Origin: Solirubrobacterales bacterium 70-9
GTDB taxonomy: Bacteria > Pseudomonadota > Alphaproteobacteria > Acetobacterales > Acetobacteraceae
Assembly: GCA_903970625.1 (NCBI GenBank)
Contig: CAJCJG010000159.1
Span: forward strand, 1-64,000
DNA: 64,000 bases
Direction of reading: 5' to 3'
Within the stretch, counting starts at the first letter, position 1. Every line of letters starts with the position of its first letter. This document shows, piece by piece, positions 1 through 64,000 of this stretch. Position numbers and translations under genes: made by a program. The notes below the pieces were generated by a model. It saw nothing but the letters and a program-made list of their open reading frames with translations, was not told the origin of the DNA and ran no database searches.

Positions 1-88
1 GCTGACATAGGCGCTTTCTTCTCCCTCTCCGCCCCAAGGGGGCGGAGAGGGAGGAGAAGAGCGCGGACCAGTTTCGTCTTATGTCAGC
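1..88. repeat. Nested inverted repeat with a strong CT/GA-rich hairpin
   Basis: The outer arms are gctgacata (1-9) and tatgtcagc (80-88), which are exact reverse complements. Inside them lies a long hairpin (17-60): a CTTCTCCCTCTCCGCCCC-type left arm pairs with a GGGGCGGAGAGGGAGGAGAAG-type right arm around a 3-4 nt loop, with one small insertion. It sits just beyond the stop of the cytochrome gene on the minus strand, so it could end that transcript, although there is no T-run. Related shorter hairpins occur near 19112 and 25504, so it may belong to a dispersed intergenic repeat family (inference). Confidence 0.6.
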
Positions 89-123
89 GCCCATGGGTGG
101 AGGCCGGAGTGACGAGCAAGCCC

Positions 124-1650
124 TCAGTCCTGGCCGGGCGTGGCCGTCGCGACGCCGCTATAGACGAGGGTGGCGAAGCGTTGCAGCCATTCCACCTGCT
201 GCTCCGGCTTGATCGTCGTGTTCGCTTTGACGATGGGGCAGTATGCGGCCGTCAGACCGTTCACCAGATCCGCCTGCGCGGGTTTGGCGCCAGTCTCCAC
301 CATCGGCAGGATGGCTGCGATCTTCTGCTGCATGTTGCCTGCATCCACCTGATGCAGCAGCGCCGCCACCCCCGGCGCCGCGACTGCCGTTGCCAGCGAG
401 TCCGGCTCGATCTTCGTGCAGTCGCCGGTCCCGGACAGCATCGTCTTGGTGGTCTTTCCCAGGTCGTCCGCCATCGCGGCCGTCGCCGTCGTCGGAGCCG
501 TGTTGCCCCAGGAAGTACGGACGTAATTCGCGATGTCGGCCACTTGCTGGCTCGACAGCGCCGTGCCCAGCCCTGGCATCGGCCCGTACTGCTCGTGCGC
601 CTGCAATCCGCCGAGGATCGTGCGGATCACGTCCTGTGGGCCGCCCGCCATGACCACGCCGTTGCCGACCAGCGGCGGCACCGCGCCGGAGATGCCCTTG
701 CCGTCCGGCTGATGGCAGAAGGCGCAATTGTTCAGATAGTCCGTGGCGCCGGGGGCCGAGACCAAATGCCGATCCGGGAACAGCGACTGGGCCGGCGACA
801 CTTTCAGGTAGGCGGCGATGGCGTTCAGGTCGTCGTCGGACAGATATTGCAGGCTGGTGTGGACCACTTCGGCCATCGGCCCGGCCACCACGGCCTTCCC
901 GGGTGCCACGCCCTTCTTCAGATAATCGACCAGGTCTTGCTGGCTCCAGGCGCCAATTCCCTCACGCACATCGGACGAGATGTTGGGGGCGAACCAGCCC
1001 TGCCCCGTGATCTCGCCGCCGCCGAGCGCCTCGCCGGACTTGCTGCCGCTGAGCGCGTTGCGCGGCGTGTGGCAGGCGCCGCAATGCCCAAGGCCCTCGA
1101 CCAGATAGGCGCCGCGATTCTGTGCGTCCGAACGCGCGGGATCGGGCTTGAACGTGCCCTCGTGAAAGAACAGCGTGCGCCATGCGGCCAGCGACGTGCG
1201 GACGTTGAACGGAAATTCCAGATGGCTGGGCGGGCGCGGCGCATGCACGGGCGGCAGGCTGAACAGGAACGCCTTGATGGCCATGGCGTCGTCGCGCGTC
1301 ACCAGCGTGTAGTGGTCGAACGGCATGACCGGATACAGGTACGTGCCGTCGCGCCCCAGACCCTGATGCATCACCTTGTAGAAATCGTCGTCGCTCCATT
1401 TGCCGATGCCCGTGTCCGGGTCCGGCGTGATGTTGGGCGAACTGATGGTGCCGTAGGGCGTTTCGACCTGCCGCCCGCCGGCCATGGTCGCGCCGCCCGC
1501 GTTGGTGTGGCAACTGAAGCAGTCGCCGGCCCGTGCCAGATATTCGCCGCGCTTGACGATGTCCGGGCTCGGCGCATCGGCCGCCATCGCGGCGGGCGCC
1601 GCGACCAGGAGCAGGCCCGCGACAAGCTGACAAAACCATGCGCGATGCAT
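124..1650 (-). CDS. Tri-haem cytochrome c, membrane dehydrogenase subunit type
   Basis: This is a periplasmic electron-transfer protein of 508 residues. It has three CXXCH haem-attachment motifs: CFSCH at about 44-48, CGACH at 190-194 and CAFCH at 309-313. A signal peptide (residues 1-24, ending AAMA) precedes the first haem domain. The three-haem layout matches the cytochrome subunit of membrane alcohol, gluconate or aldehyde dehydrogenases, which passes electrons to ubiquinone or a terminal oxidase. The ATG at 1650 was chosen because a GGGAGA ribosome site precedes it and the signal peptide starts there; an upstream ATG would add 40 residues lacking signal character. No flavin, PQQ or molybdenum catalytic subunit lies beside it, so the partner enzyme is unknown. 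It is divergent from the oxygenase gene across about 137 bp. Confidence 0.88.
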   Translation of the reverse strand: MHRAWFCQLVAGLLLVAAPAAMAADAPSPDIVKRGEYLARAGDCFSCHTNAGGATMAGGRQVETPYGTISSPNITPDPDTGIGKWSDDDFYKVMHQGLGRDGTYLYPVMPFDHYTLVTRDDAMAIKAFLFSLPPVHAPRPPSHLEFPFNVRTSLAAWRTLFFHEGTFKPDPARSDAQNRGAYLVEGLGHCGACHTPRNALSGSKSGEALGGGEITGQGWFAPNISSDVREGIGAWSQQDLVDYLKKGVAPGKAVVAGPMAEVVHTSLQYLSDDDLNAIAAYLKVSPAQSLFPDRHLVSAPGATDYLNNCAFCHQPDGKGISGAVPPLVGNGVVMAGGPQDVIRTILGGLQAHEQYGPMPGLGTALSSQQVADIANYVRTSWGNTAPTTATAAMADDLGKTTKTMLSGTGDCTKIEPDSLATAVAAPGVAALLHQVDAGNMQQKIAAILPMVETGAKPAQADLVNGLTAAYCPIVKANTTIKPEQQVEWLQRFATLVYSGVATATPGQD

Positions 1651-1787
1651 CCGACGTTTCTCCCGAGGTACGGCCCACACGCGAAAGCGTCGAAAAGGCC
1701 CGGAGGTTCCATGACCCATCGCAACAGCCGGAAGGCGGTTGCCACCGCCGGATGCCAAGGTGCCCGACACCTCGCGAGCAAACCGAC

Positions 1788-2474
1788 GTGACCGACACCG
1801 AATGGCCCCGAATCGCCGCCGACCTCGACGCGCAGGGATGGGCGACGCTGCCCGCCCTGCTGACGGCGGAGCAGTGCGAGGCGATTGCAGCCCGCTACGA
1901 CGACGATATTTTCCGCAGCCGCGTGACGATGGCGCGGCACGGCTTCGGGCGCGGCGAATACAAATACTTTGCCTATCCGCTGCCCGACCATGTGGCCGAG
2001 CTACGCGGCGCGCTGTACGCCCGGTTGGCCCCCATCGCCAATTGCTGGAACGAAGCGATGGGCGTGCCCGTGCGCTACCCCGCCGCGCACGAACAATTCC
2101 TCGAACGCTGCCACGAGGCGGGGCAGACCCGCCCGACGCCGCTGCTGCTGCGCTACCGCCCCGGCGACTATAATTGCCTGCATCAGGACCTGTACGGCGC
2201 CCACGTCTTTCCGCTGCAAACCGCCATTCTGCTGTCCCGGCCCGGAGAGGATTTTACCGGCGGCGAATTCGTGCTGACCGAGCAGCGCCCGCGCATGCAG
2301 TCCCGCCCCTCCGTCGTGCCGCTCGCGCGCGGCGACGCGGTGGTGTTCGCGGTCAACCAGCGACCGGTGCAAGGCACGCGCGGATTCTACCGCACGGTTC
2401 TGCGCCATGGGGTCAGCACGCTGCGCTCCGGCCGGCGGCACACGCTGGGCATCATCTTCCACGATGCCACATAG
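1788..2474 (+). CDS. 2OG-Fe(II) oxygenase family protein
   Basis: A probable 2-oxoglutarate/Fe(II)-dependent dioxygenase of 228 residues. The iron-binding facial triad is visible: the H-x-D pair in CLHQDLYG and a distal histidine in RHGVS, followed by the 2OG-binding arginine in the RRHTLG strand. The double-stranded beta-helix core fills the C-terminal two thirds. The GTG at 1788 is preferred, giving an N-terminus reading VTDTEWPRIAADL; an ATG at 1638 would overlap the divergent cytochrome gene and add low-complexity residues. The ribosome site is weak. The substrate cannot be told from sequence; relatives hydroxylate proteins or small molecules. Confidence 0.8.
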   Translation: MTDTEWPRIAADLDAQGWATLPALLTAEQCEAIAARYDDDIFRSRVTMARHGFGRGEYKYFAYPLPDHVAELRGALYARLAPIANCWNEAMGVPVRYPAAHEQFLERCHEAGQTRPTPLLLRYRPGDYNCLHQDLYGAHVFPLQTAILLSRPGEDFTGGEFVLTEQRPRMQSRPSVVPLARGDAVVFAVNQRPVQGTRGFYRTVLRHGVSTLRSGRRHTLGIIFHDAT

Positions 2475-2540
2475 GGAACCAATCCGGTCCGGCCGCGATT
2501 GACGGTAACGTTTTTCCCGCGACCAACACGGAGCATGTCG

Positions 2541-2801
2541 ATGTCCATTCTGGCCTGGCTCGTCCTCGGACTCATCGCCGGCTTCATCGGCAGCAAGATC
2601 GTCAACGGCACCGGCCAGGGCCTCGTGCTGGACATCATTCTGGGTATCGTGGGCGCGGTGGTGGGCGGGTTCGTGTTCACCGCGTTCGGCGGCGCGCCCG
2701 TGACCGGGTTCAACCTTTACAGCATGGTCGTCGCCGTCGTCGGGGCGATCATCGTGTTGTGGCTCTACCACACGCTGGTGCGGCGCAACCGCTATACCTG
2801 A
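2541..2801 (+). CDS. GlsB/YeaQ/YmgE family stress-response membrane protein
   Basis: A small inner-membrane protein of 86 residues made of three hydrophobic segments with glycine-rich turns: a GLIAGFIGSKI segment, then GIVGAVVGGFVF, then MVVAVVGAIIVLWLY, ending in a basic tail. This is the layout of the transglycosylase-associated YeaQ/GlsB family, which is often induced by acid, envelope or general stress. The biochemical role is unknown. The second of two close ATGs (2541) was chosen because GGAG lies 7 nt upstream; the ATG at 2535 would be too near that site. Its stop lies 5 bp from the convergent SDR stop. Confidence 0.85.
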   Translation: MSILAWLVLGLIAGFIGSKIVNGTGQGLVLDIILGIVGAVVGGFVFTAFGGAPVTGFNLYSMVVAVVGAIIVLWLYHTLVRRNRYT

Positions 2802-2806
2802 CGGCC

Positions 2807-3541
2807 TCAGCGCCCGCCCGAGACCGTCACGATCGTGCCGGTGACGTAGCTGGCGGCGGGCGACAGCAGCCACGCGACGGCCTCCGCCACCTCGTCCGGC
2901 TGGCCGGCGCGGCGGATCGGGATGGTGGGGCCGATGCGGGCGAGGCGTTCGGGCTGGTTCATCTCCGTCTCGATCAGGCCGGGGGCGACGGCGTTGACGC
3001 GGATGCCCTCGGCAGCGACTTCGCGCGCGAGGCCCATGGTGAAACTGTCGATGGCGCCTTTGCTCGCGGCGTAGTGGACGAACTCGCCGGGGCCGCCGAG
3101 GCGGGCGGCGACGGAGGACAGGTTGACGATGGCGCCGCCGGCGCCACCGCGCGCGGTGGAGAGGCGGCGCACGGCCTCTCGCGCGCACAGCACCGAGCCC
3201 ATCACGTTGATGGCGAACGTTCGATATAGCGCCGCCGTGTCGAGGTCGGCCAGACGGCTGCTGGCGCCGACGATGCCGGCATTGTTCACCAGCCCGCCGA
3301 GCGGGCCGAGTGCGGCCTCCGCCGCGTCGAAGAGTTTTACGATGTCGGCTTCCGCCGCCACGTCGCCCTGGATGGCGTGCGCGTGGCCGCCGGCCGCCAC
3401 GATCTCTCGCACCACCTCGTCGGCGGCCGTGGCGTTGCTGGCGTAGTTGACCGCGACCGCATATCCGAGGCCCGCCAGCTTGCGGCAGATCGCGGCGCCG
3501 AGGCCCCGGCTGCCGCCGGTGACGACGATGGTCTTGCTCAT
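2807..3541 (-). CDS. SDR family NAD(P)-dependent oxidoreductase
   Basis: A classical short-chain dehydrogenase/reductase of 244 residues, probably cytoplasmic. Visible motifs are the cofactor glycine motif TGGSRGLG at residues 8-15, NNAG at 86-89, the catalytic serine in NLSS near 142, and the Tyr157-x-x-x-Lys161 pair in YAASK. The C-terminus YVTGTIVTVSGGR is typical of the FabG-like branch. The substrate is not predictable. It lies 11 bp downstream of the adenine deaminase gene on the same strand, so the two are probably co-transcribed. Confidence 0.9.
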   Translation of the reverse strand: MSKTIVVTGGSRGLGAAICRKLAGLGYAVAVNYASNATAADEVVREIVAAGGHAHAIQGDVAAEADIVKLFDAAEAALGPLGGLVNNAGIVGASSRLADLDTAALYRTFAINVMGSVLCAREAVRRLSTARGGAGGAIVNLSSVAARLGGPGEFVHYAASKGAIDSFTMGLAREVAAEGIRVNAVAPGLIETEMNQPERLARIGPTIPIRRAGQPDEVAEAVAWLLSPAASYVTGTIVTVSGGR

Positions 3542-3552
3542 GGTCGGTTCCT

Positions 3553-5325
3553 TCAGTTGGCGGCCAGCAGGCAGGAGGCGAACATCTCGCCGCTGGTGCC
3601 GTCGGCGATGCCGAGGTCGGTGACATGTGGGCCGGGATTGCAGGCAAGGCTGGCACCGAACACCGCTTTCAGCACCAGATAGGGCGGCGACCAGTCGGTC
3701 AGCGGTTCGGCGGCGGCGCGCAGGGCGCGGAAATTTTCCGCGACCGTTTCGGTCGGCGCGTCGGACAGCAGGCCGCAGACGGGCAGCGGGACGACGGCGC
3801 GCACGACGCCATCGGTGGCGACCGCGACGCCGCCGTGCGCCGCGATCACGGCGTTCGCGGCGGCGGCCATGTCGATCGGGTCGTGGCCGAACACCGCAAG
3901 ATTGTGGCTGTCGTGCAGCACGCTGGTTGCCAATGCCCCGCGCCAGCTTCCCCAGCCGCGCAACACGCCGAGCGCGGGCGTGGCGGGCGCGTGGCCGTGG
4001 CGATGGATCACCGCCATCAGCGTCGCGTCCGCGGGCAGCACGGCGGCGCCCCCGCGGACTGGCACCTCCATCTCGCCCCAGGACGTGAAGCGGGGATTGT
4101 CCACCGTGCGGACGCGCGCGAGCGGCCCGTTGCCTGGCACCGCCAGCCGGAACTGCTCCGGCGACAGCGGCGGAACGTGCATCGTGGACGGCAACGCGGT
4201 GGGCGCGGGCGGAATGGGAACGGTCAGCGCGCCCTCGTGCGCAACATGGCGGCCGGAGGCGAACACGTCGCGGATTGTCACGGCTTCCAGATCGGTCAGG
4301 ACCAGCAGGTCCGCGCGCCGGCCCGGTGCCAGCAGGCCGAGATCGCGGCGGCCGATACGCTCCGCCGCGTTCAGCGTCGCTGCGCGCAATGCCTGCATCG
4401 GCGGCAGCCCGTGCCCGATCAGGCGGCGCAGCAGCGCGACCATGCCGCCCTCGGCCACCAGATCGTCCGGGAACACGTCGTCGGTGCAGAGGGTCAACGC
4501 CTGCGGCACCATCGGCAGCGAGAGGAGCGCCTGGACGGCTCCGGGCAGCACGTACGGGTGGGACCCGCGCAATTCGATGGCGAAGCCGGCGCGCAGCTTT
4601 TCAAGCAGGTCGTCGCCGGAAGTGATCTCGTGGTCGGACTGGATGCCGGCGGCGGCGAAGCCTTGGAGATCGGCGCCGGACAGGCCGCGCGCGTGGCCGC
4701 AGACCAGCTTGCCGCTGGCCAGACCGGCGCCCACGACGCCCGCCATTTTGGGCCCGCGTTCCAGCACGCCGCGCATGTCCATCACCTCGGCGACGCCGGC
4801 CACGTCGGGCCAGGACAGCATCTCCGCCATCTCCGCCGCCTCGAACACCGCGCCGCCGCGCTCCAGGCCGGGGGCGGAGGGCACGCAGGACGGGGCCAGC
4901 ACCAGCACGCGCAACGGCAGGCCGCGCGAGGCGGCGATGGCCCAGCGCACCCCCGCCAGCCCCAGCACGTTGCCGAGTTCGTGCGGGTCCCAGCAGATCG
5001 TCGTCGTGCCCTGCGGCACCACGGTTTCGGCGTAGCGGCGCGGCGTGACCATCGAGCTTTCGATGTGCAGGTGCGTGTCGATCAGGCCGGGCGCGAGAAA
5101 GCAGCCGGTCGCGTCGCGCGTCGTCTGCGCGTCCTCGCGCCGGCCGGGGGGGTGGACGCTGGCGATCAGCGGACCGACCACGCCGATGTCGGCGAGGCGC
5201 AGTTCGCCGGTCATCGTGTCCACAATTGTGCCGCCGGTGAACAGCAGATCGAACGGCGCTTGCCCCCGCGCGGCGCGGACGGCGCGGTCGCGGAGCGCGG
5301 GATCGTCGAGATCGGGGTTGGTCAT
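3553..5325 (-). CDS. ade: Adenine deaminase
   Basis: Amidohydrolase-fold enzyme of 590 residues, predicted to deaminate adenine to hypoxanthine and ammonia in purine salvage or catabolism. The family metal-binding motif GLIDTHLHIESSM is present, followed by WDPHELGNVLG, a QSDHE histidine motif and CTDD near the C-terminal end of the barrel. A C-terminal adenine-deaminase domain with HDSHNL and PGPHVTDLGIADG follows. The start at 5325 gives the usual family N-terminus; the longer in-frame reading adds 76 low-complexity residues overlapping the divergent transporter promoter. It is divergent from the peptide-type importer (76-bp gap) and upstream of the SDR gene. Confidence 0.9.
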   Translation of the reverse strand: MTNPDLDDPALRDRAVRAARGQAPFDLLFTGGTIVDTMTGELRLADIGVVGPLIASVHPPGRREDAQTTRDATGCFLAPGLIDTHLHIESSMVTPRRYAETVVPQGTTTICWDPHELGNVLGLAGVRWAIAASRGLPLRVLVLAPSCVPSAPGLERGGAVFEAAEMAEMLSWPDVAGVAEVMDMRGVLERGPKMAGVVGAGLASGKLVCGHARGLSGADLQGFAAAGIQSDHEITSGDDLLEKLRAGFAIELRGSHPYVLPGAVQALLSLPMVPQALTLCTDDVFPDDLVAEGGMVALLRRLIGHGLPPMQALRAATLNAAERIGRRDLGLLAPGRRADLLVLTDLEAVTIRDVFASGRHVAHEGALTVPIPPAPTALPSTMHVPPLSPEQFRLAVPGNGPLARVRTVDNPRFTSWGEMEVPVRGGAAVLPADATLMAVIHRHGHAPATPALGVLRGWGSWRGALATSVLHDSHNLAVFGHDPIDMAAAANAVIAAHGGVAVATDGVVRAVVPLPVCGLLSDAPTETVAENFRALRAAAEPLTDWSPPYLVLKAVFGASLACNPGPHVTDLGIADGTSGEMFASCLLAAN

Positions 5326-5401
5326 GGGCGAAGCGTGGCACTCCGGTTGCACCGCAGCAAGCGGGGCGTAAGCTGGATTCGATTGCGATGAGGATGGCGC
5401 G

Positions 5402-6970
5402 ATGGGACTCACGCGGCGAGATTTTACCCTGGGCGCGGGGGCAGCAATCGGCCTGCCGTGGCTGGCGGCACCCCGCGCGGCGCACGCCGCGACCGCCAGC
5501 GCCGTTTTGGGCATCGACGCCGATCCGCCGACGCTGAACCCGGCCATGTCCACCGACTACGGCACCGGCGATGTCGGTGCGAAAATTTTCGAGGGCCTGA
5601 TCTGGCTGGATCGCGACTATCAGCCGAAGCCGTCGCTGGCGACCGCCTGGACCGTCTCGCCTGACGCGAAGGTTTATACGTTCACGCTGCGCGAGGGCGT
5701 GACATGGCACGACGGCAAGCCGTTCGGCGCCGACGATGTGGTGTTCACTTTTTCCGACATTCTGGCGAAATATCATCCGCGCACATCGGCAGTACTGAAG
5801 ACCATCGGGGCCGTCGTGACCTCGCCAGATCCGAAAACCGTCGTGGTGACGTTGCAGAAGGGTTACGCACCGTTTCTGGTTCAAATGTCGGTGTTCGACG
5901 CGCCGATTCTTCCCAAGCATCTGTATTCGGGTGCCGACATCCCGGCCAACCCAGCCAATCAGGCGCCGGTCGGCACCGGACCGTTCCGGTTCGGCGGCTG
6001 GACGCGCGGGGCGACGATCCAGACCACGCGCAATCCGGCTTGGTGGGGCGGCGCCGCCGGCCTCGACGAAATCATTTTTCAAATCGTGCCGCAGCCTGCC
6101 AATCGCGCCTCCGGCCTGGAGACCGGCGAGATCGACGCCGTGGTGGACTTCTATCTGCCGAAGCCGGACGAGCCGCGTTTGATGAAGAACCCCGCGCTGC
6201 AATTCCGCAAGGGCATCAACATTCCCGCCGTCTATTTTCTCGCGTTCAACACCGCCCGGCCCGTTTTTGCCGGCAAGGAGGCGCGGCAGGCGGTGGCGTG
6301 CGCCATCGACCGGCCGCGCCTTGTGCAACAGGTGATGAACGGGCTGGCGCGCCCCGGCTACGGCGCATTCGGCGACGGGTTCAAATGGCTGCTCGATCCC
6401 GACGACAATTATGCCAAACGCTATCCGCTCGATCCGGCACACGCGCGCGACCTGCTGGCAAAAACGCCGGCCGCCGGGCAGACGGTGTCGCTGGTGTACG
6501 ACGCGGCCCGGCCGCAACTGCGCGCGACGGCCCAGATCGTTCGCGACAATCTGCATCAGATCGGGCTGGAAGTTTCGCTGTTGCCGCTAGAGCGGGCCGT
6601 TGGGATGGAGAAGGTTTTCACCCAGCACGATTTCGACCTGACGCTGCAATCGTATTTTTCTGCCGGCGATCCGGCCATCGGCTACACGCGCCTCTATCAA
6701 ACGCAGACCGGCAACAAGGCGCTGACCAACGCCACCGGCTATTCCAATCCGGACGTGGATCGGCTGCTCGCCGAAGCATCGGTGGCGCCGAACCGCGATG
6801 ACCGCGCAAGAATCTATCGGGAGTTGCAGGCGATTTTGAACGATGACCTGCCAAGCCTGATTCTGTTCGACGAGGAGACGGTGGATTTTGCCTCCAAACG
6901 GCTGAGCGGCTTGTGGCCCGCCATCGACGCGCGCGACCAGTGGGGCGGCGTGAAGATGGCGGCGGATTAG
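5402..6970 (+). CDS. ABC transporter substrate-binding protein, peptide/nickel (SBP_bac_5) family
   Basis: Periplasmic solute receptor of 522 residues for the importer encoded just downstream. The N-terminus carries a twin-arginine export motif, TRRDFTLGAG, then a hydrophobic stretch ending in an AHA-A cleavage site. The mature part has the family 5 hallmarks PPTLNPAMSTDYGTG near the N-terminus and VTWHDGKPFGADDVVFTF around residue 100. Family members bind di- or oligopeptides, opines, nickel or glycosides, so the ligand is open. It is the first gene of a five-gene operon with very short or negative spacing. Confidence 0.9.
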   Translation: MGLTRRDFTLGAGAAIGLPWLAAPRAAHAATASAVLGIDADPPTLNPAMSTDYGTGDVGAKIFEGLIWLDRDYQPKPSLATAWTVSPDAKVYTFTLREGVTWHDGKPFGADDVVFTFSDILAKYHPRTSAVLKTIGAVVTSPDPKTVVVTLQKGYAPFLVQMSVFDAPILPKHLYSGADIPANPANQAPVGTGPFRFGGWTRGATIQTTRNPAWWGGAAGLDEIIFQIVPQPANRASGLETGEIDAVVDFYLPKPDEPRLMKNPALQFRKGINIPAVYFLAFNTARPVFAGKEARQAVACAIDRPRLVQQVMNGLARPGYGAFGDGFKWLLDPDDNYAKRYPLDPAHARDLLAKTPAAGQTVSLVYDAARPQLRATAQIVRDNLHQIGLEVSLLPLERAVGMEKVFTQHDFDLTLQSYFSAGDPAIGYTRLYQTQTGNKALTNATGYSNPDVDRLLAEASVAPNRDDRARIYRELQAILNDDLPSLILFDEETVDFASKRLSGLWPAIDARDQWGGVKMAAD

Positions 6971-6971
6971 G

Positions 6972-7946
6972 GTGCGGGCCGCCGCCCTCGGCTGGTTCGT
7001 GCTGCGCCGGCTACTGCACGCGGTCCCGCTGCTGTTCTGCGTCGTGGTGCTGAACTACGCGCTGATCGCGAGCACACCGGGCGATCCCGTGACCGTGCTG
7101 GTCGGCGACTTCCCGGCGCCCGCTGAGTACAAGACGCAGGTACGGCACGATTACGGGCTGGACCAGCCGATCCCGGTGCAGGTCGCGCGCTATGTCACGC
7201 GCGTGCTGCACGGCGATCTCGGCTATTCGTTTGCCAATCGCCAGCCCGTGCTGTCGCTGATTGCGGGACGGTTGGCGGCGACGTTGGAACTGACGGCCAC
7301 GGCGCTGGGGTTTTCCAGCCTGCTCGGCATCGCACTCGGCGTTTTGTCCGCGCGCAGGCCGGACGGCGTTTTGGACCGCGCGGTGCGCGGCCTTGCCACC
7401 GCAGGCTACGCGCTGCCGGAATTCTGGGTGGGCCAAATGCTGATTCTGGTGTTCGCGATCTGGCTCGGCTGGCTGCCGTCGCAGGGCGCGCACGCGATAC
7501 GCGGCGTGGCCCCGGGCTGGGCCGGCATCGCCGACGGCGTGCGGCATCTGATCCTGCCGGCGCTGGCACTGTCGTTGCGCTATCTCGCGTTGATCGCCCG
7601 CATCACCCGCGGCGCGATGCTCGAAGTGCTCGGCGCCGACTTCATCCTTGCCGCGCGGGCACGCGGGGCCAGCGAGCGGGCCGTGCTGATCGGCCATGCG
7701 CTGCGCAATGCGGCCGCACCCGTCATCACCGTGATCGGCTTCAATCTCGGTTTCATCCTGGCCGGATCGGCGCTGATCGAGACCGTGTTCGGCTGGCCAG
7801 GCATCGGCCGCCTGCTGTTCGACTCCATCGGCAGCCGCGACTACCCAACGATGATGGGAATTTTGCTCGTCGTCTCGGCGACGGTCGTGGCGGCGAATCT
7901 GGCGACCGACATTCTGCACCGGATGCTGGACCCGAGAGTCGGATGA
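6972..7946 (+). CDS. ABC transporter permease, DppB/OppB type
   Basis: Inner-membrane permease of 324 residues with about six hydrophobic helices. The first helix (RRLLHAVPLLFCVVVLNYAL) and the loop with TPGDPV are typical of DppB/OppB proteins. The EAA-type loop that contacts the ATPase is present near residues 220-240 (ARARGASERAVLIGHALRNA). Translation starts at a GTG one base after the stop of the binding-protein gene, and the stop overlaps the next permease start by 4 bp (ATGA), so the operon is translationally coupled. Confidence 0.9.
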   Translation: MRAAALGWFVLRRLLHAVPLLFCVVVLNYALIASTPGDPVTVLVGDFPAPAEYKTQVRHDYGLDQPIPVQVARYVTRVLHGDLGYSFANRQPVLSLIAGRLAATLELTATALGFSSLLGIALGVLSARRPDGVLDRAVRGLATAGYALPEFWVGQMLILVFAIWLGWLPSQGAHAIRGVAPGWAGIADGVRHLILPALALSLRYLALIARITRGAMLEVLGADFILAARARGASERAVLIGHALRNAAAPVITVIGFNLGFILAGSALIETVFGWPGIGRLLFDSIGSRDYPTMMGILLVVSATVVAANLATDILHRMLDPRVG

Positions 7947-8746
7947 TTCCGATTTCCGTATTTATCGCGGGCGGTTGGCTCACGCTGACTGTTCTGGCGG
8001 CCGTGTTTGCGCCGCTGGTCGCGATGGACCCGTATGCGGGCGGCCCGGACGCGCTGCTGCCGCCGCTATCGCCGGCGCACTGGCTGGGCACTGACGACCT
8101 TGGCCGCGACATCTTTGCGGAAACCTTGTTCGGCACGCGGGTTTCGCTGACCGTGGGCGTGACGACCGCGATTGCCGGCGCGGTGATCGGGGTCGCGGTG
8201 GGGGCTGCGGCCGGGTGGCTGGGCGGAGTTGCCGATGCGGCGCTGATGCGCCTGACCGAACTGTTCCAAACGCTGCCGCGCTTCGTGCTGGCGCTGGTGA
8301 CGATCGCCCTGTTCGGGCCTGGGCTGGCGAAAGTGATCGTCGTGATTGGCATTTTGGCATGGCCGCAAACCGCGCGCGTGGTGCGCGCATCGGTCGCGAC
8401 GCTGCGTTCGGCGCCGTTCGTCGAGGCCGCGCGCGTCGGCGGCATGCCCGGCATCGCGCTGGTGCTATCTGAAATTCTGCCCAACGTCGCGGCCCCGGTG
8501 ATCGTGCTGGCGGCGCTGGATGTGGCGACGGCCATTCTGCTCGAAGCCGGCCTCGGCTTCTTCGGGCTGGGCGATCCGAATCTCGTCTCCTGGGGCGCGA
8601 TGCTGAACGAGGCGCAGCAATATCTGCGCACCGCGTGGTGGATGGCGGTGTTCCCCGGCATTGCCATCGCCGCGACGGTGCTCGCGTTCAACCGCCTCGG
8701 CGACGCGCTGAATGCGGCGACCGATCCGCGCGGGCGGGGCCGGTGA
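7943..8746 (+). CDS. ABC transporter permease, DppC/OppC type
   Basis: Second inner-membrane permease of the importer, 267 residues. After the first helix comes the family signature HWLGTDDLGRDIFAETLFGT, then five more helices and the EAA-like loop VEAARVGGMPGIALVLSEIL. The C-terminal region (GLGFFGLGDPNLVSWG) is characteristic of DppC/OppC. It lacks the longer cytoplasmic N-terminal extension of many OppC proteins. It overlaps the preceding gene by 4 bp and the following ATPase by 4 bp. Confidence 0.9.
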   Translation: MIPISVFIAGGWLTLTVLAAVFAPLVAMDPYAGGPDALLPPLSPAHWLGTDDLGRDIFAETLFGTRVSLTVGVTTAIAGAVIGVAVGAAAGWLGGVADAALMRLTELFQTLPRFVLALVTIALFGPGLAKVIVVIGILAWPQTARVVRASVATLRSAPFVEAARVGGMPGIALVLSEILPNVAAPVIVLAALDVATAILLEAGLGFFGLGDPNLVSWGAMLNEAQQYLRTAWWMAVFPGIAIAATVLAFNRLGDALNAATDPRGRGR

Positions 8747-9708
8747 GCCCGGTGCTCGACATTCGCGGCCTGCGCGTGGCGCTGCGCGACGGGACGCGGC
8801 TGGTGGACGACGTCTCGCTGCACGTCGATGCCGGCGAGATCGTCGGCCTCGTCGGCGAATCCGGCTCCGGCAAGTCGATGACGGCGTACGCGGCGCTCGG
8901 CCTGTTTCCGACGCCGCACGCGCGCATTGCCGGCGGGGAAATTCGACTGGATGGAACCGATTTGGCGAGCCTGACGCCGGCCGCGTGGCGGGCGGTGCGC
9001 GGGGCACGGATCGGGATGGTGTTCCAGGACCCCTCCAGCTTCCTCGACCCGCTGCTGCCGGTCGGCCGCCAAATCGCCGAGGCGTTTTATGCACACGGGC
9101 AGGGTCGGGAAGCGCCCGCGCGCGTGTCGGCTCTGCTGGAACAAGTGGAACTACCCGCCAGTGCCGCCGCCCGCTACCCGCACGAATTGTCCGGCGGCCA
9201 AAAACAGCGCGTGCTGATCGCGGCGGCCCTCGCGATGCGGCCCGCGCTGTTGATCGCCGACGAACCGACGACGGCGCTTGACGTGTCCGTGCAGGCGGGC
9301 ATTCTTGATTTGCTGAAAAGATTGCGCGCGGATCTTGGATTGGCGGTGCTGCTGATCACCCACGATCTCGGCGTGATCGCCCAAACTTGTAGCCGCGTTT
9401 ACGTGATGTATGCTGGCCAGATCGTCGAATCCGCGCCGACCGCTGCGCTGTTCCGCGCGCCGCGCCACCCCTATACGCTAGGGCTGCTCGCCAGCCTGCT
9501 CAGCCCGGCCGTGCGGCAGGAGGCGCTGTTCTCCATCCCCGGCACGGTGCCGCCCGCGCGCGCGATGCCGGACGGCTGCCGCTTCCATCCACGCTGCCCG
9601 CTCTCGCTGCCGGACCCGTGCGCCGCGCGCCCGCCCCCTTTGCGCGCGCACGGGCCGGGCGAAGATCGCTGCTGGCGCGCCGACGAAGCCGCGACGGCCT
9701 GGGCATGA
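8743..9708 (+). CDS. ABC transporter ATP-binding protein, DppD/OppD type
   Basis: ATPase subunit of 321 residues. The Walker A motif is GESGSGKS, the ABC signature is LSGGQKQR, and the Walker B region is LLIADEPTTALDVS followed by an H-loop in LLITHDLG. The C-terminal oligopeptide/dipeptide-transporter extension has a cysteine-containing tail (CRFHPRCPLSLPDPC, plus a later CW) that in relatives can bind an Fe-S cluster. The GTG at 8743 overlaps the permease stop by 4 bp; the longer upstream reading lies wholly inside the permease gene. It pairs with the next ATPase to form a heterodimeric motor. Confidence 0.9.
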   Translation: MSPVLDIRGLRVALRDGTRLVDDVSLHVDAGEIVGLVGESGSGKSMTAYAALGLFPTPHARIAGGEIRLDGTDLASLTPAAWRAVRGARIGMVFQDPSSFLDPLLPVGRQIAEAFYAHGQGREAPARVSALLEQVELPASAAARYPHELSGGQKQRVLIAAALAMRPALLIADEPTTALDVSVQAGILDLLKRLRADLGLAVLLITHDLGVIAQTCSRVYVMYAGQIVESAPTAALFRAPRHPYTLGLLASLLSPAVRQEALFSIPGTVPPARAMPDGCRFHPRCPLSLPDPCAARPPPLRAHGPGEDRCWRADEAATAWA

Positions 9709-10499
9709 GCGAACCGCTGCTTCGCGCCGACCACGTAACCCGAAAATTCCCGCTGCGCGGCGGCATGTTTGCGCGAGACTGGTTTTCTGCCGTCGATGGC
9801 GTGTCGCTCGAAATTTTTCCCGGCGAGACCGTCGCCGTCGTTGGCGAAAGTGGCAGCGGGAAATCGACTCTCGGCAGAATGCTGCTGGGCTTGATGCCGC
9901 CGACCACAGGCACGGTCAGCTTTCGCGGTACGCCGTTGCCTTCGCTCCGCGGCGCGGCGCGCCGAAAATTTCGGCGCGAGATTCAGGTGGTGTTTCAGGA
10001 CACCGGCGCCTCGCTGAACCCGCGCAAAAACATCGGCGATAGCGTGGCGCTGCCGTTGCGTTGGAATCTGGGGCTCGGCCGCGCGGAGGCGGCGACGCGG
10101 GCGGCGGTGTTGCTGGATCAAGTCGGGCTGCCGGCCGAGCAGTTTGCGCGCCGTCTGCCGCACGCGCTCTCCGGCGGCCAGCGGCAACGCGTCGGCATTG
10201 CGCGGGCGTTGGCCTCGAACCCGAGCCTTGTGGTCGCCGACGAGCCGGTTTCGGCGCTGGATGTTTCGGTGCGCGCGCAAGTGCTGCGACTGATGCGGCA
10301 ATTGCAGGCGGAACGCGGCCTCGCCTATCTGTTCATCACCCACGATCTCGGCGTTGTGCGGGCCATCGCCGACCGCGTGGTGGTCATGCAAACCGGCCGT
10401 GTTGTGGAGCATGGTTCGGCCGACGCGGTGCTGTCCGCGCCGCGCCACGACTACACGAGGGCGCTGCTGGCCGCGACGCCGGTGCCCGTGCCGCCCTGA
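9705..10499 (+). CDS. ABC transporter ATP-binding protein, DppF/OppF type
   Basis: Second ATPase of the importer, 264 residues. Walker A is GESGSGKS, the signature is LSGGQRQR, Walker B is LVVADEPVSALDVS, and the H-loop lies in LFITHDLG. It is shorter than typical DppF proteins (usually over 300 residues) because the C-terminal solute-specificity extension is missing: the protein ends soon after HDYTRALLAATPV. Its last 49 bp overlap the end of the convergent IPNS-like gene, so the short tail may reflect erosion at that junction. The start overlaps the previous gene by 4 bp. Confidence 0.88.
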   Translation: MSEPLLRADHVTRKFPLRGGMFARDWFSAVDGVSLEIFPGETVAVVGESGSGKSTLGRMLLGLMPPTTGTVSFRGTPLPSLRGAARRKFRREIQVVFQDTGASLNPRKNIGDSVALPLRWNLGLGRAEAATRAAVLLDQVGLPAEQFARRLPHALSGGQRQRVGIARALASNPSLVVADEPVSALDVSVRAQVLRLMRQLQAERGLAYLFITHDLGVVRAIADRVVVMQTGRVVEHGSADAVLSAPRHDYTRALLAATPVPVPP

Positions 10500-11431
10500 T
10501 CGGTCCACGACGCGCGATATTGCGAAAAGCGCGCCGCCAGATAGTCGCTGGAAATCACCGGCGGAAAGCGCGCCTCCGTCACGCCCGGCCAGTCGCGCGG
10601 GTCGATGTTCGTGCCGACATTGGGATGCAGGAACAGCGGAATCGAAAATCGGCTACGCCCGGCGCGGTTGATGACGCGATGGAGGGTCGAGCGCAGCCGC
10701 CCGTTGCTCCACCGCGTCATCAGTTCGCCGATGTTGACGACGAAACTGTCTGCCACCGGGGGCACCGGCAGCCACGTCTCGTCGTTCAGCCGCACTTCCA
10801 GCCCGCCGCAATCGTCCTGCCACAGCAGCGTCAGGATGCCGTGGTCGGTGTGGGCACCGGTGCCGAAGTCGGAGACCGCGCGCACCTCGTCCGAATCCGG
10901 GTAGTGCGCGAGCCGCATGTCGGCCACCGGCAGCGTGAACAGCGCGTCGAAATGATGTTCCGGCAGGCCGAAATAGAGCGCGTAGGCGCGAAGAAGGCGC
11001 ACGCCGAGATCGAGCGTCGCGCGATAATACGCCACGACCGGCGCGCGAAAGTCGGGCACATCCGGCCAGCGGTTCGGCGCGAACACCGGGCTGTCGATGG
11101 CGGGCGGCGCGCCGTCTTCGGCTTCGTGGCCGAGTTCGAAGCCTTCGGTCGCATCGGGCTTCTGGTCCGGATGGTGGCTGTCGAAAAGCGGCGTGTAGCC
11201 GCGATTGCTGCGGCCGGAATAGGCCTGCATGCGCACATCCATCGGCAGTGCGAAAAACCGCCGCGACGCCGCGACCGCGTTTTCGACCACCTCGCGGGCG
11301 ATGCCGGAACCCACCACGTAGAAGAAGCCGACGTCAGTGCTCGCGCGACCGATCTCGGCCGCGACGCGGCGGCGCGCATCCGCGTCCGGCGACGCCAGAT
11401 CGGACACGTCGATGATCGGAACCGCGCTCAT
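10451..11431 (-). CDS. Isopenicillin N synthase-like 2OG-Fe(II) dioxygenase
   Basis: Non-haem iron oxygenase of 326 residues with the two-domain architecture of the IPNS/flavanone hydroxylase family. The N-terminal DIOX_N region starts at VPIIDVSDL and includes GFFYVVGSGI. The catalytic domain holds H194-x-D196 (in HTDHG) and the distal H251 (in LRSTLHRV). An R-x-S 2OG-binding pair at 261-263 (RFS) suggests a 2-oxoglutarate-dependent enzyme rather than true IPNS. It is translationally coupled (ATGA) to the upstream cycloligase paralogue, and its 3' end overlaps the convergent DppF-like gene by 49 bp. The natural substrate is unknown. Confidence 0.85.
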   Translation of the reverse strand: MSAVPIIDVSDLASPDADARRRVAAEIGRASTDVGFFYVVGSGIAREVVENAVAASRRFFALPMDVRMQAYSGRSNRGYTPLFDSHHPDQKPDATEGFELGHEAEDGAPPAIDSPVFAPNRWPDVPDFRAPVVAYYRATLDLGVRLLRAYALYFGLPEHHFDALFTLPVADMRLAHYPDSDEVRAVSDFGTGAHTDHGILTLLWQDDCGGLEVRLNDETWLPVPPVADSFVVNIGELMTRWSNGRLRSTLHRVINRAGRSRFSIPLFLHPNVGTNIDPRDWPGVTEARFPPVISSDYLAARFSQYRASWTDQGGTGTGVAASSALV

Positions 11432-12201
11432 GTCCGCGCCCCAAGACGGTCGTGCATCGTGCGCAGGAACGGAATGTCGTCGAACTGGTCCGGCTGCACG
11501 TTGTTCCACAGCATCCCGGTCGGCACGCGATAGGTGCTGCCGGTCGCGATCAATTCCGCGTCGGTGGCAATGGCTGTCAGCGGATTGTCGTGCTCCTGCA
11601 TGATGATGTCGGCATCCGGCACCACTTGCATCGCATGGACCGTCGTGACGATTGGCGTGGCCGCATCGACGATGCCGAGCTCGCGAAAAATGCCGAGTTC
11701 GATGTCGGCGAAGCCCGCGCCCTTGCCTGTTCGCCCGCCGCTGCGGGTGACGGCGACGCAGCCGACGACGGCGATGTCGATTCTCTCCATATCCTCGAAC
11801 GCCATCGGCTGGCCGTGCAGCGCGGCACCGCCCATTGTCGCCGCCATCTCGAAATCGACGCCTTTGCGCTGCAAGTCGGCCGGGTCCAGGCGGTAGAACG
11901 GGAAATCCTTTACCAGCGCCGGCACCGGCACATAGACCAGTTTGCCGTCGTACAGCGCCCGCAGACGCACCGGGATTTGCGGCGGGTCCGGATTGCATTT
12001 GACGATTCGCGCCGCTGCCCATTGCGGCGATTGCGCCAGCCGCCACGCCGCCAGATCGGCGCCGGAGAAGTTCGGGATGCGGCCCCATGACGGCCCGACA
12101 TTCAATCCGCTCGCCTCCAGCAACGACCAGATGCGGTGGCGCAACGCATCCTTGGCCGCATGGCGGCCGGCGTAGGGGTTGACGCGGGTTTCGGCGGCCA
12201 T
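11428..12201 (-). CDS. 5-formyltetrahydrofolate cyclo-ligase-like protein (COG0212 type)
   Basis: Protein of 257 residues in the NagB/RpiA/MTHFS-like fold. The nucleotide-binding motif GGRTGKGAGFADIE lies at residues 155-168. The N-terminal block RIPNFSGADLAAWRL and the KCNPDPPQIPVR segment look like the COG0212 paralogues rather than the shorter true cyclo-ligase. Published comparative genomics of that paralogue family tied it to thiamin metabolism, not to folate cyclo-ligase activity; applying that here is inference. It is the first gene of a two-gene operon with the IPNS-like oxygenase and is divergent from a PotD-like binding protein across 193 bp. Confidence 0.8.
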   Translation of the reverse strand: MAAETRVNPYAGRHAAKDALRHRIWSLLEASGLNVGPSWGRIPNFSGADLAAWRLAQSPQWAAARIVKCNPDPPQIPVRLRALYDGKLVYVPVPALVKDFPFYRLDPADLQRKGVDFEMAATMGGAALHGQPMAFEDMERIDIAVVGCVAVTRSGGRTGKGAGFADIELGIFRELGIVDAATPIVTTVHAMQVVPDADIIMQEHDNPLTAIATDAELIATGSTYRVPTGMLWNNVQPDQFDDIPFLRTMHDRLGART

Positions 12202-12394
12202 CGGCGGCGCTCCATCGGTCGGGTACGCACGGATGCTAGCCGAGCGGGCAGCCGGTGGGAAAGCCGCGTTCGCGCCGCCTGTTTCCTTGGCACCTGCCGG
12301 CCTTCTGTGCAGGCTGGCGGCCGAACGTCCGGCCATGCGGTGGAACGATCAATGCATAGACCGTTGCGTGGGCAGCAATCGGGGGCACGGGACA
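12202..12394. promoter_or_regulatory. Divergent promoter region between the cycloligase-like and binding-protein genes
   Basis: This 193-bp stretch separates two outward-facing operons and must hold both promoters. A GGAAC...CGTT pair occurs at 12342-12365, but with a 15-nt spacer, shorter than the 16-17 nt of EcfG promoters. No TPP-type riboswitch element was recognised. A G-rich ribosome site (GGGGGCACGGG) precedes the ATG at 12395. Confidence 0.4.
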
Positions 12395-13453
12395 ATGCGT
12401 TTGCGGTCGAAGCGTGCGTGGCGCGCGGTGCGTCGGGCAGTTTTTTGGGGCGTGCTGGGGCTGGGGCTGATCGGCGCGCGTCCGGCCTCGGCGCAGGATT
12501 TTTCCGGCAAGACTCTCGTCGTCGGCGTCTGGGGCGGCGATATCGAGCGCCTGATCCGCGAACATGTCGTGGCCGCGCTGGAGAAGGAGACCGGAGCGAA
12601 GGTCGAACTGCTGCTCGGCGGCACCGGCGATCGGTTGGCGAAGATTTATGCGGAGCGGACGCACCCGACGATGGATGTCGCGTTCCTCAATATCTACGAA
12701 TCGCCGCAGGCGCTGAAAGACGGCGTGGTGGATGCGCCCGATCCGTCGGCGCCCTACTACAAAACGATCTGGCCCGGAATGAACAACGGCTGCTACGCGA
12801 TGTCGCTGAACGGCCTCGGCATCGCCTACAGCAAGAAGCTTGTCACGTCGCCGCCCGAGTGGGCGGACATGTGGAAGCCCGCCTACAAAGGCAAGATCGC
12901 GCTGCCGCCCTATCCCGGATCGGAGGACGACGGCGTGTTGGCCGTCGCGGCGCGGCTGGCGGGTGCCGACGAGCATTCGGCGGACAAGGCGTTTTCCAAG
13001 CTCGCGGAATTGAAACCCATTGCCACCACCTACACGAGCCTCGATCAGGTGTTCGGCCTGATGGGCAGCGGGGAGGTCGCGATGGCGCCGATGATCGGCG
13101 GCTACGCGATGGCGGCGCTGAAGAAAGACCCCGATATCGGATTTGTCTATCCGAAGAGTCCCGGCCCCGTGCTGGTGCGCGACATGCTCTGCCTGGTCCA
13201 CAACAGCCCCAACCCGGAACTGGCGAAGAAATTCGCGGCTCTCGCCCTCGGCGTCGAGTTGCAGACGGCGTATGCGACGGAATTGTACTTCGGTCCCACT
13301 AACATGAACGTCAAAGTCCCGCCCGCGATGGCCAACGACGTGATCGCCTCCCCCGAACAGGTGAAATCGCTGCTGACCTTGGATTGGCCCTACATCATCA
13401 CCCAACGCGCGGCGTGGACCGACCGGTGGAACAAGGAGATTTTGGGCGATTAG
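12395..13453 (+). CDS. ABC transporter substrate-binding protein, PotD-like
   Basis: Periplasmic binding protein of 352 residues in the spermidine/putrescine/iron/thiamin-type family. The signal sequence has an arginine-rich n-region, a hydrophobic GVLGLGLIGARPASA core and a cut near ASA-Q. The mature protein begins DFSGKTLVVGVWGGDIERL, a usual start for this fold. It heads a four-gene importer operon. True PotD proteins bind polyamines, but residues alone do not prove the ligand. A longer in-frame start would overlap the divergent gene; the ATG at 12395 fits the signal peptide best. Confidence 0.85.
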   Translation: MRLRSKRAWRAVRRAVFWGVLGLGLIGARPASAQDFSGKTLVVGVWGGDIERLIREHVVAALEKETGAKVELLLGGTGDRLAKIYAERTHPTMDVAFLNIYESPQALKDGVVDAPDPSAPYYKTIWPGMNNGCYAMSLNGLGIAYSKKLVTSPPEWADMWKPAYKGKIALPPYPGSEDDGVLAVAARLAGADEHSADKAFSKLAELKPIATTYTSLDQVFGLMGSGEVAMAPMIGGYAMAALKKDPDIGFVYPKSPGPVLVRDMLCLVHNSPNPELAKKFAALALGVELQTAYATELYFGPTNMNVKVPPAMANDVIASPEQVKSLLTLDWPYIITQRAAWTDRWNKEILGD

Positions 13454-13476
13454 GCACACGAGTTCCGTAGGAGCGC

Positions 13477-13505
13477 GTCATGGCCGGGCCAAGCCCGGCC
13501 CTGAC
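13477..13505. repeat. Intergenic GC palindrome (gtcatggccgggc / gcccggccctgac)
   Basis: A 13-bp inverted repeat with one mismatch and a 3-nt loop (CAA), lying between the binding-protein stop and the first permease. The core GTCATGGCCGGGC resembles a palindromic repeat widespread between genes in Alphaproteobacteria (from memory, not searched). Within an operon it could stabilise upstream mRNA so that the binding protein is made in excess of the permeases. Confidence 0.6.
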
Positions 13506-13511
13506 GGCTAG

Positions 13512-14369
13512 ATGCCGCTTTCGCGCCTCCTGCCAATCATCCCCCTGGCGCCGGCGTGTTTGCTGATGGGAGTGATGTTCCTGCTGCCGTTTGGCATGGT
13601 TGCGGTCACGGCGTTCTGGGGGCAGGCGCCGGGATCGTGGCTGGTGGACGAGGCATTCACCACCCGCAATTTTGCCCGCATCCTCGCCGACCCGTATTTC
13701 GTGCTGGTGATCGGCCGCACATTGCGGATCGGCGTGGAGGCGGCCGTCATCTGCCTGCTGCTCGGCCTGCCGGTCGCCTCCGTCATCGTGCGGGCGCGCG
13801 GGCAAGTTCGCGGATTGCTGCTGGTGCTGATGCTGCTGCCGATGGTCTGCGGTGCGCTGGTGCAAACGCTCGGCATGCTGAACCTGTTCGGCCTTGCGGG
13901 AGTGGTCAACGGCGCGCTGAAACAACTCGGTCTGATCGACCGCTCGATCCGTTTCCTTGGCAACGAAACCGGCGTGCTGCTTGGCCTGATCCAGGCGTTT
14001 CTGCCGCTGATGGTGCTGCCGCTGGTGACGGTCTTGGGCCGCATACCGCCCGACCTCCCTGCGGCGGCGGCGTCACTCGGCGCCTCGCGTCTGCGGGTGC
14101 TGCAACGGATCATGCTGCCGCTGGCCGGGCCGGGGATCGCCGCTGGCGCCATCCTGGTGTTTTCCGCGAGCGTCACGTCGTTCGTGACGCCGCAAATCCT
14201 CGGCCAAGGGCATGTCCAAATGTTCGGGCCGTTGGTCTATCAGCAGGCGGCGCTGGTGCTGGACTGGCCGTTTGCCTCTGCGCTGTGCGTGGTGATGTTG
14301 GCCGCCCTCGCGCTCGCCGCCGCATTGCTGGCCGGCGTCGCGCGTCTGGCCGCACGGCCGCGCGCGTGA
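13512..14369 (+). CDS. ABC transporter permease, PotB-like
   Basis: Inner-membrane permease of 285 residues, BPD_transp_1 family, with about six helices. The N-terminal helix (LLPIIPLAPACLLMGVMFLL) is followed by a periplasmic loop with GSWLVDEAFTTRNF. The EAA loop PAAAASLGASRLRVLQRIML contacts the ATPase. It is the second gene of the PotABCD-like operon and overlaps the next permease by 4 bp (GTGA). Confidence 0.88.
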   Translation: MPLSRLLPIIPLAPACLLMGVMFLLPFGMVAVTAFWGQAPGSWLVDEAFTTRNFARILADPYFVLVIGRTLRIGVEAAVICLLLGLPVASVIVRARGQVRGLLLVLMLLPMVCGALVQTLGMLNLFGLAGVVNGALKQLGLIDRSIRFLGNETGVLLGLIQAFLPLMVLPLVTVLGRIPPDLPAAAASLGASRLRVLQRIMLPLAGPGIAAGAILVFSASVTSFVTPQILGQGHVQMFGPLVYQQAALVLDWPFASALCVVMLAALALAAALLAGVARLAARPRA

Positions 14370-15154
14370 ATCGTGCCATGTCCATCGGTGCCGCCGTGCT
14401 GACGGCGCTGGTTTACGCGTTCGTGCTCGCGCCAATTGTCGTGCTGGTGTTTTCGTCGTTCGACACGGCGCCCTATTTCAGTTTTCCCCCGGGCGGCTAT
14501 TCGCTGCATTGGTACGCCACGGCGTGGCAAAGTGCCGAATACCGCGACGCGCTCGGCGTCAGTATTCTTCTGGCAGCCACCGCGACGCTGATCGCCGTGC
14601 CCGCCGGCACCGCCGCCGCTTACGCGCTGGCGCGCGCGACGTGGCGGGGCCGCACGGTGGTGCAGGCGATCCTTTTATCGCCGCTGGCATTGCCGCTGAT
14701 CGTCTGGGCCATCGAACTGATGCAGTTCTATGCGCGCATCGGCCTGTCCGGCACGATGCTTGGTCTGGCCCTCGCGCACACCATCATCGTGCTGCCGTTT
14801 CCAGTGCGCATCATGCTGGCAAGTTTCGCCCGCATCGACCCGGCGCTGGAGCAGGCCGCGCGCACGCTCGGCGCCTCGCCGTTGCGTACGTTCGCCCGGG
14901 TTGCGTTGCCATTGGCGGCACCCGGCCTCGTCATCAGCATCGCGTTCGCATTTCTCACGTCCTTCAACGATGTCGTCGTGTCGTCGTTCATTGCCGGTGC
15001 CCGCAGCCTGACGTTTCAGGTACGGCTGTATTCGCAACTCCGCAGCCAGGGCGTGGACCCGATCACGCTGGCCATCGGCGCGGTATTGGCCGCCGCCATC
15101 GTGCTGGCCGCCATTGTGTGCGAGCGGTTGTTTCGTTGGTCGCGGCATGTCTGA
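14366..15154 (+). CDS. ABC transporter permease, PotC-like
   Basis: Second permease of the importer, 262 residues, with six predicted helices. The region SSFDTAPYFSFPPGGYSLHW after helix 1 is typical of PotC proteins, and the EAA loop reads EQAARTLGASPLRTFARVAL. A GTG at 14366 overlaps the PotB-like stop; an ATG four codons downstream (14378) is an alternative start. The end overlaps the ATPase start by 8 bp. Confidence 0.88.
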   Translation: MNRAMSIGAAVLTALVYAFVLAPIVVLVFSSFDTAPYFSFPPGGYSLHWYATAWQSAEYRDALGVSILLAATATLIAVPAGTAAAYALARATWRGRTVVQAILLSPLALPLIVWAIELMQFYARIGLSGTMLGLALAHTIIVLPFPVRIMLASFARIDPALEQAARTLGASPLRTFARVALPLAAPGLVISIAFAFLTSFNDVVVSSFIAGARSLTFQVRLYSQLRSQGVDPITLAIGAVLAAAIVLAAIVCERLFRWSRHV

Positions 15155-16232
15155 CGCATACTTGACCATCGCCGACCTGCGCGTTGGCTTTGCCAGCGTC
15201 CCCGTGGTGCGCGACGTGTCGCTGGCTGTCCAGCGCGGCGAGTTTCTGGTGCTGCTCGGCCCCAGCGGCTGCGGCAAATCCACCATACTGAAAACGCTCG
15301 CCGGCCTCATCGCCGCCAACGCCGGCACGATCGCGCTGGACGGTACGCGGCTGGACCCGGTGCCGCCGCACCGGCGCGACATCGGACTCGTGTTCCAGAA
15401 TTATGCGTTGTTTCCGCACATGAGCGTCGCCGCCAATGTCCGCTTCGGCCTGGACATGCGCGGCGTGTCGCGTGCCGAGGCGGATTCGCGGGTGGCCGAG
15501 GCGCTGGCGATGGTGCGACTGGCGGACGTCGAATATCGCCTGCCGTCGCAACTCTCCGGCGGGCAGCAGCAACGCGTGGCGCTCGCCCGCGCGCTGGTGG
15601 TCCGCCCCCGTCTGCTGCTGCTCGACGAACCGCTGAGCAATCTGGACGCCGCCTTGCGCGCGCAAATGCGCTTCGAATTGAAAGACCTGCATCGGCGCGC
15701 CGGCCTGACGACCATCATGGTCACGCACGACCAGATGGAAGCGATGGCGATGGCCGACCGTATCGCGGTGATGCAGGCGGGTGCCATTCGGCAAATCGGC
15801 ACGCCGGCCGACATCTACGACCGGCCGGGGGACGCTTTCGTCGCCACCTTCGTCGGCACGCCACCGGCCGCGTTGCTGCCGCTCTCGGTCGCGGCGGACG
15901 GCGCGGTGCGAATCGCCGGCCTGCCCTGGTCCCCGCCCCCCGCCATTGCCGCCGCCCTGGCCCCCGGCGACGCCCTGTTGTGCCTGCGGCCGGAACGGGC
16001 GGTGCTGGTCGCGCCGGACACAGCGGGCGCTTTGCCGGCCCGGGTGGTCGGTGCCGAGTATTTTGGTGCCGATTGGCTGGTCCATGTCACGGTCGGCGCA
16101 ACCCCAGCCATCGTCCGCACCGGCGGGCCGGCCGCGCGTGGCGACATGGTCGGAGTCCTGATCTCCGTCGAAGCACCCTTGTTCGACGCGTCCGGTGCGC
16201 GGCGCATCGATAGAATCTTCTCTATGTCGTAA
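15147..16232 (+). CDS. ABC transporter ATP-binding protein, PotA-like
   Basis: ATPase of 361 residues that powers the PotBC-like permease pair. Walker A is GPSGCGKS, the Q-loop is in VFQNYALFPHMSV, the signature is LSGGQQQR, Walker B is LLLLDEPLSNLD and the H-loop is TIMVTHDQMEAM. The C-terminal 120 residues form a TOBE-type regulatory domain with LCLRPERAVLV. The ATG at 15147 gives the compact N-terminus MSDAYLTIADLRVGF and overlaps the permease stop, so it is preferred over a start 11 codons upstream. It is the last gene of the operon. Confidence 0.9.
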   Translation: MSDAYLTIADLRVGFASVPVVRDVSLAVQRGEFLVLLGPSGCGKSTILKTLAGLIAANAGTIALDGTRLDPVPPHRRDIGLVFQNYALFPHMSVAANVRFGLDMRGVSRAEADSRVAEALAMVRLADVEYRLPSQLSGGQQQRVALARALVVRPRLLLLDEPLSNLDAALRAQMRFELKDLHRRAGLTTIMVTHDQMEAMAMADRIAVMQAGAIRQIGTPADIYDRPGDAFVATFVGTPPAALLPLSVAADGAVRIAGLPWSPPPAIAAALAPGDALLCLRPERAVLVAPDTAGALPARVVGAEYFGADWLVHVTVGATPAIVRTGGPAARGDMVGVLISVEAPLFDASGARRIDRIFSMS

Positions 16233-16309
16233 CAATATCGACATGCCACGGCGCGGGCTTCGCGAAGGCGGGAAAAACCGGTGGCCCGCAGGCGGCGGCT
16301 ATCGGGAGC

Positions 16310-16324
16310 CGGGGGGAACCCCCG
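16310..16324 (+). terminator. GC hairpin after the PotABCD-like operon
   Basis: A short perfect stem, CGGGGG-GAA-CCCCCG, lies about 80 bp after the ATPase stop. There is no following T-run, so Rho-independent activity is uncertain. Apart from this hairpin and the promoter at 16450, I see nothing else convincing in the roughly 300-bp gap. Confidence 0.4.
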
Positions 16325-16449
16325 CGCGATGGGCGACGCGGTTTGAGGGCGTCGAATTGCTCCACCGGGGAGCGGGCGAACCCTTTGTCACCCCCTTAAG
16401 TGAATTTAATTGACGTTTGCTCGACAGCGCGATCCCCGAACGGGCGCCT

Positions 16450-16475
16450 GGAACCGTGGTTAGCGGCTTTGCGTT
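16450..16475 (+). promoter_or_regulatory. EcfG-type general-stress promoter (GGAAC-N17-CGTT)
   Basis: GGAAC at 16450-16454 is followed, after exactly 17 nt, by CGTT at 16472-16475. This matches the consensus of EcfG sigma factors, which run the general stress response of Alphaproteobacteria. It points at the DUF2383 gene, whose ATG lies 60 bp downstream. The match is direct; activity is inferred. Confidence 0.7.
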
Positions 16476-16534
16476 CTGCGGATCGTGGGCGGCCTGCCGC
16501 GCACATCCTGACGCACATGGCTGGAGACACACAC

Positions 16535-16969
16535 ATGGCAAACGAAATCCACAACGGCCTGATGTCGTTGCATACGCGGGCCATCGACGCGCGCCGGGGC
16601 TACGAGGAAGCCGTCACGCAGGCCGAGGGCAAGGGTCTGACGCCGTTGTTCCGCCAGATGATCGCGACGCACAGCGAGAATGCCGGCGAGCTGGAAGCCC
16701 TGCTGAAAGCGCGCGGCGAGCAGCCCGATGCCGAGGGGTCGTTCATGGGCTCGGTTCACACCGCGATCATGGACATCCGTGGCCTGTTCGGCGGCCTCGG
16801 CGAATCCGTGTTGCCCGGCCTCATCGACGGCGAGCAGCGCAACGTCGCGCGCTACGACGAAGTGTTGCGCCTGCCGGGGGTGCCGGCCGGGCTGCGCGAG
16901 GCGCTGGACGCGCAACGAAGGCGGATCGAGGCGGCAATTGCCACGATGCAGGCTGACAGGTCCGTGTAG
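16535..16969 (+). CDS. PA2169 family four-helix-bundle protein (DUF2383)
   Basis: All-helical protein of 144 residues with no signal peptide, resembling the ferritin-like four-helix DUF2383 family. The first helix begins EIHNGLMSLHTRAIDARRGY and the second holds LTPLFRQMIATHSENAGELE. The function of the family is not established; members are often stress-induced. The ATG at 16535 was chosen because GGAG lies 8 nt upstream. An ATG at 16517 would add six residues. It sits 60 bp behind an EcfG-type promoter, which supports a general-stress role. Confidence 0.85.
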   Translation: MANEIHNGLMSLHTRAIDARRGYEEAVTQAEGKGLTPLFRQMIATHSENAGELEALLKARGEQPDAEGSFMGSVHTAIMDIRGLFGGLGESVLPGLIDGEQRNVARYDEVLRLPGVPAGLREALDAQRRRIEAAIATMQADRSV

Positions 16970-17046
16970 CCAAAGCGTCGCGGTCGCGGAAACCAAACCG
17001 GTGGCTCCGAATTGGTGTGTCGGCTCACGTTGGAAGGAATCGAAAA

Positions 17047-17196
17047 ATGCCCGGACATCCGTTGCTGTGGCTCGCGCTTGCCACGTTGGTGTTGGTTGTC
17101 GTGTTCGCCGTCTGGAATCTGGCCGCGACGCTGCGGCAAATGGGGCACGGCGAAAACGTCGAGGGTCTGGGGAGCCCAAACGATCCCCTGCGGTGA
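17047..17196 (+). CDS. Small single-pass membrane protein, 49 residues
   Basis: A short gene of 49 codons with a strong ribosome site (GGAAGGA, 9 nt before the ATG). The protein has one clear hydrophobic helix (LLWLALATLVLVVVFAVWNL, residues 6-25) followed by a polar tail with a GHGENVEGLGSP stretch. I do not recognise a family. It lies between the EcfG-driven DUF2383 gene and the HWE kinase on the same strand, so it may belong to the same stress unit. Codon usage is GC-rich like its neighbours, which supports a real gene. Confidence 0.55.
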   Translation: MPGHPLLWLALATLVLVVVFAVWNLAATLRQMGHGENVEGLGSPNDPLR

Positions 17197-17237
17197 TGCC
17201 TCTCGCCGTTGGTGCCACGGCAATCGGCTGTCGTCGC

Positions 17238-17253
17238 TCCCGCTCTTGCGGGA
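17238..17253 (+). terminator. Short GC hairpin before the HWE kinase gene
   Basis: Stem TCCCGC / GCGGGA with a TCTT loop, 40 bp after the small membrane protein gene. It has no T-run. It could attenuate read-through into the kinase gene. Confidence 0.3.
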
Positions 17254-17329
17254 CGGTTGAATGCGCCGCTACCATTTCGCCATTGGTGACGGTCTCGTGC
17301 GCCGAGACGAGCGGGGCAGGATCAACCGT

Positions 17330-19036
17330 ATGGCGAGGCTTCGCCTATCGCTTCAAGGGCGGTTGCTGATCCTCACATTTGTCGCGCTGGCCCCGGCAGT
17401 CGCGTTGCTGGGCTGGACCGAATACCAGTTGCGGCACGCGCGGGAAGCGGAGGTCCGCGAACTCGCATCGCGCTACGGTCTTCTCGCGTCGCTTGAACTG
17501 GTCCGCATCGTCGATGGCGTCGGCGATCTTTTGATGGCCACGGCGCATGTTCCCGCCGTCGCCGGGAGGGAAGCAGGCGCTTGCGAGGCGTATCTCGCGG
17601 CCGTCGTCACCGATGCCCCGCAGCTTCGCGCAGCCGCCGTTCTTGACCGCGCGGCCACGGCCCAATGCGCGAGCACGGACGCGGCGCCGCCTCTGTCGGC
17701 GGACAACCGGCTGCTGCTGACCGGGCCGGCAGTGCCAGGACAAGGCCCCCTGATCGTCGGCACCTACCAGAACGCCCCCGTCGCCACCGGCGAGTTGCTG
17801 CCGCTGATGATGAAGCTGCGCGATGCGGACGGCCGCTCGGCCGGGGCGCTGGTGGCCTATCTGGACCTCGCCTGGCTGGGGGCGCGGATCAAGGAGCGTA
17901 CGCTCGGCACCGGCAATTCCCTGACCATCGCCGACCGCAACGGCACCATCATCGCCCGCGAACCGTTCCCGGAGCGATTCGTCGGCACCAGCATTCCGGC
18001 CGCGTTCGACTCCATCGTGCATGCCAACGCGCCCGGCACGCTGCCGGTGATCAGCCAGGACGGCACTAGGCGGATGCTGGGCTACTACCCAGTCAACTCG
18101 CCGCCGGTCGGCATCTACCTCAGCGCCGGCATCTCGGAGACCGAGGCGTTTCGGGACATCGACGCGACACGGCGGCGGAATTTCGCGGTGATGCTGGTGG
18201 CGGGCGTGGCGACGTTCGGGCTGGCGTGGGCGATTGGGCAGCGGTTCATCCAGCAGCCGGTGCAACGCCTGCTGGACAGTATCGAAGCCTGGCGGCGCGA
18301 CGACCTGACCGTGCGCACCGGCATGCGGGCGGGCAGCGGCGAACTGGAGGCGGTGGGCGAGGCATTCGACCGGCTGATCGAGGAACTGGCGCTGCGGCAG
18401 ACGGCGCGCGAGCAGGCGGAGGCGCAACGCAAACTGGTGGTCGAGGAATTGCGGCATCGGGTGAAAAACACCCTGACCGTGGTGCAGGCAATTGCCAGCC
18501 AGAGCCTGCGCGGCGGCGACCTTGCCGGCGCCCGCGCCAGCTTCACGGCCCGCATCCAGGCCCTGGCCGACGCGCACGACATCCTGACCGCCAATAGCTG
18601 GGAGGCGGCCGAGTTGACCGACATTTTGCGCCGCACGCTGCGGCCGTTCCAGGACGGCGCGGCGGAGCGGTTCGTGCTGTCGGGTCCGAGGCTGCGTCTG
18701 CAACCGGCCGCCGCGCTGTCGCTTGGGCTCGCGGTCCACGAATTGGCGACCAACGCGGTCAAATACGGCGCGCTCAGCCGCGACGAAGGGCATGTGCGGA
18801 TCGCTTGGCAGGTCGAGGACGCGGGGCCGGACAGCCGCTTTCGGCTGCACTGGAGCGAGCGCGGCGGTCCGGAGGCGATGGCTCCGGCGCGCGCCGGCTT
18901 CGGATCGCGGCTGATCCGCAGCGCGCTGGGCGGCGAGACGCGCGGCACGGTGCGGATGGATTTTCACGCACCGGGCCTCGATTGCCACATCGAAGCGCCA
19001 CTGGAATCGGTCGCGGTCGAACTCGTCGAGAGTTGA
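17330..19036 (+). CDS. HWE-family sensor histidine kinase
   Basis: Membrane sensor kinase of 568 residues. Helix 1 (LLILTFVALAPAVALLGW) is followed by a periplasmic dCache-like domain of about 250 residues, a second helix (NFAVMLVAGVATFGLAWAI), a HAMP segment and the kinase core. The phospho-acceptor is in EELRHRVKNTLTVVQAIASQ, the ATP-binding N box is HELATNAVKYGAL, and LHWSERGGP supplies the W-x-E motif that defines HWE kinases. No response regulator is adjacent, so it is an orphan here. Such kinases often feed PhyR in the EcfG stress pathway (family knowledge). The ATG at 17330 was chosen for its AGG site and the near-terminal helix; one at 17261 is possible. Confidence 0.88.
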   Translation: MARLRLSLQGRLLILTFVALAPAVALLGWTEYQLRHAREAEVRELASRYGLLASLELVRIVDGVGDLLMATAHVPAVAGREAGACEAYLAAVVTDAPQLRAAAVLDRAATAQCASTDAAPPLSADNRLLLTGPAVPGQGPLIVGTYQNAPVATGELLPLMMKLRDADGRSAGALVAYLDLAWLGARIKERTLGTGNSLTIADRNGTIIAREPFPERFVGTSIPAAFDSIVHANAPGTLPVISQDGTRRMLGYYPVNSPPVGIYLSAGISETEAFRDIDATRRRNFAVMLVAGVATFGLAWAIGQRFIQQPVQRLLDSIEAWRRDDLTVRTGMRAGSGELEAVGEAFDRLIEELALRQTAREQAEAQRKLVVEELRHRVKNTLTVVQAIASQSLRGGDLAGARASFTARIQALADAHDILTANSWEAAELTDILRRTLRPFQDGAAERFVLSGPRLRLQPAAALSLGLAVHELATNAVKYGALSRDEGHVRIAWQVEDAGPDSRFRLHWSERGGPEAMAPARAGFGSRLIRSALGGETRGTVRMDFHAPGLDCHIEAPLESVAVELVES

Positions 19037-19367
19037 GGCGCGGGCCGACCGGGGCATTTTGCGGCGCCAGCCCCCCCGGTGCATCGGCGCGAACATAAAA
19101 CGAAATGCTGGCTTCTCTTGTCCCCCGCGAAAGACGGGCGGAGAGGGAGCAGGTTGGAATCTGCATACATTTGTAATCCTACAATGAATTTTCACTCCAT
19201 ACGCATCAATGGAACAATATTTGTATCGAATTGAAGATCGCATCAAAAAAACAGTTCTACCTCGACTTAATGTCTATGTCGACGATTCTGTCGGATAATT
19301 AAGAAGCGGCGCTGCAACGTTCACGTTGTTCGCGAGTTACACATGCTCATCTATTCGGAGAGGCGAA
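19037..19367. other. AT-richer intergenic region upstream of the Hint-repeat gene
   Basis: This 331-bp gap holds a degenerate CTTCTC...GGAGAGGGAG hairpin-like element near 19112-19152. After it comes a clearly AT-rich stretch (about 19155-19290), unusual for this GC-rich window, likely to contain the promoter of the following gene. No ORF with a ribosome site was seen. Confidence 0.45.
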
Positions 19368-21719
19368 ATGTTCGGGACGAATTCCAACCGCCGCGACGCG
19401 CCTTCCGTGCAATCCAACGGCACTAGCGTGACCGCCGGGCAGACGAGCAGCGGGCTTTTCATCGGGTCCGGTGACACGCTCACGGTGTTCGCCGGCGGCA
19501 CGGCGGTCGATAGCTATGTCCCATGCGGCGGCAGCGTCGCCGTCCTCACGCAGGGCATCGCGAGCGGCACTGAGTTGGGCGGCACCGAGACGGTCGCCTC
19601 CGGCGGCACGACCTTCGGCACCGTCGTCGGCTTCGGCGGCACCGAGAGTGTGGCCGGCGGCGCGGCCAGCGGCGCCATCGTGCAAGGTACGCTCGCGCTG
19701 ACATCGGGCGGCTCGGCCGTCGGAGCGGCGATCCGGCAAGACGGCGTGGAGATCGTGTCGAGCGGCGCCGTGGCCAGCGGAACAACGGTCGGCACAGTTG
19801 GCATGGAGACGGTTGCCTCCGGCGGCACCACCATCGGCACCGTCGTCGTCGGCAACGGTTATCTGCTGCGGGATGGCGCGCTGGTGATCGGCGCGGGCGG
19901 GTCCGGGTTCGGCACCGTCGTCAGCGGCGGCTACGAGACGGTGGCGGCCGGCGGCTGGGCCAGTGGCACCACCGTGTACGGCACGTCAGAACCCAGCGGC
20001 GGCGCCGCACTGGGATACGGCGGCGGCTACAATTTCGTCGCGGGGACCACGGTCGGCGACACCATCGGCAGCGGCGGCATCGAAGAGGTGCTGTCGGGCG
20101 GCACGGCCAGCAGCACGACCGTCTATGCCGGCGGCACCGAAATCGTCTCGTCCGGCGGCGTGGCCACTGACAGCTATGTCCAGGACGGAGGCACCCTCTC
20201 CGTTCTCGCCCAGGGCATCGCGAGCGGCACCGAGTTGGGCGGCACCGAGACGGTCGCCTCCGGCGGCACAACGTTCGGCACCGTCGTCGGCGTCGGCGGC
20301 GAGGAGCGTGTGGCCGGCGGCGCGGCCAGCGGCGCCATCGTGCAAGGCACGCTCACGCTGGTGTCCGGCGGCTCGGCGGTCGGCGCGAGCATCCAGCAAG
20401 ACGGCGCGGAGATCGTTGCAAGCGGGGGGGCGGCCACCGGCACAACGGTCGGCACGGTTGGGACGGAAACGGTGTACGACGGGGGCACGACGACCGGCAC
20501 CGTCGTCGTCGGCAACGGCTATCTGCTGCGGGATGGCGCGCTGGTGATCAGCGCGGGCGGGTCCGGGTTCGGCACTGTCGTCAGCGGCGGCTACGAGACG
20601 GTGGCGGCCGGCGGCTGGGCCAGTGGCACCACCGTGTACGGCACGTCGGAACCCAGCGGCGGCGCCGCACTGGGATACGGCGGCGGCTACAATTTCGTCG
20701 CGGGGACCACGGTCGGCGACACAATCGGCAGCGGCGGCATCGAAAAGGTGCTGTCGGGCGGCACGGCCAGCGGCACCGTCGTCGAAAGCGGCGGCACGCA
20801 GGTCGTGGATGCCGGGGGATCGGCGATAGGCACCGTGTTGAACGGCGGTTTCGCGATCGACCTGCCGGACCTCGCCTATGCGGCCGGCGGCGGCTCGGCC
20901 GTGCTCGACACGCAGACCGATGTGCTGACCATCGCCGTGGGCGAGGCAAGCTCCCACATCATCCTGGCCGGAAGCTATGCGGGATGGGATTTTCACGTCG
21001 GCGCGGATGGCGGCAGCGGGTCGCTGGTTACGGCCGATGCGAGCACCGCCGTGGCGTGTTTTGCCGCCGGCACCCGCATCGCGGTCGAACGCACGGCGGA
21101 CGGGCGCACCGAAATGGCGGTCGAGGCGTTGCGGCCAGGCGACCGCGTTCGGCTGGCGCAGGGCGGCGCGGCGCCGGTGACGTGGCTCGGCCATCGCCGG
21201 ATCGCGTGCCAAAGCCACCCGCGCCCAGACGACGTGCAACCGGTGCGGATCGCCGCCCATGCCTTCGGCCTCGGCCGTCCCGCGCGCGATCTGTGGCTTT
21301 CGCCGGACCATGCCGTCTGGATCGAGGGCGTGCTGATCCCGATTCGCTATTTGCTGAACGATGCGACCGTGCGGCAGGAGGATGTTGCGTCCGTCACCTA
21401 TTGGCACGTCGAACTGCCGGCGCACGATGTTTTGCTGGCCGAGGGTTTGCCGGCCGAAAGCTATCTGAACACCGGCAACCGCGCCGTCTTTGCCAACGGG
21501 GGGGGTATTGCTCTGGCACACCCCGACTTCGCCCGCAGCGTCTGGGACCAAGGGGGGTGCGCGCCGCTGGTCACTGCCGGGTCGGAGCGCGATCTGGTGT
21601 ATCGGCGCTTGCTGGCGCAGGCGTTCACGCTCGGCTGGCGGCTTATCGACGCGGGCGACGGCGCTTGCGACTGGCTGGCACCGCCGGCGGACGACCGGAC
21701 GACCGCCGCGACCGCTTGA
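19368..21719 (+). CDS. Repeat-rich surface protein with C-terminal Hint domain
   Basis: Protein of 783 residues. Residues about 20-500 are glycine/serine/threonine-rich repeats of the AIDA/autotransporter-passenger kind, with a core resembling SGGTASGTTV and ETVASGGTT, expected to form a beta-solenoid. From Cys564 a Hint (hedgehog/intein) domain begins: CFAAGTRIAVE, then RPGDRVRLAQGG, LSPDHAVWIEGVLIP and the late block SYLNTGNRAVF. There is no classical signal peptide and no beta-barrel translocator, so the export route is unclear. Similar repeat-Hint proteins are common in acetic-acid-type Alphaproteobacteria. GGAGAGG lies 5 nt before the ATG, fixing the start. The solenoid contains a near-exact internal duplication. 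Confidence 0.85.
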   Translation: MFGTNSNRRDAPSVQSNGTSVTAGQTSSGLFIGSGDTLTVFAGGTAVDSYVPCGGSVAVLTQGIASGTELGGTETVASGGTTFGTVVGFGGTESVAGGAASGAIVQGTLALTSGGSAVGAAIRQDGVEIVSSGAVASGTTVGTVGMETVASGGTTIGTVVVGNGYLLRDGALVIGAGGSGFGTVVSGGYETVAAGGWASGTTVYGTSEPSGGAALGYGGGYNFVAGTTVGDTIGSGGIEEVLSGGTASSTTVYAGGTEIVSSGGVATDSYVQDGGTLSVLAQGIASGTELGGTETVASGGTTFGTVVGVGGEERVAGGAASGAIVQGTLTLVSGGSAVGASIQQDGAEIVASGGAATGTTVGTVGTETVYDGGTTTGTVVVGNGYLLRDGALVISAGGSGFGTVVSGGYETVAAGGWASGTTVYGTSEPSGGAALGYGGGYNFVAGTTVGDTIGSGGIEKVLSGGTASGTVVESGGTQVVDAGGSAIGTVLNGGFAIDLPDLAYAAGGGSAVLDTQTDVLTIAVGEASSHIILAGSYAGWDFHVGADGGSGSLVTADASTAVACFAAGTRIAVERTADGRTEMAVEALRPGDRVRLAQGGAAPVTWLGHRRIACQSHPRPDDVQPVRIAAHAFGLGRPARDLWLSPDHAVWIEGVLIPIRYLLNDATVRQEDVASVTYWHVELPAHDVLLAEGLPAESYLNTGNRAVFANGGGIALAHPDFARSVWDQGGCAPLVTAGSERDLVYRRLLAQAFTLGWRLIDAGDGACDWLAPPADDRTTAATA
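19509..20780 (+). repeat. Internal tandem duplication, 660-bp period
   Basis: Two copies of roughly 610 bp lie in the same frame exactly 660 bp apart. The stretch from 19561 matches that from 20221, and 19861-20110 matches 20521-20770 almost base for base. The period equals 220 codons, so the beta-solenoid was lengthened without a frameshift. The few differences cluster near 19501-19540 and 19790-19830. Confidence 0.9.
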
Positions 21720-21730
21720 ACAGGCCAGTC

Positions 21731-21807
21731 TGGCGTTCCCGGCGGGATTCGAACCCACGGCCCCAGGATTAGGAATCCTGTGCTCTATCCGGCTGAGCTA
21801 CGGGAAC
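21731..21807 (-). tRNA. tRNA-Arg (anticodon CCT)
   Basis: The minus strand folds as a full cloverleaf of 77 nt with an encoded 3' CCA. The acceptor stem is GTTCCCG/CGGGAAC, the anticodon stem CAGGA/TCCTG with loop TTCCTAA (anticodon CCT, reading AGG), and the T-arm GTGGG-TTCGAAT-CCCGC. It lies 11 bp beyond the stop of the Hint-repeat gene and points towards it. No att-like repeat or integrase accompanies it. Confidence 0.95.
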
Positions 21808-21904
21808 CACCGCGTCTCGTATAGCGCAGCACAAACCGCCCGTCAGCCTGCAACTCTGCGTGGTGGGCTTGACGGGTTGGCCGCGCAACCGCGACCCTGT
21901 GCCG

Positions 21905-22909
21905 ATGTCCGATCCCATCGACCTGCACCGCCGCCTGCTCACCCTCGATAGCCATATCGACATCCCCTGGCCCGACGGCCCGGCTTTCGCGGCGGAGACG
22001 CAACGCCGCGTCGATCTGCCGAAAATGCGGCGCGGCCACCTCGCCTGCGGCTTTTTCGCCGCCTACGTGCCGCAAACTCGCCGCTCGCCGGAGGCGCACG
22101 AGGCCGCCTATGCCCGCGCGATCGACATGCTGGGCGCGATCCGCGCCATGGGGCAGGCTGAGGGTGCGCGGCTGTGCCGCACCGCCAACGACATCGAGGC
22201 CGCCGTCCGCGACGGCGCCACCGCGATCGTGCCGGCGGTGGAAAATGGCCATGCCTGCGCCGGCGACCCCGCCCGGCTGCGCCAATTTGCGGCCCTCGGC
22301 GCCCGCTACATGACGCTGACCCACACCGGGCACAACGCCCTGTCCGACTCCTCTAACCCACGGGCGGACCTTGGCGACGCGGAAACCGAGCATCGCGGCC
22401 TGTCCGAGATCGGCCGCGCCGCCATCGCCGAGATGAATCGGCTGGGCATGGTCGTCGATATTTCCCACGTCTCGAAAGCCGCGATGTTGCAGGCGGCCGC
22501 GCTGTCGCGCACGCCGGTGGTAGCGACCCATTCCTGCGTCCGCGCGCTGTGCGACAATTTGCGCAACCTCGACAACGAGCAGCTCGACGTGCTGCGCGAC
22601 GCGGGCGGCGTGGCGCAGATCACCGCCGTGCCGTACTTCCTACGCCCCGGCGGCCGGGCGGACGGCGTGACACCGGCCGATTTCGCGGCGCATATCGACT
22701 ATGCCGTGAGCCGGATCGGCCTCGCCCATGTCGGGATTTCGTCGGATTTCGACGGCGGCGGTGGGTTTTCCGGCTGGCACGACGCAGCCGAGAGCCCCGC
22801 CATCACCGCCGAACTGGCACGGCGGGGCTATGCCGAGGCGGAGTTGTCCGCGCTGTGGAGTGGCAATTTCCTGCGCGTGCTGCGCGCGGCCGAGGCGGCG
22901 GCGGACTGA
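21905..22909 (+). CDS. Membrane dipeptidase family protein (peptidase M19)
   Basis: Zinc dipeptidase of 334 residues in the renal-dipeptidase family, predicted to hydrolyse dipeptides, including ones with a C-terminal D-residue. Metal ligands are visible as H-x-D in TLDSHIDIPW, the bridging glutamate in VPAVENGHA, and histidines in VDISHVSKAA and VVATHSCVRAL; SSDFDGG is the late aspartate motif. There is no signal peptide, so it is probably cytoplasmic and acts on imported peptides. The ATG at 21905 is preferred over one 15 codons upstream with an atypical leader. It starts the block leading to PutA and DadA, one base before the aldo/keto reductase gene. Confidence 0.9.
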   Translation: MSDPIDLHRRLLTLDSHIDIPWPDGPAFAAETQRRVDLPKMRRGHLACGFFAAYVPQTRRSPEAHEAAYARAIDMLGAIRAMGQAEGARLCRTANDIEAAVRDGATAIVPAVENGHACAGDPARLRQFAALGARYMTLTHTGHNALSDSSNPRADLGDAETEHRGLSEIGRAAIAEMNRLGMVVDISHVSKAAMLQAAALSRTPVVATHSCVRALCDNLRNLDNEQLDVLRDAGGVAQITAVPYFLRPGGRADGVTPADFAAHIDYAVSRIGLAHVGISSDFDGGGGFSGWHDAAESPAITAELARRGYAEAELSALWSGNFLRVLRAAEAAAD

Positions 22910-22910
22910 C

Positions 22911-23747
22911 ATGCGCACCGTCCGCCTGCCCGACGGAACGGAGGTTGTGGCGCTCGGCCAGGGCACGTGGCGGATGGGCGAGGGCCGGCACCCGCGCAAG
23001 GCCGAGGCCGACGCGCTGCGGATGGGCCTCGACCTCGGCATGACGCTGATCGACACGGCGGAAATGTACGGCGAAGGCGGCGCGGAGGAGGTGGTGGGCG
23101 ACGCCGTCGCCGGCCGGCGCGACACGGCGTTCATCGTCAGCAAGGTCTATCCGCGCAACGCCAGCCACAAGGGCGTGGCGGCGGCCTGCGCGCGCAGCCT
23201 GTCGCGGATGCGCGTCGAGCGCATCGATCTGTACCTGCTGCACTGGCGCGGGAGCGTGCCGTTGGCCGAAACGGTCGCGGGCTTCGAGGATTTGCGGGCC
23301 GCAGGTAAGATCGGCGCTTGGGGCGTCTCCAACTTCGACGCCGCCGAGATGGCCGAGCTTGTGCGCGTGCCCGATGGTTCCGGCTGCGCCACGGATCAGG
23401 TGCTTTACAACCCGGACGCGCGAGGCATCGAGTTCGACCTACTGCCCTGGTGCGCTCGCGCCAAAATGCCGCTGATGGCCTACTCGCCGGTCGGGCAGGG
23501 CGGCTCGCTGCTTCGGGCGCCCGCGATGCTGGCGGCGGCGAGGCGCCACGGCGCGACCCCGGCGCAAATCGCCCTCGCATGGGCGCTGCGCCACCCCGGC
23601 GTGATCGCAATTCCGAAGGCCACGATCCATGCCCATGTCCGCGATAACGCTACCGCCGCGACGCTGACCCTGACGCCGGATGATCTGGCCGCCATCGACG
23701 CAGCCTTCCCGCCGCCGAAGCGCAGGCAACGGCTGGAAATGCTATAA
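22911..23747 (+). CDS. Aldo/keto reductase
   Basis: NADPH-dependent aldo/keto reductase of 278 residues, TIM-barrel fold. The catalytic tetrad is seen as Asp and Tyr in LIDTAEMYGEG, Lys in IVSKVYP and His in LLHWRG. The cofactor-binding end reads IPKATIHAHVRDNA. Substrates of this family range from sugars to keto acids. The start lies one base after the dipeptidase stop, implying co-transcription. Confidence 0.9.
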   Translation: MRTVRLPDGTEVVALGQGTWRMGEGRHPRKAEADALRMGLDLGMTLIDTAEMYGEGGAEEVVGDAVAGRRDTAFIVSKVYPRNASHKGVAAACARSLSRMRVERIDLYLLHWRGSVPLAETVAGFEDLRAAGKIGAWGVSNFDAAEMAELVRVPDGSGCATDQVLYNPDARGIEFDLLPWCARAKMPLMAYSPVGQGGSLLRAPAMLAAARRHGATPAQIALAWALRHPGVIAIPKATIHAHVRDNATAATLTLTPDDLAAIDAAFPPPKRRQRLEML

Positions 23748-23828
23748 CGCGCCGCAGGACGATCACGGGATCTTGACGCGGGCTCATCGGCACCACGAAT
23801 GTGGGCGCACCACCGGGGAGTTTGGCGA

Positions 23829-25484
23829 ATGAGCGACGTGACCAAGAGTCCGCTGATAGATCTGCTCGGCCGGCAAATGGCAGACGGCAAACTGAACCGA
23901 CGCGAGTTTGTCCGCTATGCGGCGTTGCTTGGTCTGGCGGCGCCTGCGGCCATGAAACTGGCGGGCATCGGCCCGATCGCCCGCGCGGAGGCGGCCGGGC
24001 TGCCGCAAGGCGGCATCCTTCGCGTCGGCACCCGCGTGAAAGATCTGAAGAGTCCGCATACCTATTCGTGGGGCGGCTACGACAGCAACGTTTCGCGCCA
24101 GGTCGTCGAGTATCTGACGTTCACCGACAGCGAGAACGTGACGCACCCGTATCTGCTGGACGGATGGAAGGTCAGCGACGACCTCAAGACCTGGACGCTG
24201 AGCGTCCGCAAGGGCGTGAAGTGGCACAACGGCGAGGATTTCACCGCCGACGACGTGATGTGGAACCTGAAGCGGCTGACCGACGCCGCTGTTGGATCGT
24301 CGGTGGTCGGGCTGGTGAAGGGCTATCTGCTGAAGGAGACCAAGGGCGCCGACGGTAAGCCCACCACCGAACTGTGGGACGCCAACGCCATCGAGAAGGT
24401 CGATTCCTTCACCGTGCGGCTGAACTGCGCGGCGCCGCAGATTGCGGTGCCCGAGCATCTGTTCCACTACCCGGCGGCGATGCTGTACCACGGCGACAAC
24501 GGCGTGTTTACGCCGGGGGCGCAAGGCACCGGCCCGTTCGAACTGACGCAGGCCGACATGGGCAAACTCGCCGTCGTCAAGAAAGTGAAGTCTTACTGGG
24601 GCGAGCAAGCCAACCTCGATGCGGTCGAGTTCGTCGATACTGGCGACGACCCGGCGGCGGCCATCGCGGCCCTGGCCTCGCAGCAGTTGCACGGCCTGAT
24701 TTTCGCCGACCCGGTGCAGTACGACGCGCTGAAGGCACTGCCGAACTTGCAGATCTACAGCGTGCCGACCAGCCAGACCGCCGTGATGCGGATGAAGGTG
24801 ACGGAAAAGCCGTTCGACGATCCACGGGTCCGCAAGGCCATGAAACTCGGCCTGGACGCGGAAGCGATCGTGCAGATCGCGCTGCGCGGCCTGGGCGTAC
24901 CCGGCGATCACACACATGTCTCCACCGCGCACCCGGACTATAAGCCGATCAAACCGCTGGGCCGGGACATCGCGGCAGCCAAGCAGTTGCTGACCGACGC
25001 GGGGCATCCGGAGGGATTTGAGACCACGCTGTTCGTGCCGAACGACGTGCCCTGGATCGTCGCGCAGGCACAGGCGGCGGCAGAGCAATGGAAAGATATC
25101 GGCGTCACGGTGAAGATCAACGTGATGCCGGGCGCCCAGTACTGGGACGTGTGGACGAAAGTGCCGTTCGGCGGCACCATCTGGTATCATCGCCCGCTCG
25201 GTTCCATGCTGATCGCGCTCGCCTACCGGACCGGCGTGCCGTGGAACGAAAGCAGCTATTCCAATGCCGAACTGGATGAAACGCTGACCAAGGTGGAAGG
25301 CACGCTGGATATCGACAAGCGGCGCGACCTTATGGGCCGGATCGAAGAGATTATGCACGAGGACGGCCCAATCGCGCAGCCGCTGTGGACCAACAACTTC
25401 ACATTCTACGACAAGAAGGTGCAGGGCGTGGTCGTGCATCCGACGAACTATTTTTTCGCCAACCGCTTTGCCCTCGGCGCCTGA
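23829..25484 (+). CDS. ABC transporter substrate-binding protein, dipeptide (SBP_bac_5) family
   Basis: Periplasmic receptor of 551 residues. The N-terminus has a twin-arginine motif ([15 protein letters not shown]) about 22 residues in, followed by a hydrophobic stretch and an alanine-rich cleavage area. Family marks include [20 protein letters not shown] and the GTGPFEL loop. GGGGAG lies 8 nt before the ATG. It begins a second peptide-type importer, unrelated in gene order to the one at 5.4 kb: here the ATPases are fused and a proline-degrading enzyme follows. Confidence 0.9.
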
Positions 25485-25503
25485 GCGCCGAACGCCGGCC
25501 ACT

Positions 25504-25524
25504 CCCCTCCCCGCTCGGGAGGGG
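25504..25524 (+). repeat. GC hairpin between binding-protein and permease genes
   Basis: Perfect 8-bp stem CCCCTCCC / GGGAGGGG with a CGCTC loop in the 48-bp gap. It resembles the CT/GA-rich hairpin at 17-60. In this position it may trim or stabilise mRNA so that the receptor exceeds the membrane subunits (inference). Confidence 0.55.
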
Positions 25525-25532
25525 ATAAGGGC

Positions 25533-26543
25533 ATGACTCGTTACATCCTGCGGCGGGCGGCGGAAATGCTGATCACGCTGCTGGTCGCGTCCTTTCTCGT
25601 CTTCGTCGTGACGGAATTTTCCCCGGGCAACGTGGCCCGCAAGACCCTCGGCGCGTTCGCATTGCAGGAGCAGGTGGATCTGCTCTACCAGAAACTGCAT
25701 CTCAACGATCCGCTGATGGTGCGCTACGTCCGCTGGGTCGGCGTGCTGACGGGCTTGCAGGCCGATCCGCTGCAAGACCCCGCACTGAAACTGGACTTCA
25801 AAGACCCGCGTGGCGACCGCTATTTCGGCAATTTCGGCTATTCGACGCTGTACAAAGCGCCGGTGAACGACGTGCTCTGGGATCGGCTCGGCAATACCGC
25901 CCTGCTCGCCGGACTGGCGTTCGCCTTCATCGTGCCGATTTCGCTGCTGTTGGGTGCGTTGGCCGGCATGAATGCGGGCAGCATTCTGGACCGGATTCTG
26001 TCCACCGTGTCGGTGGTGATGACATCGATTCCGGAGTTCGCGCTGGGCGTCATTCTGGTCGCCATCTTCGTCGTCTGGCTGCACATTCTGCCCGGCACCA
26101 GCCCGATGGACACACACTCGGGCTGGTCCATCGCGCAACAACTGGTTTTGCCGGTAGCGGTGCTGGCGATTTACGACGCGGGCTATGTCGCCCGGATCGT
26201 GCGCACGTCGATGGCCGAAGTGATGGCCAAACCTTATGTGCGCACGGCCGTGCTGAAGGGTTTGCCGCGCCATCGGGTGATCATAAGCCACGCCCTGCGC
26301 AACGCGCTGATTGCGCCGTTCACCGTGATCCTGCTGCAAATCAACTGGCTCATCGGCGGCGTGGTGGTGACGGAACTGGTATTCGCCTATCCCGGCTTCG
26401 GCAGAATGCTGCTGGACGCGTCGCTGTTCGGCGACGTGGCGCTGATCGAGGCAGCAACCTTGATCGCGCTGTTCGTTGCCACGACCACGCAACTGCTCAG
26501 CGACGTGGGCTATCGCGTCCTCGACCCACGGGCGCGGGGCTGA
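25533..26543 (+). CDS. ABC transporter permease, DppB type
   Basis: Inner-membrane permease of 336 residues. Helix 1 (ADMLITLLVASFLVFVV-like) is followed by the loop EFSPGNVARKTLGAF, then a long periplasmic insert with DPRGDRYFGNFGYST before helix 2. The EAA loop reads VRTAVLKGLPRHRVIISHAL. The stop and the next ATG share one base (TGATG), so translation is coupled. Confidence 0.9.
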   Translation: MTRYILRRAAEMLITLLVASFLVFVVTEFSPGNVARKTLGAFALQEQVDLLYQKLHLNDPLMVRYVRWVGVLTGLQADPLQDPALKLDFKDPRGDRYFGNFGYSTLYKAPVNDVLWDRLGNTALLAGLAFAFIVPISLLLGALAGMNAGSILDRILSTVSVVMTSIPEFALGVILVAIFVVWLHILPGTSPMDTHSGWSIAQQLVLPVAVLAIYDAGYVARIVRTSMAEVMAKPYVRTAVLKGLPRHRVIISHALRNALIAPFTVILLQINWLIGGVVVTELVFAYPGFGRMLLDASLFGDVALIEAATLIALFVATTTQLLSDVGYRVLDPRARG

Positions 26544-27406
26544 TGTCCGCCACCGTCGCCGCCGAGACCGCCGGCCGTGCGACACCGAGCCTGTGGCGGC
26601 GGCTGCCAAGTTCGCCGGTCGCGATGGTCGGCCTCGGCATCGTGGTGTTCTGGGTGGCCCTGGCGATAGCCGCGCCGGTGCTGCCGATGCCGCTGCCGAA
26701 CGCACAGGACTATAAGGCGATGGGGCATCCGTTCGGGTCCGCCGCCCATTGGCTCGGCGTCGATCCGCTGGGGCGCGATCTGCTGTCGCGCATCGTTTGG
26801 GGCGGCCGCACGGTGCTGGAAATCGCGCCGATCGCAGTCGTCATCGCCTACGCGGTCGGCTGCGCGATGGGCCTGCTGGCCGGCTACTACAAAGGGTGGG
26901 TGGACGCCGCAATCTCCCGCGCGTCCGACGTGATCCTGTCGTTTCCCGTCGTTGTACTTTACGTCATCCTGATCGCCAACATCGGACCGTCGCCCGTCAA
27001 CATCGTCGTTGCCGTGGTGCTGGCATCGGCACCCGGCATCGCGCGCATCGTACGCGGCCTGGTGCTGTCGCTGATGCCGCAAGAGTTCGTGGCTGCCGCC
27101 TATCTGCGTCGCGAGAGCGATCTGTTCGTGATGCTCGTCGAACTGCTGCCGAACTGTCGCGGCCCCCTGATCACGGATTTCTGCCTGCGGCTCGGCTACA
27201 CCACAATCACCATTGGCACGCTCGGCTTCCTCGGTCTTGGCCTGCCGCCGCCCAATCCGGATTGGGGCGGCATGGTGCGGGAGGCGACCTCGATGATCAC
27301 CGTGTTTCCGCATATGTCGCTTTACCCGACGATTGCGCTCGTAAGTCTGATTCTCGGATTCAATTTGCTGGCCGACGGAATCACCGAATTGTCACAGGCG
27401 GATTGA
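26543..27406 (+). CDS. ABC transporter permease, DppC type
   Basis: Second permease of the importer, 287 residues. A cytoplasmic N-terminal segment precedes helix 1 (MVGLGIVVFWVALAIAAPV). The family signature HWLGVDPLGRDLLSRIVWGG follows, then the EAA-like loop VAAAYLRRESDLFVMLVELL and GFLGLGLPPPNPDWGGMV. It starts on the last base of the DppB-type gene and ends 5 bp before the ATPase. Confidence 0.9.
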   Translation: MSATVAAETAGRATPSLWRRLPSSPVAMVGLGIVVFWVALAIAAPVLPMPLPNAQDYKAMGHPFGSAAHWLGVDPLGRDLLSRIVWGGRTVLEIAPIAVVIAYAVGCAMGLLAGYYKGWVDAAISRASDVILSFPVVVLYVILIANIGPSPVNIVVAVVLASAPGIARIVRGLVLSLMPQEFVAAAYLRRESDLFVMLVELLPNCRGPLITDFCLRLGYTTITIGTLGFLGLGLPPPNPDWGGMVREATSMITVFPHMSLYPTIALVSLILGFNLLADGITELSQAD

Positions 27407-27411
27407 CGGCG

Positions 27412-29427
27412 ATGTCGCTGCTGTCCATCCGCGATCTGCGCGTCGAATACACCACCGCGCGCGGTACGGTCGCAGCGATCCAGGATTTGTCGCTGGAGAT
27501 CGGGAAGGGCGAGAGTTTCGGCCTGGTCGGCGAATCCGGTTGCGGCAAATCGACGCTGATCATGGCGATCATGGGCTACATGGGCCGCAACGGGCGCGTG
27601 GCGAACGGGGAGATCCTGTTCGAGGGACAAAATCTTGTGCGCGCCACGGCGGCGGAGTTGCGCCGCGTGCGTGGCGGCCGCATCGCCATCGTCTATCAGG
27701 AACCGGCAACGGCGCTGAACCCGTCGATGACCATTGGCCGACAATTGATGGAGGTGCCGATCGCGCACGCCAATGCCAGCGCAGCGTCTGCCCGTGGGCA
27801 GGTGGCGCGGGTACTGGCGGACGTGCATCTGCCGGACCCGGACAGCGTGATGCGGCGCTATCCGCACCAACTGTCCGGCGGCCAGAAGCAGCGCGTTGTG
27901 ATCGCGATGGCGCTGCTGGCCAATCCCGCGCTGCTGCTGCTCGACGAACCCACCACCGGCCTCGACGTGACAGTCGAGGCCGCCGTGCTGGACCTGCTCA
28001 ACGAACTGCGCGAGAAATACGGCACGGCGCTGTTCTACATTTCGCACAATCTCGGCGTCATCGCCCAAGTCTGCGACCGCATCGCGGTGATGTACGCCGG
28101 CAGACTGGTGGAGGACGCACCCGCCGCCGAGATTTTCGCGACACCGCGCCATCCCTACACGCGCGGCCTGCTCGGTTCGTTGCCGCGCCCCGGCGCCAAC
28201 AAGCGGACACATCCGCTGGTCTCGATCCCCGGCGTCGTGCCGTCCGCAGGCCGCGCGCCGACATCGTGCGGATTTCTGACGCGATGCGCATTGGCGCAAC
28301 CGGGCTTGTGCGACGTGTCGCCGATATCGTTGGACGAGATTGCCACCGGGCATTTGGTGCGATGCCTGCGCTGGCAGGACGCGGCCGAACCCGTGGACCG
28401 GCCAACCGCCGCGCACCTTGTCTTGGCGGATAGCGACGTTGTCGTGCAGGCGCGCGACATGACAAGAGAATTTCACGTTGGCAGGCGGCGCCTGCTCGCC
28501 AACGACCGGCTCACGCTTGCCGCCAAGCGTGGGCATGTGCTTGCGATTGTCGGTGAGTCAGGCTCCGGAAAATCCACGTTCGCGAAGGTGCTGGCGGGGC
28601 TGGACGTTGCCACAGGCGGCACACTGCATGTGCTGGGCGACGACGTGGCAACGCGGCCCGTCCGCAAGCGCGGCGCGGAGAAAGTCGTAGCCGTCCAAAT
28701 GGTGTTCCAGAACCCTGACGGTACGTTGAACCCGTCCCATCCCGTCGGATATCCGCTGACACGCGCGCTGCGCAAATTTGGCATCGCGACGGATCGCAAG
28801 ACGATCGACGCACGTGTGGCGGCGTTGTTCGAAATGGTGCGGCTGCCGCCTTCGCTACGCCACGCGCTGCCGCGCCAGTTGTCCGGCGGGCAGAAGCAGC
28901 GCATCGCCATCGCGCGGGCTTTCGCCGGCAACCCAGAAATTCTGGTGGCGGACGAGCCCGTTTCTGCGCTCGACGTATCGGTGCAGGCGGCTGTGATCAA
29001 TCTTCTGCTCCATATCCAGGCGGAACAACGGACGACCCTGGTGTTCATCAGCCACGACCTGGGGCTGGTGCGCTATCTCGCCGACGAAGTGGTGGTCATG
29101 TATCTCGGCCAGGTGATGGAAAGCGGCCCGGTGGCCGCGCTGTTCGACCCGCCCTATCACCCCTACACGGAGGCGCTGCTGTCCGCCGTACCCGTGCCGG
29201 ACCCTATGATCCGCACGGCGCGCATTCGCCTCGAAGGCGAGATTCCGAGTCCGCTGAATGTCACGCCTGGATGCCGCTTCGCGACGCGCTGCCCGCGCAA
29301 ACTTGGCCCGGTGTGCGACGACACGCCGCCGCCCGTGCGCGACGCTGGCCACGACCACCTCATCCACTGCCACATTCCGCTGGAGCGGTTGCGTCAGACC
29401 GAACCCGTGTTTCGCCATGCCTCCTGA
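27412..29427 (+). CDS. Fused double ABC ATPase (DppD-DppF type)
   Basis: One chain of 671 residues carries both ATPases of the importer. The first domain has GESGCGKS, LSGGQKQR and LLLLDEPTTGLDVT; the second, from about residue 345, has GESGSGKS, LSGGQKQR and ILVADEPVSALDVS. Each half ends in an oligopeptide-type tail with cysteines (CGFLTRC and CRFATRCPRKLGPVC). Fusion guarantees a 1:1 pair and is a known variant in peptide and glutathione-type importers. The ATG at 27412 is preferred; the 3' end overlaps the putA start by 11 bp. Confidence 0.92.
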   Translation: MSLLSIRDLRVEYTTARGTVAAIQDLSLEIGKGESFGLVGESGCGKSTLIMAIMGYMGRNGRVANGEILFEGQNLVRATAAELRRVRGGRIAIVYQEPATALNPSMTIGRQLMEVPIAHANASAASARGQVARVLADVHLPDPDSVMRRYPHQLSGGQKQRVVIAMALLANPALLLLDEPTTGLDVTVEAAVLDLLNELREKYGTALFYISHNLGVIAQVCDRIAVMYAGRLVEDAPAAEIFATPRHPYTRGLLGSLPRPGANKRTHPLVSIPGVVPSAGRAPTSCGFLTRCALAQPGLCDVSPISLDEIATGHLVRCLRWQDAAEPVDRPTAAHLVLADSDVVVQARDMTREFHVGRRRLLANDRLTLAAKRGHVLAIVGESGSGKSTFAKVLAGLDVATGGTLHVLGDDVATRPVRKRGAEKVVAVQMVFQNPDGTLNPSHPVGYPLTRALRKFGIATDRKTIDARVAALFEMVRLPPSLRHALPRQLSGGQKQRIAIARAFAGNPEILVADEPVSALDVSVQAAVINLLLHIQAEQRTTLVFISHDLGLVRYLADEVVVMYLGQVMESGPVAALFDPPYHPYTEALLSAVPVPDPMIRTARIRLEGEIPSPLNVTPGCRFATRCPRKLGPVCDDTPPPVRDAGHDHLIHCHIPLERLRQTEPVFRHAS

Positions 29428-32400
29428 AGCACCGCAGCCGTTCGCCGCCTTCGCAAGGTCGGTGCAGACGCAAAGCGCGCTACGCGCCGCCATCACCGCA
29501 GCCTATCGCCGGCCGGAGGAGGAATGCCTGCCCCCGTTGCTCGCCGCCGCCCGCCAATCGGCCGACAGTGCGGCGCGTACGAAGGCGCTGGCCACACGGC
29601 TCGTGGAGTCGCTCCGCGCCAAGCCGCGCGGCGGTATCGTCGAGGGCGTGATCCAGGAATTCGCGCTGTCGAGCCAAGAAGGCGTGGCGCTCATGTGTCT
29701 CGCGGAGGCCTTGCTGCGCATCCCCGATAATGCCACGCGCGACGCGCTGATCCGCGACAAAATCAGCCTCGGCGACTGGCAATCACATGTGGGCCACAGC
29801 CCGTCGCTGTTCGTCAATGCCGCAGCGTGGGGATTGATGATCACGGGAAAGCTCGTGGCCACCAGCAACGAAACTGGTTTGACGCAAGCGCTGACGCGCA
29901 TGATCGGGCGCGGCGGCGAGCCGTTGATCCGCAAGGGCGTGGATATGGCGATGCGGCTGATGGGCGAACAATTCGTCTGCGGCCAGACCATCGCGGAGGC
30001 GCTTTCTCATAGTCGGAGACTGGAGGCGCGCGGGTTCCTCTATTCCTACGATATGCTGGGCGAAGCGGCGACGACGGCGGCTGACGCCGCGCGCTATTTC
30101 GCCGCCTACGAACAGGCAATTCATGCCATTGGCGCGGCGGCAGCGCGGCGTGGCATCTACGAAGGCCCAGGAATCTCAATCAAACTCTCGGCCTTGCATC
30201 CGCGTTATTCGCGAGCGCAGATGCAGCGCGTGACGGGCGAATTGCTGCCACGCCTCCTTGCGCTCGCCACTCTCGCGCGCCAGTACGACATTGGCCTGAA
30301 CATCGACGCGGAAGAAGCGGACAGGCTGGAGATTTCGCTCGATCTGCTCGAAGCCGTATGCTTCGCGCCGGACCTGGCCGGCTGGAACGGCGTGGGTTTC
30401 GTCGTGCAAGCGTATCAGAAGCGGGCACCGTACGCGATCGACTTCCTGATCGACCTTGCACGCCGTAGCCATCGGCGCCTGATGGTGCGCCTTGTCAAAG
30501 GCGCATACTGGGACAGCGAGCTGAAGCGGGCGCAGGTGGACGGGTTGGAAGGGTTTCCCGTCTTCACACGCAAGGTTCATACGGACGTGTCCTATCTCGC
30601 CTGCGCGCGCAGGCTGCTCGACGCGCCGGACGCCGTGTTCCCGCAGTTCGCCACCCACAACGCCATCACGCTGGCCGCCATCGTCGAGATGGCCGGTGCC
30701 AACTTCTATGTCGGGCAGTATGAATTTCAATGCCTGCACGGCATGGGCGAATCGCTGTACGAGGAGGTCGTCGGCCGCGACAAGCTGGATCGCCCGTGTC
30801 GCATCTACGCGCCGGTGGGCACGCACGAGACGCTGCTGGCCTATCTGGTGCGACGACTGCTGGAGAACGGCGCGAACACGTCGTTTGTCAACCGCATCGC
30901 GGACCCGAAAATTCCGGTCGCGACCCTGGTGGCGGATCCGGTGATGGAGGCATCGACGATCGAGCCGCCGGGGGCATCGCATCCCAAGCTCGCCCTGCCG
31001 GGCGACATGTTTGGCGATGCACGCAAGAACTCGGTGGGCATAGACTTCAGCAATGAGCAACGCCTGGCGTCGCTGTCGGCCGCGCTGCTGTCGGGCGCGA
31101 ACGATGTCTGGCGGGCGGGCGGTATGGCTGAGTCGTCGCTCGCGGTGCGTAACCCAGCGGATCTGCGCGACATCGTCGATTACGTGACGGAGGCAAGTTC
31201 TGCCGATGTGGACGCAGCCCTGGCGGCTGCTGCCAACGACAATCTCTGGCCGGCCACACCGCCCGCTGACCGCGCCGCCATTCTCCTGCGCGCCGCGAAC
31301 TTGCTGGAGGCAGCGGGCCCGCGCCTGATGGGCCTGATCGTACGCGAAGCCGGCAAGACGCTGCCCAACGCGCTCGGCGAAATCCGCGAGGCAGTCGATT
31401 TCCTGCGCTACTACGCGACGCAGGCGCGCGATACGCTGACGGCGGACATGCATCGGCCGCTCGGCCCGGTGGCGTGCATCAGCCCATGGAATTTCCCGCT
31501 GGCGATCTTCACGGGACAGATCGCGGCAGCGCTTGCGACCGGCAACGCGGTGCTGGCCAAGCCTGCCGAGGAGACGCCGCTGATTGCAGCGCAGGCCGTG
31601 CAATTGCTGCACGAAGCCGGCGTGCCGCCATCGGCGCTGCATCTGGTGCCGGGCGACGGGCGCGTCGGCGCACAATTGGTCGCCGACGCGCGCGTGCGCG
31701 GCGTGATGTTCACCGGCTCGACCGATGTGGCGAAGCTCATCGCGCGGACGCTCGCAGATCGCCTCGGTCCCGAAGGGCGGCCAATTCCGCTGATCGCGGA
31801 AACCGGCGGCCAGAACGCGTTGATCGTCGATTCGTCCGCGTTGCCCGAGCAAGTCGTGGCGGACGTTTTGGCCTCGGCGTTCGATAGCGCGGGTCAACGC
31901 TGTTCGGCGCTGCGGATCCTGTGCGTGCAGGAGGACGCGGCGGATCGCGTGCGCGCGATGGTGCTGGGCGCGATGCAGGAACTGAGCGTCGGCAATCCGG
32001 ATCGTCTGTCCGTCGATGTCGGCCCGGTCATCACGGCCGAGGCGCAATCCGGAATCCTCGCGCATATCGAGGCCATGCGGCGCGCCGGTCACACCGTCCA
32101 TCAATTGCCGCTGCCGCCCGAATGCGGCTACGGCACGTTCGTGCCACCCACCATCATCGAGATCGGCTCCGTCGCGGAATTGTCGCGCGAGGTGTTTGGC
32201 CCCGTGCTGCACCTGCTGCGCTATCGGCGCGACAACCTCGATGCGCTGCTCGCCGAGATCAACGCCACGGGCTACGGGCTGACATTCGGCGTTCACTCGC
32301 GCATCGACGAGACCATCGGGCGTCTCGCCGAGACAAGTCATGCCGGCAATATCTACGTCAATCGCAACCTGATCGGCGCGGTCGTCGGCGTGCAGCCGTT

Positions 32401-33031
32401 CGGGGGACATGGATTGTCCGGCACCGGCCCGAAGGCGGGCGGCCCGCTGTATTTGCGTCGCCTGGTGGCCGCGCGTTCCGCCACACCGCCGATCGCTGGG
32501 CGTGCGACGAGCGAGGCGCTCGCGCCGGCGCGCGCGTGGGCCGACTTCCTTGCGACGCAGGGCCAAGCCGACGCCGCTGCGCGATGCCGCCGGTTCCTGG
32601 AGCACAGCCTGCTCCGCGTGTCGATGGATCTGCCGGGGCCGGTGGGCGAGCGGAACGTCTATTCGATGGAGCCGCGTGGCGCTGTGTTGTGTGTGGCCGA
32701 CAACGTCAGTGCAATATGCGTGCAAGTCGGCGCAGCGTTGGCCACCGGCAACCGCCCCATCGTGTTGCAGCCGAACGACGCGGACGAATTTTTTGCCGAC
32801 CTTCCCGCGAGCGTCCAGGTGATCCACGACCCGTCTGGGGTCAGCTTCGAGGCGGTCATCTACAACGGCGACAGCCTTGCGACGTTTGCCAAGACAATTG
32901 CGGCGGGGGACGGCCCGCTGATCCCGATTTTTCTCGCGGACGATCCGTTGGAATGGCTGCTGCAAGAGCGTGTCGTCAGCACCAACACCACGGCCGCCGG
33001 CGGCAATGCCAGCCTGATGACCATCGGATAG
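29417..33031 (+). CDS. putA: Bifunctional proline dehydrogenase / glutamate-semialdehyde dehydrogenase
   Basis: A protein of 1204 residues that converts proline to glutamate: FAD proline dehydrogenase, then NAD-dependent aldehyde dehydrogenase, with substrate channelling. The PRODH barrel shows [16 protein letters not shown] near residue 357. The ALDH half has GSTDVAKL, Glu795 in ETGGQNA and catalytic Cys829 in GQRCSALR. There is no N-terminal ribbon-helix-helix domain, so it is not a self-regulating repressor. With its C-terminal extra domain (about 1000-1204) it fits the type B PutA seen in rhizobia. It overlaps the transporter ATPase gene by 11 bp, which directly ties the importer to proline breakdown. 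Confidence 0.95.
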
Positions 33032-33049
33032 ACGCAGGAGATATCGCGG

Positions 33050-34294
33050 ATGCACGTTCTGGTTCTCGGCGGCGGCGTGATCGGCATAACCACCGCCTAC
33101 GAACTCTTGCAGGACGGTCACGAGGTTACGCTCGTGGAGCGCGAAGCGGACGTTGCGTTGGGCACCAGCTTCGCCAATGCGGGCATGGTGGCGCCTGGAC
33201 ATGCGTTTGCCTGGGCTTCGCCGCGCGCGCCGAAAGTACTGCTGCGGTCGCTGTGGCGCGACGACCAGGCGCTACGCTTCCGTTTTCATGCTGATCCAGC
33301 CTTTTGGCGCTGGTCGCTGCGGTTCCTGCGCGAATGCACGGCCGAGCGCGCGCGCCTCAACACGCAGCGGAAACATAGGCTTTGTACTTACTCGCAGGGT
33401 GTGCTGAACGAGATTGTCGCGCAAACCGGCGTCGCGTTCGATCACAAGCAAACCGGCCTGCTGTATTTCCATCGCACGCAGGAAACGTTCGAGCGTGGCG
33501 TTCGCAACATGGCGATCCTGCGCGACATGGGACAAGCGCAACAAATCCTCTCGCGCGACGAGATCGCCAAACTCGATCCGGCGCTGGAACCGATGAAGGA
33601 CAAGATCGCCGGCGGCATCTTTTCGGAAACGGACGCGACCGGAGATTGCGCGATGTTCACGCGGGCGCTCGCCGGTGTCGTTCGGGCAAAGGGTGGTATG
33701 GTTCGTACCGGCACGACCGTCACCCGATTGGAGGCCGATGGCGCACGGCTGGTCGCGGTGCATACGGACAAAGGCAAACTGCAAGCGGATGCCTACGTGC
33801 TCGCGCTCGGCATCTGGAGTCCGAAGCTGCTGGGCAACCTCGACAAGTGGCTGCCGGTCTATCCGGTGAAAGGCTATTCGCTGACGCTGCCGATCGGTGG
33901 CAACAACATCGCGCCTACCGTGGGCGCCGTGGACGAGGACAATCTCATTGCCTATTCGCGCCTCGGCGACCGCCTGCGCGTGACGGCGACGGCGGATTTC
34001 GCCGGCTACAATGCCAGGCACCAACCTGGCGATTTTGCCGTGATGACGCGAAAAATGCAGGACATTCTGCCCGGTGGCGCCGACTACACGCGGCCGCAAT
34101 ACTGGGCAGGCCTGCGGCCGATGACGCCGGAGGGAACGCCTGTGATGGACACGGGGCGTTTGAAAAACCTGTTCTTCAACACCGGTCATGGTCATGTGGG
34201 CTGGACGATGTCCTGCGGTGCCGCGCGCGTCACCCGCGACCTGATCGCCGGCCGCGCACCAGCAATCCCTCTCGACGGCATGACGCTGCATTAG
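33050..34294 (+). CDS. dadA: D-amino acid dehydrogenase (DadA-like FAD oxidoreductase)
   Basis: FAD-dependent DAO-family enzyme of 414 residues that oxidises D-amino acids to 2-oxo acids and passes electrons to the respiratory chain. The dinucleotide fold is LVLGGGVIGITTAYEL at the N-terminus, followed by GTSFANAGMVAPGHAFAW, typical of DadA. The C-terminal GLRPMTPEGTPVMD and NTGHGHVGWTMSCGAA motifs close the flavin site. AGGAGA lies 9 nt before the ATG. Directly after putA, it suggests that D-proline or other D-amino acids feed the same route; D-hydroxyproline is an alternative substrate. Confidence 0.92.
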   Translation: MHVLVLGGGVIGITTAYELLQDGHEVTLVEREADVALGTSFANAGMVAPGHAFAWASPRAPKVLLRSLWRDDQALRFRFHADPAFWRWSLRFLRECTAERARLNTQRKHRLCTYSQGVLNEIVAQTGVAFDHKQTGLLYFHRTQETFERGVRNMAILRDMGQAQQILSRDEIAKLDPALEPMKDKIAGGIFSETDATGDCAMFTRALAGVVRAKGGMVRTGTTVTRLEADGARLVAVHTDKGKLQADAYVLALGIWSPKLLGNLDKWLPVYPVKGYSLTLPIGGNNIAPTVGAVDEDNLIAYSRLGDRLRVTATADFAGYNARHQPGDFAVMTRKMQDILPGGADYTRPQYWAGLRPMTPEGTPVMDTGRLKNLFFNTGHGHVGWTMSCGAARVTRDLIAGRAPAIPLDGMTLH

Positions 34295-34305
34295 GAGCCA
34301 CGCGC

Positions 34306-35076
34306 ATGAACGGAAGCGCCCACGACGCGACGAAGCAATTCCCGTTCACCGCAGACGCCGGCATCGGCGCCCGCGCCCGGATCGGATTGGTGGTGCTGGC
34401 GTCGGACCAGACCATCGAGCATGAATATCGCCTGATGTTGAACCTGCCCGGTGTCGCGGTGTACGAAAGCCGCATCTACAACGACAGCGACATCCGGCCG
34501 GACACGCTGCGCGCGATGGAGGGCGGCATCGCCGAGGCGACGCGGCTCATTCTGCCCGGCGAGCGCCTCGATGTTGTTGGCTTCGGCTGCACGTCGGCGA
34601 CGATGCTGCTCGGCGAGGCGACCATCGGCGCGCGGATTCGCGAGGTACGGCCCGGCATCCCCTTTACCACGCCCGTCACCGGCGCCTTCGCCGGCCTGCG
34701 GGCGTTCGGCGCGCACCGCATCGCGGTGCTGACGCCGTATTCCGACGAAGTGAACGCCGGTATTCGCAGCTATATCGAACAGCACGGCTTTATCGTGTCC
34801 GCGATGGGGTCTTTCAAGGAACGCGACGACCGGCTTGTGGCGCGGATTTCGCCGGACTCGATTGCCGAGGCGGCCGCGCAACTCGTTGCCGGCAGCGGGG
34901 CGGAAGCGTTGTTCGTCTCCTGCACCAGCCTGCGTCTTGCCGAGCGTGTCGCGGACCTGGAAGCACGCATCGGCGTGCCCGCCACGTCCAGCAATCACGC
35001 CATGGCCTGGCACAGCCTGCGTCTCGCCGGCGTAGCAGACGCACGGCCTGACTTCGGCAAGCTGTTCACGTTTTAG
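34306..35076 (+). CDS. Asp/Glu racemase or maleate isomerase-like protein
   Basis: Protein of 256 residues in the Asp/Glu racemase, arylmalonate decarboxylase and maleate isomerase superfamily. The two cysteines used by racemases and isomerases are present: Cys95 in VGFGCTSATM and Cys206 in LFVSCTSLRL. EutA of ectoine utilisation is another near relative. Placed straight after dadA with a good AGGAG site, it may racemise an amino acid or isomerise a dicarboxylate from the same pathway. The exact reaction is unknown. Its stop overlaps the convergent nicotinamidase stop by 4 bp. Confidence 0.82.
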   Translation: MNGSAHDATKQFPFTADAGIGARARIGLVVLASDQTIEHEYRLMLNLPGVAVYESRIYNDSDIRPDTLRAMEGGIAEATRLILPGERLDVVGFGCTSATMLLGEATIGARIREVRPGIPFTTPVTGAFAGLRAFGAHRIAVLTPYSDEVNAGIRSYIEQHGFIVSAMGSFKERDDRLVARISPDSIAEAAAQLVAGSGAEALFVSCTSLRLAERVADLEARIGVPATSSNHAMAWHSLRLAGVADARPDFGKLFTF

Positions 35077-35729
35077 CCGAGGTCCGCGCACCTCACGAAC
35101 CGCACGCCACGCTCGATCAGGCGGCCGCGGGACAGGTCCATCGTGGTGCGATTACCGGGGCCGGGCATGGCGACACCCCGGCTGGCATCCTCGATCATAT
35201 AGGTCTCGTAGCCGAGCGAGGCCGCGTCTTCGGCCGACCACGCCACGCAGAAATCGGCGGCGAGCCCGCACAGGAACACGCGCTTGAACCCTCGCGCCCG
35301 CAGCCACCCGTCGAGACCGGTCGGGGTCTTGCGGTCGTTCTCGAAAAACGCCGAATAGCTGTCGATGTGCTGGAACGTGCCCTTGCGTACGATCACGCCG
35401 ATACGCGCCTGCGCCAGACCGGGATGGAGGGCGGCACTGGCGCTTTCCTGTATCCCGTGATCGGGCCACAGCGTTTGCTGGCCATACGGCACGTCGATCA
35501 CGTCGTACGGCGCCCGCCCCGGATGTGACGAAGCGAAGGAAATATGGCCGGGAGCGTGCCAGTCCTGCGTCGCGAAGGCGTGCTGGAATGGCCCCGCCAG
35601 CAGCCGGTTGATCGGCGCCACAACGGCGTCGCCGTCCGCCACGGCGAGTTCGCCGCCGGGCATGAAGGTGGGCTGCACGTCGATGATGCCCAGGATGTCG
35701 GTTGCCGGGTCGATGGCGATGCGGGTCAT
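35073..35729 (-). CDS. pncA: Nicotinamidase / isochorismatase-like cysteine hydrolase
   Basis: Cysteine hydrolase of 218 residues predicted to convert nicotinamide to nicotinate for NAD salvage. The catalytic triad fits: Asp17 in IDVQPTF, Lys116 in VRKGTF and Cys161 in GLAADFCVAWS. The metal-site motif DWHAPGHISF (Asp56, His58, His62) separates nicotinamidases from other isochorismatase-fold enzymes. The ATG at 35729 follows AAAGGA and overlaps the endonuclease III stop by 4 bp, so the two genes form an operon. Confidence 0.88.
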   Translation of the reverse strand: MTRIAIDPATDILGIIDVQPTFMPGGELAVADGDAVVAPINRLLAGPFQHAFATQDWHAPGHISFASSHPGRAPYDVIDVPYGQQTLWPDHGIQESASAALHPGLAQARIGVIVRKGTFQHIDSYSAFFENDRKTPTGLDGWLRARGFKRVFLCGLAADFCVAWSAEDAASLGYETYMIEDASRGVAMPGPGNRTTMDLSRGRLIERGVRFVRCADLG

Positions 35730-36424
35730 GGTTTTCCTTTCGTCAAGGGCGGCGCCAGCGCCTTGTCCTTGTAGCGGCACCACTCGGCGGCGACACAGCG
35801 CCAGCATTCGGGGGCGCGTGCCTTACAGCAATAGCGCCCATGCAGGATCAGCCAATGGTGCGCGTCGCGCAGCATCTCGGGCGGCACGCGCGCGACCAAC
35901 TGGTCCTCCACCGCGCGCGGTGTCTTGCCGGGTGCGATGCCGGTGCGGTTGCCGAGCCGGAAAATGTGGGTATCGACGGCCATGGTCGCGGCCCCGAACG
36001 CCACGTTCATCACCACGTTGGCCGTTTTGCGGCCCACGCCGGGCAGCGCCTCCAGCGCCTCGCGGTCGCCCGGCACCTCACCGCCGTGCTGCTCCACCAG
36101 CAGCCGTGCCAGCGCTGCCACGTTCTTTGCCTTGCCCTGCCACAGCCCGATGGTGCGGATGAACGGGCCGATGCCTGCCGCTCCCAGGGCCGCCATCGCC
36201 TGCGGTGTCGGGGCCGCCGCAAACAGCGCCGGCGTCGCCCGATTCACGCTCACGTCGGTCGCCTGGGCAGAGAGCACGACCGCCACCAGCAACTCGAACG
36301 GGTTGGCATAACGCAACTCGCTCTCCGGCGCCGGGTTGACGCGCGCCAGCGCCTCCAGGAACGCACGCACGTCGGCGCGCGGCATGGCGCGGGTGCGGGT
36401 CGGACGTTTTGTGGCGGCGGGCAT
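35726..36424 (-). CDS. nth: Endonuclease III
   Basis: DNA glycosylase/AP lyase of 232 residues that removes oxidised pyrimidines in base-excision repair. It has the helix-hairpin-helix LPGVGRKTANVV with catalytic Lys133, catalytic Asp151 in VDTHIFRLGNR, and the 4Fe-4S ligands C200-x6-C207-x2-C210-x5-C216. The N-terminus may start at a second ATG 13 codons in; the first carries a basic tail. It is divergent from the DUF2244 gene over 55 bp. Confidence 0.95.
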   Translation of the reverse strand: MPAATKRPTRTRAMPRADVRAFLEALARVNPAPESELRYANPFELLVAVVLSAQATDVSVNRATPALFAAAPTPQAMAALGAAGIGPFIRTIGLWQGKAKNVAALARLLVEQHGGEVPGDREALEALPGVGRKTANVVMNVAFGAATMAVDTHIFRLGNRTGIAPGKTPRAVEDQLVARVPPEMLRDAHHWLILHGRYCCKARAPECWRCVAAEWCRYKDKALAPPLTKGKP

Positions 36425-36479
36425 GGCGAAAGTGTCGCGGGCGGGGCGGCAACTGGCAAGCGCGTGCTATATCCCGTCG

Positions 36480-36977
36480 ATGCCCACCGAAAATCCGCTC
36501 TTCGAAGCCGTCATCGTGCCGCACCGCAGCCTGACCCGGCGCGGCCTGCGCATCCTGCTCGGCGTCATCGTATTCGCTTGCACTGTCAACGCGGCGGTCT
36601 TCGTGGCGATTGGCGCTTGGCCGGTAGGCGGCTTCACCGGCGTCGAACTCCTGCTCGCAGCCCTGCTGCTCCGGCTGAGCGCAACCTCGGCACGCGCCAG
36701 CGAAATGGTGCTACTGACCAGCGACACACTGCGCATCGTCCGTACCGACCCGAAGGGCCGCAGGGTGGAGGAGACGATGTCGCCGGCGTGGCTGGCGATC
36801 ACGCTGGAGGAGCGGGCGGGGCGCGTGCCCGGCCTGTGGCTCGCCGTGCGTGGCCGATCCGTCGAAATTGGCCGCAGTCTCGGGGAGGCGGAAAAGCGGG
36901 ATCTGGCCAAGGCGCTGGACGACGCGCTGTATCGCTGGCGCAACCCGCGCTTCGACAATCCGCAGCTGGCGGATTAG
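36480..36977 (+). CDS. DUF2244 domain membrane protein
   Basis: Integral membrane protein of 165 residues with two adjacent helices (LRILLGVIVFACTVNAAVFVAI and GGFTGVELLLAALLL), then a cytoplasmic beta-rich domain containing MVLLTSDTLRIVRTDPKGR and WLAVRGRSVEIGRSL. This matches DUF2244, a family common in Alphaproteobacteria that often sits by nth. The role is unknown. The stop overlaps the convergent XRE regulator stop by 4 bp. Confidence 0.85.
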   Translation: MPTENPLFEAVIVPHRSLTRRGLRILLGVIVFACTVNAAVFVAIGAWPVGGFTGVELLLAALLLRLSATSARASEMVLLTSDTLRIVRTDPKGRRVEETMSPAWLAITLEERAGRVPGLWLAVRGRSVEIGRSLGEAEKRDLAKALDDALYRWRNPRFDNPQLAD

Positions 36978-37444
36978 GTCGTGGGTTCCGGCGCCAGCGA
37001 CTTCACCAGATCCAGCACGCGTTTGCGCACGGCGCTGTCGGTGATGCGGTAATAGGCACGCACCAGATCCAGCGTCTCCCGCCGGTTCATCGGGTCGTCG
37101 GCCGTCGCCCCATAGCCTTCCTGCGGCTCTGAGAAAGCATAGGTGCGCCGCCCGCCCACGCCGGCGCTCTGGCCACCGTATGCCCCGGTCAACGGCTCCG
37201 GCATGTCGTCGAAGAAGAAGCTTATCGGCACGTCCAGCACCCGCGACAGGTCGAACAGCCGCGACGCGCCGACGCGATTGACCCCCCGCTCGTATTTCTG
37301 CACCTGCTGAAAGGTCAGCCCAAGCGCCTCGCCGAGCCGTTCCTGGGACAGTCCCATCAGCGTCCGCCGCAGCCGGATGCGCGAGCCGACATGCACGTCG
37401 ATCGGGCTGGGCCGGGACTCCTTGTCACCACCAGACTCGTCCAT
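36974..37444 (-). CDS. XRE-family HTH transcriptional regulator
   Basis: DNA-binding protein of 156 residues. A Cro/CI helix-turn-helix lies at about 18-75, with GLSQERLGEALGLTFQQVQK YERG-type sequence and the recognition helix around FQQVQKYE. The C-terminus has an acidic linker (FFFDDMPEP) and a helical tail (LDLVRAYYRITDSAVRKRVL). The ATG at 37444 follows a GGGGGTGG site; a longer reading to 37528 adds 28 unlikely residues. In related genomes this regulator sits between lnt and metK; here lnt is directly upstream. Confidence 0.88.
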   Translation of the reverse strand: MDESGGDKESRPSPIDVHVGSRIRLRRTLMGLSQERLGEALGLTFQQVQKYERGVNRVGASRLFDLSRVLDVPISFFFDDMPEPLTGAYGGQSAGVGGRRTYAFSEPQEGYGATADDPMNRRETLDLVRAYYRITDSAVRKRVLDLVKSLAPEPTT

Positions 37445-37579
37445 AGCCACCCCCGGTTGCGAAACGTTCCCGCCCACCCCTGAGTGATCGGTTGCCGAAT
37501 GATTAACGACACAACCGAAGCACGTCAACGATTTCCTCTTTCAATGAAGAAAATCTCAAATTCGATGCATGCGGGCGGT

Positions 37580-39100
37580 TCAGTCGTTAAAACTCCTCAG
37601 ACGCACCACGCCGGCGAGCAACGCCAGCCCCGCCAACACCCCGGGAATGGCCAAACCGAGGCGGGCGAACGGGGGCGCCGCAACTTTGCCTTGCAACGCC
37701 ACCACAACCGTACCTGTCACATCCATCCCCAATCGTGCCTGCTCGCGGCCATAGGCGTCGAACGCGGCGGAGATGCCGGTGTTGGCGGCGCGAACCAACG
37801 GTAGTCCTTCCTCCACCGCGCGCAACCGCGCGGCAGCGAGATGCTGGCGCGGGCCGCTGGAGTCGCCGAACCATGCATCGTTGGTCACGTTGACCAGCCA
37901 GTCCGGCCGGTCGGGGGCATCGACCACCTCGCCCGGAAAGATCGCCTCGTAGCAGATCAGCGGCCCGAGCGGCGGCAAGCCTGGCACATGCAGCGTCTGC
38001 GGTCCCGGCCCGGGCACGAAACCGTCGCCATGCACCAGTTGCACGGCCACCGGGACCCAGGCGGGCGAGTATTCGCCGAACGGCACAAGATGCCATTTGT
38101 CGTAGATCGCCGCCGGCTGCCCAGGCCCGACCAGCGCCATCAAGCTGTTGCGCGGCCGGTCGTCCGCCCCGAAGCGGTCGCTACCGATCAGCCCGGTCGC
38201 CCCCTCGATCGCCCCGTCGATGGCGGCGCGGGCGGCGGCGTCGCGGTCGAGCAGGAACGGGCTCGCCCCCTCCGGCCACACGACGACGTGAACATCCGCC
38301 GGCGCCTTCGCCCGCGCCTCCTCCACCCCGGCGCGGCTCAGCGCCAGATAGCGGCGGAAGATCGCGATGGCACGGTCGCGGTTCCAGCTTTCTTGCTCGG
38401 CGACGTTGCCCTGCACCAGCACCACTTCCACGCCCGGCAGCGATGGCGGCGGGGCGGACAGGCGCCATGCGCCGAACCCGGCCCAGACGAGCAGCCCGGC
38501 CACGCCCATCGCCATCCCGCGCCGGCCCAGCCCGGGCGTGGCGGCCACCAGCAGCGTGAGCAGCGTCAGCCCATGTACGCCGACCCACGCGGCTGGTTGG
38601 ATGAAGACGTCGCCGAACCCTCCGGGCACGGCCCAATCCGCACCCCACGGGTTCCACGGAAAGCCGGTGGCGACGAACTGCCGCGCCAGGTCGGTCAGCA
38701 CCCAGGCGCCCGCGAGCGCGAAGGCTCGCCGCCAGCCCGGCCGGGCGAACCAGGCAATGACGCAGGCGGCCGCGATGAACGGCGCCAAAATCAAAGCGGT
38801 CGCCGGCACGGCCAGCGGCACCAGCCACCAGTAGCGGGCCGCGTCCACCAGAATCGCCTCGGTGATCCAATACAGCCCGACCAGATGGTGCGCGAAACCG
38901 AACCAAAATCCGCGCAGAGCAGCGCCCCGCCATGTCGGCGCCCCCCCGATCAACGCCAGCAGAGCGGGCACGGCGACCAGCAGCAGTGGCAGCACGTGCA
39001 GCGGCGGCAGTGCCAGCGCCGACAGCAGGCCAAGCACCGCCGCCGCCAGATGCGCCCGCCAACCGCTCACCGTCGCGAGCCAGACAAGCGCCAATTTCAA
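37580..39100 (-). CDS. lnt: Apolipoprotein N-acyltransferase
   Basis: Inner-membrane enzyme of about 506 residues that adds the third acyl chain to lipoproteins. The N-terminal half holds six or more helices; the C-terminal nitrilase-like domain has the triad Glu277 (WPEGASP), Lys335 (YDKWHLVPFGEY) and Cys383 (LICYEAIFP). These positions agree with the E. coli enzyme. The start is uncertain: a TTG at 39100 overlaps the upstream stop (TTGA) and gives a normal N-terminus, while an ATG at 39163 would overlap the upstream gene by 67 bp. It belongs to the mucR-fur-olsB operon line. Confidence 0.93.
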   Translation of the reverse strand: MKLALVWLATVSGWRAHLAAAVLGLLSALALPPLHVLPLLLVAVPALLALIGGAPTWRGAALRGFWFGFAHHLVGLYWITEAILVDAARYWWLVPLAVPATALILAPFIAAACVIAWFARPGWRRAFALAGAWVLTDLARQFVATGFPWNPWGADWAVPGGFGDVFIQPAAWVGVHGLTLLTLLVAATPGLGRRGMAMGVAGLLVWAGFGAWRLSAPPPSLPGVEVVLVQGNVAEQESWNRDRAIAIFRRYLALSRAGVEEARAKAPADVHVVVWPEGASPFLLDRDAAARAAIDGAIEGATGLIGSDRFGADDRPRNSLMALVGPGQPAAIYDKWHLVPFGEYSPAWVPVAVQLVHGDGFVPGPGPQTLHVPGLPPLGPLICYEAIFPGEVVDAPDRPDWLVNVTNDAWFGDSSGPRQHLAAARLRAVEEGLPLVRAANTGISAAFDAYGREQARLGMDVTGTVVVALQGKVAAPPFARLGLAIPGVLAGLALLAGVVRLRSFND

Positions 39101-40062
39101 CGCGCCGGCACGACGATGCGTTCGGACGGCACGACGCCCCCGGTCAATGCCGCCGCGATGCACTCGGCCGCCATCACGCCCATCGCGGTCAAAGAGTCGG
39201 GCGTCACGCCCGCGACGTGTGGCGTCGCCAGGACGTGCGGATGCGTCAGCAACCGGTTCTCCGGGGTCGGCGGTTCCGTTGCGAACACGTCGAGCGCGGC
39301 GCCTGCGATGTGACCCGACTCGAGCGCAGCCAGCAACGCCACCTCGTCCACGATGCCGCCGCGCGCGGTGTTGACGACGAAGCCGCCCGCCGGCATCGCT
39401 GCCATGACCGCCGCGCCCACGCAGCCGCGCGTCACCTCAGTGAGCGGGCAGTGGACGGAGAGCACGTCGCTGACCGGCGCCAGTGCGAGGAGCGACTCGA
39501 CCTGCCGGACCCCGAACGCCGGGTCAACCGGCCGATTGGAATAGACGTGGATGTCCATGCCGAACGGCCGCGCCAAGGCCGCGACCGCCTGTGCAATGCC
39601 GCCAAATCCGATCAATCCCAGGCGGAGCGAAAAAATGTCGCGGCCGCTGGAGGAGGCGCCGCGCCATGTCCCTGCCGCTACCCGCGCACCGAACGGTTTG
39701 ATGCCCTTGGCCAGCGCCAGGATGGCCGCCAGCGTGTGTTCGGCGACCGCGCGGGTGTTGGAGCCGGGAGCGTTCGTTACCATCACGCCGTGCGCCGCCG
39801 CCGCCGCAAGATCGACTTCGTCCACGCCCACGCCATGCCGCGCGACGATGCGCAAGCGGGGCGAGCCGGCGATGGCGGTCGCGTTCACCTGCCCCTGCCG
39901 CGACAGAATCGCGTCCGCGCCGACACGGGCGGCCAGTTCGGCGAGGACGATGCCGGACGGGTACGGTTCCGTGTAATGAATGGCGCAGCCGGCGGCCTCA
40001 AGCACCGCGACCGCACGCGGCGCCAAACGCGGCGCGGTCATGATCACGTTGAAGCGCGCCAT
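39097..40062 (-). CDS. D-isomer-specific 2-hydroxyacid dehydrogenase
   Basis: NAD-dependent dehydrogenase of 321 residues, of the phosphoglycerate/hydroxypyruvate reductase family. The cofactor motif is GLIGFGGIAQ. Catalytic residues appear as Arg in NTARGGIVDE, Glu in FATEPPTPEN and His in ATPHVAGVT. There is no C-terminal ACT domain, so it is not the long regulated form of SerA. It starts 3 bp after olsB. The substrate is not certain; hydroxypyruvate, glyoxylate or phosphoglycerate are possible. Confidence 0.9.
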   Translation of the reverse strand: MARFNVIMTAPRLAPRAVAVLEAAGCAIHYTEPYPSGIVLAELAARVGADAILSRQGQVNATAIAGSPRLRIVARHGVGVDEVDLAAAAAHGVMVTNAPGSNTRAVAEHTLAAILALAKGIKPFGARVAAGTWRGASSSGRDIFSLRLGLIGFGGIAQAVAALARPFGMDIHVYSNRPVDPAFGVRQVESLLALAPVSDVLSVHCPLTEVTRGCVGAAVMAAMPAGGFVVNTARGGIVDEVALLAALESGHIAGAALDVFATEPPTPENRLLTHPHVLATPHVAGVTPDSLTAMGVMAAECIAAALTGGVVPSERIVVPAR

Positions 40063-40065
40063 GCG

Positions 40066-40914
40066 TTACTCCAGCGCGTCCCGCATCTGCCGCTCGTAGT
40101 GGCGGTAATATTTGTCGGTGATCAGATCGGTCTTGACGATCACGGCCACGTCCGTGGTGTTGAACTGCCGGTCGATCACCGCCCCGTCGCCCACGAAGCC
40201 GCCGAGGCGAAGGTAGCCTTTGATCAGCGGCGGCAGCCCCACCAGCGTCCGGCGCGGGTCCAGCGACGCCGGGTCGAGGCGGCGCATGTCCACGTATCGG
40301 CTGTCCAACGCACGCGGCCGAACGGCCGGGGGCGCCAGGTGGTTGTGGTACAAATAGGTCAGTTCGGCGGCAATGCCGTCCGGCTCGGTGCCGGGCAGGC
40401 TGGCACAGCCGAACATCAGGTCGATGCGATGCAGGAAGATGTAGGCGGCAATACCGCGCCACAGAAGCTGCATGGCGGCCCGTCCGCGATAGCCGGCATG
40501 CACGCAGGAACGGCCGAGTTCCATGATGTCGCCCGGAAAACTCAGCAGCGTGGAAATGTCATACTCGTCGGCGGAGTAGAACCGCCCGATCAGGTCGGCC
40601 GCAGACCGGCGGATCAGACGGTAACAGCCGACCACCGATTCGGGGCCGGTGCCCAACGCGTGGTCCAGCACCAGCAGATGGTCGGAGACGGCGTCGTACG
40701 CGTCGGCATCGCGATGCGTGCGGGCGGCGTCCTCGCTCGGTACGGCGCCCATTTCGTCGTAAAATACATGGTAGCGCAGCGCCTGCGCGGCATCGATCTC
40801 GGCGGCCGAAACGGCGAGGCGGACGCCCAGGTTGCCGCCACGCAACTCGCCGAAGCCGTTCAACAGGCCGTGCCCTTCCGGCGGTCCCGCGCCCGCGGGG
40901 ATGATCACGGTCAT
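40066..40914 (-). CDS. olsB: L-ornithine N(alpha)-acyltransferase
   Basis: GNAT-fold acyltransferase of 282 residues, OlsB-type, which transfers a 3-hydroxyacyl chain from ACP to ornithine in the first step of ornithine-lipid synthesis. Typical blocks are ALRYHVFYDEMGAVP near residue 45, IMELGRSCVHAGYRG near 130 and LPPLIKGYLRLGGFVGDGAV near 230. No OlsA acyltransferase is next to it. The gene overlaps fur/mur by 4 bp, so membrane-lipid synthesis and metal control share a transcript. Confidence 0.88.
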   Translation of the reverse strand: MTVIIPAGAGPPEGHGLLNGFGELRGGNLGVRLAVSAAEIDAAQALRYHVFYDEMGAVPSEDAARTHRDADAYDAVSDHLLVLDHALGTGPESVVGCYRLIRRSAADLIGRFYSADEYDISTLLSFPGDIMELGRSCVHAGYRGRAAMQLLWRGIAAYIFLHRIDLMFGCASLPGTEPDGIAAELTYLYHNHLAPPAVRPRALDSRYVDMRRLDPASLDPRRTLVGLPPLIKGYLRLGGFVGDGAVIDRQFNTTDVAVIVKTDLITDKYYRHYERQMRDALE

Positions 40915-41381
40915 TGGGACACCGCCGTCCGGCGGACAGGCGGCCGTTTGGCGACCGGTTTGGCCGCCGCCACCGGCTCTCGCCGGCGCCCGAACAGTTC
41001 CAGCCGATGCGACACCAGGTCGAAGCCGAGCCGGGCGGCGATCGCGGCAAGCACGCGCTCGTGCTCGGAATCCTCGAATTCGATCACGCGCCCCGTCTCC
41101 ACATCGATGAGGTGATGATGATGGCCGTGCTCGCTGGGCTCGTAGCGTGCCCGGCCGCCGCCGAAATCGCGACGCTCTAGGATACCCTTCTCTTCCAGAA
41201 GCCGCACCGTCCGATAGACCGTGGCAATGGAGATTCGGTTGTCCAAGGCACTCGCGCGCCGGTACAATTCCTCGACATCGGGGTGGTCGCCGGTGTCGGA
41301 CAGCACGCGGGCGATGACGCGGCGCTGGCCCGTCATCTTCAAACCCCGTTCGACGCAGAGGCGTTCGATGCGGCTTTCCAT
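40911..41381 (-). CDS. Fur/Mur-family metal-responsive regulator
   Basis: Winged-helix metalloregulator of 156 residues. The DNA-binding part includes TGQRRVIARVLSDTGDHPD and SIATVYRTVRLLEEKGILER. The metal-site region is HHHHLIDVETGRVIEF, with no CxxC pair of structural cysteines as in E. coli Fur; in Alphaproteobacteria such proteins often act as Mur (manganese) or iron regulators. The C-terminal tail is basic and proline-rich. The ATG at 41381 gives the usual length. It lies between mucR and olsB. Confidence 0.88.
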   Translation of the reverse strand: MESRIERLCVERGLKMTGQRRVIARVLSDTGDHPDVEELYRRASALDNRISIATVYRTVRLLEEKGILERRDFGGGRARYEPSEHGHHHHLIDVETGRVIEFEDSEHERVLAAIAARLGFDLVSHRLELFGRRREPVAAAKPVAKRPPVRRTAVSQ

Positions 41382-41451
41382 CCTGGTCCCAGCGTTCCCC
41401 GGTTTTCCATCGTCCGGGGCGATTGGCGTGGGCAGGTTACATGGCAGGGGC

Positions 41452-41476
41452 GGCGGGAGGCAAACTTGCCCCCGCC
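41452..41476 (-). terminator. Hairpin between mucR and fur genes
   Basis: An inverted repeat, GGCGGGAGGCAA and TTGCCCCCGCC around a 2-nt loop with a 1-nt bulge, lies 68 bp after the mucR stop. It has no T-run. It may terminate or attenuate mucR transcription ahead of fur. Confidence 0.45.
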
Positions 41477-41543
41477 TCACCCGTCATCGTGCCGGTCCGA
41501 GAATGGAGTCGGCGACGTGTACAGCCCGACGCCGCCGACGCCG

Positions 41544-41957
41544 TCACTTGCGGCCGCGCGGCTTGGTGCCGAGACCGATCTTCTTGGCCAGCGACGAACG
41601 ATGGCGGGCGTAATTTGGCGCCACCATCGGATAGTCCGGCGGCAGGCCCCACCGCTCGCGGTACTGCTCGGGCGTCATGTTGTAGGCGGTCTTGAGGTGG
41701 CGCTTCAGCATTTTCAGCTTCTTGCCGTCCTCCAGACATACGATATGGTCCGGGAACACCGATTTCTTCACCGGAACGGCCGGCTGCGGCTTGTCGGGCT
41801 GCGGTGCCTCCTTGCCGACGCCGGCGAGTGTCCGATAGACATCCTGGATCAAGGACGGAAGCGCATCAGGTGTCACGGAGTTGTTCGAGACGTGCGCCGA
41901 GACGATCTGCGCAGTCAGTCCAAGCACATCCGGCGTAACAGCGGCGTCGGTCATCAT
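41544..41957 (-). CDS. MucR/Ros-family transcriptional regulator
   Basis: Zinc-finger-type regulator of 137 residues. The N-terminus carries the oligomerisation segment (TAQIVSAHVSNNSV), and the core has VCLEDGKKLKMLKRHL then AYNMTPEQYRERWGL with DYPMVAPNYARHRSSLAK. MucR proteins control exopolysaccharide, motility and cell cycle and act as H-NS-like silencers. It may help regulate the glycan cluster at 53-64 kb (inference). Two adjacent ATGs (41957, 41954) can start it. It is divergent from the TusA-like gene. Confidence 0.93.
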   Translation of the reverse strand: MMTDAAVTPDVLGLTAQIVSAHVSNNSVTPDALPSLIQDVYRTLAGVGKEAPQPDKPQPAVPVKKSVFPDHIVCLEDGKKLKMLKRHLKTAYNMTPEQYRERWGLPPDYPMVAPNYARHRSSLAKKIGLGTKPRGRK

Positions 41958-42047
41958 ACTCCCTTTCGAACCTCAGGACTTGCGCCATATAGGTGATCGT
42001 CCCAGAGTTTCGCAACGGATATTTCGCAGGGAAACAACAGTCCAGTC

Positions 42048-42317
42048 ATGCCCAAGACCAACGCCTCTCCGGAATCGCCTGCCGAACCGGTTGCTGATCG
42101 CACGCTCGACATTACCGCGCAAGTGTGTCCGATGACATTCGTTCGCACACGGCTTGCGCTTGACTGCATGGCGACCGGGCAAGTTTTGCAGGTGTTGTTG
42201 CGCGGCGACGAACCGCGCAGGAACGTTCCCGCCACGGCCGAGGCACAAGGCCATGTTGTGCTGGCGCAGACAGACGGCGCGGATGGTATTACGAGGCTGT
42301 GGCTGCGACGGGGCTGA
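42048..42317 (+). CDS. TusA/SirA-like sulfurtransferase family protein
   Basis: Small protein of 89 residues with the TusA fold: a beta-alpha-beta pattern with TLDITAQVCPMTFVRTRLAL and the later TGQVLQVLLRGDEPRRN. The cysteine of the Cys-Pro motif is kept, but the usual CPxP is CPMT, as in a subgroup found in Alphaproteobacteria. TusA-type proteins carry persulfide sulfur for tRNA or cofactor thiolation. Its last 29 bp overlap the convergent rimI gene. Confidence 0.85.
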   Translation: MPKTNASPESPAEPVADRTLDITAQVCPMTFVRTRLALDCMATGQVLQVLLRGDEPRRNVPATAEAQGHVVLAQTDGADGITRLWLRRG

Positions 42318-42738
42318 GGGTTTTTGCCAATACCAGCGCGTCGGACCCGTCTTGGTAATAACGAGGGCGATGACCGACCGTTTCGTAGCCAGCCGACTTA
42401 TACATCGCGCGAGCAACGACATTCTCCGCCGCCACCTCCAGAAACAGTCTGCGCCCGCCCGCCTCGGCGGCCCGCGCTTCGGCCGCCCGCAACAGCGTTC
42501 TGCCATGTCCGGCGCCGCGGGCGGCCGGCACGACGCCGATGGTCAGAATTTCCGCCTCGTCGGCGGCCACCCGTGCCAGCACAAGGCCGGCGCCCGGCAA
42601 GATGAGTCCGAAAATGCCGGGCAGCCCGAGTTGGACCGCAAACGCCTCGGCGCCCCAATGCTCGGCGGGTGGGAAGGCCAGCGCGTGCAGCGCGGCCAGC
42701 ACGGCCGCGTGCGCCTGGGATGTCGGGACCGGGATCAC
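42289..42738 (-). CDS. rimI: Ribosomal-protein-alanine N-acetyltransferase (RimI-like)
   Basis: GNAT acetyltransferase of 149 residues. The acetyl-CoA motif is PAARGAGHGRTLL and the later block reads LFLEVAAENVVARAMYKSAG with GYETVGHRPRYYQ, typical of RimI. It probably acetylates the N-terminus of ribosomal protein S18 or related targets. It overlaps tsaB by 4 bp; this tsaB-rimI pair is widespread. Confidence 0.88.
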   Translation of the reverse strand: MIPVPTSQAHAAVLAALHALAFPPAEHWGAEAFAVQLGLPGIFGLILPGAGLVLARVAADEAEILTIGVVPAARGAGHGRTLLRAAEARAAEAGGRRLFLEVAAENVVARAMYKSAGYETVGHRPRYYQDGSDALVLAKTLSPVAATAS

Positions 42739-43391
42739 CCCACCGGCGCCGGGCGCAGCCCGCCGGCCGGCAGTTTGGCTTCGGGTGGGTCGATATACAG
42801 CGGCTGCGCCGCGAGCGGCGGCAGGTCGCCCAGCAGCCGCCGCGCGCCGACGCGCGCCACGTCCGACGCATGTGGCACGCGAGCATTGGACAGCATCACA
42901 TCGTCCCCCCGCGCCGCCAGCCGGGCCGCGACCGCCACCGCCGCGTCGCCGGTCACGGAAACCGGCACGCCGGCTTGCGGCAACTCATCCACCGGGACGG
43001 CGCGCGCGGCTCCGCCGGTATCGAGGAAGACGCGCCCACGCCGGCTGTCGATGGCACACCACACGGCCCTGCTGCCGGGCGGCAGGGCGGCCGCCAGAGC
43101 CTCGGCCACCGTGACCCCGACAATGGGACGCCCGGCCCCCAGTGCCAGCCCATTCGCCAACGACAGCGCGGCCCGAAGGCCGGTAAAACTGCCCGGCCCG
43201 ATGGTGACGGCGATCCCGTCCAGATCGGACGCGGACACGCCGGCCTCGGCCAGCACCGAGGCAACCATCGGCGCCAACGACCCGGCCTGTCCGCGACCAC
43301 CGGCGGCCGACCGCTCCCCCACCACCAATCCGTCGCGGACCAGCGCCACGGACGCACGGGCCAAAGCGGCGTCGATCCCCAGCATCAGCAT
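42735..43391 (-). CDS. tsaB: tRNA threonylcarbamoyladenosine synthesis protein TsaB
   Basis: ASKHA-fold protein of 218 residues, partner of TsaD in making t6A37 on tRNAs reading ANN codons. The N-terminus MLMLGIDAALARASVAL and the block AVTIGPGSFTGLRAAL at about 61-76 are diagnostic of TsaB. The C-terminal lobe is shorter than TsaD and lacks its metal histidines. It starts an operon with rimI. Confidence 0.92.
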   Translation of the reverse strand: MLMLGIDAALARASVALVRDGLVVGERSAAGGRGQAGSLAPMVASVLAEAGVSASDLDGIAVTIGPGSFTGLRAALSLANGLALGAGRPIVGVTVAEALAAALPPGSRAVWCAIDSRRGRVFLDTGGAARAVPVDELPQAGVPVSVTGDAAVAVAARLAARGDDVMLSNARVPHASDVARVGARRLLGDLPPLAAQPLYIDPPEAKLPAGGLRPAPVG

Positions 43392-43418
43392 GGCCGCGCG
43401 CCGATGCCGGGACGCGAC

Positions 43419-44003
43419 CTAGACGATCTGGCAGGCTTCGGCGAACTCGAAGCGCGGGCTGCGGCCAAAAATCTTGGAGGCATCGCCATGGCCAAGATTG
43501 ACCAGAAAATTGGACTTCCAGCCGTTCTCCGCAAAGAATGCCTCGTCCACCTTGCCCTTGTCGAAGCCCGACATCGCGCCGGTGTCGATGCCGAGCGCGC
43601 GGGCGGCGATGATGAGATAGGCGCCCTGTAAGGTCGAATTGCGGAACGCCGTCTCGGTCGCCAGCGCCTCGCTGCTGACGAACCACGCGCGCGCGTCGGC
43701 GTGCGGAAACAGCTTCGGCAACTGGTCGTAGAATTTCGGATCGTAGGCGACGATCACCGTGACCGGCGCCGACATCGTTTTTTCCAGATTGCCGGCCGAC
43801 AGCGCCGGCTTCAGCTTTTCCTTGGCCTCCGGCGTCCGGACGAACACGAACCGCGCCGGCGAGCAATTGGCCGAGGTCGGGCCGAACTTCAGCAGGTCGA
43901 AGATGGCATGCAGGTCTTCATCCGTGACCGGCTGGTCGGTCCAGCCGTTGTGGGTGCGGGCCTCGCGGAACAGGGTATCGAGCGCGCTAGCGTCGAGCGT
44001 CAT
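43419..44003 (-). CDS. RutE-like nitroreductase, malonic semialdehyde reductase type
   Basis: FMN nitroreductase-fold enzyme of 194 residues. The N-terminal part holds [20 protein letters not shown], then [16 protein letters not shown], which is typical of RutE/HadB-type reductases. RutE reduces malonic semialdehyde from uracil breakdown, but no other rut genes are here, so a general aldehyde/nitro reductase role is equally possible. It lies between the NifU-like gene and tsaB on the same strand. Confidence 0.88.
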
Positions 44004-44047
44004 CTGGGTGTCTTTCGTATGATGTCAAAATCTTTGGGCGGAAGACT

Positions 44048-44605
44048 CTAGTAGGCGACCTGCTCCACAGCGGTCACTTCGGGCACGTAGTGCTTCAGCA
44101 TGTTCTCGATGCCGTGCTTCAGCGTCGCGGTGGAGGACGGGCAGCCGCTGCACGCGCCCTGCATGTGGAGCCGCACCACGCCGTCGCGGAACCCCCGGAA
44201 CACGATGTCGCCGCCGTCGCCGGCCACCGCCGGGCGGACCCGCGTGTCCAGCAACTCCTTGATTTGTAGAACGATCTCCGCGTCTTCCGGTGCGACGTCC
44301 TCGGCCGCGTCGGCTTGCCCGCCTTCGATCACCGGGCGGCCGGCGACGAAATGCTCCATGATCGCGCCAAGCACTTGCGGCTTCAGCGACTGCCAGCCGG
44401 TCTCGTTGGCCTTCGTCACCGTGATGAAGTCGCCGCCGAGGAACACGCGGGCGACGCCGGGCAGGGCGAACAGGGCGGTGGCCAGCGGGCTGCGCTCGGC
44501 GGCCTCCGGGGCGGCGAAATCGGCCGTCGCGGCGCCCATAACGTCCCGCCCGGGCAGGAATTTCAGGGTCGCCGGATTCGGCGTGCCTTCGGTCTCGATG
44601 AACAT
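44048..44605 (-). CDS. NifU/NfuA-like Fe-S cluster scaffold protein
   Basis: Protein of 185 residues. The N-terminal Nfu_N domain starts MFIETEGTPNPATLKFLPGR, and the C-terminal NifU domain carries CSGCPSS, whose C-x-x-C binds the transferable cluster. It also has VRPAVAGDGGDIVF before this motif. GAGGAG lies 7 nt upstream of the ATG. Such scaffolds deliver 4Fe-4S clusters to enzymes like lipoate synthase. An intergenic space of about 148 bp separates it from the divergent D-amino-acid dehydrogenase gene. Confidence 0.92.
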   Translation of the reverse strand: MFIETEGTPNPATLKFLPGRDVMGAATADFAAPEAAERSPLATALFALPGVARVFLGGDFITVTKANETGWQSLKPQVLGAIMEHFVAGRPVIEGGQADAAEDVAPEDAEIVLQIKELLDTRVRPAVAGDGGDIVFRGFRDGVVRLHMQGACSGCPSSTATLKHGIENMLKHYVPEVTAVEQVAY

Positions 44606-44753
44606 GGCGAAGCTCCTCGGCAATGGCTGACGCGACGGAAGGGGACGCGCGCGGTCCTGATTGGACGCTAGATCGCGCGACTCGGCCCCGATGACAAGAG
44701 CCGCCGGCAGCCACCCCGTTGCCCACCCGCCGCCCGCATGGCCCAATGCCGCC

Positions 44754-46010
44754 ATGAAAATCGTCATTATCGGCGCGGGCATCGTCGGCCTGACCAGCGC
44801 CTGGTGGCTCGCGCGGGACGGGCACGAGATCACGGTGCTCGACCGCGCGGCGGCCGTCGGCCACGGCGCCAGCCACGCCAACGGCGCGCAATTGTCGTAC
44901 TCGTACGTCGCACCGCTCGCATCCGCCTCGGTCCTGCGCAGCCTGCCTGGCTGGCTGCTCTCCGGCGACAGCCCGGTGCGCCTGCGCCCCACCTTCGACC
45001 CGGCGCAAACCGGCTGGCTGCTGCGTTTCCTCGCCGCCTGCACCCAGCGCGCCAGCGACACCGCGACCGCCAAACTGCTGTCCCTGTCCGCCCTCAGCCG
45101 CGCCAGCCTGCATGCGATGCTGGCCGAAACCCCGGCGGAATTTCACCACCGGCAGAACGGCAAGCTCGTCGTCCTGTCCACTGCCGCATCCATGGCCGAG
45201 GCGGAGCGCCAGATGCGTTTGCAGGCCGGCATGGGCAGCCGCCAGCACGCACTGACCGCAGCGGAGTGCGTCGCCCTGGAACCCGCTTTGTCCACCATCG
45301 CCCACCGTCTCGTGGGGGGCATCCACACGCCCGACGAGGAAGTGGGCGACTGTTTTCTGCTGTGCGCCGCCCTGCACGACGCGCTTGCCCCTCGCGTTGC
45401 CTTCCGGCTCGGCACGACTGTGCAGAGAATCCGCGTCGAACGTGGTCGCATCGCGGCGCTCGCGACCGACGCGGGCGATATCGTGGCCGATGCCTATGTG
45501 CTGGCGGCAGGTGCCCGCTCCGGCCCGCTGGCGCGGCTGGCGCGCAGTCCGGTGCCCGTGCAACCCATCCGCGGCTACTCGATCACTGCCAAGGTGCGTC
45601 CCGGCAACGCCGCCCCTGTTCGGAGCATCACGGACAGCGCCCGCAAGACCGTCTATGCCCCGCTCGGCAACACGCTGCGCGTCGCCGGCTTCGCCGAAAT
45701 CGACGCGGGCCGCGACCAGCTCCACCCCGGCCGCATCGCAACCCTCGCCAAAACCCTGGCCGAGACGTTTCCGGACGCGGTAGCGCGCGAGGACCTGCAC
45801 CCCGACCGCCTGCAACCCTGGTCCGGCCTGCGCCCCGCCACCCCAACCAGCTTGCCGGTGATTGGCCGCAGTCGCGTCGCGAATCTGTTCGTCAATGCGG
45901 GGCAGGGCGCATTGGGTTTCACCCTGGCCGCTGGGAGCGCCGCGTTGCTGGCCGACATCGTCGCCGGCCGCCAGCCCGCCATAGACGCCGCCGCCTTCGC
46001 GCCAATGTAA
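44754..46010 (+). CDS. D-amino acid dehydrogenase-like FAD oxidoreductase
   Basis: A second DAO-family enzyme, 418 residues. The N-terminal fold is IVIIGAGIVGLTSAWWLARD, then GASHANGAQLSYSYVAPLAS, the DadA signature. The C-terminal flavin block is GLRPATPTSLPVIG and NAGQGALGFTLAAGSAALL. It is only distantly similar to the dadA beside putA, so it may handle different D-amino acids. No alanine racemase is adjacent. The ATG at 44754 starts directly at the dinucleotide fold. Confidence 0.9.
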   Translation: MKIVIIGAGIVGLTSAWWLARDGHEITVLDRAAAVGHGASHANGAQLSYSYVAPLASASVLRSLPGWLLSGDSPVRLRPTFDPAQTGWLLRFLAACTQRASDTATAKLLSLSALSRASLHAMLAETPAEFHHRQNGKLVVLSTAASMAEAERQMRLQAGMGSRQHALTAAECVALEPALSTIAHRLVGGIHTPDEEVGDCFLLCAALHDALAPRVAFRLGTTVQRIRVERGRIAALATDAGDIVADAYVLAAGARSGPLARLARSPVPVQPIRGYSITAKVRPGNAAPVRSITDSARKTVYAPLGNTLRVAGFAEIDAGRDQLHPGRIATLAKTLAETFPDAVAREDLHPDRLQPWSGLRPATPTSLPVIGRSRVANLFVNAGQGALGFTLAAGSAALLADIVAGRQPAIDAAAFAPM

Positions 46011-46102
46011 GTGCGACTGATTCGCATCATTTCGCGATCAGTTGAATTTATCCGCACCCGCGCCATAGTGCAGCCACGCCGCAAACTGCCTCGGGACGCC
46101 GG

Positions 46103-47059
46103 ATGCGCAACTTCGACCAACTCAACGAGCGGGAAATTCTTGCCCTGGCCATCGGCAACGAGGAGGAGGACGGCCGTATCTACGCCGACTTCGCCGAAGG
46201 CCTGCGCGCCGACTTCCCCGCCACCGCCGCCGTGTTCTCCGAAATGGCCGTCGAGGAAGGTGACCATCGCCGCCGGCTGCTGGACATGTACCGGGAAAAG
46301 TTCGGCGAACATATCCCGCTGATCCGCCGTCAGGACGTACGCGGCTTCGTCCAGCACAAGCCGGTGTGGCTCGCCGGGCCGCTGACGATCGAGGCCACGC
46401 GCGGCCAGGCGCAGGTGATGGAAGCCGAGACTCAACGCTTCTACCAGATGGCCGCCGCCCGCAGCACCGATGCCTCGATCCGCAAACTGCTCGGCGACCT
46501 CGCCGAGATCGAGGCGCAGCACGAACACACCGCCGACCGCCTGATCGCCGAAAACGTGCCCAAAGGCGTCGCGGCGCAGGAGGCGGAGGCGGAGCGGCGC
46601 CTGTTTGTCCTGCGCATCATCCAGCCCGGCCTCGCCGGCCTGATGGACGGGTCGGTCTCCACCCTCGCGCCTGTGTTCGCCGCCGCCTTCGCCACGGGCC
46701 GGTCGTGGGACGCCTTCCTCGTGGGCCTTGCCGCCACCATCGGCGCGGGCATTTCGATGGGCTTCGCCGAAGCCTTGTCCGACAACGGCAGCCTGACCGG
46801 GCGCGGCGCCCCGTGGATCAGGGGTGGCATTTGCGGCCTGATGACCACGCTCGGCGGCATCTTCCACACGCTGCCGTTCCTGATCCCGAATTTCGCCACC
46901 GCCACGGTCGCGGCAGTCGTCGTCGTGATTTTGGAATTGGCCATTATCAGTTGGATCCGCTGGCGCTACATGGACACGCCCCCCATATCTGCCGCCATGC
47001 AAGTCGGCTTCGGCGGCGCCCTGGTGTTCGCCACCGGCATCCTGATCGGCAACAGCTAG
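46103..47059 (+). CDS. mbfA: MbfA-like membrane ferritin / iron exporter (rubrerythrin-VIT1)
   Basis: Protein of 318 residues joining an N-terminal rubrerythrin/ferritin-like domain (1-155) to a C-terminal VIT1/CCC1-type membrane domain. Di-iron ligands are seen in [37 protein letters not shown] and [12 protein letters not shown]. The membrane part begins [20 protein letters not shown] and has about five helices. MbfA in Agrobacterium and Bradyrhizobium exports iron and protects against peroxide; Irr regulates it there. No clear Irr box was found in the 92-bp upstream gap. Confidence 0.93.
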
Positions 47060-47069
47060 GAGAGTTCAC

Positions 47070-47351
47070 ATGCGCGCCACCTGGAACGGCCAGACCCTCG
47101 CCGAGAGCGACGACATCGTGACGGTTGAGGGCAACGCCTACTTCCCCGAGGACGCCCTGCGCAAAGACCTGATCGTGCCCAGCGACCACACCAGCGTCTG
47201 CGGCTGGAAGGGCACGGCGAACTATTATTCCCTGCGCGTGGACGGAGAAAGCAACGCCAACGCCGTGTGGTACTACGCCGACCCGAAACCGGCGGCATCC
47301 CAGATCAAGGGCCGCGTGGCGTTCTGGAAGGGCGTGAAGGTAGAGGGCTAA
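47070..47351 (+). CDS. DUF427 domain protein
   Basis: Compact cytoplasmic protein of 93 residues covering a single DUF427 domain: ATWNGQTLAESDDIVTVEGN at the start, VCGWKGTANYYSL in the middle and YYADPKPAASQIKGRVAFW at the end. DUF427 proteins form a small beta-barrel of unknown function. AGGAG lies 11 nt before the ATG. It is 10 bp after mbfA, so the two are likely co-transcribed. Confidence 0.88.
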   Translation: MRATWNGQTLAESDDIVTVEGNAYFPEDALRKDLIVPSDHTSVCGWKGTANYYSLRVDGESNANAVWYYADPKPAASQIKGRVAFWKGVKVEG

Positions 47352-47358
47352 AGCCCGC

Positions 47359-49443
47359 TCAAAAATGCGCGGTCGCGCTGACGAAGAAGCGCCGGTCGAG
47401 CGGCGGCCCGGCCGCCTGTAGCAGACGTGACGTGTTGAATTGTTGCGCCGTCAGCGCAAGGGTCACGTTGTCGGTCAACCGATAGCTGATATGCGCGGTG
47501 AGGGTCAGGAAGTTCCGTATCTCGATCGGCACGAGATCGGCGGCGTTGCCATTGAACTGGAAGTCGCGATAGCTGGACTGCCATCGGCCCATCAGGTCGA
47601 TCTCGACGCGCTCCCAGGTGTCACCGATGCCGGCGGTCACGACGTGACGCGGGACGGCATGCGCGTAGTCGATGGAGGTGGAGGTGGCGTTTTGCACCGT
47701 GCCGTCCGTGGTCGTGACGAAGGCGTAGCTGGCGTTCCAGCGCAACCCCGACGCCGAATGCCCCTTGAGGCCGATTTCGGCGCCGACGGCGTCGCTGCCG
47801 CCGACATTGCCGGCCAGGAAGACCGGAACACCCAAGGACCCGACGAAGGGTCGTGTGGCGAACGGCTCGCTGATGATGTCCCGCGTCCGCTCGGCGAACA
47901 ATGCGGTGCGCACTGTCGAGCCGATCGACGGCAGCGACCGGTCGTAGTCCATCTCCACATTGTCCACGGTCGAGGGATGCAGGTTCGGGTTGCCGGCAAC
48001 GACGACCGGGCCGACCTTGCCCTCGGAAAATTGCAGGCCGAAATCCAACAGGCTCGGCACCTGCACGCCGCGCGCGACCAGCAGGCGCAGCGTGTCGAGG
48101 TCGGTGACGTTGAACACCAGACCGGAATTATAGCTCGGCACGGCGAAGTTCTCGTGGGCATAGTCGGCGTTGGTGATGCCCGTGCCGGCCGCCAGTATGC
48201 CGGAATACCGCATATTCAGGTCATCGACCCGCACCGCGTTGGTCCACGACAGGCGTGGGGTGATCGCCCAGTCCCACATGAGGCTCGCGGCATAGACGTC
48301 GTACCCGATCGTCCCCTGGACGTATCCGGGTGCGGTTTGCGAGTTGTTGCGGTATTCCAGACCCACCCGAACGGTATGATCGCTGCCGAACTTGACCACA
48401 TCGCTGGCCCGCACGACGTAAACGTCCTGGTTCGACCAGGGTGCCACGTCGGTCAACGTCGTCTGCCCGATCGAGTCGCGTTCCTCGTTGCGGTAGGCAT
48501 CGACGCTGATCAGCCCGATTGCGGTATCCGCGTTCACCCCGGCCCGGACGGAGTTCGTGCGGGTGAACGTCGTGTCGAACGTATCCGCGAAGCCTTTCTC
48601 GGCATAACGGCTGTCGCCCATGCTGGCTTCGACGAATGTCTCGACTCCGGCTGCCACGCGGGCGGTCGCGGCGACGCTGACATTGCCCACGTCCGGAGAC
48701 AGGTCGCGGCTGCCGGCATCGGCTAGAGCAAGGTCGCCGGACCCGAAGTCGGTCGCGTGGAACCCACCGGCCGACATCCGCACGCCGACATCCGCGCCGA
48801 TCCGCCCGGTGCCGACGACCGAGCCGGCGAAATAGTTCTGCGTCCCGCCCCGCAAGGTCGCGGCGTTCACCTTGTCGTGCAGCGGGTCGTAGGTGATGAT
48901 GTTGATGACGCCGCCCACGGCGTTGAAGCCATACAGCGCCGAGTTCGGCCCCTTGATGACCTCGATCTGGCGGATCTCGTCGAGCTGCACCGGGATCGTC
49001 GGCCAACTGACATGGCCGTAATTGTCGGAATAGACCTGCCGCCCGTTCACCAGCACAAGCAGACGCGGATTGTACGACTGGTTGTAGCCTCGAATGCCGA
49101 CCTCGGCGTCCGCGATGCCGTAGCTGCGGACCTCGACGCCGGTGACGAATTGCAGCGCGTCTGGGATGCTGGTGGCACCGGATCGCCGGATGTCGTCCTG
49201 CGTGATGATCTCCATGTTGGCCGGCGCATCGCTTGCGCGCTGCGGCTTGCCGGTCGCCGAACTCGTGACCGGCTCGCCGAAAAGCTGCTCCATTCTCTGA
49301 TAGTCGATCACCTGCGAGTAGGCCCGCGAGCGGGGGAGCGCAATCAGGCTGGCCGCCGCGAGCACGACGGTCACGGCGCGCGGCGCGGGCCTGCTCATCG
49401 ACGGCAGCGACCGGCGGCGCGCGCTTCGTCTGGCGGGTTTCAT
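47359..49443 (-). CDS. TonB-dependent outer-membrane receptor
   Basis: Outer-membrane transporter or sensor of 694 residues. After a signal peptide, MEQLFGEPVTSSATGKPQRA forms the N-terminal TonB-box region, followed by the plug (MEIITQDDIRRSGATSIPDA and EVIKGPNSALYGFNAVGGVI). About 22 beta-strands and a terminal phenylalanine (FFVSATAHF) close the barrel. The LFGEPVT-type N-terminus is that of receptors genetically linked to YfiR-like proteins. It is the last gene of an operon with the YfiR-like and GGDEF/EAL genes, with only 4 bp to the former. The ligand is unknown. Confidence 0.92.
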   Translation of the reverse strand: MKPARRSARRRSLPSMSRPAPRAVTVVLAAASLIALPRSRAYSQVIDYQRMEQLFGEPVTSSATGKPQRASDAPANMEIITQDDIRRSGATSIPDALQFVTGVEVRSYGIADAEVGIRGYNQSYNPRLLVLVNGRQVYSDNYGHVSWPTIPVQLDEIRQIEVIKGPNSALYGFNAVGGVINIITYDPLHDKVNAATLRGGTQNYFAGSVVGTGRIGADVGVRMSAGGFHATDFGSGDLALADAGSRDLSPDVGNVSVAATARVAAGVETFVEASMGDSRYAEKGFADTFDTTFTRTNSVRAGVNADTAIGLISVDAYRNEERDSIGQTTLTDVAPWSNQDVYVVRASDVVKFGSDHTVRVGLEYRNNSQTAPGYVQGTIGYDVYAASLMWDWAITPRLSWTNAVRVDDLNMRYSGILAAGTGITNADYAHENFAVPSYNSGLVFNVTDLDTLRLLVARGVQVPSLLDFGLQFSEGKVGPVVVAGNPNLHPSTVDNVEMDYDRSLPSIGSTVRTALFAERTRDIISEPFATRPFVGSLGVPVFLAGNVGGSDAVGAEIGLKGHSASGLRWNASYAFVTTTDGTVQNATSTSIDYAHAVPRHVVTAGIGDTWERVEIDLMGRWQSSYRDFQFNGNAADLVPIEIRNFLTLTAHISYRLTDNVTLALTAQQFNTSRLLQAAGPPLDRRFFVSATAHF

Positions 49444-49447
49444 TGGC

Positions 49448-49969
49448 TCAGAACTCCGTCACCATCATGCGAAACACAGAAACGAAGGTGATATCGCTGG
49501 CCGCTGCCGCAGCGCGGTTGACGTAGATCCGGACTTTCGGATCGACTTGGATTCCCAGGACGCAATTGCCGCTTTGCACTTCGCTCACATTCAGGGTGAT
49601 GCAGGGCAGCCGCCGCTGGGCCGTCGCTCGGGCGATCTTCATGCCTCGATCTTCGACGCCGTCGGGCAGAAACAGGACATCGACGGGCGCGATCAGGGCC
49701 GCGTCGATATTCACGGCCACCGGCTCGAACACCAGGTTTCCCGCCTTCAACCTGGCCCCGAGCGATGTGACGACGGCATCGGCGTTCGCCATCGACCCAT
49801 CTTCGGCGGGATCGTAAACGACCCCGAGCCGGACATTGCCGCTGAGCGGCCTTTCCATGAATCCCAGCGCGCGGGCGGCGATTTGCAAATCGACCGGTGT
49901 GACCTCGGCGTGCGCCGGCGCAGGGATCAGGGCAAGATGCGCGAGCGCGAGCGGCGCCCAGACCCTCAC
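49448..49969 (-). CDS. YfiR-family periplasmic protein (DUF4154)
   Basis: Small periplasmic protein of 173 residues with a signal peptide (WAPLALAHLALIPAPAHA). The C-terminal part (RLPCITLNVSEVQSGNCVLG, then RIYVNRAAAAASDI) is typical of YfiR. YfiR binds a membrane diguanylate cyclase (YfiN) and holds it inactive until released. Two cysteines are available for a disulfide. The GTG at 49969 sits 2 bp after the GGDEF/EAL stop with no clear ribosome site, implying translational coupling to that gene. Confidence 0.82.
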   Translation of the reverse strand: MRVWAPLALAHLALIPAPAHAEVTPVDLQIAARALGFMERPLSGNVRLGVVYDPAEDGSMANADAVVTSLGARLKAGNLVFEPVAVNIDAALIAPVDVLFLPDGVEDRGMKIARATAQRRLPCITLNVSEVQSGNCVLGIQVDPKVRIYVNRAAAAASDITFVSVFRMMVTEF

Positions 49970-49971
49970 TG

Positions 49972-52900
49972 TCAGGAGACCGGAAGTTTTCTGGGCGGGC
50001 CGCCGGGCGGCGTCGGCGCGGCGGGGCCAGAGGTGCCAGCAGGGCGCCCGACGGGCAGTGCGCGGGCCGGGGTGATCGAACCCTCCCGAAGCAAATCCGA
50101 CGCCCGCGCCGCGTTGACGGCGGCGCTGAAATGGAAGCCTTGCCCCTTTGTCGTGTCGCCCATGGCCACGAGCAGCGCGCGCTCGTCCGCCGTCTCGATT
50201 CCCTCGGCAATCACCTCGATGTTCAGTGTGCGCGCCAGCGCGAGAATGGCGCGGATGGTCCGCGCGTGTTCCGGGTCGTCGGTCGCCGTCTTGATGAACG
50301 ACTGCGCGATCTTGACGTGGTTGATGTGGTAACGCCGCAGATAATCGAATGACGAGAATTCCATCCCGAAATCGTCGATCGCGATGCGCACACCGAGCTT
50401 GCGGAGGTCCACCAACACCTCGTTCCTGGCCCACGACACCTGGGCCAGGACCGATTCGGTGATGTCGAGTTCCAGATCGCCCGGGGCCAATCCCCACTTC
50501 GCGAGGATTTCCGTGACCATGGCGATGAAGCTCTGCCCATTGCGGAGTTCGAGCATCGAGACGTTCACGGCCAGCACGCCCGGCGCGATGTGGCGATCCC
50601 GCCATCGCCGCATCTGGGCGCATGCCTGATCGAGAACCCAGCGCCCGAGCGGCAGGATGACCCCCGTCTTCTCCGCGATCCCGATGAACACCGATGGCAG
50701 GATCAGACCCCGCGTCGGGTGATGCCACCGCGCCAGCGCCTCCATGCCGACGATCTTGCCGGAGGCGAGGTTCACCTGCGGCTGATAGTAGAGTTCAAGC
50801 TCGTTACGGTCGATTGCCTCCCGCAGATCGGAGGTCAACGTCACGCGTTGGCGGACTTCTTCGTCGAGATCTTTCGTGTGGAAGCGATATTGGTCGCGCC
50901 CCTCCTCCTTGGCCCGATACAGCGCCAAATCCGCCTGCACGAGCAAGGCATCGGCTTCGACCGTCGCCGTGCCCAGCGGCGCGATGCCGATGCTCGCCGT
51001 GACGTGGGCGGTGTTTCCTTTCAGCGCATACGGCAAATCCACCGCCAGCCGGAGCTTTTCGGCCAAAGTCCCGGCGGAGGCGGGGTCGAACACGTCAGTT
51101 TGCAGGATCGCGAATTCGTCCCCGCCAAAGCGGGCGACGAGGTCCGTGTCGCGAACGCCGCTCAGCAGCCGCGCGGCCACCGTCTTGAGCAGCAGGTCGC
51201 CCATGGGGTGGCCAAGGGTGTCGTTCACATCCTTGAAATGGTCGAGGTCGAGGTAGATCACGGCAAAGGCCGGCCCGCCGCGTCGGCTGGCGTTGAACGC
51301 GAGATGGAGACGCTCGGTGAAGGTCGCCCGATTGGCCAGCCCGGTCAGCGGATCGGTTCGCGCCAGTCGCAGGATCTGTTCTTCGGCCGCCTTTCGCTCG
51401 GCGACGTCGATCATGATGCCTTCGACTTCGATGAGCCGTCCGTTCTGGTCGCGGACAGGATTGTAGCGGGCCTCCACCCACCGGCGCGACCCGTCGCCGT
51501 TCAGCATGCGAAATTCGACGGATGCGTTCGACGTGCCTCTCTCCAACACGCCGGTCAGGGTGAACAAGACCCTCGGCAGGTCGATCGCATCGATCAACCG
51601 GTGCTGCCAGTCGGGCGAACCGACGAGCTCCGCCGGAGAGTGGCCGAATTTCGCGATGTTCTGCGAAATGTAGATCAGTGGCAACGACGGCTCGCCGCGC
51701 AGCCGGAACAGGATCGTCGGGCTGTTCTGAACGATCATGTTCGCGTCGGCGAGTTCCTTGGTGCGCCCGGCGCGCGCCGTGGCGCTGCCGACCAGTTCGG
51801 CCAGGGTCGCGAGCGTGTCGGATTCCGCCGATGTCCAGGCCCGCCGGACCGGCGACGAATCGACGAAGGTGAGGCAGCCGGACAACTGGCCACCAATGCG
51901 GATCGGCACCAACAGCACCGAACTGACCCGCGCCGACCGGAACAAGTCTCGGTTGGGTCCGGACAATTCATCGGCCAGGACCGAGCCCTGTTCCCCGATG
52001 GCGAGCAATCGCGCGGCCGCCGGGAACCGCTCGGTCAGATCGAGGTTCGCCAGTTCGGCCGTCTCCGCCAGCCGGCCAATGCCGGATGCGCACCATTCCT
52101 GCTGCAAGGACAACATGACGTGGCCGGTCGGGCCGAGGCCGATCGCGCCGAATAGGACGCGCCCAACCGACGTTGTCTCTCCGATCAATTGCAGCACTGC
52201 GGCGATGGCGTCGTGCAGGTCGCCGTCGCCCAGCAGCGCGGCGGCACTTTTTGCCACTGCGGTCAGCAACAGATCGCGCTGCCGCAACGCCGCCTCGGCA
52301 GCGACCCTTTCGGATAATTGGTTCTCCAACAAAACGTTGCTTTGCCGCAGTTCCCCCGTCCGCTCCGCAACCGTCGCCTCCAGCTCGGCGCGATAGAGGT
52401 TCATCTGTCCGGCGCGTGCCTCCGCCGTCGCGGCCTCCCGCTCCGCCGCCCCGCGCTGGGCCAAAGCACGCGACAGCCGCTCCGCCATCAGGAGAAATCC
52501 GGCACTGACCACAAGCAAGACGACGGCGCGCTGCCATACCGCGCGCCGCCAGTCCACGAGCGCGTCCGCGTCCGCCAGCGCGGCGTGGGCCGTCAGATGG
52601 TCCCTGGTCGCGGCAGCCACGATCAGCCGCCCAGCGCCAGCCGGGGGTGGCTGCCCCGTGGAGATCTTCCCGTCGGTCTCGATCCAGATCCAGGCGGTCG
52701 GATATTGCAGCAGCACGCGCCAAAGGGCGGCCGCGCGATCCGGATCGCCCGAGCCGCCGGGCGCCTCCGCAGCCCGATCCGCCAGGGCGCTCAGTTCAAC
52801 CAGGGTCGAGACGGAATTGTCGAGTTGCGACTGCGCACGTTCCAGTGCCGTGGCGCGTTCACCGACCGTGAACGTGGCCACCGTGGCCAAAATGGTCATC

Positions 52901-53070
52901 AGCGCGGCCAGCGCCGGCAGGAACACGACAAGCCGCTGGTAGCGGTTTTCGTTGCGCGTGGGCACCGGTGGGAACGGCACCGGCGGGCCGGTCCCGTTGC
53001 GACTTAGGCTTGATCGTTCGGCGTCGCTCACGTCGCGGGAACGATCGGCCGGAGGGCGGGCGCACGCCAA
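49972..53070 (-). CDS. GGDEF/EAL protein with periplasmic, GAF and PAS domains
   Basis: c-di-GMP enzyme of 1032 residues. Two helices near 46-67 and 178-196 bracket a periplasmic domain of about 110 residues; a coiled coil, GAF (about 285-440), PAS/PAC (445-570), GGDEF (575-740) and EAL (750-1000) follow. The GGDEF motif RFGGDEF is intact near 646. The EAL domain has MEALARW, AIDDFGMEF in place of the usual DDFGTGYSS, AEGIET, and an altered end (QGFHFSAA). Synthesis is therefore likely; hydrolysis is less sure. It is followed by a YfiR-like gene and a TonB receptor. Confidence 0.92.
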   Translation of the reverse strand: MACARPPADRSRDVSDAERSSLSRNGTGPPVPFPPVPTRNENRYQRLVVFLPALAALMTILATVATFTVGERATALERAQSQLDNSVSTLVELSALADRAAEAPGGSGDPDRAAALWRVLLQYPTAWIWIETDGKISTGQPPPAGAGRLIVAAATRDHLTAHAALADADALVDWRRAVWQRAVVLLVVSAGFLLMAERLSRALAQRGAAEREAATAEARAGQMNLYRAELEATVAERTGELRQSNVLLENQLSERVAAEAALRQRDLLLTAVAKSAAALLGDGDLHDAIAAVLQLIGETTSVGRVLFGAIGLGPTGHVMLSLQQEWCASGIGRLAETAELANLDLTERFPAAARLLAIGEQGSVLADELSGPNRDLFRSARVSSVLLVPIRIGGQLSGCLTFVDSSPVRRAWTSAESDTLATLAELVGSATARAGRTKELADANMIVQNSPTILFRLRGEPSLPLIYISQNIAKFGHSPAELVGSPDWQHRLIDAIDLPRVLFTLTGVLERGTSNASVEFRMLNGDGSRRWVEARYNPVRDQNGRLIEVEGIMIDVAERKAAEEQILRLARTDPLTGLANRATFTERLHLAFNASRRGGPAFAVIYLDLDHFKDVNDTLGHPMGDLLLKTVAARLLSGVRDTDLVARFGGDEFAILQTDVFDPASAGTLAEKLRLAVDLPYALKGNTAHVTASIGIAPLGTATVEADALLVQADLALYRAKEEGRDQYRFHTKDLDEEVRQRVTLTSDLREAIDRNELELYYQPQVNLASGKIVGMEALARWHHPTRGLILPSVFIGIAEKTGVILPLGRWVLDQACAQMRRWRDRHIAPGVLAVNVSMLELRNGQSFIAMVTEILAKWGLAPGDLELDITESVLAQVSWARNEVLVDLRKLGVRIAIDDFGMEFSSFDYLRRYHINHVKIAQSFIKTATDDPEHARTIRAILALARTLNIEVIAEGIETADERALLVAMGDTTKGQGFHFSAAVNAARASDLLREGSITPARALPVGRPAGTSGPAAPTPPGGPPRKLPVS

Positions 53071-53112
53071 GCGCAGATGTTTCTCATCGGCATGAAGGCG
53101 ACGGCCGACGGG

Positions 53113-53262
53113 TCAACGCCTGCTCGGCAATGGCGGCCCCTCTGCGCGCCGCAGACCGCGTTGGCTGCCATATTGCGCACCGCCGCAGGCACCATGGCTC
53201 GCGCGCCGAACACAGCCGATGACGTTGCCGCCGATGCCGTTGGCGATTGCTACTTCGAGCAT
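53113..53262 (-). CDS. Possible 49-residue small ORF upstream of the GGDEF/EAL gene
   Basis: An ATG at 53262 is preceded by a strong ribosome site (AGAGGAG, 8 nt away) and opens a 49-codon frame beginning MLEVAIANGIGGNVIGCVRR and ending in an arginine-rich tail. It stops 42 bp before the GGDEF/EAL start. No family is recognised. It could be a leader peptide, a short protein or chance. Confidence 0.3.
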   Translation of the reverse strand: MLEVAIANGIGGNVIGCVRRASHGACGGAQYGSQRGLRRAEGPPLPSRR

Positions 53263-53589
53263 TCACCGAGCTCCTCTGTCCGGCGCGTCAATGCAGTTCA
53301 CTCGATAGTGACGGGAACTCGGTGCGGGCTGGGAGGTTCGGATTATACCTACTGATCTAACGCTTGCGCACACATCATCGGTGAACCAGGAAATCCAATT
53401 GTGCCAGTAGCAGCTTAAACATCGTGCCAGCAGCGGCAGTGGAGTGGGCCGCGACGGCCGATGAAATCATTAACCCGTTCTAACTTCTTTCTATTTCGAA
53501 AAATTGAACAGTCTTTGCGTTGACCTGAAACTGAGAACCCCCCTACGCACTACTCGCTGGCGGATTCAATTTCTCGGAGTTTCTGATCA
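53263..53589. promoter_or_regulatory. AT-richer region upstream of the glycan cluster
   Basis: This 327-bp gap separates the minus-strand signalling operon from the plus-strand glycan genes. Its AT-rich part (about 53460-53520) contrasts with the coding DNA around it. A possible promoter is TTGACC at 53520 with TACGCA 18 nt further on. GGAG at 53576-53579 lies 10 nt before the GTG start of the giant glycosyltransferase. Confidence 0.35.
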
Positions 53590-56500
53590 GTGACATTTAG
53601 GGGATACCTCGACAGTGTGCGCCGCGGCTGGGTCGAGGGATGGGCATGGGACAGTGATCGGCCAAACGAACCCCTGACGATCCTGGTGTCGCTCGACGGC
53701 ATCGAAGTCGCGCGCGGGCCCGCCAGCATCCAACGCCCGGATTTGGCAGATGCGGGTCTCGGCGCCGGCTATTGCGCCTTTTCGATTCGCTGGGACGATT
53801 CGGAGACATCTACCGGCAACCATAAATTGACGGCGCGTATCGAAGGCAGGGACGTGGACCTGGAAGGCAGCCCCGCCGCCTACAATGTCGCCGGCGGGAT
53901 CAATCTGCTCGAAGGCGCGCCGCATGGCCTCGACGAACAAGGGCGCCCCGACCTCGTTCGGTTGACGGAGGACGAGTTTGCGCGTGTCGCGTTCGAGGTT
54001 GTCGGCGGCGCGATCCCAACCCTGCGCATTTGGCTGCTGCACCCGGCCGCCGTCCCCACGCAGACCAAGGGAGTCGAGAGCGCGCCTTCTCCTCCGGACG
54101 TGCCGCTGCTCCGCTACACGATGTCCGCGCCGAATGCGGCCGACGTCGGGCCTATGGTTGTCGGCCTCGATATTCGGGCCGCGTCGGCGGCGCTTCCCAT
54201 CACGTTGTGCGTCCGAGGTCTGGCAGGCGGCGTCGTGGTATTCGAGCAGCGCTTCACTGCGTCGGCAAACAACGCATGGGACACGCTCGCGTTCGAGATC
54301 GCCCCCCCTGGCGCCGATGCGGCACCGGATACCTGGCTCTACGAATTGGCGACAACCTGCACGACGGTCATGGCCGGCGTGGAACTGCGCAACCTCGTGC
54401 TCGGCTCCCCCAAACCGGCCCTTGGCGTCGCGAGCGTCGGGACACCCAAGCCGGTCTCCTACTACGAACCGGAGCGCGGCGCGTTCGCCGAGAGCAACCT
54501 GCTGAGTACCTGCGACATGCTGGCCCCCGGGCCGGACGGCAAGCTGGCGCTCGCCGGAAATTGGACGACGATCCGGGGCCGCGATGGCGAGTTGGTGTTG
54601 TCGCCCTCGCCGCATCCGTGGCTGCCGACGGGGGACAGGCGGCACCAGCCGCGCAGGCTCGCCCATTTCAAAATCGAGTCCAATATCCACTACTTCCGGT
54701 TCGTCCATCAGCTTCGCGGCGCCACAGTGGCACGCAGCAAGCGCCTGGGCGCGGAGTTGGTGTTCGGCGCGGATGCGGCGGCCGGTACGAGTGCGGGCCT
54801 GATGCTGGCGACATTCTTGCGCGTGCTGAATGCGAACGGGGTCGAGGTCATCCTGCCGCTCATACCGAAGCAGGAAGTGACGGACACGCTGGTCGCGAGG
54901 TCGGCGTCGCAGGTCATCACCGACGAACGCGCGACCCTGCTGCGCGAGTGCAAGTCTGTCCAGTATGTTATCGAAATAACCGGCACCGGCAATCTGCTCC
55001 TCGGCCTGTGCTGGCTCGGCGACGCGGATCTGCCCGCCGCGAAGGCCGAACGCGTGTCGGCCGTCGCGGACCTGCGGGGCCGTGAATGGCACTACCAGCG
55101 TTTCGTCGAAACGACTGAAACGCTGTTCCTCGCCGCCGGCCCACGGGCCGATATCATCGCCTGCGTCCGCAGTCCCGGCGGCCTGTCGGTGGACCAACGG
55201 AACCAGCTTGTCGCGTTTACGGTGCGCAGTTTGGTCAAGCACACCAGTATGATCCTCGTCATCCTGGATGCTCCGGCCGACAGCGGGCCGGCCGTGGTTG
55301 CCGCCGCGAAGCAAGCACTTGGCAACGCCGTGTCGCTGCGCGAGATGGCCCAGGTCACGATCAAGTTCGCGCCTGACGAAGCTGCGGCAGCACGCTTGTT
55401 CGCCGCGTTGACGGACACAATCTCGCCGACCTCGCTCGTGGTCGCGTTTCCGGCCGGCTCCGCAGTCCGCAGCGACTTTTCGCAGGCCCTCGGCAGCGTG
55501 CCGACTGGGGCAGAAGCGCCCGACTTCATCGTCTTCGACCACGATTTCCTCGCCGGCACGGCCCGGCGGAGCGCGCCCGTCCTGAAACCGGGGCTTAGCA
55601 GCCATCTGCTGCTGGAAAAGGACTATATCGGACCGGGTGTGGCCTTTCGGGCGACCCCGCTGCAACGCGCGCTCGGCGACGGGGCCATCTCCCCCCTCAG
55701 CCCGTTCGGCACGCGCGACGTCGTGCTACGCCTGTTCGATGTCGGAATGGTTGGCGCCAAGCTGGATTGTGTGCTGGTGCATTTTCCACTCGGGATCGAG
55801 GGCGAATCGCGGGCCGACGAACGCACTTTCATCGAATCCGTTCTGGCGCGGCGGGGAACGCCTGCCACACTTTCCAGGTGGGGAAGCGAATACACTGTCA
55901 AATACGAGACTGACTCACGACCGTTGGTCTCCATCATTGTACTGTTCCGCGACAAGGTGGATTTTCTGCGGCGCTGCGTGGAAAGCATTGTGACCCGCAG
56001 CGAATACACCCACTACGAAATAATTCTTGTCAACAACCAGAGTAGCGAGCCGTCCACGGCGGTCTATCTGGAGACCCTCCAAAACGATAGCCGGATAAAG
56101 ATAGTCGATTTTGACCGGTCGTTTAACTATTCGGCCGCTAATAATTTCGGTGTGCGCCACGCGGTGGGCGAGTACTTACTATTCCTGAATAACGATACGG
56201 AGGTTCTCAGCGGGGATTGGCTTGACGTGATGATGGGCCTCGCGGCGCAGAAAGACACCGGGTTTGTCGGCGCCCGGTTGCATCTGGAAACCGGGGTCGT
56301 ACAGCACGCCGGCATCGTCGTTGGTCTCTGTGGCATGGCCGGCCATGTCTTTGCCGGCGAGCACGACGTGGCGATGCCGCGAGCCTTCCTGCTGCACACG
56401 CGGGATGTCTCTGCTGTCACCGGGGCTGCTATGTGCATCAAGGCTGGCAGATACCTCGACCTCGGTGGCTTCGACGAGCGCTTCATTCTCACCGGCAATG

Positions 56501-57999
56501 ACGTCGAGATTTGCCTTCGCGCCCGCCGGCGTGGCTGGCGGAACGTTTATGCCGGCTCCGTGCAACTGTTTCATTTCGAGAAAACGTCGCGCAAGGAGAT
56601 TCCGACCTACTTGCGCGACATCCAGTTGTCGCTGGAGGCATACGAGCCCGACTTGTCGCTCGGCGATCCCTATTGGAACGCCATGCTCAGCCGGACACGG
56701 CCCGACTACCTGCCGCGCGCGCCGGTGGAACCCACACCCGGCGACATTCGCAAAGCGGCGGTCGAGCGCCGCACCTGGGCCATGAAGGCGCGCAAACTCG
56801 GCCCGGATGCGAACTACATTGCATTCAATGACATAGATCGAGCGAGCATCGAGGCAAACCGTGCGTTGAACCGCGACTACGCGCGTGGCGGCGCCGGCCG
56901 AATTCGGCGCGCCGCCTATTTCGTGCCGAATCTGACCCACATCTATCGCGGCGGGCTGTTCACGTGCTTCCGTCTCGCAGCGGCGCTCTACCGCAACGAG
57001 GGCGTGGAGCCTTTGGTCGTGATCTGCGGAGAGCGTTCTCCGAATTTGGACCTTCTGGCGCGGCAGTTCGAGGAGGCGTTTCCCGGTATCCCGTTCCAGT
57101 TCCACCATTTCAATCCGCTACGGGATTCGCCGGTCAGCATACCGCGGGCCGAGATCGCAGTGGCGACGCTGTGGACAACGGCTTTCGTCGTCGCGCGCTA
57201 CCCCGCGAAGGGCAAGTTCTATCTGATCCAGGACTACGAGCCCCTGTTCGAGTCGACCGGCGCCGGGTACGGACTGATCGAGGCGACCTACCGTTTTGGC
57301 TTCTTCCATATCTGTAATTCGCCGGGCGTCGCCGCCGCCGTCGCGCCGTATTCCGACGCGCCGACGCTGTCGTTCGAACCTGCGGTGGACCGCGACGTTT
57401 TTTATCCGAGCGCCACGTTGCCGCCGCCCGGTGCGCCGGTGCGTATCGTGTTCTATGGCCGTCCCAACAGTCCCAGAAACCTGTTCGGGATGGGGATGCA
57501 CGCGCTGCTGGAAGTGAAATCCATTCTCCGGGATAGTGTCGAAATCATCTCGGTCGGTGCAGAGTTCGATCCCGCCGATCACGGCGCCGCCGGCAAGATC
57601 CTCAACGTGGGTCTGCTACCGAGCATCGCGAGCGTCGCAGCACTCTACCGCAGCAGCGACATCGGTCTGGTGTTCATGCAGTCCAAGCATCCGTCGTATC
57701 AGCCGTTGGAATACATGGCCAGCGGCTGCGCGACCGTAACCAATGTGAACGAATCCAACACGTGGCTGCTGAAGCATCGGCAGAATTGCATTCTGTCGCA
57801 AATCACCCTCAGCGACGTGGTCGAATCGCTGGTCAATCTCGTCGAGGACGTGGCCTTGCGGACCACCATTCGCGAACGCGGATTGCAAACCGTCGCGGGC
57901 ACCAACTGGGCGCCGGTCGAAGCAGCGGTAACTCAGTTTATGATGCGGCCCGTCGCGCTTCCTGTCGCACGCAGCCGCGTGCGAAAGGATGCCCAGTGA
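53590..57999 (+). CDS. Giant multidomain glycosyltransferase (GT2 plus WsaF-like GT)
   Basis: Protein of 1469 residues. Residues 1-110 form a beta-sandwich-like module (YLDSVRRGWVEGWAWDSDRP). A poorly recognised region of about 650 residues follows, possibly carbohydrate-binding with a degenerate GT-like fold. A GT2 domain at about 777-1000 has PLVSIIVLFRDKVDFLRRC, the metal motif LNNDTE and the acceptor block GNDVEICLRARRRGW. A C-terminal WsaF/rhamnosyltransferase-like domain (about 1110-1460) starts FVPNLTHIYRGGLFTCFRL. It probably assembles a surface polysaccharide with two linkages from one chain. The GTG start at 53590 has GGAG 10 nt upstream. It overlaps the next gene by 4 bp. Confidence 0.85.
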   Translation: MTFRGYLDSVRRGWVEGWAWDSDRPNEPLTILVSLDGIEVARGPASIQRPDLADAGLGAGYCAFSIRWDDSETSTGNHKLTARIEGRDVDLEGSPAAYNVAGGINLLEGAPHGLDEQGRPDLVRLTEDEFARVAFEVVGGAIPTLRIWLLHPAAVPTQTKGVESAPSPPDVPLLRYTMSAPNAADVGPMVVGLDIRAASAALPITLCVRGLAGGVVVFEQRFTASANNAWDTLAFEIAPPGADAAPDTWLYELATTCTTVMAGVELRNLVLGSPKPALGVASVGTPKPVSYYEPERGAFAESNLLSTCDMLAPGPDGKLALAGNWTTIRGRDGELVLSPSPHPWLPTGDRRHQPRRLAHFKIESNIHYFRFVHQLRGATVARSKRLGAELVFGADAAAGTSAGLMLATFLRVLNANGVEVILPLIPKQEVTDTLVARSASQVITDERATLLRECKSVQYVIEITGTGNLLLGLCWLGDADLPAAKAERVSAVADLRGREWHYQRFVETTETLFLAAGPRADIIACVRSPGGLSVDQRNQLVAFTVRSLVKHTSMILVILDAPADSGPAVVAAAKQALGNAVSLREMAQVTIKFAPDEAAAARLFAALTDTISPTSLVVAFPAGSAVRSDFSQALGSVPTGAEAPDFIVFDHDFLAGTARRSAPVLKPGLSSHLLLEKDYIGPGVAFRATPLQRALGDGAISPLSPFGTRDVVLRLFDVGMVGAKLDCVLVHFPLGIEGESRADERTFIESVLARRGTPATLSRWGSEYTVKYETDSRPLVSIIVLFRDKVDFLRRCVESIVTRSEYTHYEIILVNNQSSEPSTAVYLETLQNDSRIKIVDFDRSFNYSAANNFGVRHAVGEYLLFLNNDTEVLSGDWLDVMMGLAAQKDTGFVGARLHLETGVVQHAGIVVGLCGMAGHVFAGEHDVAMPRAFLLHTRDVSAVTGAAMCIKAGRYLDLGGFDERFILTGNDVEICLRARRRGWRNVYAGSVQLFHFEKTSRKEIPTYLRDIQLSLEAYEPDLSLGDPYWNAMLSRTRPDYLPRAPVEPTPGDIRKAAVERRTWAMKARKLGPDANYIAFNDIDRASIEANRALNRDYARGGAGRIRRAAYFVPNLTHIYRGGLFTCFRLAAALYRNEGVEPLVVICGERSPNLDLLARQFEEAFPGIPFQFHHFNPLRDSPVSIPRAEIAVATLWTTAFVVARYPAKGKFYLIQDYEPLFESTGAGYGLIEATYRFGFFHICNSPGVAAAVAPYSDAPTLSFEPAVDRDVFYPSATLPPPGAPVRIVFYGRPNSPRNLFGMGMHALLEVKSILRDSVEIISVGAEFDPADHGAAGKILNVGLLPSIASVAALYRSSDIGLVFMQSKHPSYQPLEYMASGCATVTNVNESNTWLLKHRQNCILSQITLSDVVESLVNLVEDVALRTTIRERGLQTVAGTNWAPVEAAVTQFMMRPVALPVARSRVRKDAQ

Positions 58000-58850
58000 G
58001 CCAGAAAGCAAAAGCCGACAGCGGTCGCGCCCCTCGCTTCGATGTCGTGGTTCCGATCTACAACTCGTTCCACGTCGCCCGCCTTTGCCTGTCGGCGCTG
58101 GAACGAACCAGCCCGCCCGAGGACGTGCGAGTCACCTGCGTGCTGGATGCGTGCGACGATCATACCGTATTCGCCGTGAAGCAGTGGTGCGCGGCACGCC
58201 CCAACTCTCGCGCCATCGAGATGAAACACAATGTCGGCTTCGTCGGCGCTTGCAACAGCGCCATGCAACTCGCCACCGGCGAATTCGTCGTTCTCGTGAA
58301 CAGCGACGCCTGTGCAACGCAGAACTGGCCGGCGCTGTTCGCAGCCTGCTTTGCCAGCGACGACCGGATCGCGATTGCCAGCCCGTTGAGCAATTTTTGC
58401 CCGCACAACAGCGTCCCGATGCAGCCGGGAACGACGCTCACGCAAATGGCGGCCACGGTGGCGGCACGCGAACCCGTGTACCCGGATATCACGACGTGCG
58501 AAGGCTTCTTTTTCGCGATCCGCCGCAAAGCTCTCGATGAGCTGGGCTTCTTCGATGGCCTGTTCGGACGCGGCTATTGCGAGGAATCCGACCTCTCGCT
58601 GCGCGCAAACTACTTCGGCTGGCGGACGGTTCTGGTGGACAACGCCTATATCTTCCATTTTGGGCGCGAGAGCTTCGGCATGTCGCTGCGGCAGGCCCAA
58701 TACGAAAAGAACAAGCGCGCCTTGTTCGACCGGTGGGGCAAGCGGTACGAGATCGACTTCAAGGCGATGCAAGCGGCCGATGCAATGTCCGGCATCCGCC
58801 GGTCCCTGGTTGGCGAAACAAAACTGCAAGCGGTCAAGTGGGTTGAGTAA
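57996..58850 (+). CDS. GT2 family glycosyltransferase
   Basis: Glycosyltransferase of 284 residues with a GT-A fold. It begins RFDVVVPIYNSFHVARLCL, has the nucleotide-sugar metal motif in VLVNSDACATQ, and ends in GRGYCEESDLSLRANYFGWR, the usual GT2 acceptor motif. It has no membrane segment. The GTG overlaps the stop of the giant GT (GTGA), so the two proteins are made together. Confidence 0.88.
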   Translation: MSQKAKADSGRAPRFDVVVPIYNSFHVARLCLSALERTSPPEDVRVTCVLDACDDHTVFAVKQWCAARPNSRAIEMKHNVGFVGACNSAMQLATGEFVVLVNSDACATQNWPALFAACFASDDRIAIASPLSNFCPHNSVPMQPGTTLTQMAATVAAREPVYPDITTCEGFFFAIRRKALDELGFFDGLFGRGYCEESDLSLRANYFGWRTVLVDNAYIFHFGRESFGMSLRQAQYEKNKRALFDRWGKRYEIDFKAMQAADAMSGIRRSLVGETKLQAVKWVE

Positions 58851-58880
58851 CACACATCATCACGCGTTGGGGTGTCCCAC

Positions 58881-59963
58881 ATGAAACGAGAAACCGAGCA
58901 GCCGCTCCGGATTCTGGCCGTGCTGCCCACGATCAATCACTACGGCGGCGTCATCTCCGTCCTCAACATGCTGGAGGAGTTCCTCGAACTTGGGCACCAC
59001 TGCGTCCTCGCCACGCTCAGCAAATATGCCAAGCTAGATCTGGTGACGCGCTTCTCCCCCGTGTGGCTCTCCGCACCGGAGCGCGCGGGCGAACTATTCG
59101 CCGACCAAATCTTCGATTTCGTGATCGCGACCTCGTGGGAGACGGTGCCGGTCACGCTCGCCCTCGCCGCCGCCACCGGGGCGGTGCCGATCTATTTCGT
59201 CCAGGATCTCGAAGCGGACTTCGTCAAGGGCATCGACGACCTCAAATACAGCCGGGCGCTGCGAACCTATGGCGAGATCGACACCAAGATCGTCAAGACG
59301 CACCATCTGCGCGGGCGCCTGAACGCCATCGGCTGGGACGCGCACGTCATCCGTCCCGGCATGAACCTCAACATCTTCTACCCGCGCCCGTCGCCGCGGG
59401 ACGGGACATTTCGCGTGCTGGCGATGGCGCGGCCGGATGCGCCGAACAACCAGCGCGGCTTTCCGCTCATCGTCAAGGCGTTCGCGGAACTGTGCGCCAA
59501 ACACCCGCATCTGCGCGTCGGCTTTTTCGGCGCCAGCGGCCTGGAGGGCCACAATCTGCCGTTCGCCTACAAGGATTTCGGCCCCGTCGGCTCGAAGTCG
59601 CTGCCGGCGGTCTATTCGTGGTCCGATGTCTTCATCGACGCCTCCCGCTTTCACGGTTTCGGCCGCACCGGCGTCGAGGCGATGGCCTGCGGCTCCGTCG
59701 TCGTGCTCAGCGACAGCGGCGGCATCCGTGACTATTGCGTGGACGGCAAGAACGGGTTGATCGTGCCGGTCGATGACGTGCCGGCGATCGTGGCCGCCGT
59801 CGAGCAATTGATGCACGACACGCCGCTCCGGCTGCGGCTGCGGGCCGCGGCGTTCGAGACGGTCAAGCAGTTCGACGATCGGATCGCGGCGCGGGAATTC
59901 CTGTCCGTGTGTCTCGGCTCGCTGCGCAACCACCTGCGTACCGCCAATCTGGCGACCGTATGA
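58881..59963 (+). CDS. Glycosyltransferase (GT4-like, WsaF-related)
   Basis: Glycosyltransferase of 360 residues with a GT-B fold. The N-terminal half opens RILAVLPTINHYGGVISVLN with a central FVQDLEADF motif. The C-terminal sugar-nucleotide domain has DASRFHGFGRTGVEAMACG and LSDSGGIRDYCVDGKNG, resembling GT4 enzymes. A GTG nine bases earlier (58872) is an alternative start. Its stop overlaps the next gene by 4 bp (ATGA). Confidence 0.85.
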   Translation: MKRETEQPLRILAVLPTINHYGGVISVLNMLEEFLELGHHCVLATLSKYAKLDLVTRFSPVWLSAPERAGELFADQIFDFVIATSWETVPVTLALAAATGAVPIYFVQDLEADFVKGIDDLKYSRALRTYGEIDTKIVKTHHLRGRLNAIGWDAHVIRPGMNLNIFYPRPSPRDGTFRVLAMARPDAPNNQRGFPLIVKAFAELCAKHPHLRVGFFGASGLEGHNLPFAYKDFGPVGSKSLPAVYSWSDVFIDASRFHGFGRTGVEAMACGSVVVLSDSGGIRDYCVDGKNGLIVPVDDVPAIVAAVEQLMHDTPLRLRLRAAAFETVKQFDDRIAAREFLSVCLGSLRNHLRTANLATV

Positions 59964-61918
59964 CAGGCATCCCGAAGCCCGTTACACTGGCGTCGCGCCG
60001 GTCGCTCTGCGCCGCCGTGGCGCTCGCGGCCGTGCCGCCGGCTTCGCGTGCGGCGGCCCCCTCCGGCGGGGCGGAGGACGATGTCGCCCGGCGCGCGCGC
60101 GCGGTTCTGGCGCGCTACGTCGAACTGCTGGAAGCACCCGGCCATCCGCAAACGCCGATCGGCGGCCAGCAGGCGTTTGCCATCCTGGCGCTGAACCGCT
60201 CCGCCGCCGACGTGCAGGACGCGAACCGCCGGCTCGCCGCCGGCCTCGCCCCGTTCGTCGCCGAACATCACTGGATCGACACGCCGGTCAACGACCCGCA
60301 TCTCTACTGGCAGCAAACCACACTGATGGCGCTGTTGCTCGACCCGGCGCTCGCCGACCGGGTGACGGAGGGCAACCGCTCCGCGATCAAGCAATTGCTG
60401 TTCAATTTCCTGCTGGGGTTCAGCGACGAATACACCCGCAACCGCTTTGGCGCCGCCGATCCCGCGCACGCCGCCGACATCCACGGCAGCGACAATCACG
60501 ACATCATCCGCCACGGCTTCTTCCTGCTGGGAAGCGAACTTTTGGCGCAGGACGCAGCGTTCGCGGCGCGCGCGCTGCCCGGCGGCCACACGGCGGCCAC
60601 CATCGCCGCCGCCTTCGCCCGCGACACGCTGCTGGTGCTGCGCCGCCGCGCCGCCATCGGCCTCGTCGCGGAAATCGCCTCGCCCACCTATGCCGGCGTC
60701 TATCTGCAAACCCTGTTCCTGATCGCCGATCACGCGAGCGATCCCGCCGTCCGCCAGATTGCCGCGCGCTATCTCGATCTCACGTTCGCGGACGCCGCGC
60801 AGGAGACGCTGGCCGGCGTGCGCGGCGGTGCCCGCAGCCGCGCCTACAAGACCGCCGCCGCCTACGACGCGCGAGAGGACACGTTCACCCTGCCGCTGTT
60901 CGTATTGACGGGGGAGCCCGCCGCCGGCCCGCTCTGGCCGCTACGCCCGGGCTACATGCCGCCGCGCGACGCCTTCGCCATGCTGACCACCGCCTATCGC
61001 CTGCCGCAGCCGATCCTGGACCTGTTTGCGCAGCGCGCCGCCATGGGCTCGTTCCAGTACGACACGCGCCGCCCCGCCACCGGCGCGCAGACGCAGGCTT
61101 CCGTGCGCGGCGATCCCTATCCGGTGTACGCGCCGGATGCCGTCTCGCGCTACGTGCGCAGCAGCTTCGTCACGCCGCGCTACGTGCTCGGCTGGTTCAC
61201 CATCGACGAATCGCGGCCGGCGCTGATGGTCCACGACCAGAACGAGGAGATGGGCGTCATCACCTCGGTCCCCGATGGCCGCATCGCCATCACCGGCACG
61301 CCCACCAATCCGGACCAGCGCACCAGCTACAGCGATTTGCAGGCGGTCGGCGCGGGCCATGCCGCGCTGATCCGCCACAACATCCATGCCCAGGCGCGCT
61401 TCCCGCTGCGGCTGTTCTTCTCGCCGGATTTCGTCCTTCGCGAAGACTCCGGCTGGCTGTTCGCCACCGCCGGCGACGGCCATTGCTGGTTCGCACTGCG
61501 CGCCGCCATCCCCGCCGAGGGCGGCGTGGCGGATCGCCCGGTCGTCGCGTCGGACTGGGGCCGCAAGGTGCCCGGCGGCCCGCTGGCCGGCACCTGCAAG
61601 GAAATCCCGGTGCAGGCGACCTTGGCAATCGACGCCGGCACCAGTGACGAGGGCAGCTTCGCGGCGTTCGCCAGCCGCATCCTGGCCGGCCCCGGCCTGC
61701 GCCTCGCCGCCGCCGAGCCCGGCATCGCCTACCGCTCGCCCGGTGGGGGGCCGGACCTGACCCTGTTCACCTCGCCGCGCGTGCCGGAGATCGACGGCCG
61801 GCCGGTCCCCCTCCCCCCGCCATTGGCCTATTCCAGCCCGTTCCTCCGCTCGCAGCCGGACTCATCCGTCGTGGCCCGCACCCCGGCTGGCGCCAGCCTG
61901 CGGATCGACCTCGCATGA
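59960..61918 (+). CDS. Secreted toroid-like protein, possible polysaccharide lyase
   Basis: Protein of 652 residues with a probable signal peptide (SRRSLCAAVALAAVPPASRAAA; the RR pair could be a Tat signal). The N-terminal half is all-helical, consistent with an alpha/alpha toroid, and holds HGSDNHDIIRHGFFLLGSEL near 175. The C-terminal half is beta-rich. This layout recalls polysaccharide lyases of the PL8/PL12/PL21 group, whose toroid helices carry a conserved asparagine-histidine motif. I did not confirm catalytic residues, so the function is a hypothesis: trimming or release of the polymer built by the neighbouring GTs. It overlaps genes on both sides by 4 bp. Confidence 0.6.
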   Translation: MTGIPKPVTLASRRSLCAAVALAAVPPASRAAAPSGGAEDDVARRARAVLARYVELLEAPGHPQTPIGGQQAFAILALNRSAADVQDANRRLAAGLAPFVAEHHWIDTPVNDPHLYWQQTTLMALLLDPALADRVTEGNRSAIKQLLFNFLLGFSDEYTRNRFGAADPAHAADIHGSDNHDIIRHGFFLLGSELLAQDAAFAARALPGGHTAATIAAAFARDTLLVLRRRAAIGLVAEIASPTYAGVYLQTLFLIADHASDPAVRQIAARYLDLTFADAAQETLAGVRGGARSRAYKTAAAYDAREDTFTLPLFVLTGEPAAGPLWPLRPGYMPPRDAFAMLTTAYRLPQPILDLFAQRAAMGSFQYDTRRPATGAQTQASVRGDPYPVYAPDAVSRYVRSSFVTPRYVLGWFTIDESRPALMVHDQNEEMGVITSVPDGRIAITGTPTNPDQRTSYSDLQAVGAGHAALIRHNIHAQARFPLRLFFSPDFVLREDSGWLFATAGDGHCWFALRAAIPAEGGVADRPVVASDWGRKVPGGPLAGTCKEIPVQATLAIDAGTSDEGSFAAFASRILAGPGLRLAAAEPGIAYRSPGGGPDLTLFTSPRVPEIDGRPVPLPPPLAYSSPFLRSQPDSSVVARTPAGASLRIDLA

Positions 61919-62004
61919 CGACCATCGGCTCGACATCTCCGAACGGCACCCTGGCGCGCCGCCGCGCCGACCACGCCGCCCCGCCTGCGAGGACCGCAGC
62001 ATGA
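61915..62004 (+). CDS. Possible 29-codon coupling ORF
   Basis: The ATG at 61915 overlaps the lyase-like stop (ATGA), and its own TGA at 62002 overlaps the methyltransferase ATG at 62001 (again ATGA). The 29-residue product begins MTTIGSTSPNGTLARRRADH. It may only serve to hand ribosomes from one gene to the next across an 82-bp gap. No separate ribosome site was seen. Confidence 0.35.
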   Translation: MTTIGSTSPNGTLARRRADHAAPPARTAA

Positions 62005-62729
62005 CGACAAACCTCGCCGACTTCGATTTCCTGGATTTCGGCTGCTCCGACGGCGGCTCGATGGCCTTTGCGCGCGACCATCTCGGCGCCACGCGCGGCC
62101 TTGGCCTCGATATCGACGAACGGAAGATCGCGACCGCGAAAGCGCAGGGATTCACGGCGGAAGTCGCCGACCTAAGCCGCCCGCTGGAATTCAGCGGCAA
62201 GGCGCGTTTCGTCATCATGTCGCACTTTCTGGAGCACGTCCCATACCACCCGACGACCCGGCAGATCATCGAGACCGCGTGCGCCGCGAGCCGGGATTTC
62301 GTGATGATCCGCCACCCATGGTTCGACAGCGACGCGGAGTTGGCGCTGTTGGGCGTGAAATGCTTCTGGTCCGACTGGTCCGGCCACATCAACCACATGA
62401 CCAGTCTGCAACTCTATCTCATCCTGCTCCGGCTGCTTCGGAAGGGCGCCATCAGCGGCTTTCGCATCTTCGGGCACGTGCCGGTCACGGACACGGGCGC
62501 AGACTGTCTGATTCCTCTCCAGGCCCCCCAGGATCAGCACCACTACAACCTGGAACGGCACGGGGCAAAGGCCAGTGCGCCGGTGCCATTTCCGTGTTTT
62601 CGGGAGCTTGTCGCGGTGATCGGAATCGGCCCCGCCGCCGACCTTGATCCGCCCCAGATCATAGCCAAACGACGGTTGCTTCTGGAGAGTCCGGTCGTTG
62701 CGCCGTTCACGACATCGGCCGCCGTTTGA
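62001..62729 (+). CDS. SAM-dependent methyltransferase, class I-like
   Basis: Protein of 242 residues. The SAM-binding start is FDFLDFGCSDGGSMAFARDH and the acidic loop is GLGLDIDERKIATAK; FVIMSHFLEHVPYHP follows motif II. It is typical of methyltransferases in polysaccharide clusters, which may cap or decorate sugars. The N-terminal part before motif I is very short. It is followed by a second methyltransferase after a 124-bp gap. Confidence 0.82.
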   Translation: MTTNLADFDFLDFGCSDGGSMAFARDHLGATRGLGLDIDERKIATAKAQGFTAEVADLSRPLEFSGKARFVIMSHFLEHVPYHPTTRQIIETACAASRDFVMIRHPWFDSDAELALLGVKCFWSDWSGHINHMTSLQLYLILLRLLRKGAISGFRIFGHVPVTDTGADCLIPLQAPQDQHHYNLERHGAKASAPVPFPCFRELVAVIGIGPAADLDPPQIIAKRRLLLESPVVAPFTTSAAV

Positions 62730-62853
62730 TGTGCCCGTATCCCTGCGGTGTCTGGGAAAACCGGCGAACCGATCTCACCAAAAAATCGCCGTCGCGGCTT
62801 CTTTGCTGACTCCGGAAGATGCCGGCCTAGCAATCGTTCAGGAAAGACGGTCA

Positions 62854-63687
62854 ATGAGTAATCCGAGCAGTGTAAAGCGAAGTTTTCCGACAATTGTCGA
62901 ACGCCGGCGCCGTTACATAGCGTCAAAATTCCCGGTGACTGCGGTCAAAATGTTGGAAATTGGCGCGATGGACATGCCGACGTTTCATCCCGACGAGGCC
63001 GCCATTTTTTTCATGGACTACTTTTCCGACGAGGAATTTGCCAATCTGGCGGCTCGCAATCAAATCTCGCGACCGCTTGAGAACCTCATGCATGTCGATT
63101 TTGTAACGAAACGCAAACATTTTGCCAAAGACGTCCAAAATAGCTTCGACGTTATCATTGCCGCCCATGTCATCGAACATGTGGCAGACCCGATAGCGTG
63201 GCTGCGAGAGCTTCAATCCCTTCTGACCGAAACCGGTCGCATATTCCTGTGTATTCCGGATCGCCGCTATACGTTCGACATCCTCCGGCGCGAATCGACG
63301 CCATTCGATCTACTGCGTGCTTTTCGCTCGGATGCCACCGTTCCTGATATCTACACAATCGCCGAGTTCTTTTATTATAACCGGCATGTGTCTGTAGCAG
63401 ACTGTTGGGGCGATCCCGTCGCGCTACAGAATAAAATCGCAAAAAAGAATTATTCTGTTAATTCTTCGATGCAGCGCGCCCAAGCGATGATTGTCGGTGA
63501 GGAGGTTCATGTCAATGTGCATGCAACCGTCTATAGCTATCCGACGTTCGCGTCGCTTTGGGATGGGTTGACCGAGACAGGTCTGTTGGACCTCGATTTA
63601 GAGGATATCGTGGACGCCGACCGCGACTCGAATGAATTTTGGGTTCTGCTGAACCGTCGGGTGCCAGCTTCTTCAGCTTCCTCATAG
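62854..63687 (+). CDS. SAM-dependent methyltransferase
   Basis: Methyltransferase of 277 residues. Motif I is AVKMLEIGAMDMPTFHPDE, slightly divergent from the usual glycine pattern. The central FDVIIAAHVIEHVADPIAWL and GRIFLCIPDRRYTFDILR are typical of class I sugar/small-molecule methyltransferases. AGGAAAG lies 8 nt upstream of the ATG. Base composition is clearly more AT-rich than its neighbours (for example around 63370-63470), a possible sign of recent transfer. Confidence 0.85.
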   Translation: MSNPSSVKRSFPTIVERRRRYIASKFPVTAVKMLEIGAMDMPTFHPDEAAIFFMDYFSDEEFANLAARNQISRPLENLMHVDFVTKRKHFAKDVQNSFDVIIAAHVIEHVADPIAWLRELQSLLTETGRIFLCIPDRRYTFDILRRESTPFDLLRAFRSDATVPDIYTIAEFFYYNRHVSVADCWGDPVALQNKIAKKNYSVNSSMQRAQAMIVGEEVHVNVHATVYSYPTFASLWDGLTETGLLDLDLEDIVDADRDSNEFWVLLNRRVPASSASS

Positions 63688-63745
63688 CCACGACTTCAAC
63701 GAGGGAACGAGTCCTGTCGATCTTTCCCCAAACCCAGGGACCAAA

Positions 63746-64000
63746 ATGACACCCGCGACGCGCCTGCACCCGGACACATGGCTCACCGCCGATCAACTCG
63801 GCCAAGTGTACCCGCCGTATCGCAAGACGTTTCCGTTCGAAACGGACATGATCGACGACGCGCACGAAGCCCTGCGTGCCGCCTCGGTCAACGGCATGCT
63901 GCGCGGCAATCTGAAAGGCAGCCTGCGGGAAGCGGATGCGCTCAAGATCTACGAACTGGCCTATTTTTCGCCCGGGCCGATCCTCGAACTCGGCACCTAT
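63746..64000 (+). CDS. SAM methyltransferase-like protein, truncated by the window end
   Basis: Eighty-five codons are present, with no stop before the window edge. The N-terminus MTPATRLHPDTWLTADQLGQ leads into a helical segment and then FSPGPILELGTY, which looks like the start of motif I of a class I methyltransferase. AGGGA lies 7 nt before the ATG. It is the third methyltransferase in a row of the glycan cluster. Confidence 0.65.
   Translation, partial: MTPATRLHPDTWLTADQLGQVYPPYRKTFPFETDMIDDAHEALRAASVNGMLRGNLKGSLREADALKIYELAYFSPGPILELGTY

Follow-up and report, generated by a model that had tools for sequence, protein, structure and literature searches.

Repression by the periplasmic protein YfiR is relieved in Pseudomonas by YfiB (PMC3375315, PMC4655355); a sequence-only reading of the DNA analysed here had YfiB helping YfiR to restrain YfiN, which is the reverse. 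YfiR was described as modular by Malone et al. (2012), with kinase, GGDEF-EAL, HPT and MCP outputs and with YfiB often lost; these authors assumed a conserved YfiN PAS core, and the term 'TonB' is absent from their paper (PMC3375315). Most distant YfiR systems have been known since 2012 to be without YfiB, and hence to have an unexplained input. In Yersinia, HmsE is an OmpA-like lipoprotein, like YfiB, and not a TonB receptor. The HmsCDE system resembles the operon reported here in that a periplasmic protein like YfiR/HmsC regulates (in our case putatively) a c-di-GMP enzyme (PMC5550408).

TonB receptors that report to the inner membrane are known from cell-surface signalling (FecA/FpvA with an anti-sigma factor and an ECF sigma factor). 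The receptor family described below differs in that it lacks the STN domain and in that the relay would be a soluble YfiR-fold protein. No FecR/FecI-like gene was found among the neighbours examined. The best NCBIfam matches of our YfiR-receptor pair are TOL_0243 (NF053591, YfiR-like) and TOL_0244 (NF053590, TonB receptor) of Thalassolituus, whose consecutive locus numbers suggest that they are adjacent, like our pair. The scores are far below the NCBIfam cut-offs (17 of 125 bits for TOL_0243 and 156 of 645 for TOL_0244), and the pair is therefore placed in a separate branch. TOL_0244 has been compared with OmpS, which reportedly senses alkanes and sets off chemotaxis (PMC6304351).

An operon for a c-di-GMP enzyme, a YfiR-like protein and a TonB receptor

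The window, a stretch of 64,000 nucleotides from an Acetobacteraceae genome, contains a minus-strand operon in which a gene for a GGDEF/EAL enzyme is followed by genes for a periplasmic protein with the YfiR fold and for a TonB receptor of LFGEPVT type. All three coupled genes proposed from the sequence are present, between 47359 and 53070. Only 2 nt separate the enzyme stop from the YfiR-like start, and 4 nt separate the YfiR-like stop from the receptor gene. The features are as follows:

49972..53070, minus strand: GGDEF/EAL c-di-GMP enzyme with two transmembrane helices, a periplasmic stretch, GAF and PAS (domain search; homologue at locus L108)
52540..52863, minus strand: periplasmic domain of the enzyme (residues ~70-177), between predicted TM1 (~47-65) and TM2 (~177-195)
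50890..51360, minus strand: GGDEF domain; the GGDEF motif and the RxxD upstream of it read as intact (PF00990, E=1.6e-42)
50122..50829, minus strand: EAL domain; the catalytic motifs, EAL and DDFG among them, read as intact (domain search and alignment)
49448..49969, minus strand: YfiR-like periplasmic protein with signal peptide, Cys123 and Cys136 (domain search, AlphaFold2, Foldseek)
47359..49443, minus strand: TonB-dependent receptor of LFGEPVT type, without N-terminal STN (domain search, alignment)
49240..49293, minus strand: pre-plug motif MEQLFGEPVTSSATGKPQ of the receptor, at the TonB-box position and conserved in the family (alignment)
48907..49236, minus strand: receptor plug domain (PF07715, E=3e-23)

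The operon ends with the receptor, because the DUF427 gene located 3' of it (47070-47345, plus strand) runs in the opposite direction and converges on the receptor gene. Close to the receptor, also on the opposite strand, is a gene for a fusion of rubrerythrin and a VIT1-like membrane domain (46103-47059, plus strand), which is possibly iron-related. Divergent from the operon is a gene (53590-57999, plus strand) for a protein of 1469 aa in which two regions are of glycosyltransferase type (GT2 and WsaF-like), and further glycosyltransferase-like open frames occur 3' of it. A plasmid search returned one record, from Roseomonas haemaphysalidis, with GGDEF-EAL, YfiR and receptor genes.

Common to the operon and YfiBNR (TpbB/AwsXRO) are a YfiR-fold periplasmic protein, an operon shared with a membrane c-di-GMP enzyme and a GGDEF site that is intact by reading. 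The window operon differs in having a TonB receptor for YfiB, and a GGDEF/EAL enzyme with GAF and PAS and no CHASE8. We consider it rather probable that the operon encodes a signalling relay from the outer to the inner membrane, in which the receptor would do the job that YfiB does in YfiBNR. The TonB receptor would bind an external ligand, and its state would alter the amount or form of free YfiR-like protein in the periplasm. The YfiR-like protein would act on the sensor domain of the inner-membrane protein encoded at the locus, whichever type this is. We infer that the proteins would touch, that the receptor would control YfiR and that enzyme activity would change; by analogy, the default sign of the action on the enzyme would be repression.

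The YfiR-like protein (GTG start, 173 aa) is secreted. Its match to DUF4154 is sub-threshold (E 0.002, 18.5-18.8 bits, cut-off 24.9), and a match at E<=0.1 is found in 51 of its 83 relatives, the best at 4e-8. An AlphaFold2 model built from 80 relatives (pLDDT 91.6) was compared with known structures by Foldseek and matched numerous entries for P. aeruginosa YfiR (among them 4zhu, 4yn9 and 5eb1; YfiR alone and in the YfiB complex) with probability 1.00 and TM up to 0.64/0.74. The protein thus has the YfiR fold, and these structures, together with the DUF4154 matches among relatives, support the family assignment made in the sequence-only reading. A PHROGs search with the YfiR-like protein gave no match.

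Beside YfiR, Foldseek ranked tryptophan-binding ABC proteins and a small substrate-binding protein of R. marinus among its top matches. These favour the main rival explanation, in which the receptor imports a small ligand that the YfiR-like protein, a one-domain solute-binding protein, binds and presents to the inner-membrane sensor. The receptor would then be a transporter and need not touch YfiR. In LuxP-LuxQ and TorT-TorS, a loaded binding protein presents its ligand to an inner-membrane sensor in such a manner. The YfiR fold is half a solute-binding protein, and the YfiR-like profile also weakly finds substrate-binding proteins by sequence (E 0.11). Against ligand presentation is the position of the best-conserved residues (F162, F166, M168 and the preceding P144-x-V-x-I strand), which fall in the C-terminal region that is the protein-binding surface in YfiR (PMC4655355). 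P. aeruginosa YfiR itself acts by protein-protein sequestration (PMC4655355), and an ABC importer was not recognised among the neighbours examined. On balance we regard ligand presentation as rather unlikely, although the sensor domains considered below bring some further evidence for it.

Within the YfiR-like family, C136 is paired with C123 in 31 sequences and with C130 in 43, never both (74 of 80 sequences), a pattern suggestive of a conserved disulfide in which one of the two cysteines has shifted. In PAO1 YfiR, the disulfide near the binding surface is Cys145-Cys152. The conserved cysteine pair is in keeping with a second alternative, that the genes are merely co-regulated neighbours: the receptor would be a nutrient transporter, and the YfiR-like protein would control the enzyme only via its own redox-sensitive disulfide. 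A redox response is indeed documented for YfiR and its relative HmsC (PMC3375315, PMC5550408). The evidence that weighs on the other side comes from the distribution of the genes, given in the next section.

The window receptor gives both plug and barrel matches, and members of its family have a plug (13 of 13) and mostly a barrel (11 of 13). The STN signalling domain was found in 0 of the 13, and we therefore rejected identification as a Fec-type TonB transducer. The pre-plug motif is a candidate contact site and overlaps the TonB-box position. A related motif scores at least 8 bits in 37 of 44 YfiR-linked receptors of the phylum vs 0 of 40 control TonB receptors, with a small profile that was trained on 17 of the 44 and poorly detects the LFGEPVT variant. 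The nearest relative of the window receptor (L037:5548-7416, on the same contig as G014:C52) has no output gene nearby. Its frame stops early (622 aa) and similarity runs on to the C-terminus, so this gene may be frameshifted.

Conservation of the receptor-YfiR pair and its outputs

Loci were ascertained in three ways: by YfiR within the family, by the receptor over 84,980 species, and by an NCBIfam YfiR model across Pseudomonadota. The species-wide profile search used the receptor alignment, as the YfiR alignment was too divergent for use. Among 149 other genomes of the family, 12 encode a YfiR homologue. Most of these loci also have genes for the receptor and for a GGDEF/EAL protein, with the order and orientation of the genes permuted.

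The sequence-only reading had proposed co-occurrence analysis as a check, and a conserved neighbourhood was found: YfiR is adjacent in 74 of 79 receptor-ascertained loci vs 0 of 40 control TonB receptors (other receptors from genomes of the same family). A gene for an MCP, histidine kinase or GGDEF/EAL protein, confirmed by Pfam, lies within 1 kb in 51 of the 79, vs 1 of the 40 controls (Fisher p about 1e-11, computed on 50/79). Output genes have a density of 0.40/kb within 1 kb of the pair vs 0.01-0.07/kb at 1-8 kb. Chance adjacency of receptor, YfiR and output is rejected by the 40 control receptors, and the linkage of the pair to three classes of inner-membrane output is non-random.

By nearest gene, the outputs are 20 MCP, 18 c-di-GMP and 12 histidine kinase, with the c-di-GMP assignment ambiguous at L038, L039 and L041, where a histidine kinase is on the opposite side. 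The earlier view of c-di-GMP as the dedicated output thus does not hold; it is one of three, and chemoreceptors are as common. The receptor tree implies at least 9 changes between MCP, histidine kinase and c-di-GMP outputs (16 when 'none' is counted), and output types are more clustered than in shuffles. In view of these changes, the receptor-YfiR pair behaves as an input cassette that is re-attached to different outputs.

About one third of the receptor-YfiR pairs are without an output gene nearby, which counts against the proposed relay. This is especially so in Caulobacter (L085, L087, L091, L096, L098, L100, L106 and L112), where the output, if any, must be encoded elsewhere in the genome. 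An apparent YfiR-receptor gene fusion at L096 was discarded, as the frame crosses an N in the sequence.

A histidine kinase or GGDEF gene is beside YfiR in 55 of 60 Pseudomonadota loci. The cluster includes a TonB receptor in 43 of the 60, a proportion that is not a frequency among all YfiR genes, as the NCBIfam model was perhaps built from receptor-linked members. Genes for YfiB-like OmpA proteins were identified only at receptor-less loci (L173, L176 and L177). By a motif scan that is not fully sensitive (it missed L176, which Pfam detected), none was found at the 43 receptor-bearing Pseudomonadota loci, in the window or at the 79 receptor-ascertained loci. Genomics therefore supports the idea that a TonB receptor takes the place of YfiB, at most sampled YfiR loci.

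Single-gene fusions of DUF4154 and a histidine kinase were identified at L165, L170, L171, L172 and L174, and a TonB receptor adjoins three of these five. The fusions can be read as a Rosetta-stone link between YfiR, inner-membrane output and receptor. Fusions beside a receptor argue against control through the disulfide alone, as do the maintenance of the receptor-YfiR pair without nearby output, in permuted orders and across output swaps, and the finding of no YfiB-like gene where the receptor is present. We consider that explanation improbable.

Sensor domains of the partner proteins

Sensor domains encoded beside YfiR recur across output classes. At the Pseudomonadota loci, CHASE8, the periplasmic domain of YfiN, is present in 47 of 55 partners, including kinases, cyclases and GGDEF-EAL proteins; five of the eight without it are the fusions described above. 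At LFGEPVT loci, CHASE8 was found in 0 of 50 partners. Chemoreceptors at these loci are headed by a helical periplasmic domain with the motif SMLEIDFxSAVSFLxPF (A8 family). A profile of this domain trained on chemoreceptors alone also matches GGDEF/EAL or GGDEF proteins at L042, L045 and L051 (E 1e-41 to 1e-45) and the hybrid kinase at L058 (9e-48), and leaves 126 other GGDEF or histidine kinase proteins from the loci unmatched. Examples of the domain are:

L075:12160-12756
L042:8404-9006
L058:7267-7848

In Pfam, the domain gives at best a sub-threshold match to 4HB_MCP, with no model at cut-off. Independent hits are linked to a receptor-YfiR pair in 7 of 12 strong cases and in 0 of 8 weak generic ones. 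YfiR of the family is present in 7 of 9 genomes with strong hits and in 0 of 8 with weak hits only. The domain is not exclusive to receptor-YfiR loci.

Many partners have helical-bundle sensors like 4HB_MCP, which are typical of ligand or binding-protein input, and the sensor domain of one partner kinase weakly resembles that of TorS. Both observations favour presentation of a ligand by the YfiR-like protein. A further group of partners consists of 7-TM proteins without a large periplasmic domain, a few of which match MHYT weakly. These count against the relay from receptor to YfiR to sensor domain, as do MHYT, PAS and GAF domains, which could sense signals of their own.

The window enzyme has two predicted transmembrane helices flanking a periplasmic part of ~110 residues, followed by GAF, PAS_3, GGDEF and EAL. 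Homologues align with it only from residue ~43, so that the annotated TTG probably lies upstream of the true start, which is probably near 52,940-53,020. The model of the periplasmic domain has helices and a four-stranded sheet and is PAS-like (AlphaFold2 pLDDT 80.7, from 3 sequences only), and a search of PDB structures with it gave no confident match. For residues 43-300, a search at E 1e-8 gave no relative among 298 further genomes of the family or among 397 further genomes sampled from the phylum.

The periplasmic domain is neither CHASE8 nor the recurrent sensor domain of the LFGEPVT branch. CHASE8 was absent from the enzyme in the Pfam search and profile comparison was also empty, and identification of the enzyme as YfiN was rejected. 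YfiN is believed to bind YfiR by way of CHASE8. Any docking of YfiR to the window enzyme would thus not be that of YfiBNR.

Enzymes of the window type were identified at two gammaproteobacterial loci, L108 and L111 (52% and 44% identity), in the same gene order of enzyme, YfiR and receptor. Docking of YfiR to the window enzyme is suggested by this synteny at three loci only, which counts against the relay. In the L111 enzyme (6545-9469), as read from the alignment, the EAL catalytic residues are lost and GGDEF is intact, a hint that synthesis may be the retained output.

Implications of a receptor as the proposed substitute for YfiB

The circuit had been described from the sequence as one that is not well described. 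Modular YfiR outputs without YfiB were on record by 2012. Searches that combined YfiR or DUF4154 with TonB brought up no account of the circuit in the literature covered, which is incomplete. Within that literature, neither the role of the receptor as the missing partner nor a distinct LFGEPVT branch that has a periplasmic domain of its own appears to have been described.

We give about even chances to a broader proposal, in which most YfiR systems without YfiB have a TonB receptor as their missing partner in the outer membrane. This would be a general mode of signalling, distinct from ECF-sigma signalling and feeding into chemotaxis, two-component systems and c-di-GMP. LFGEPVT would be a separate lineage with its own SMLEIDF sensor domain, outside the Pfam cut-off. 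As receptor-YfiR genes occur in culturable bacteria (Azospirillum, Nitrospirillum and Aureimonas), the idea is directly testable.

If the TonB receptor is the input, a ligand recognised at the surface would be wired directly to decisions on swimming, gene expression and biofilm formation, and would signal without uptake into the cytoplasm. This would also provide a mechanism for reports such as that on OmpS, a TonB receptor said to trigger chemotaxis towards alkanes.
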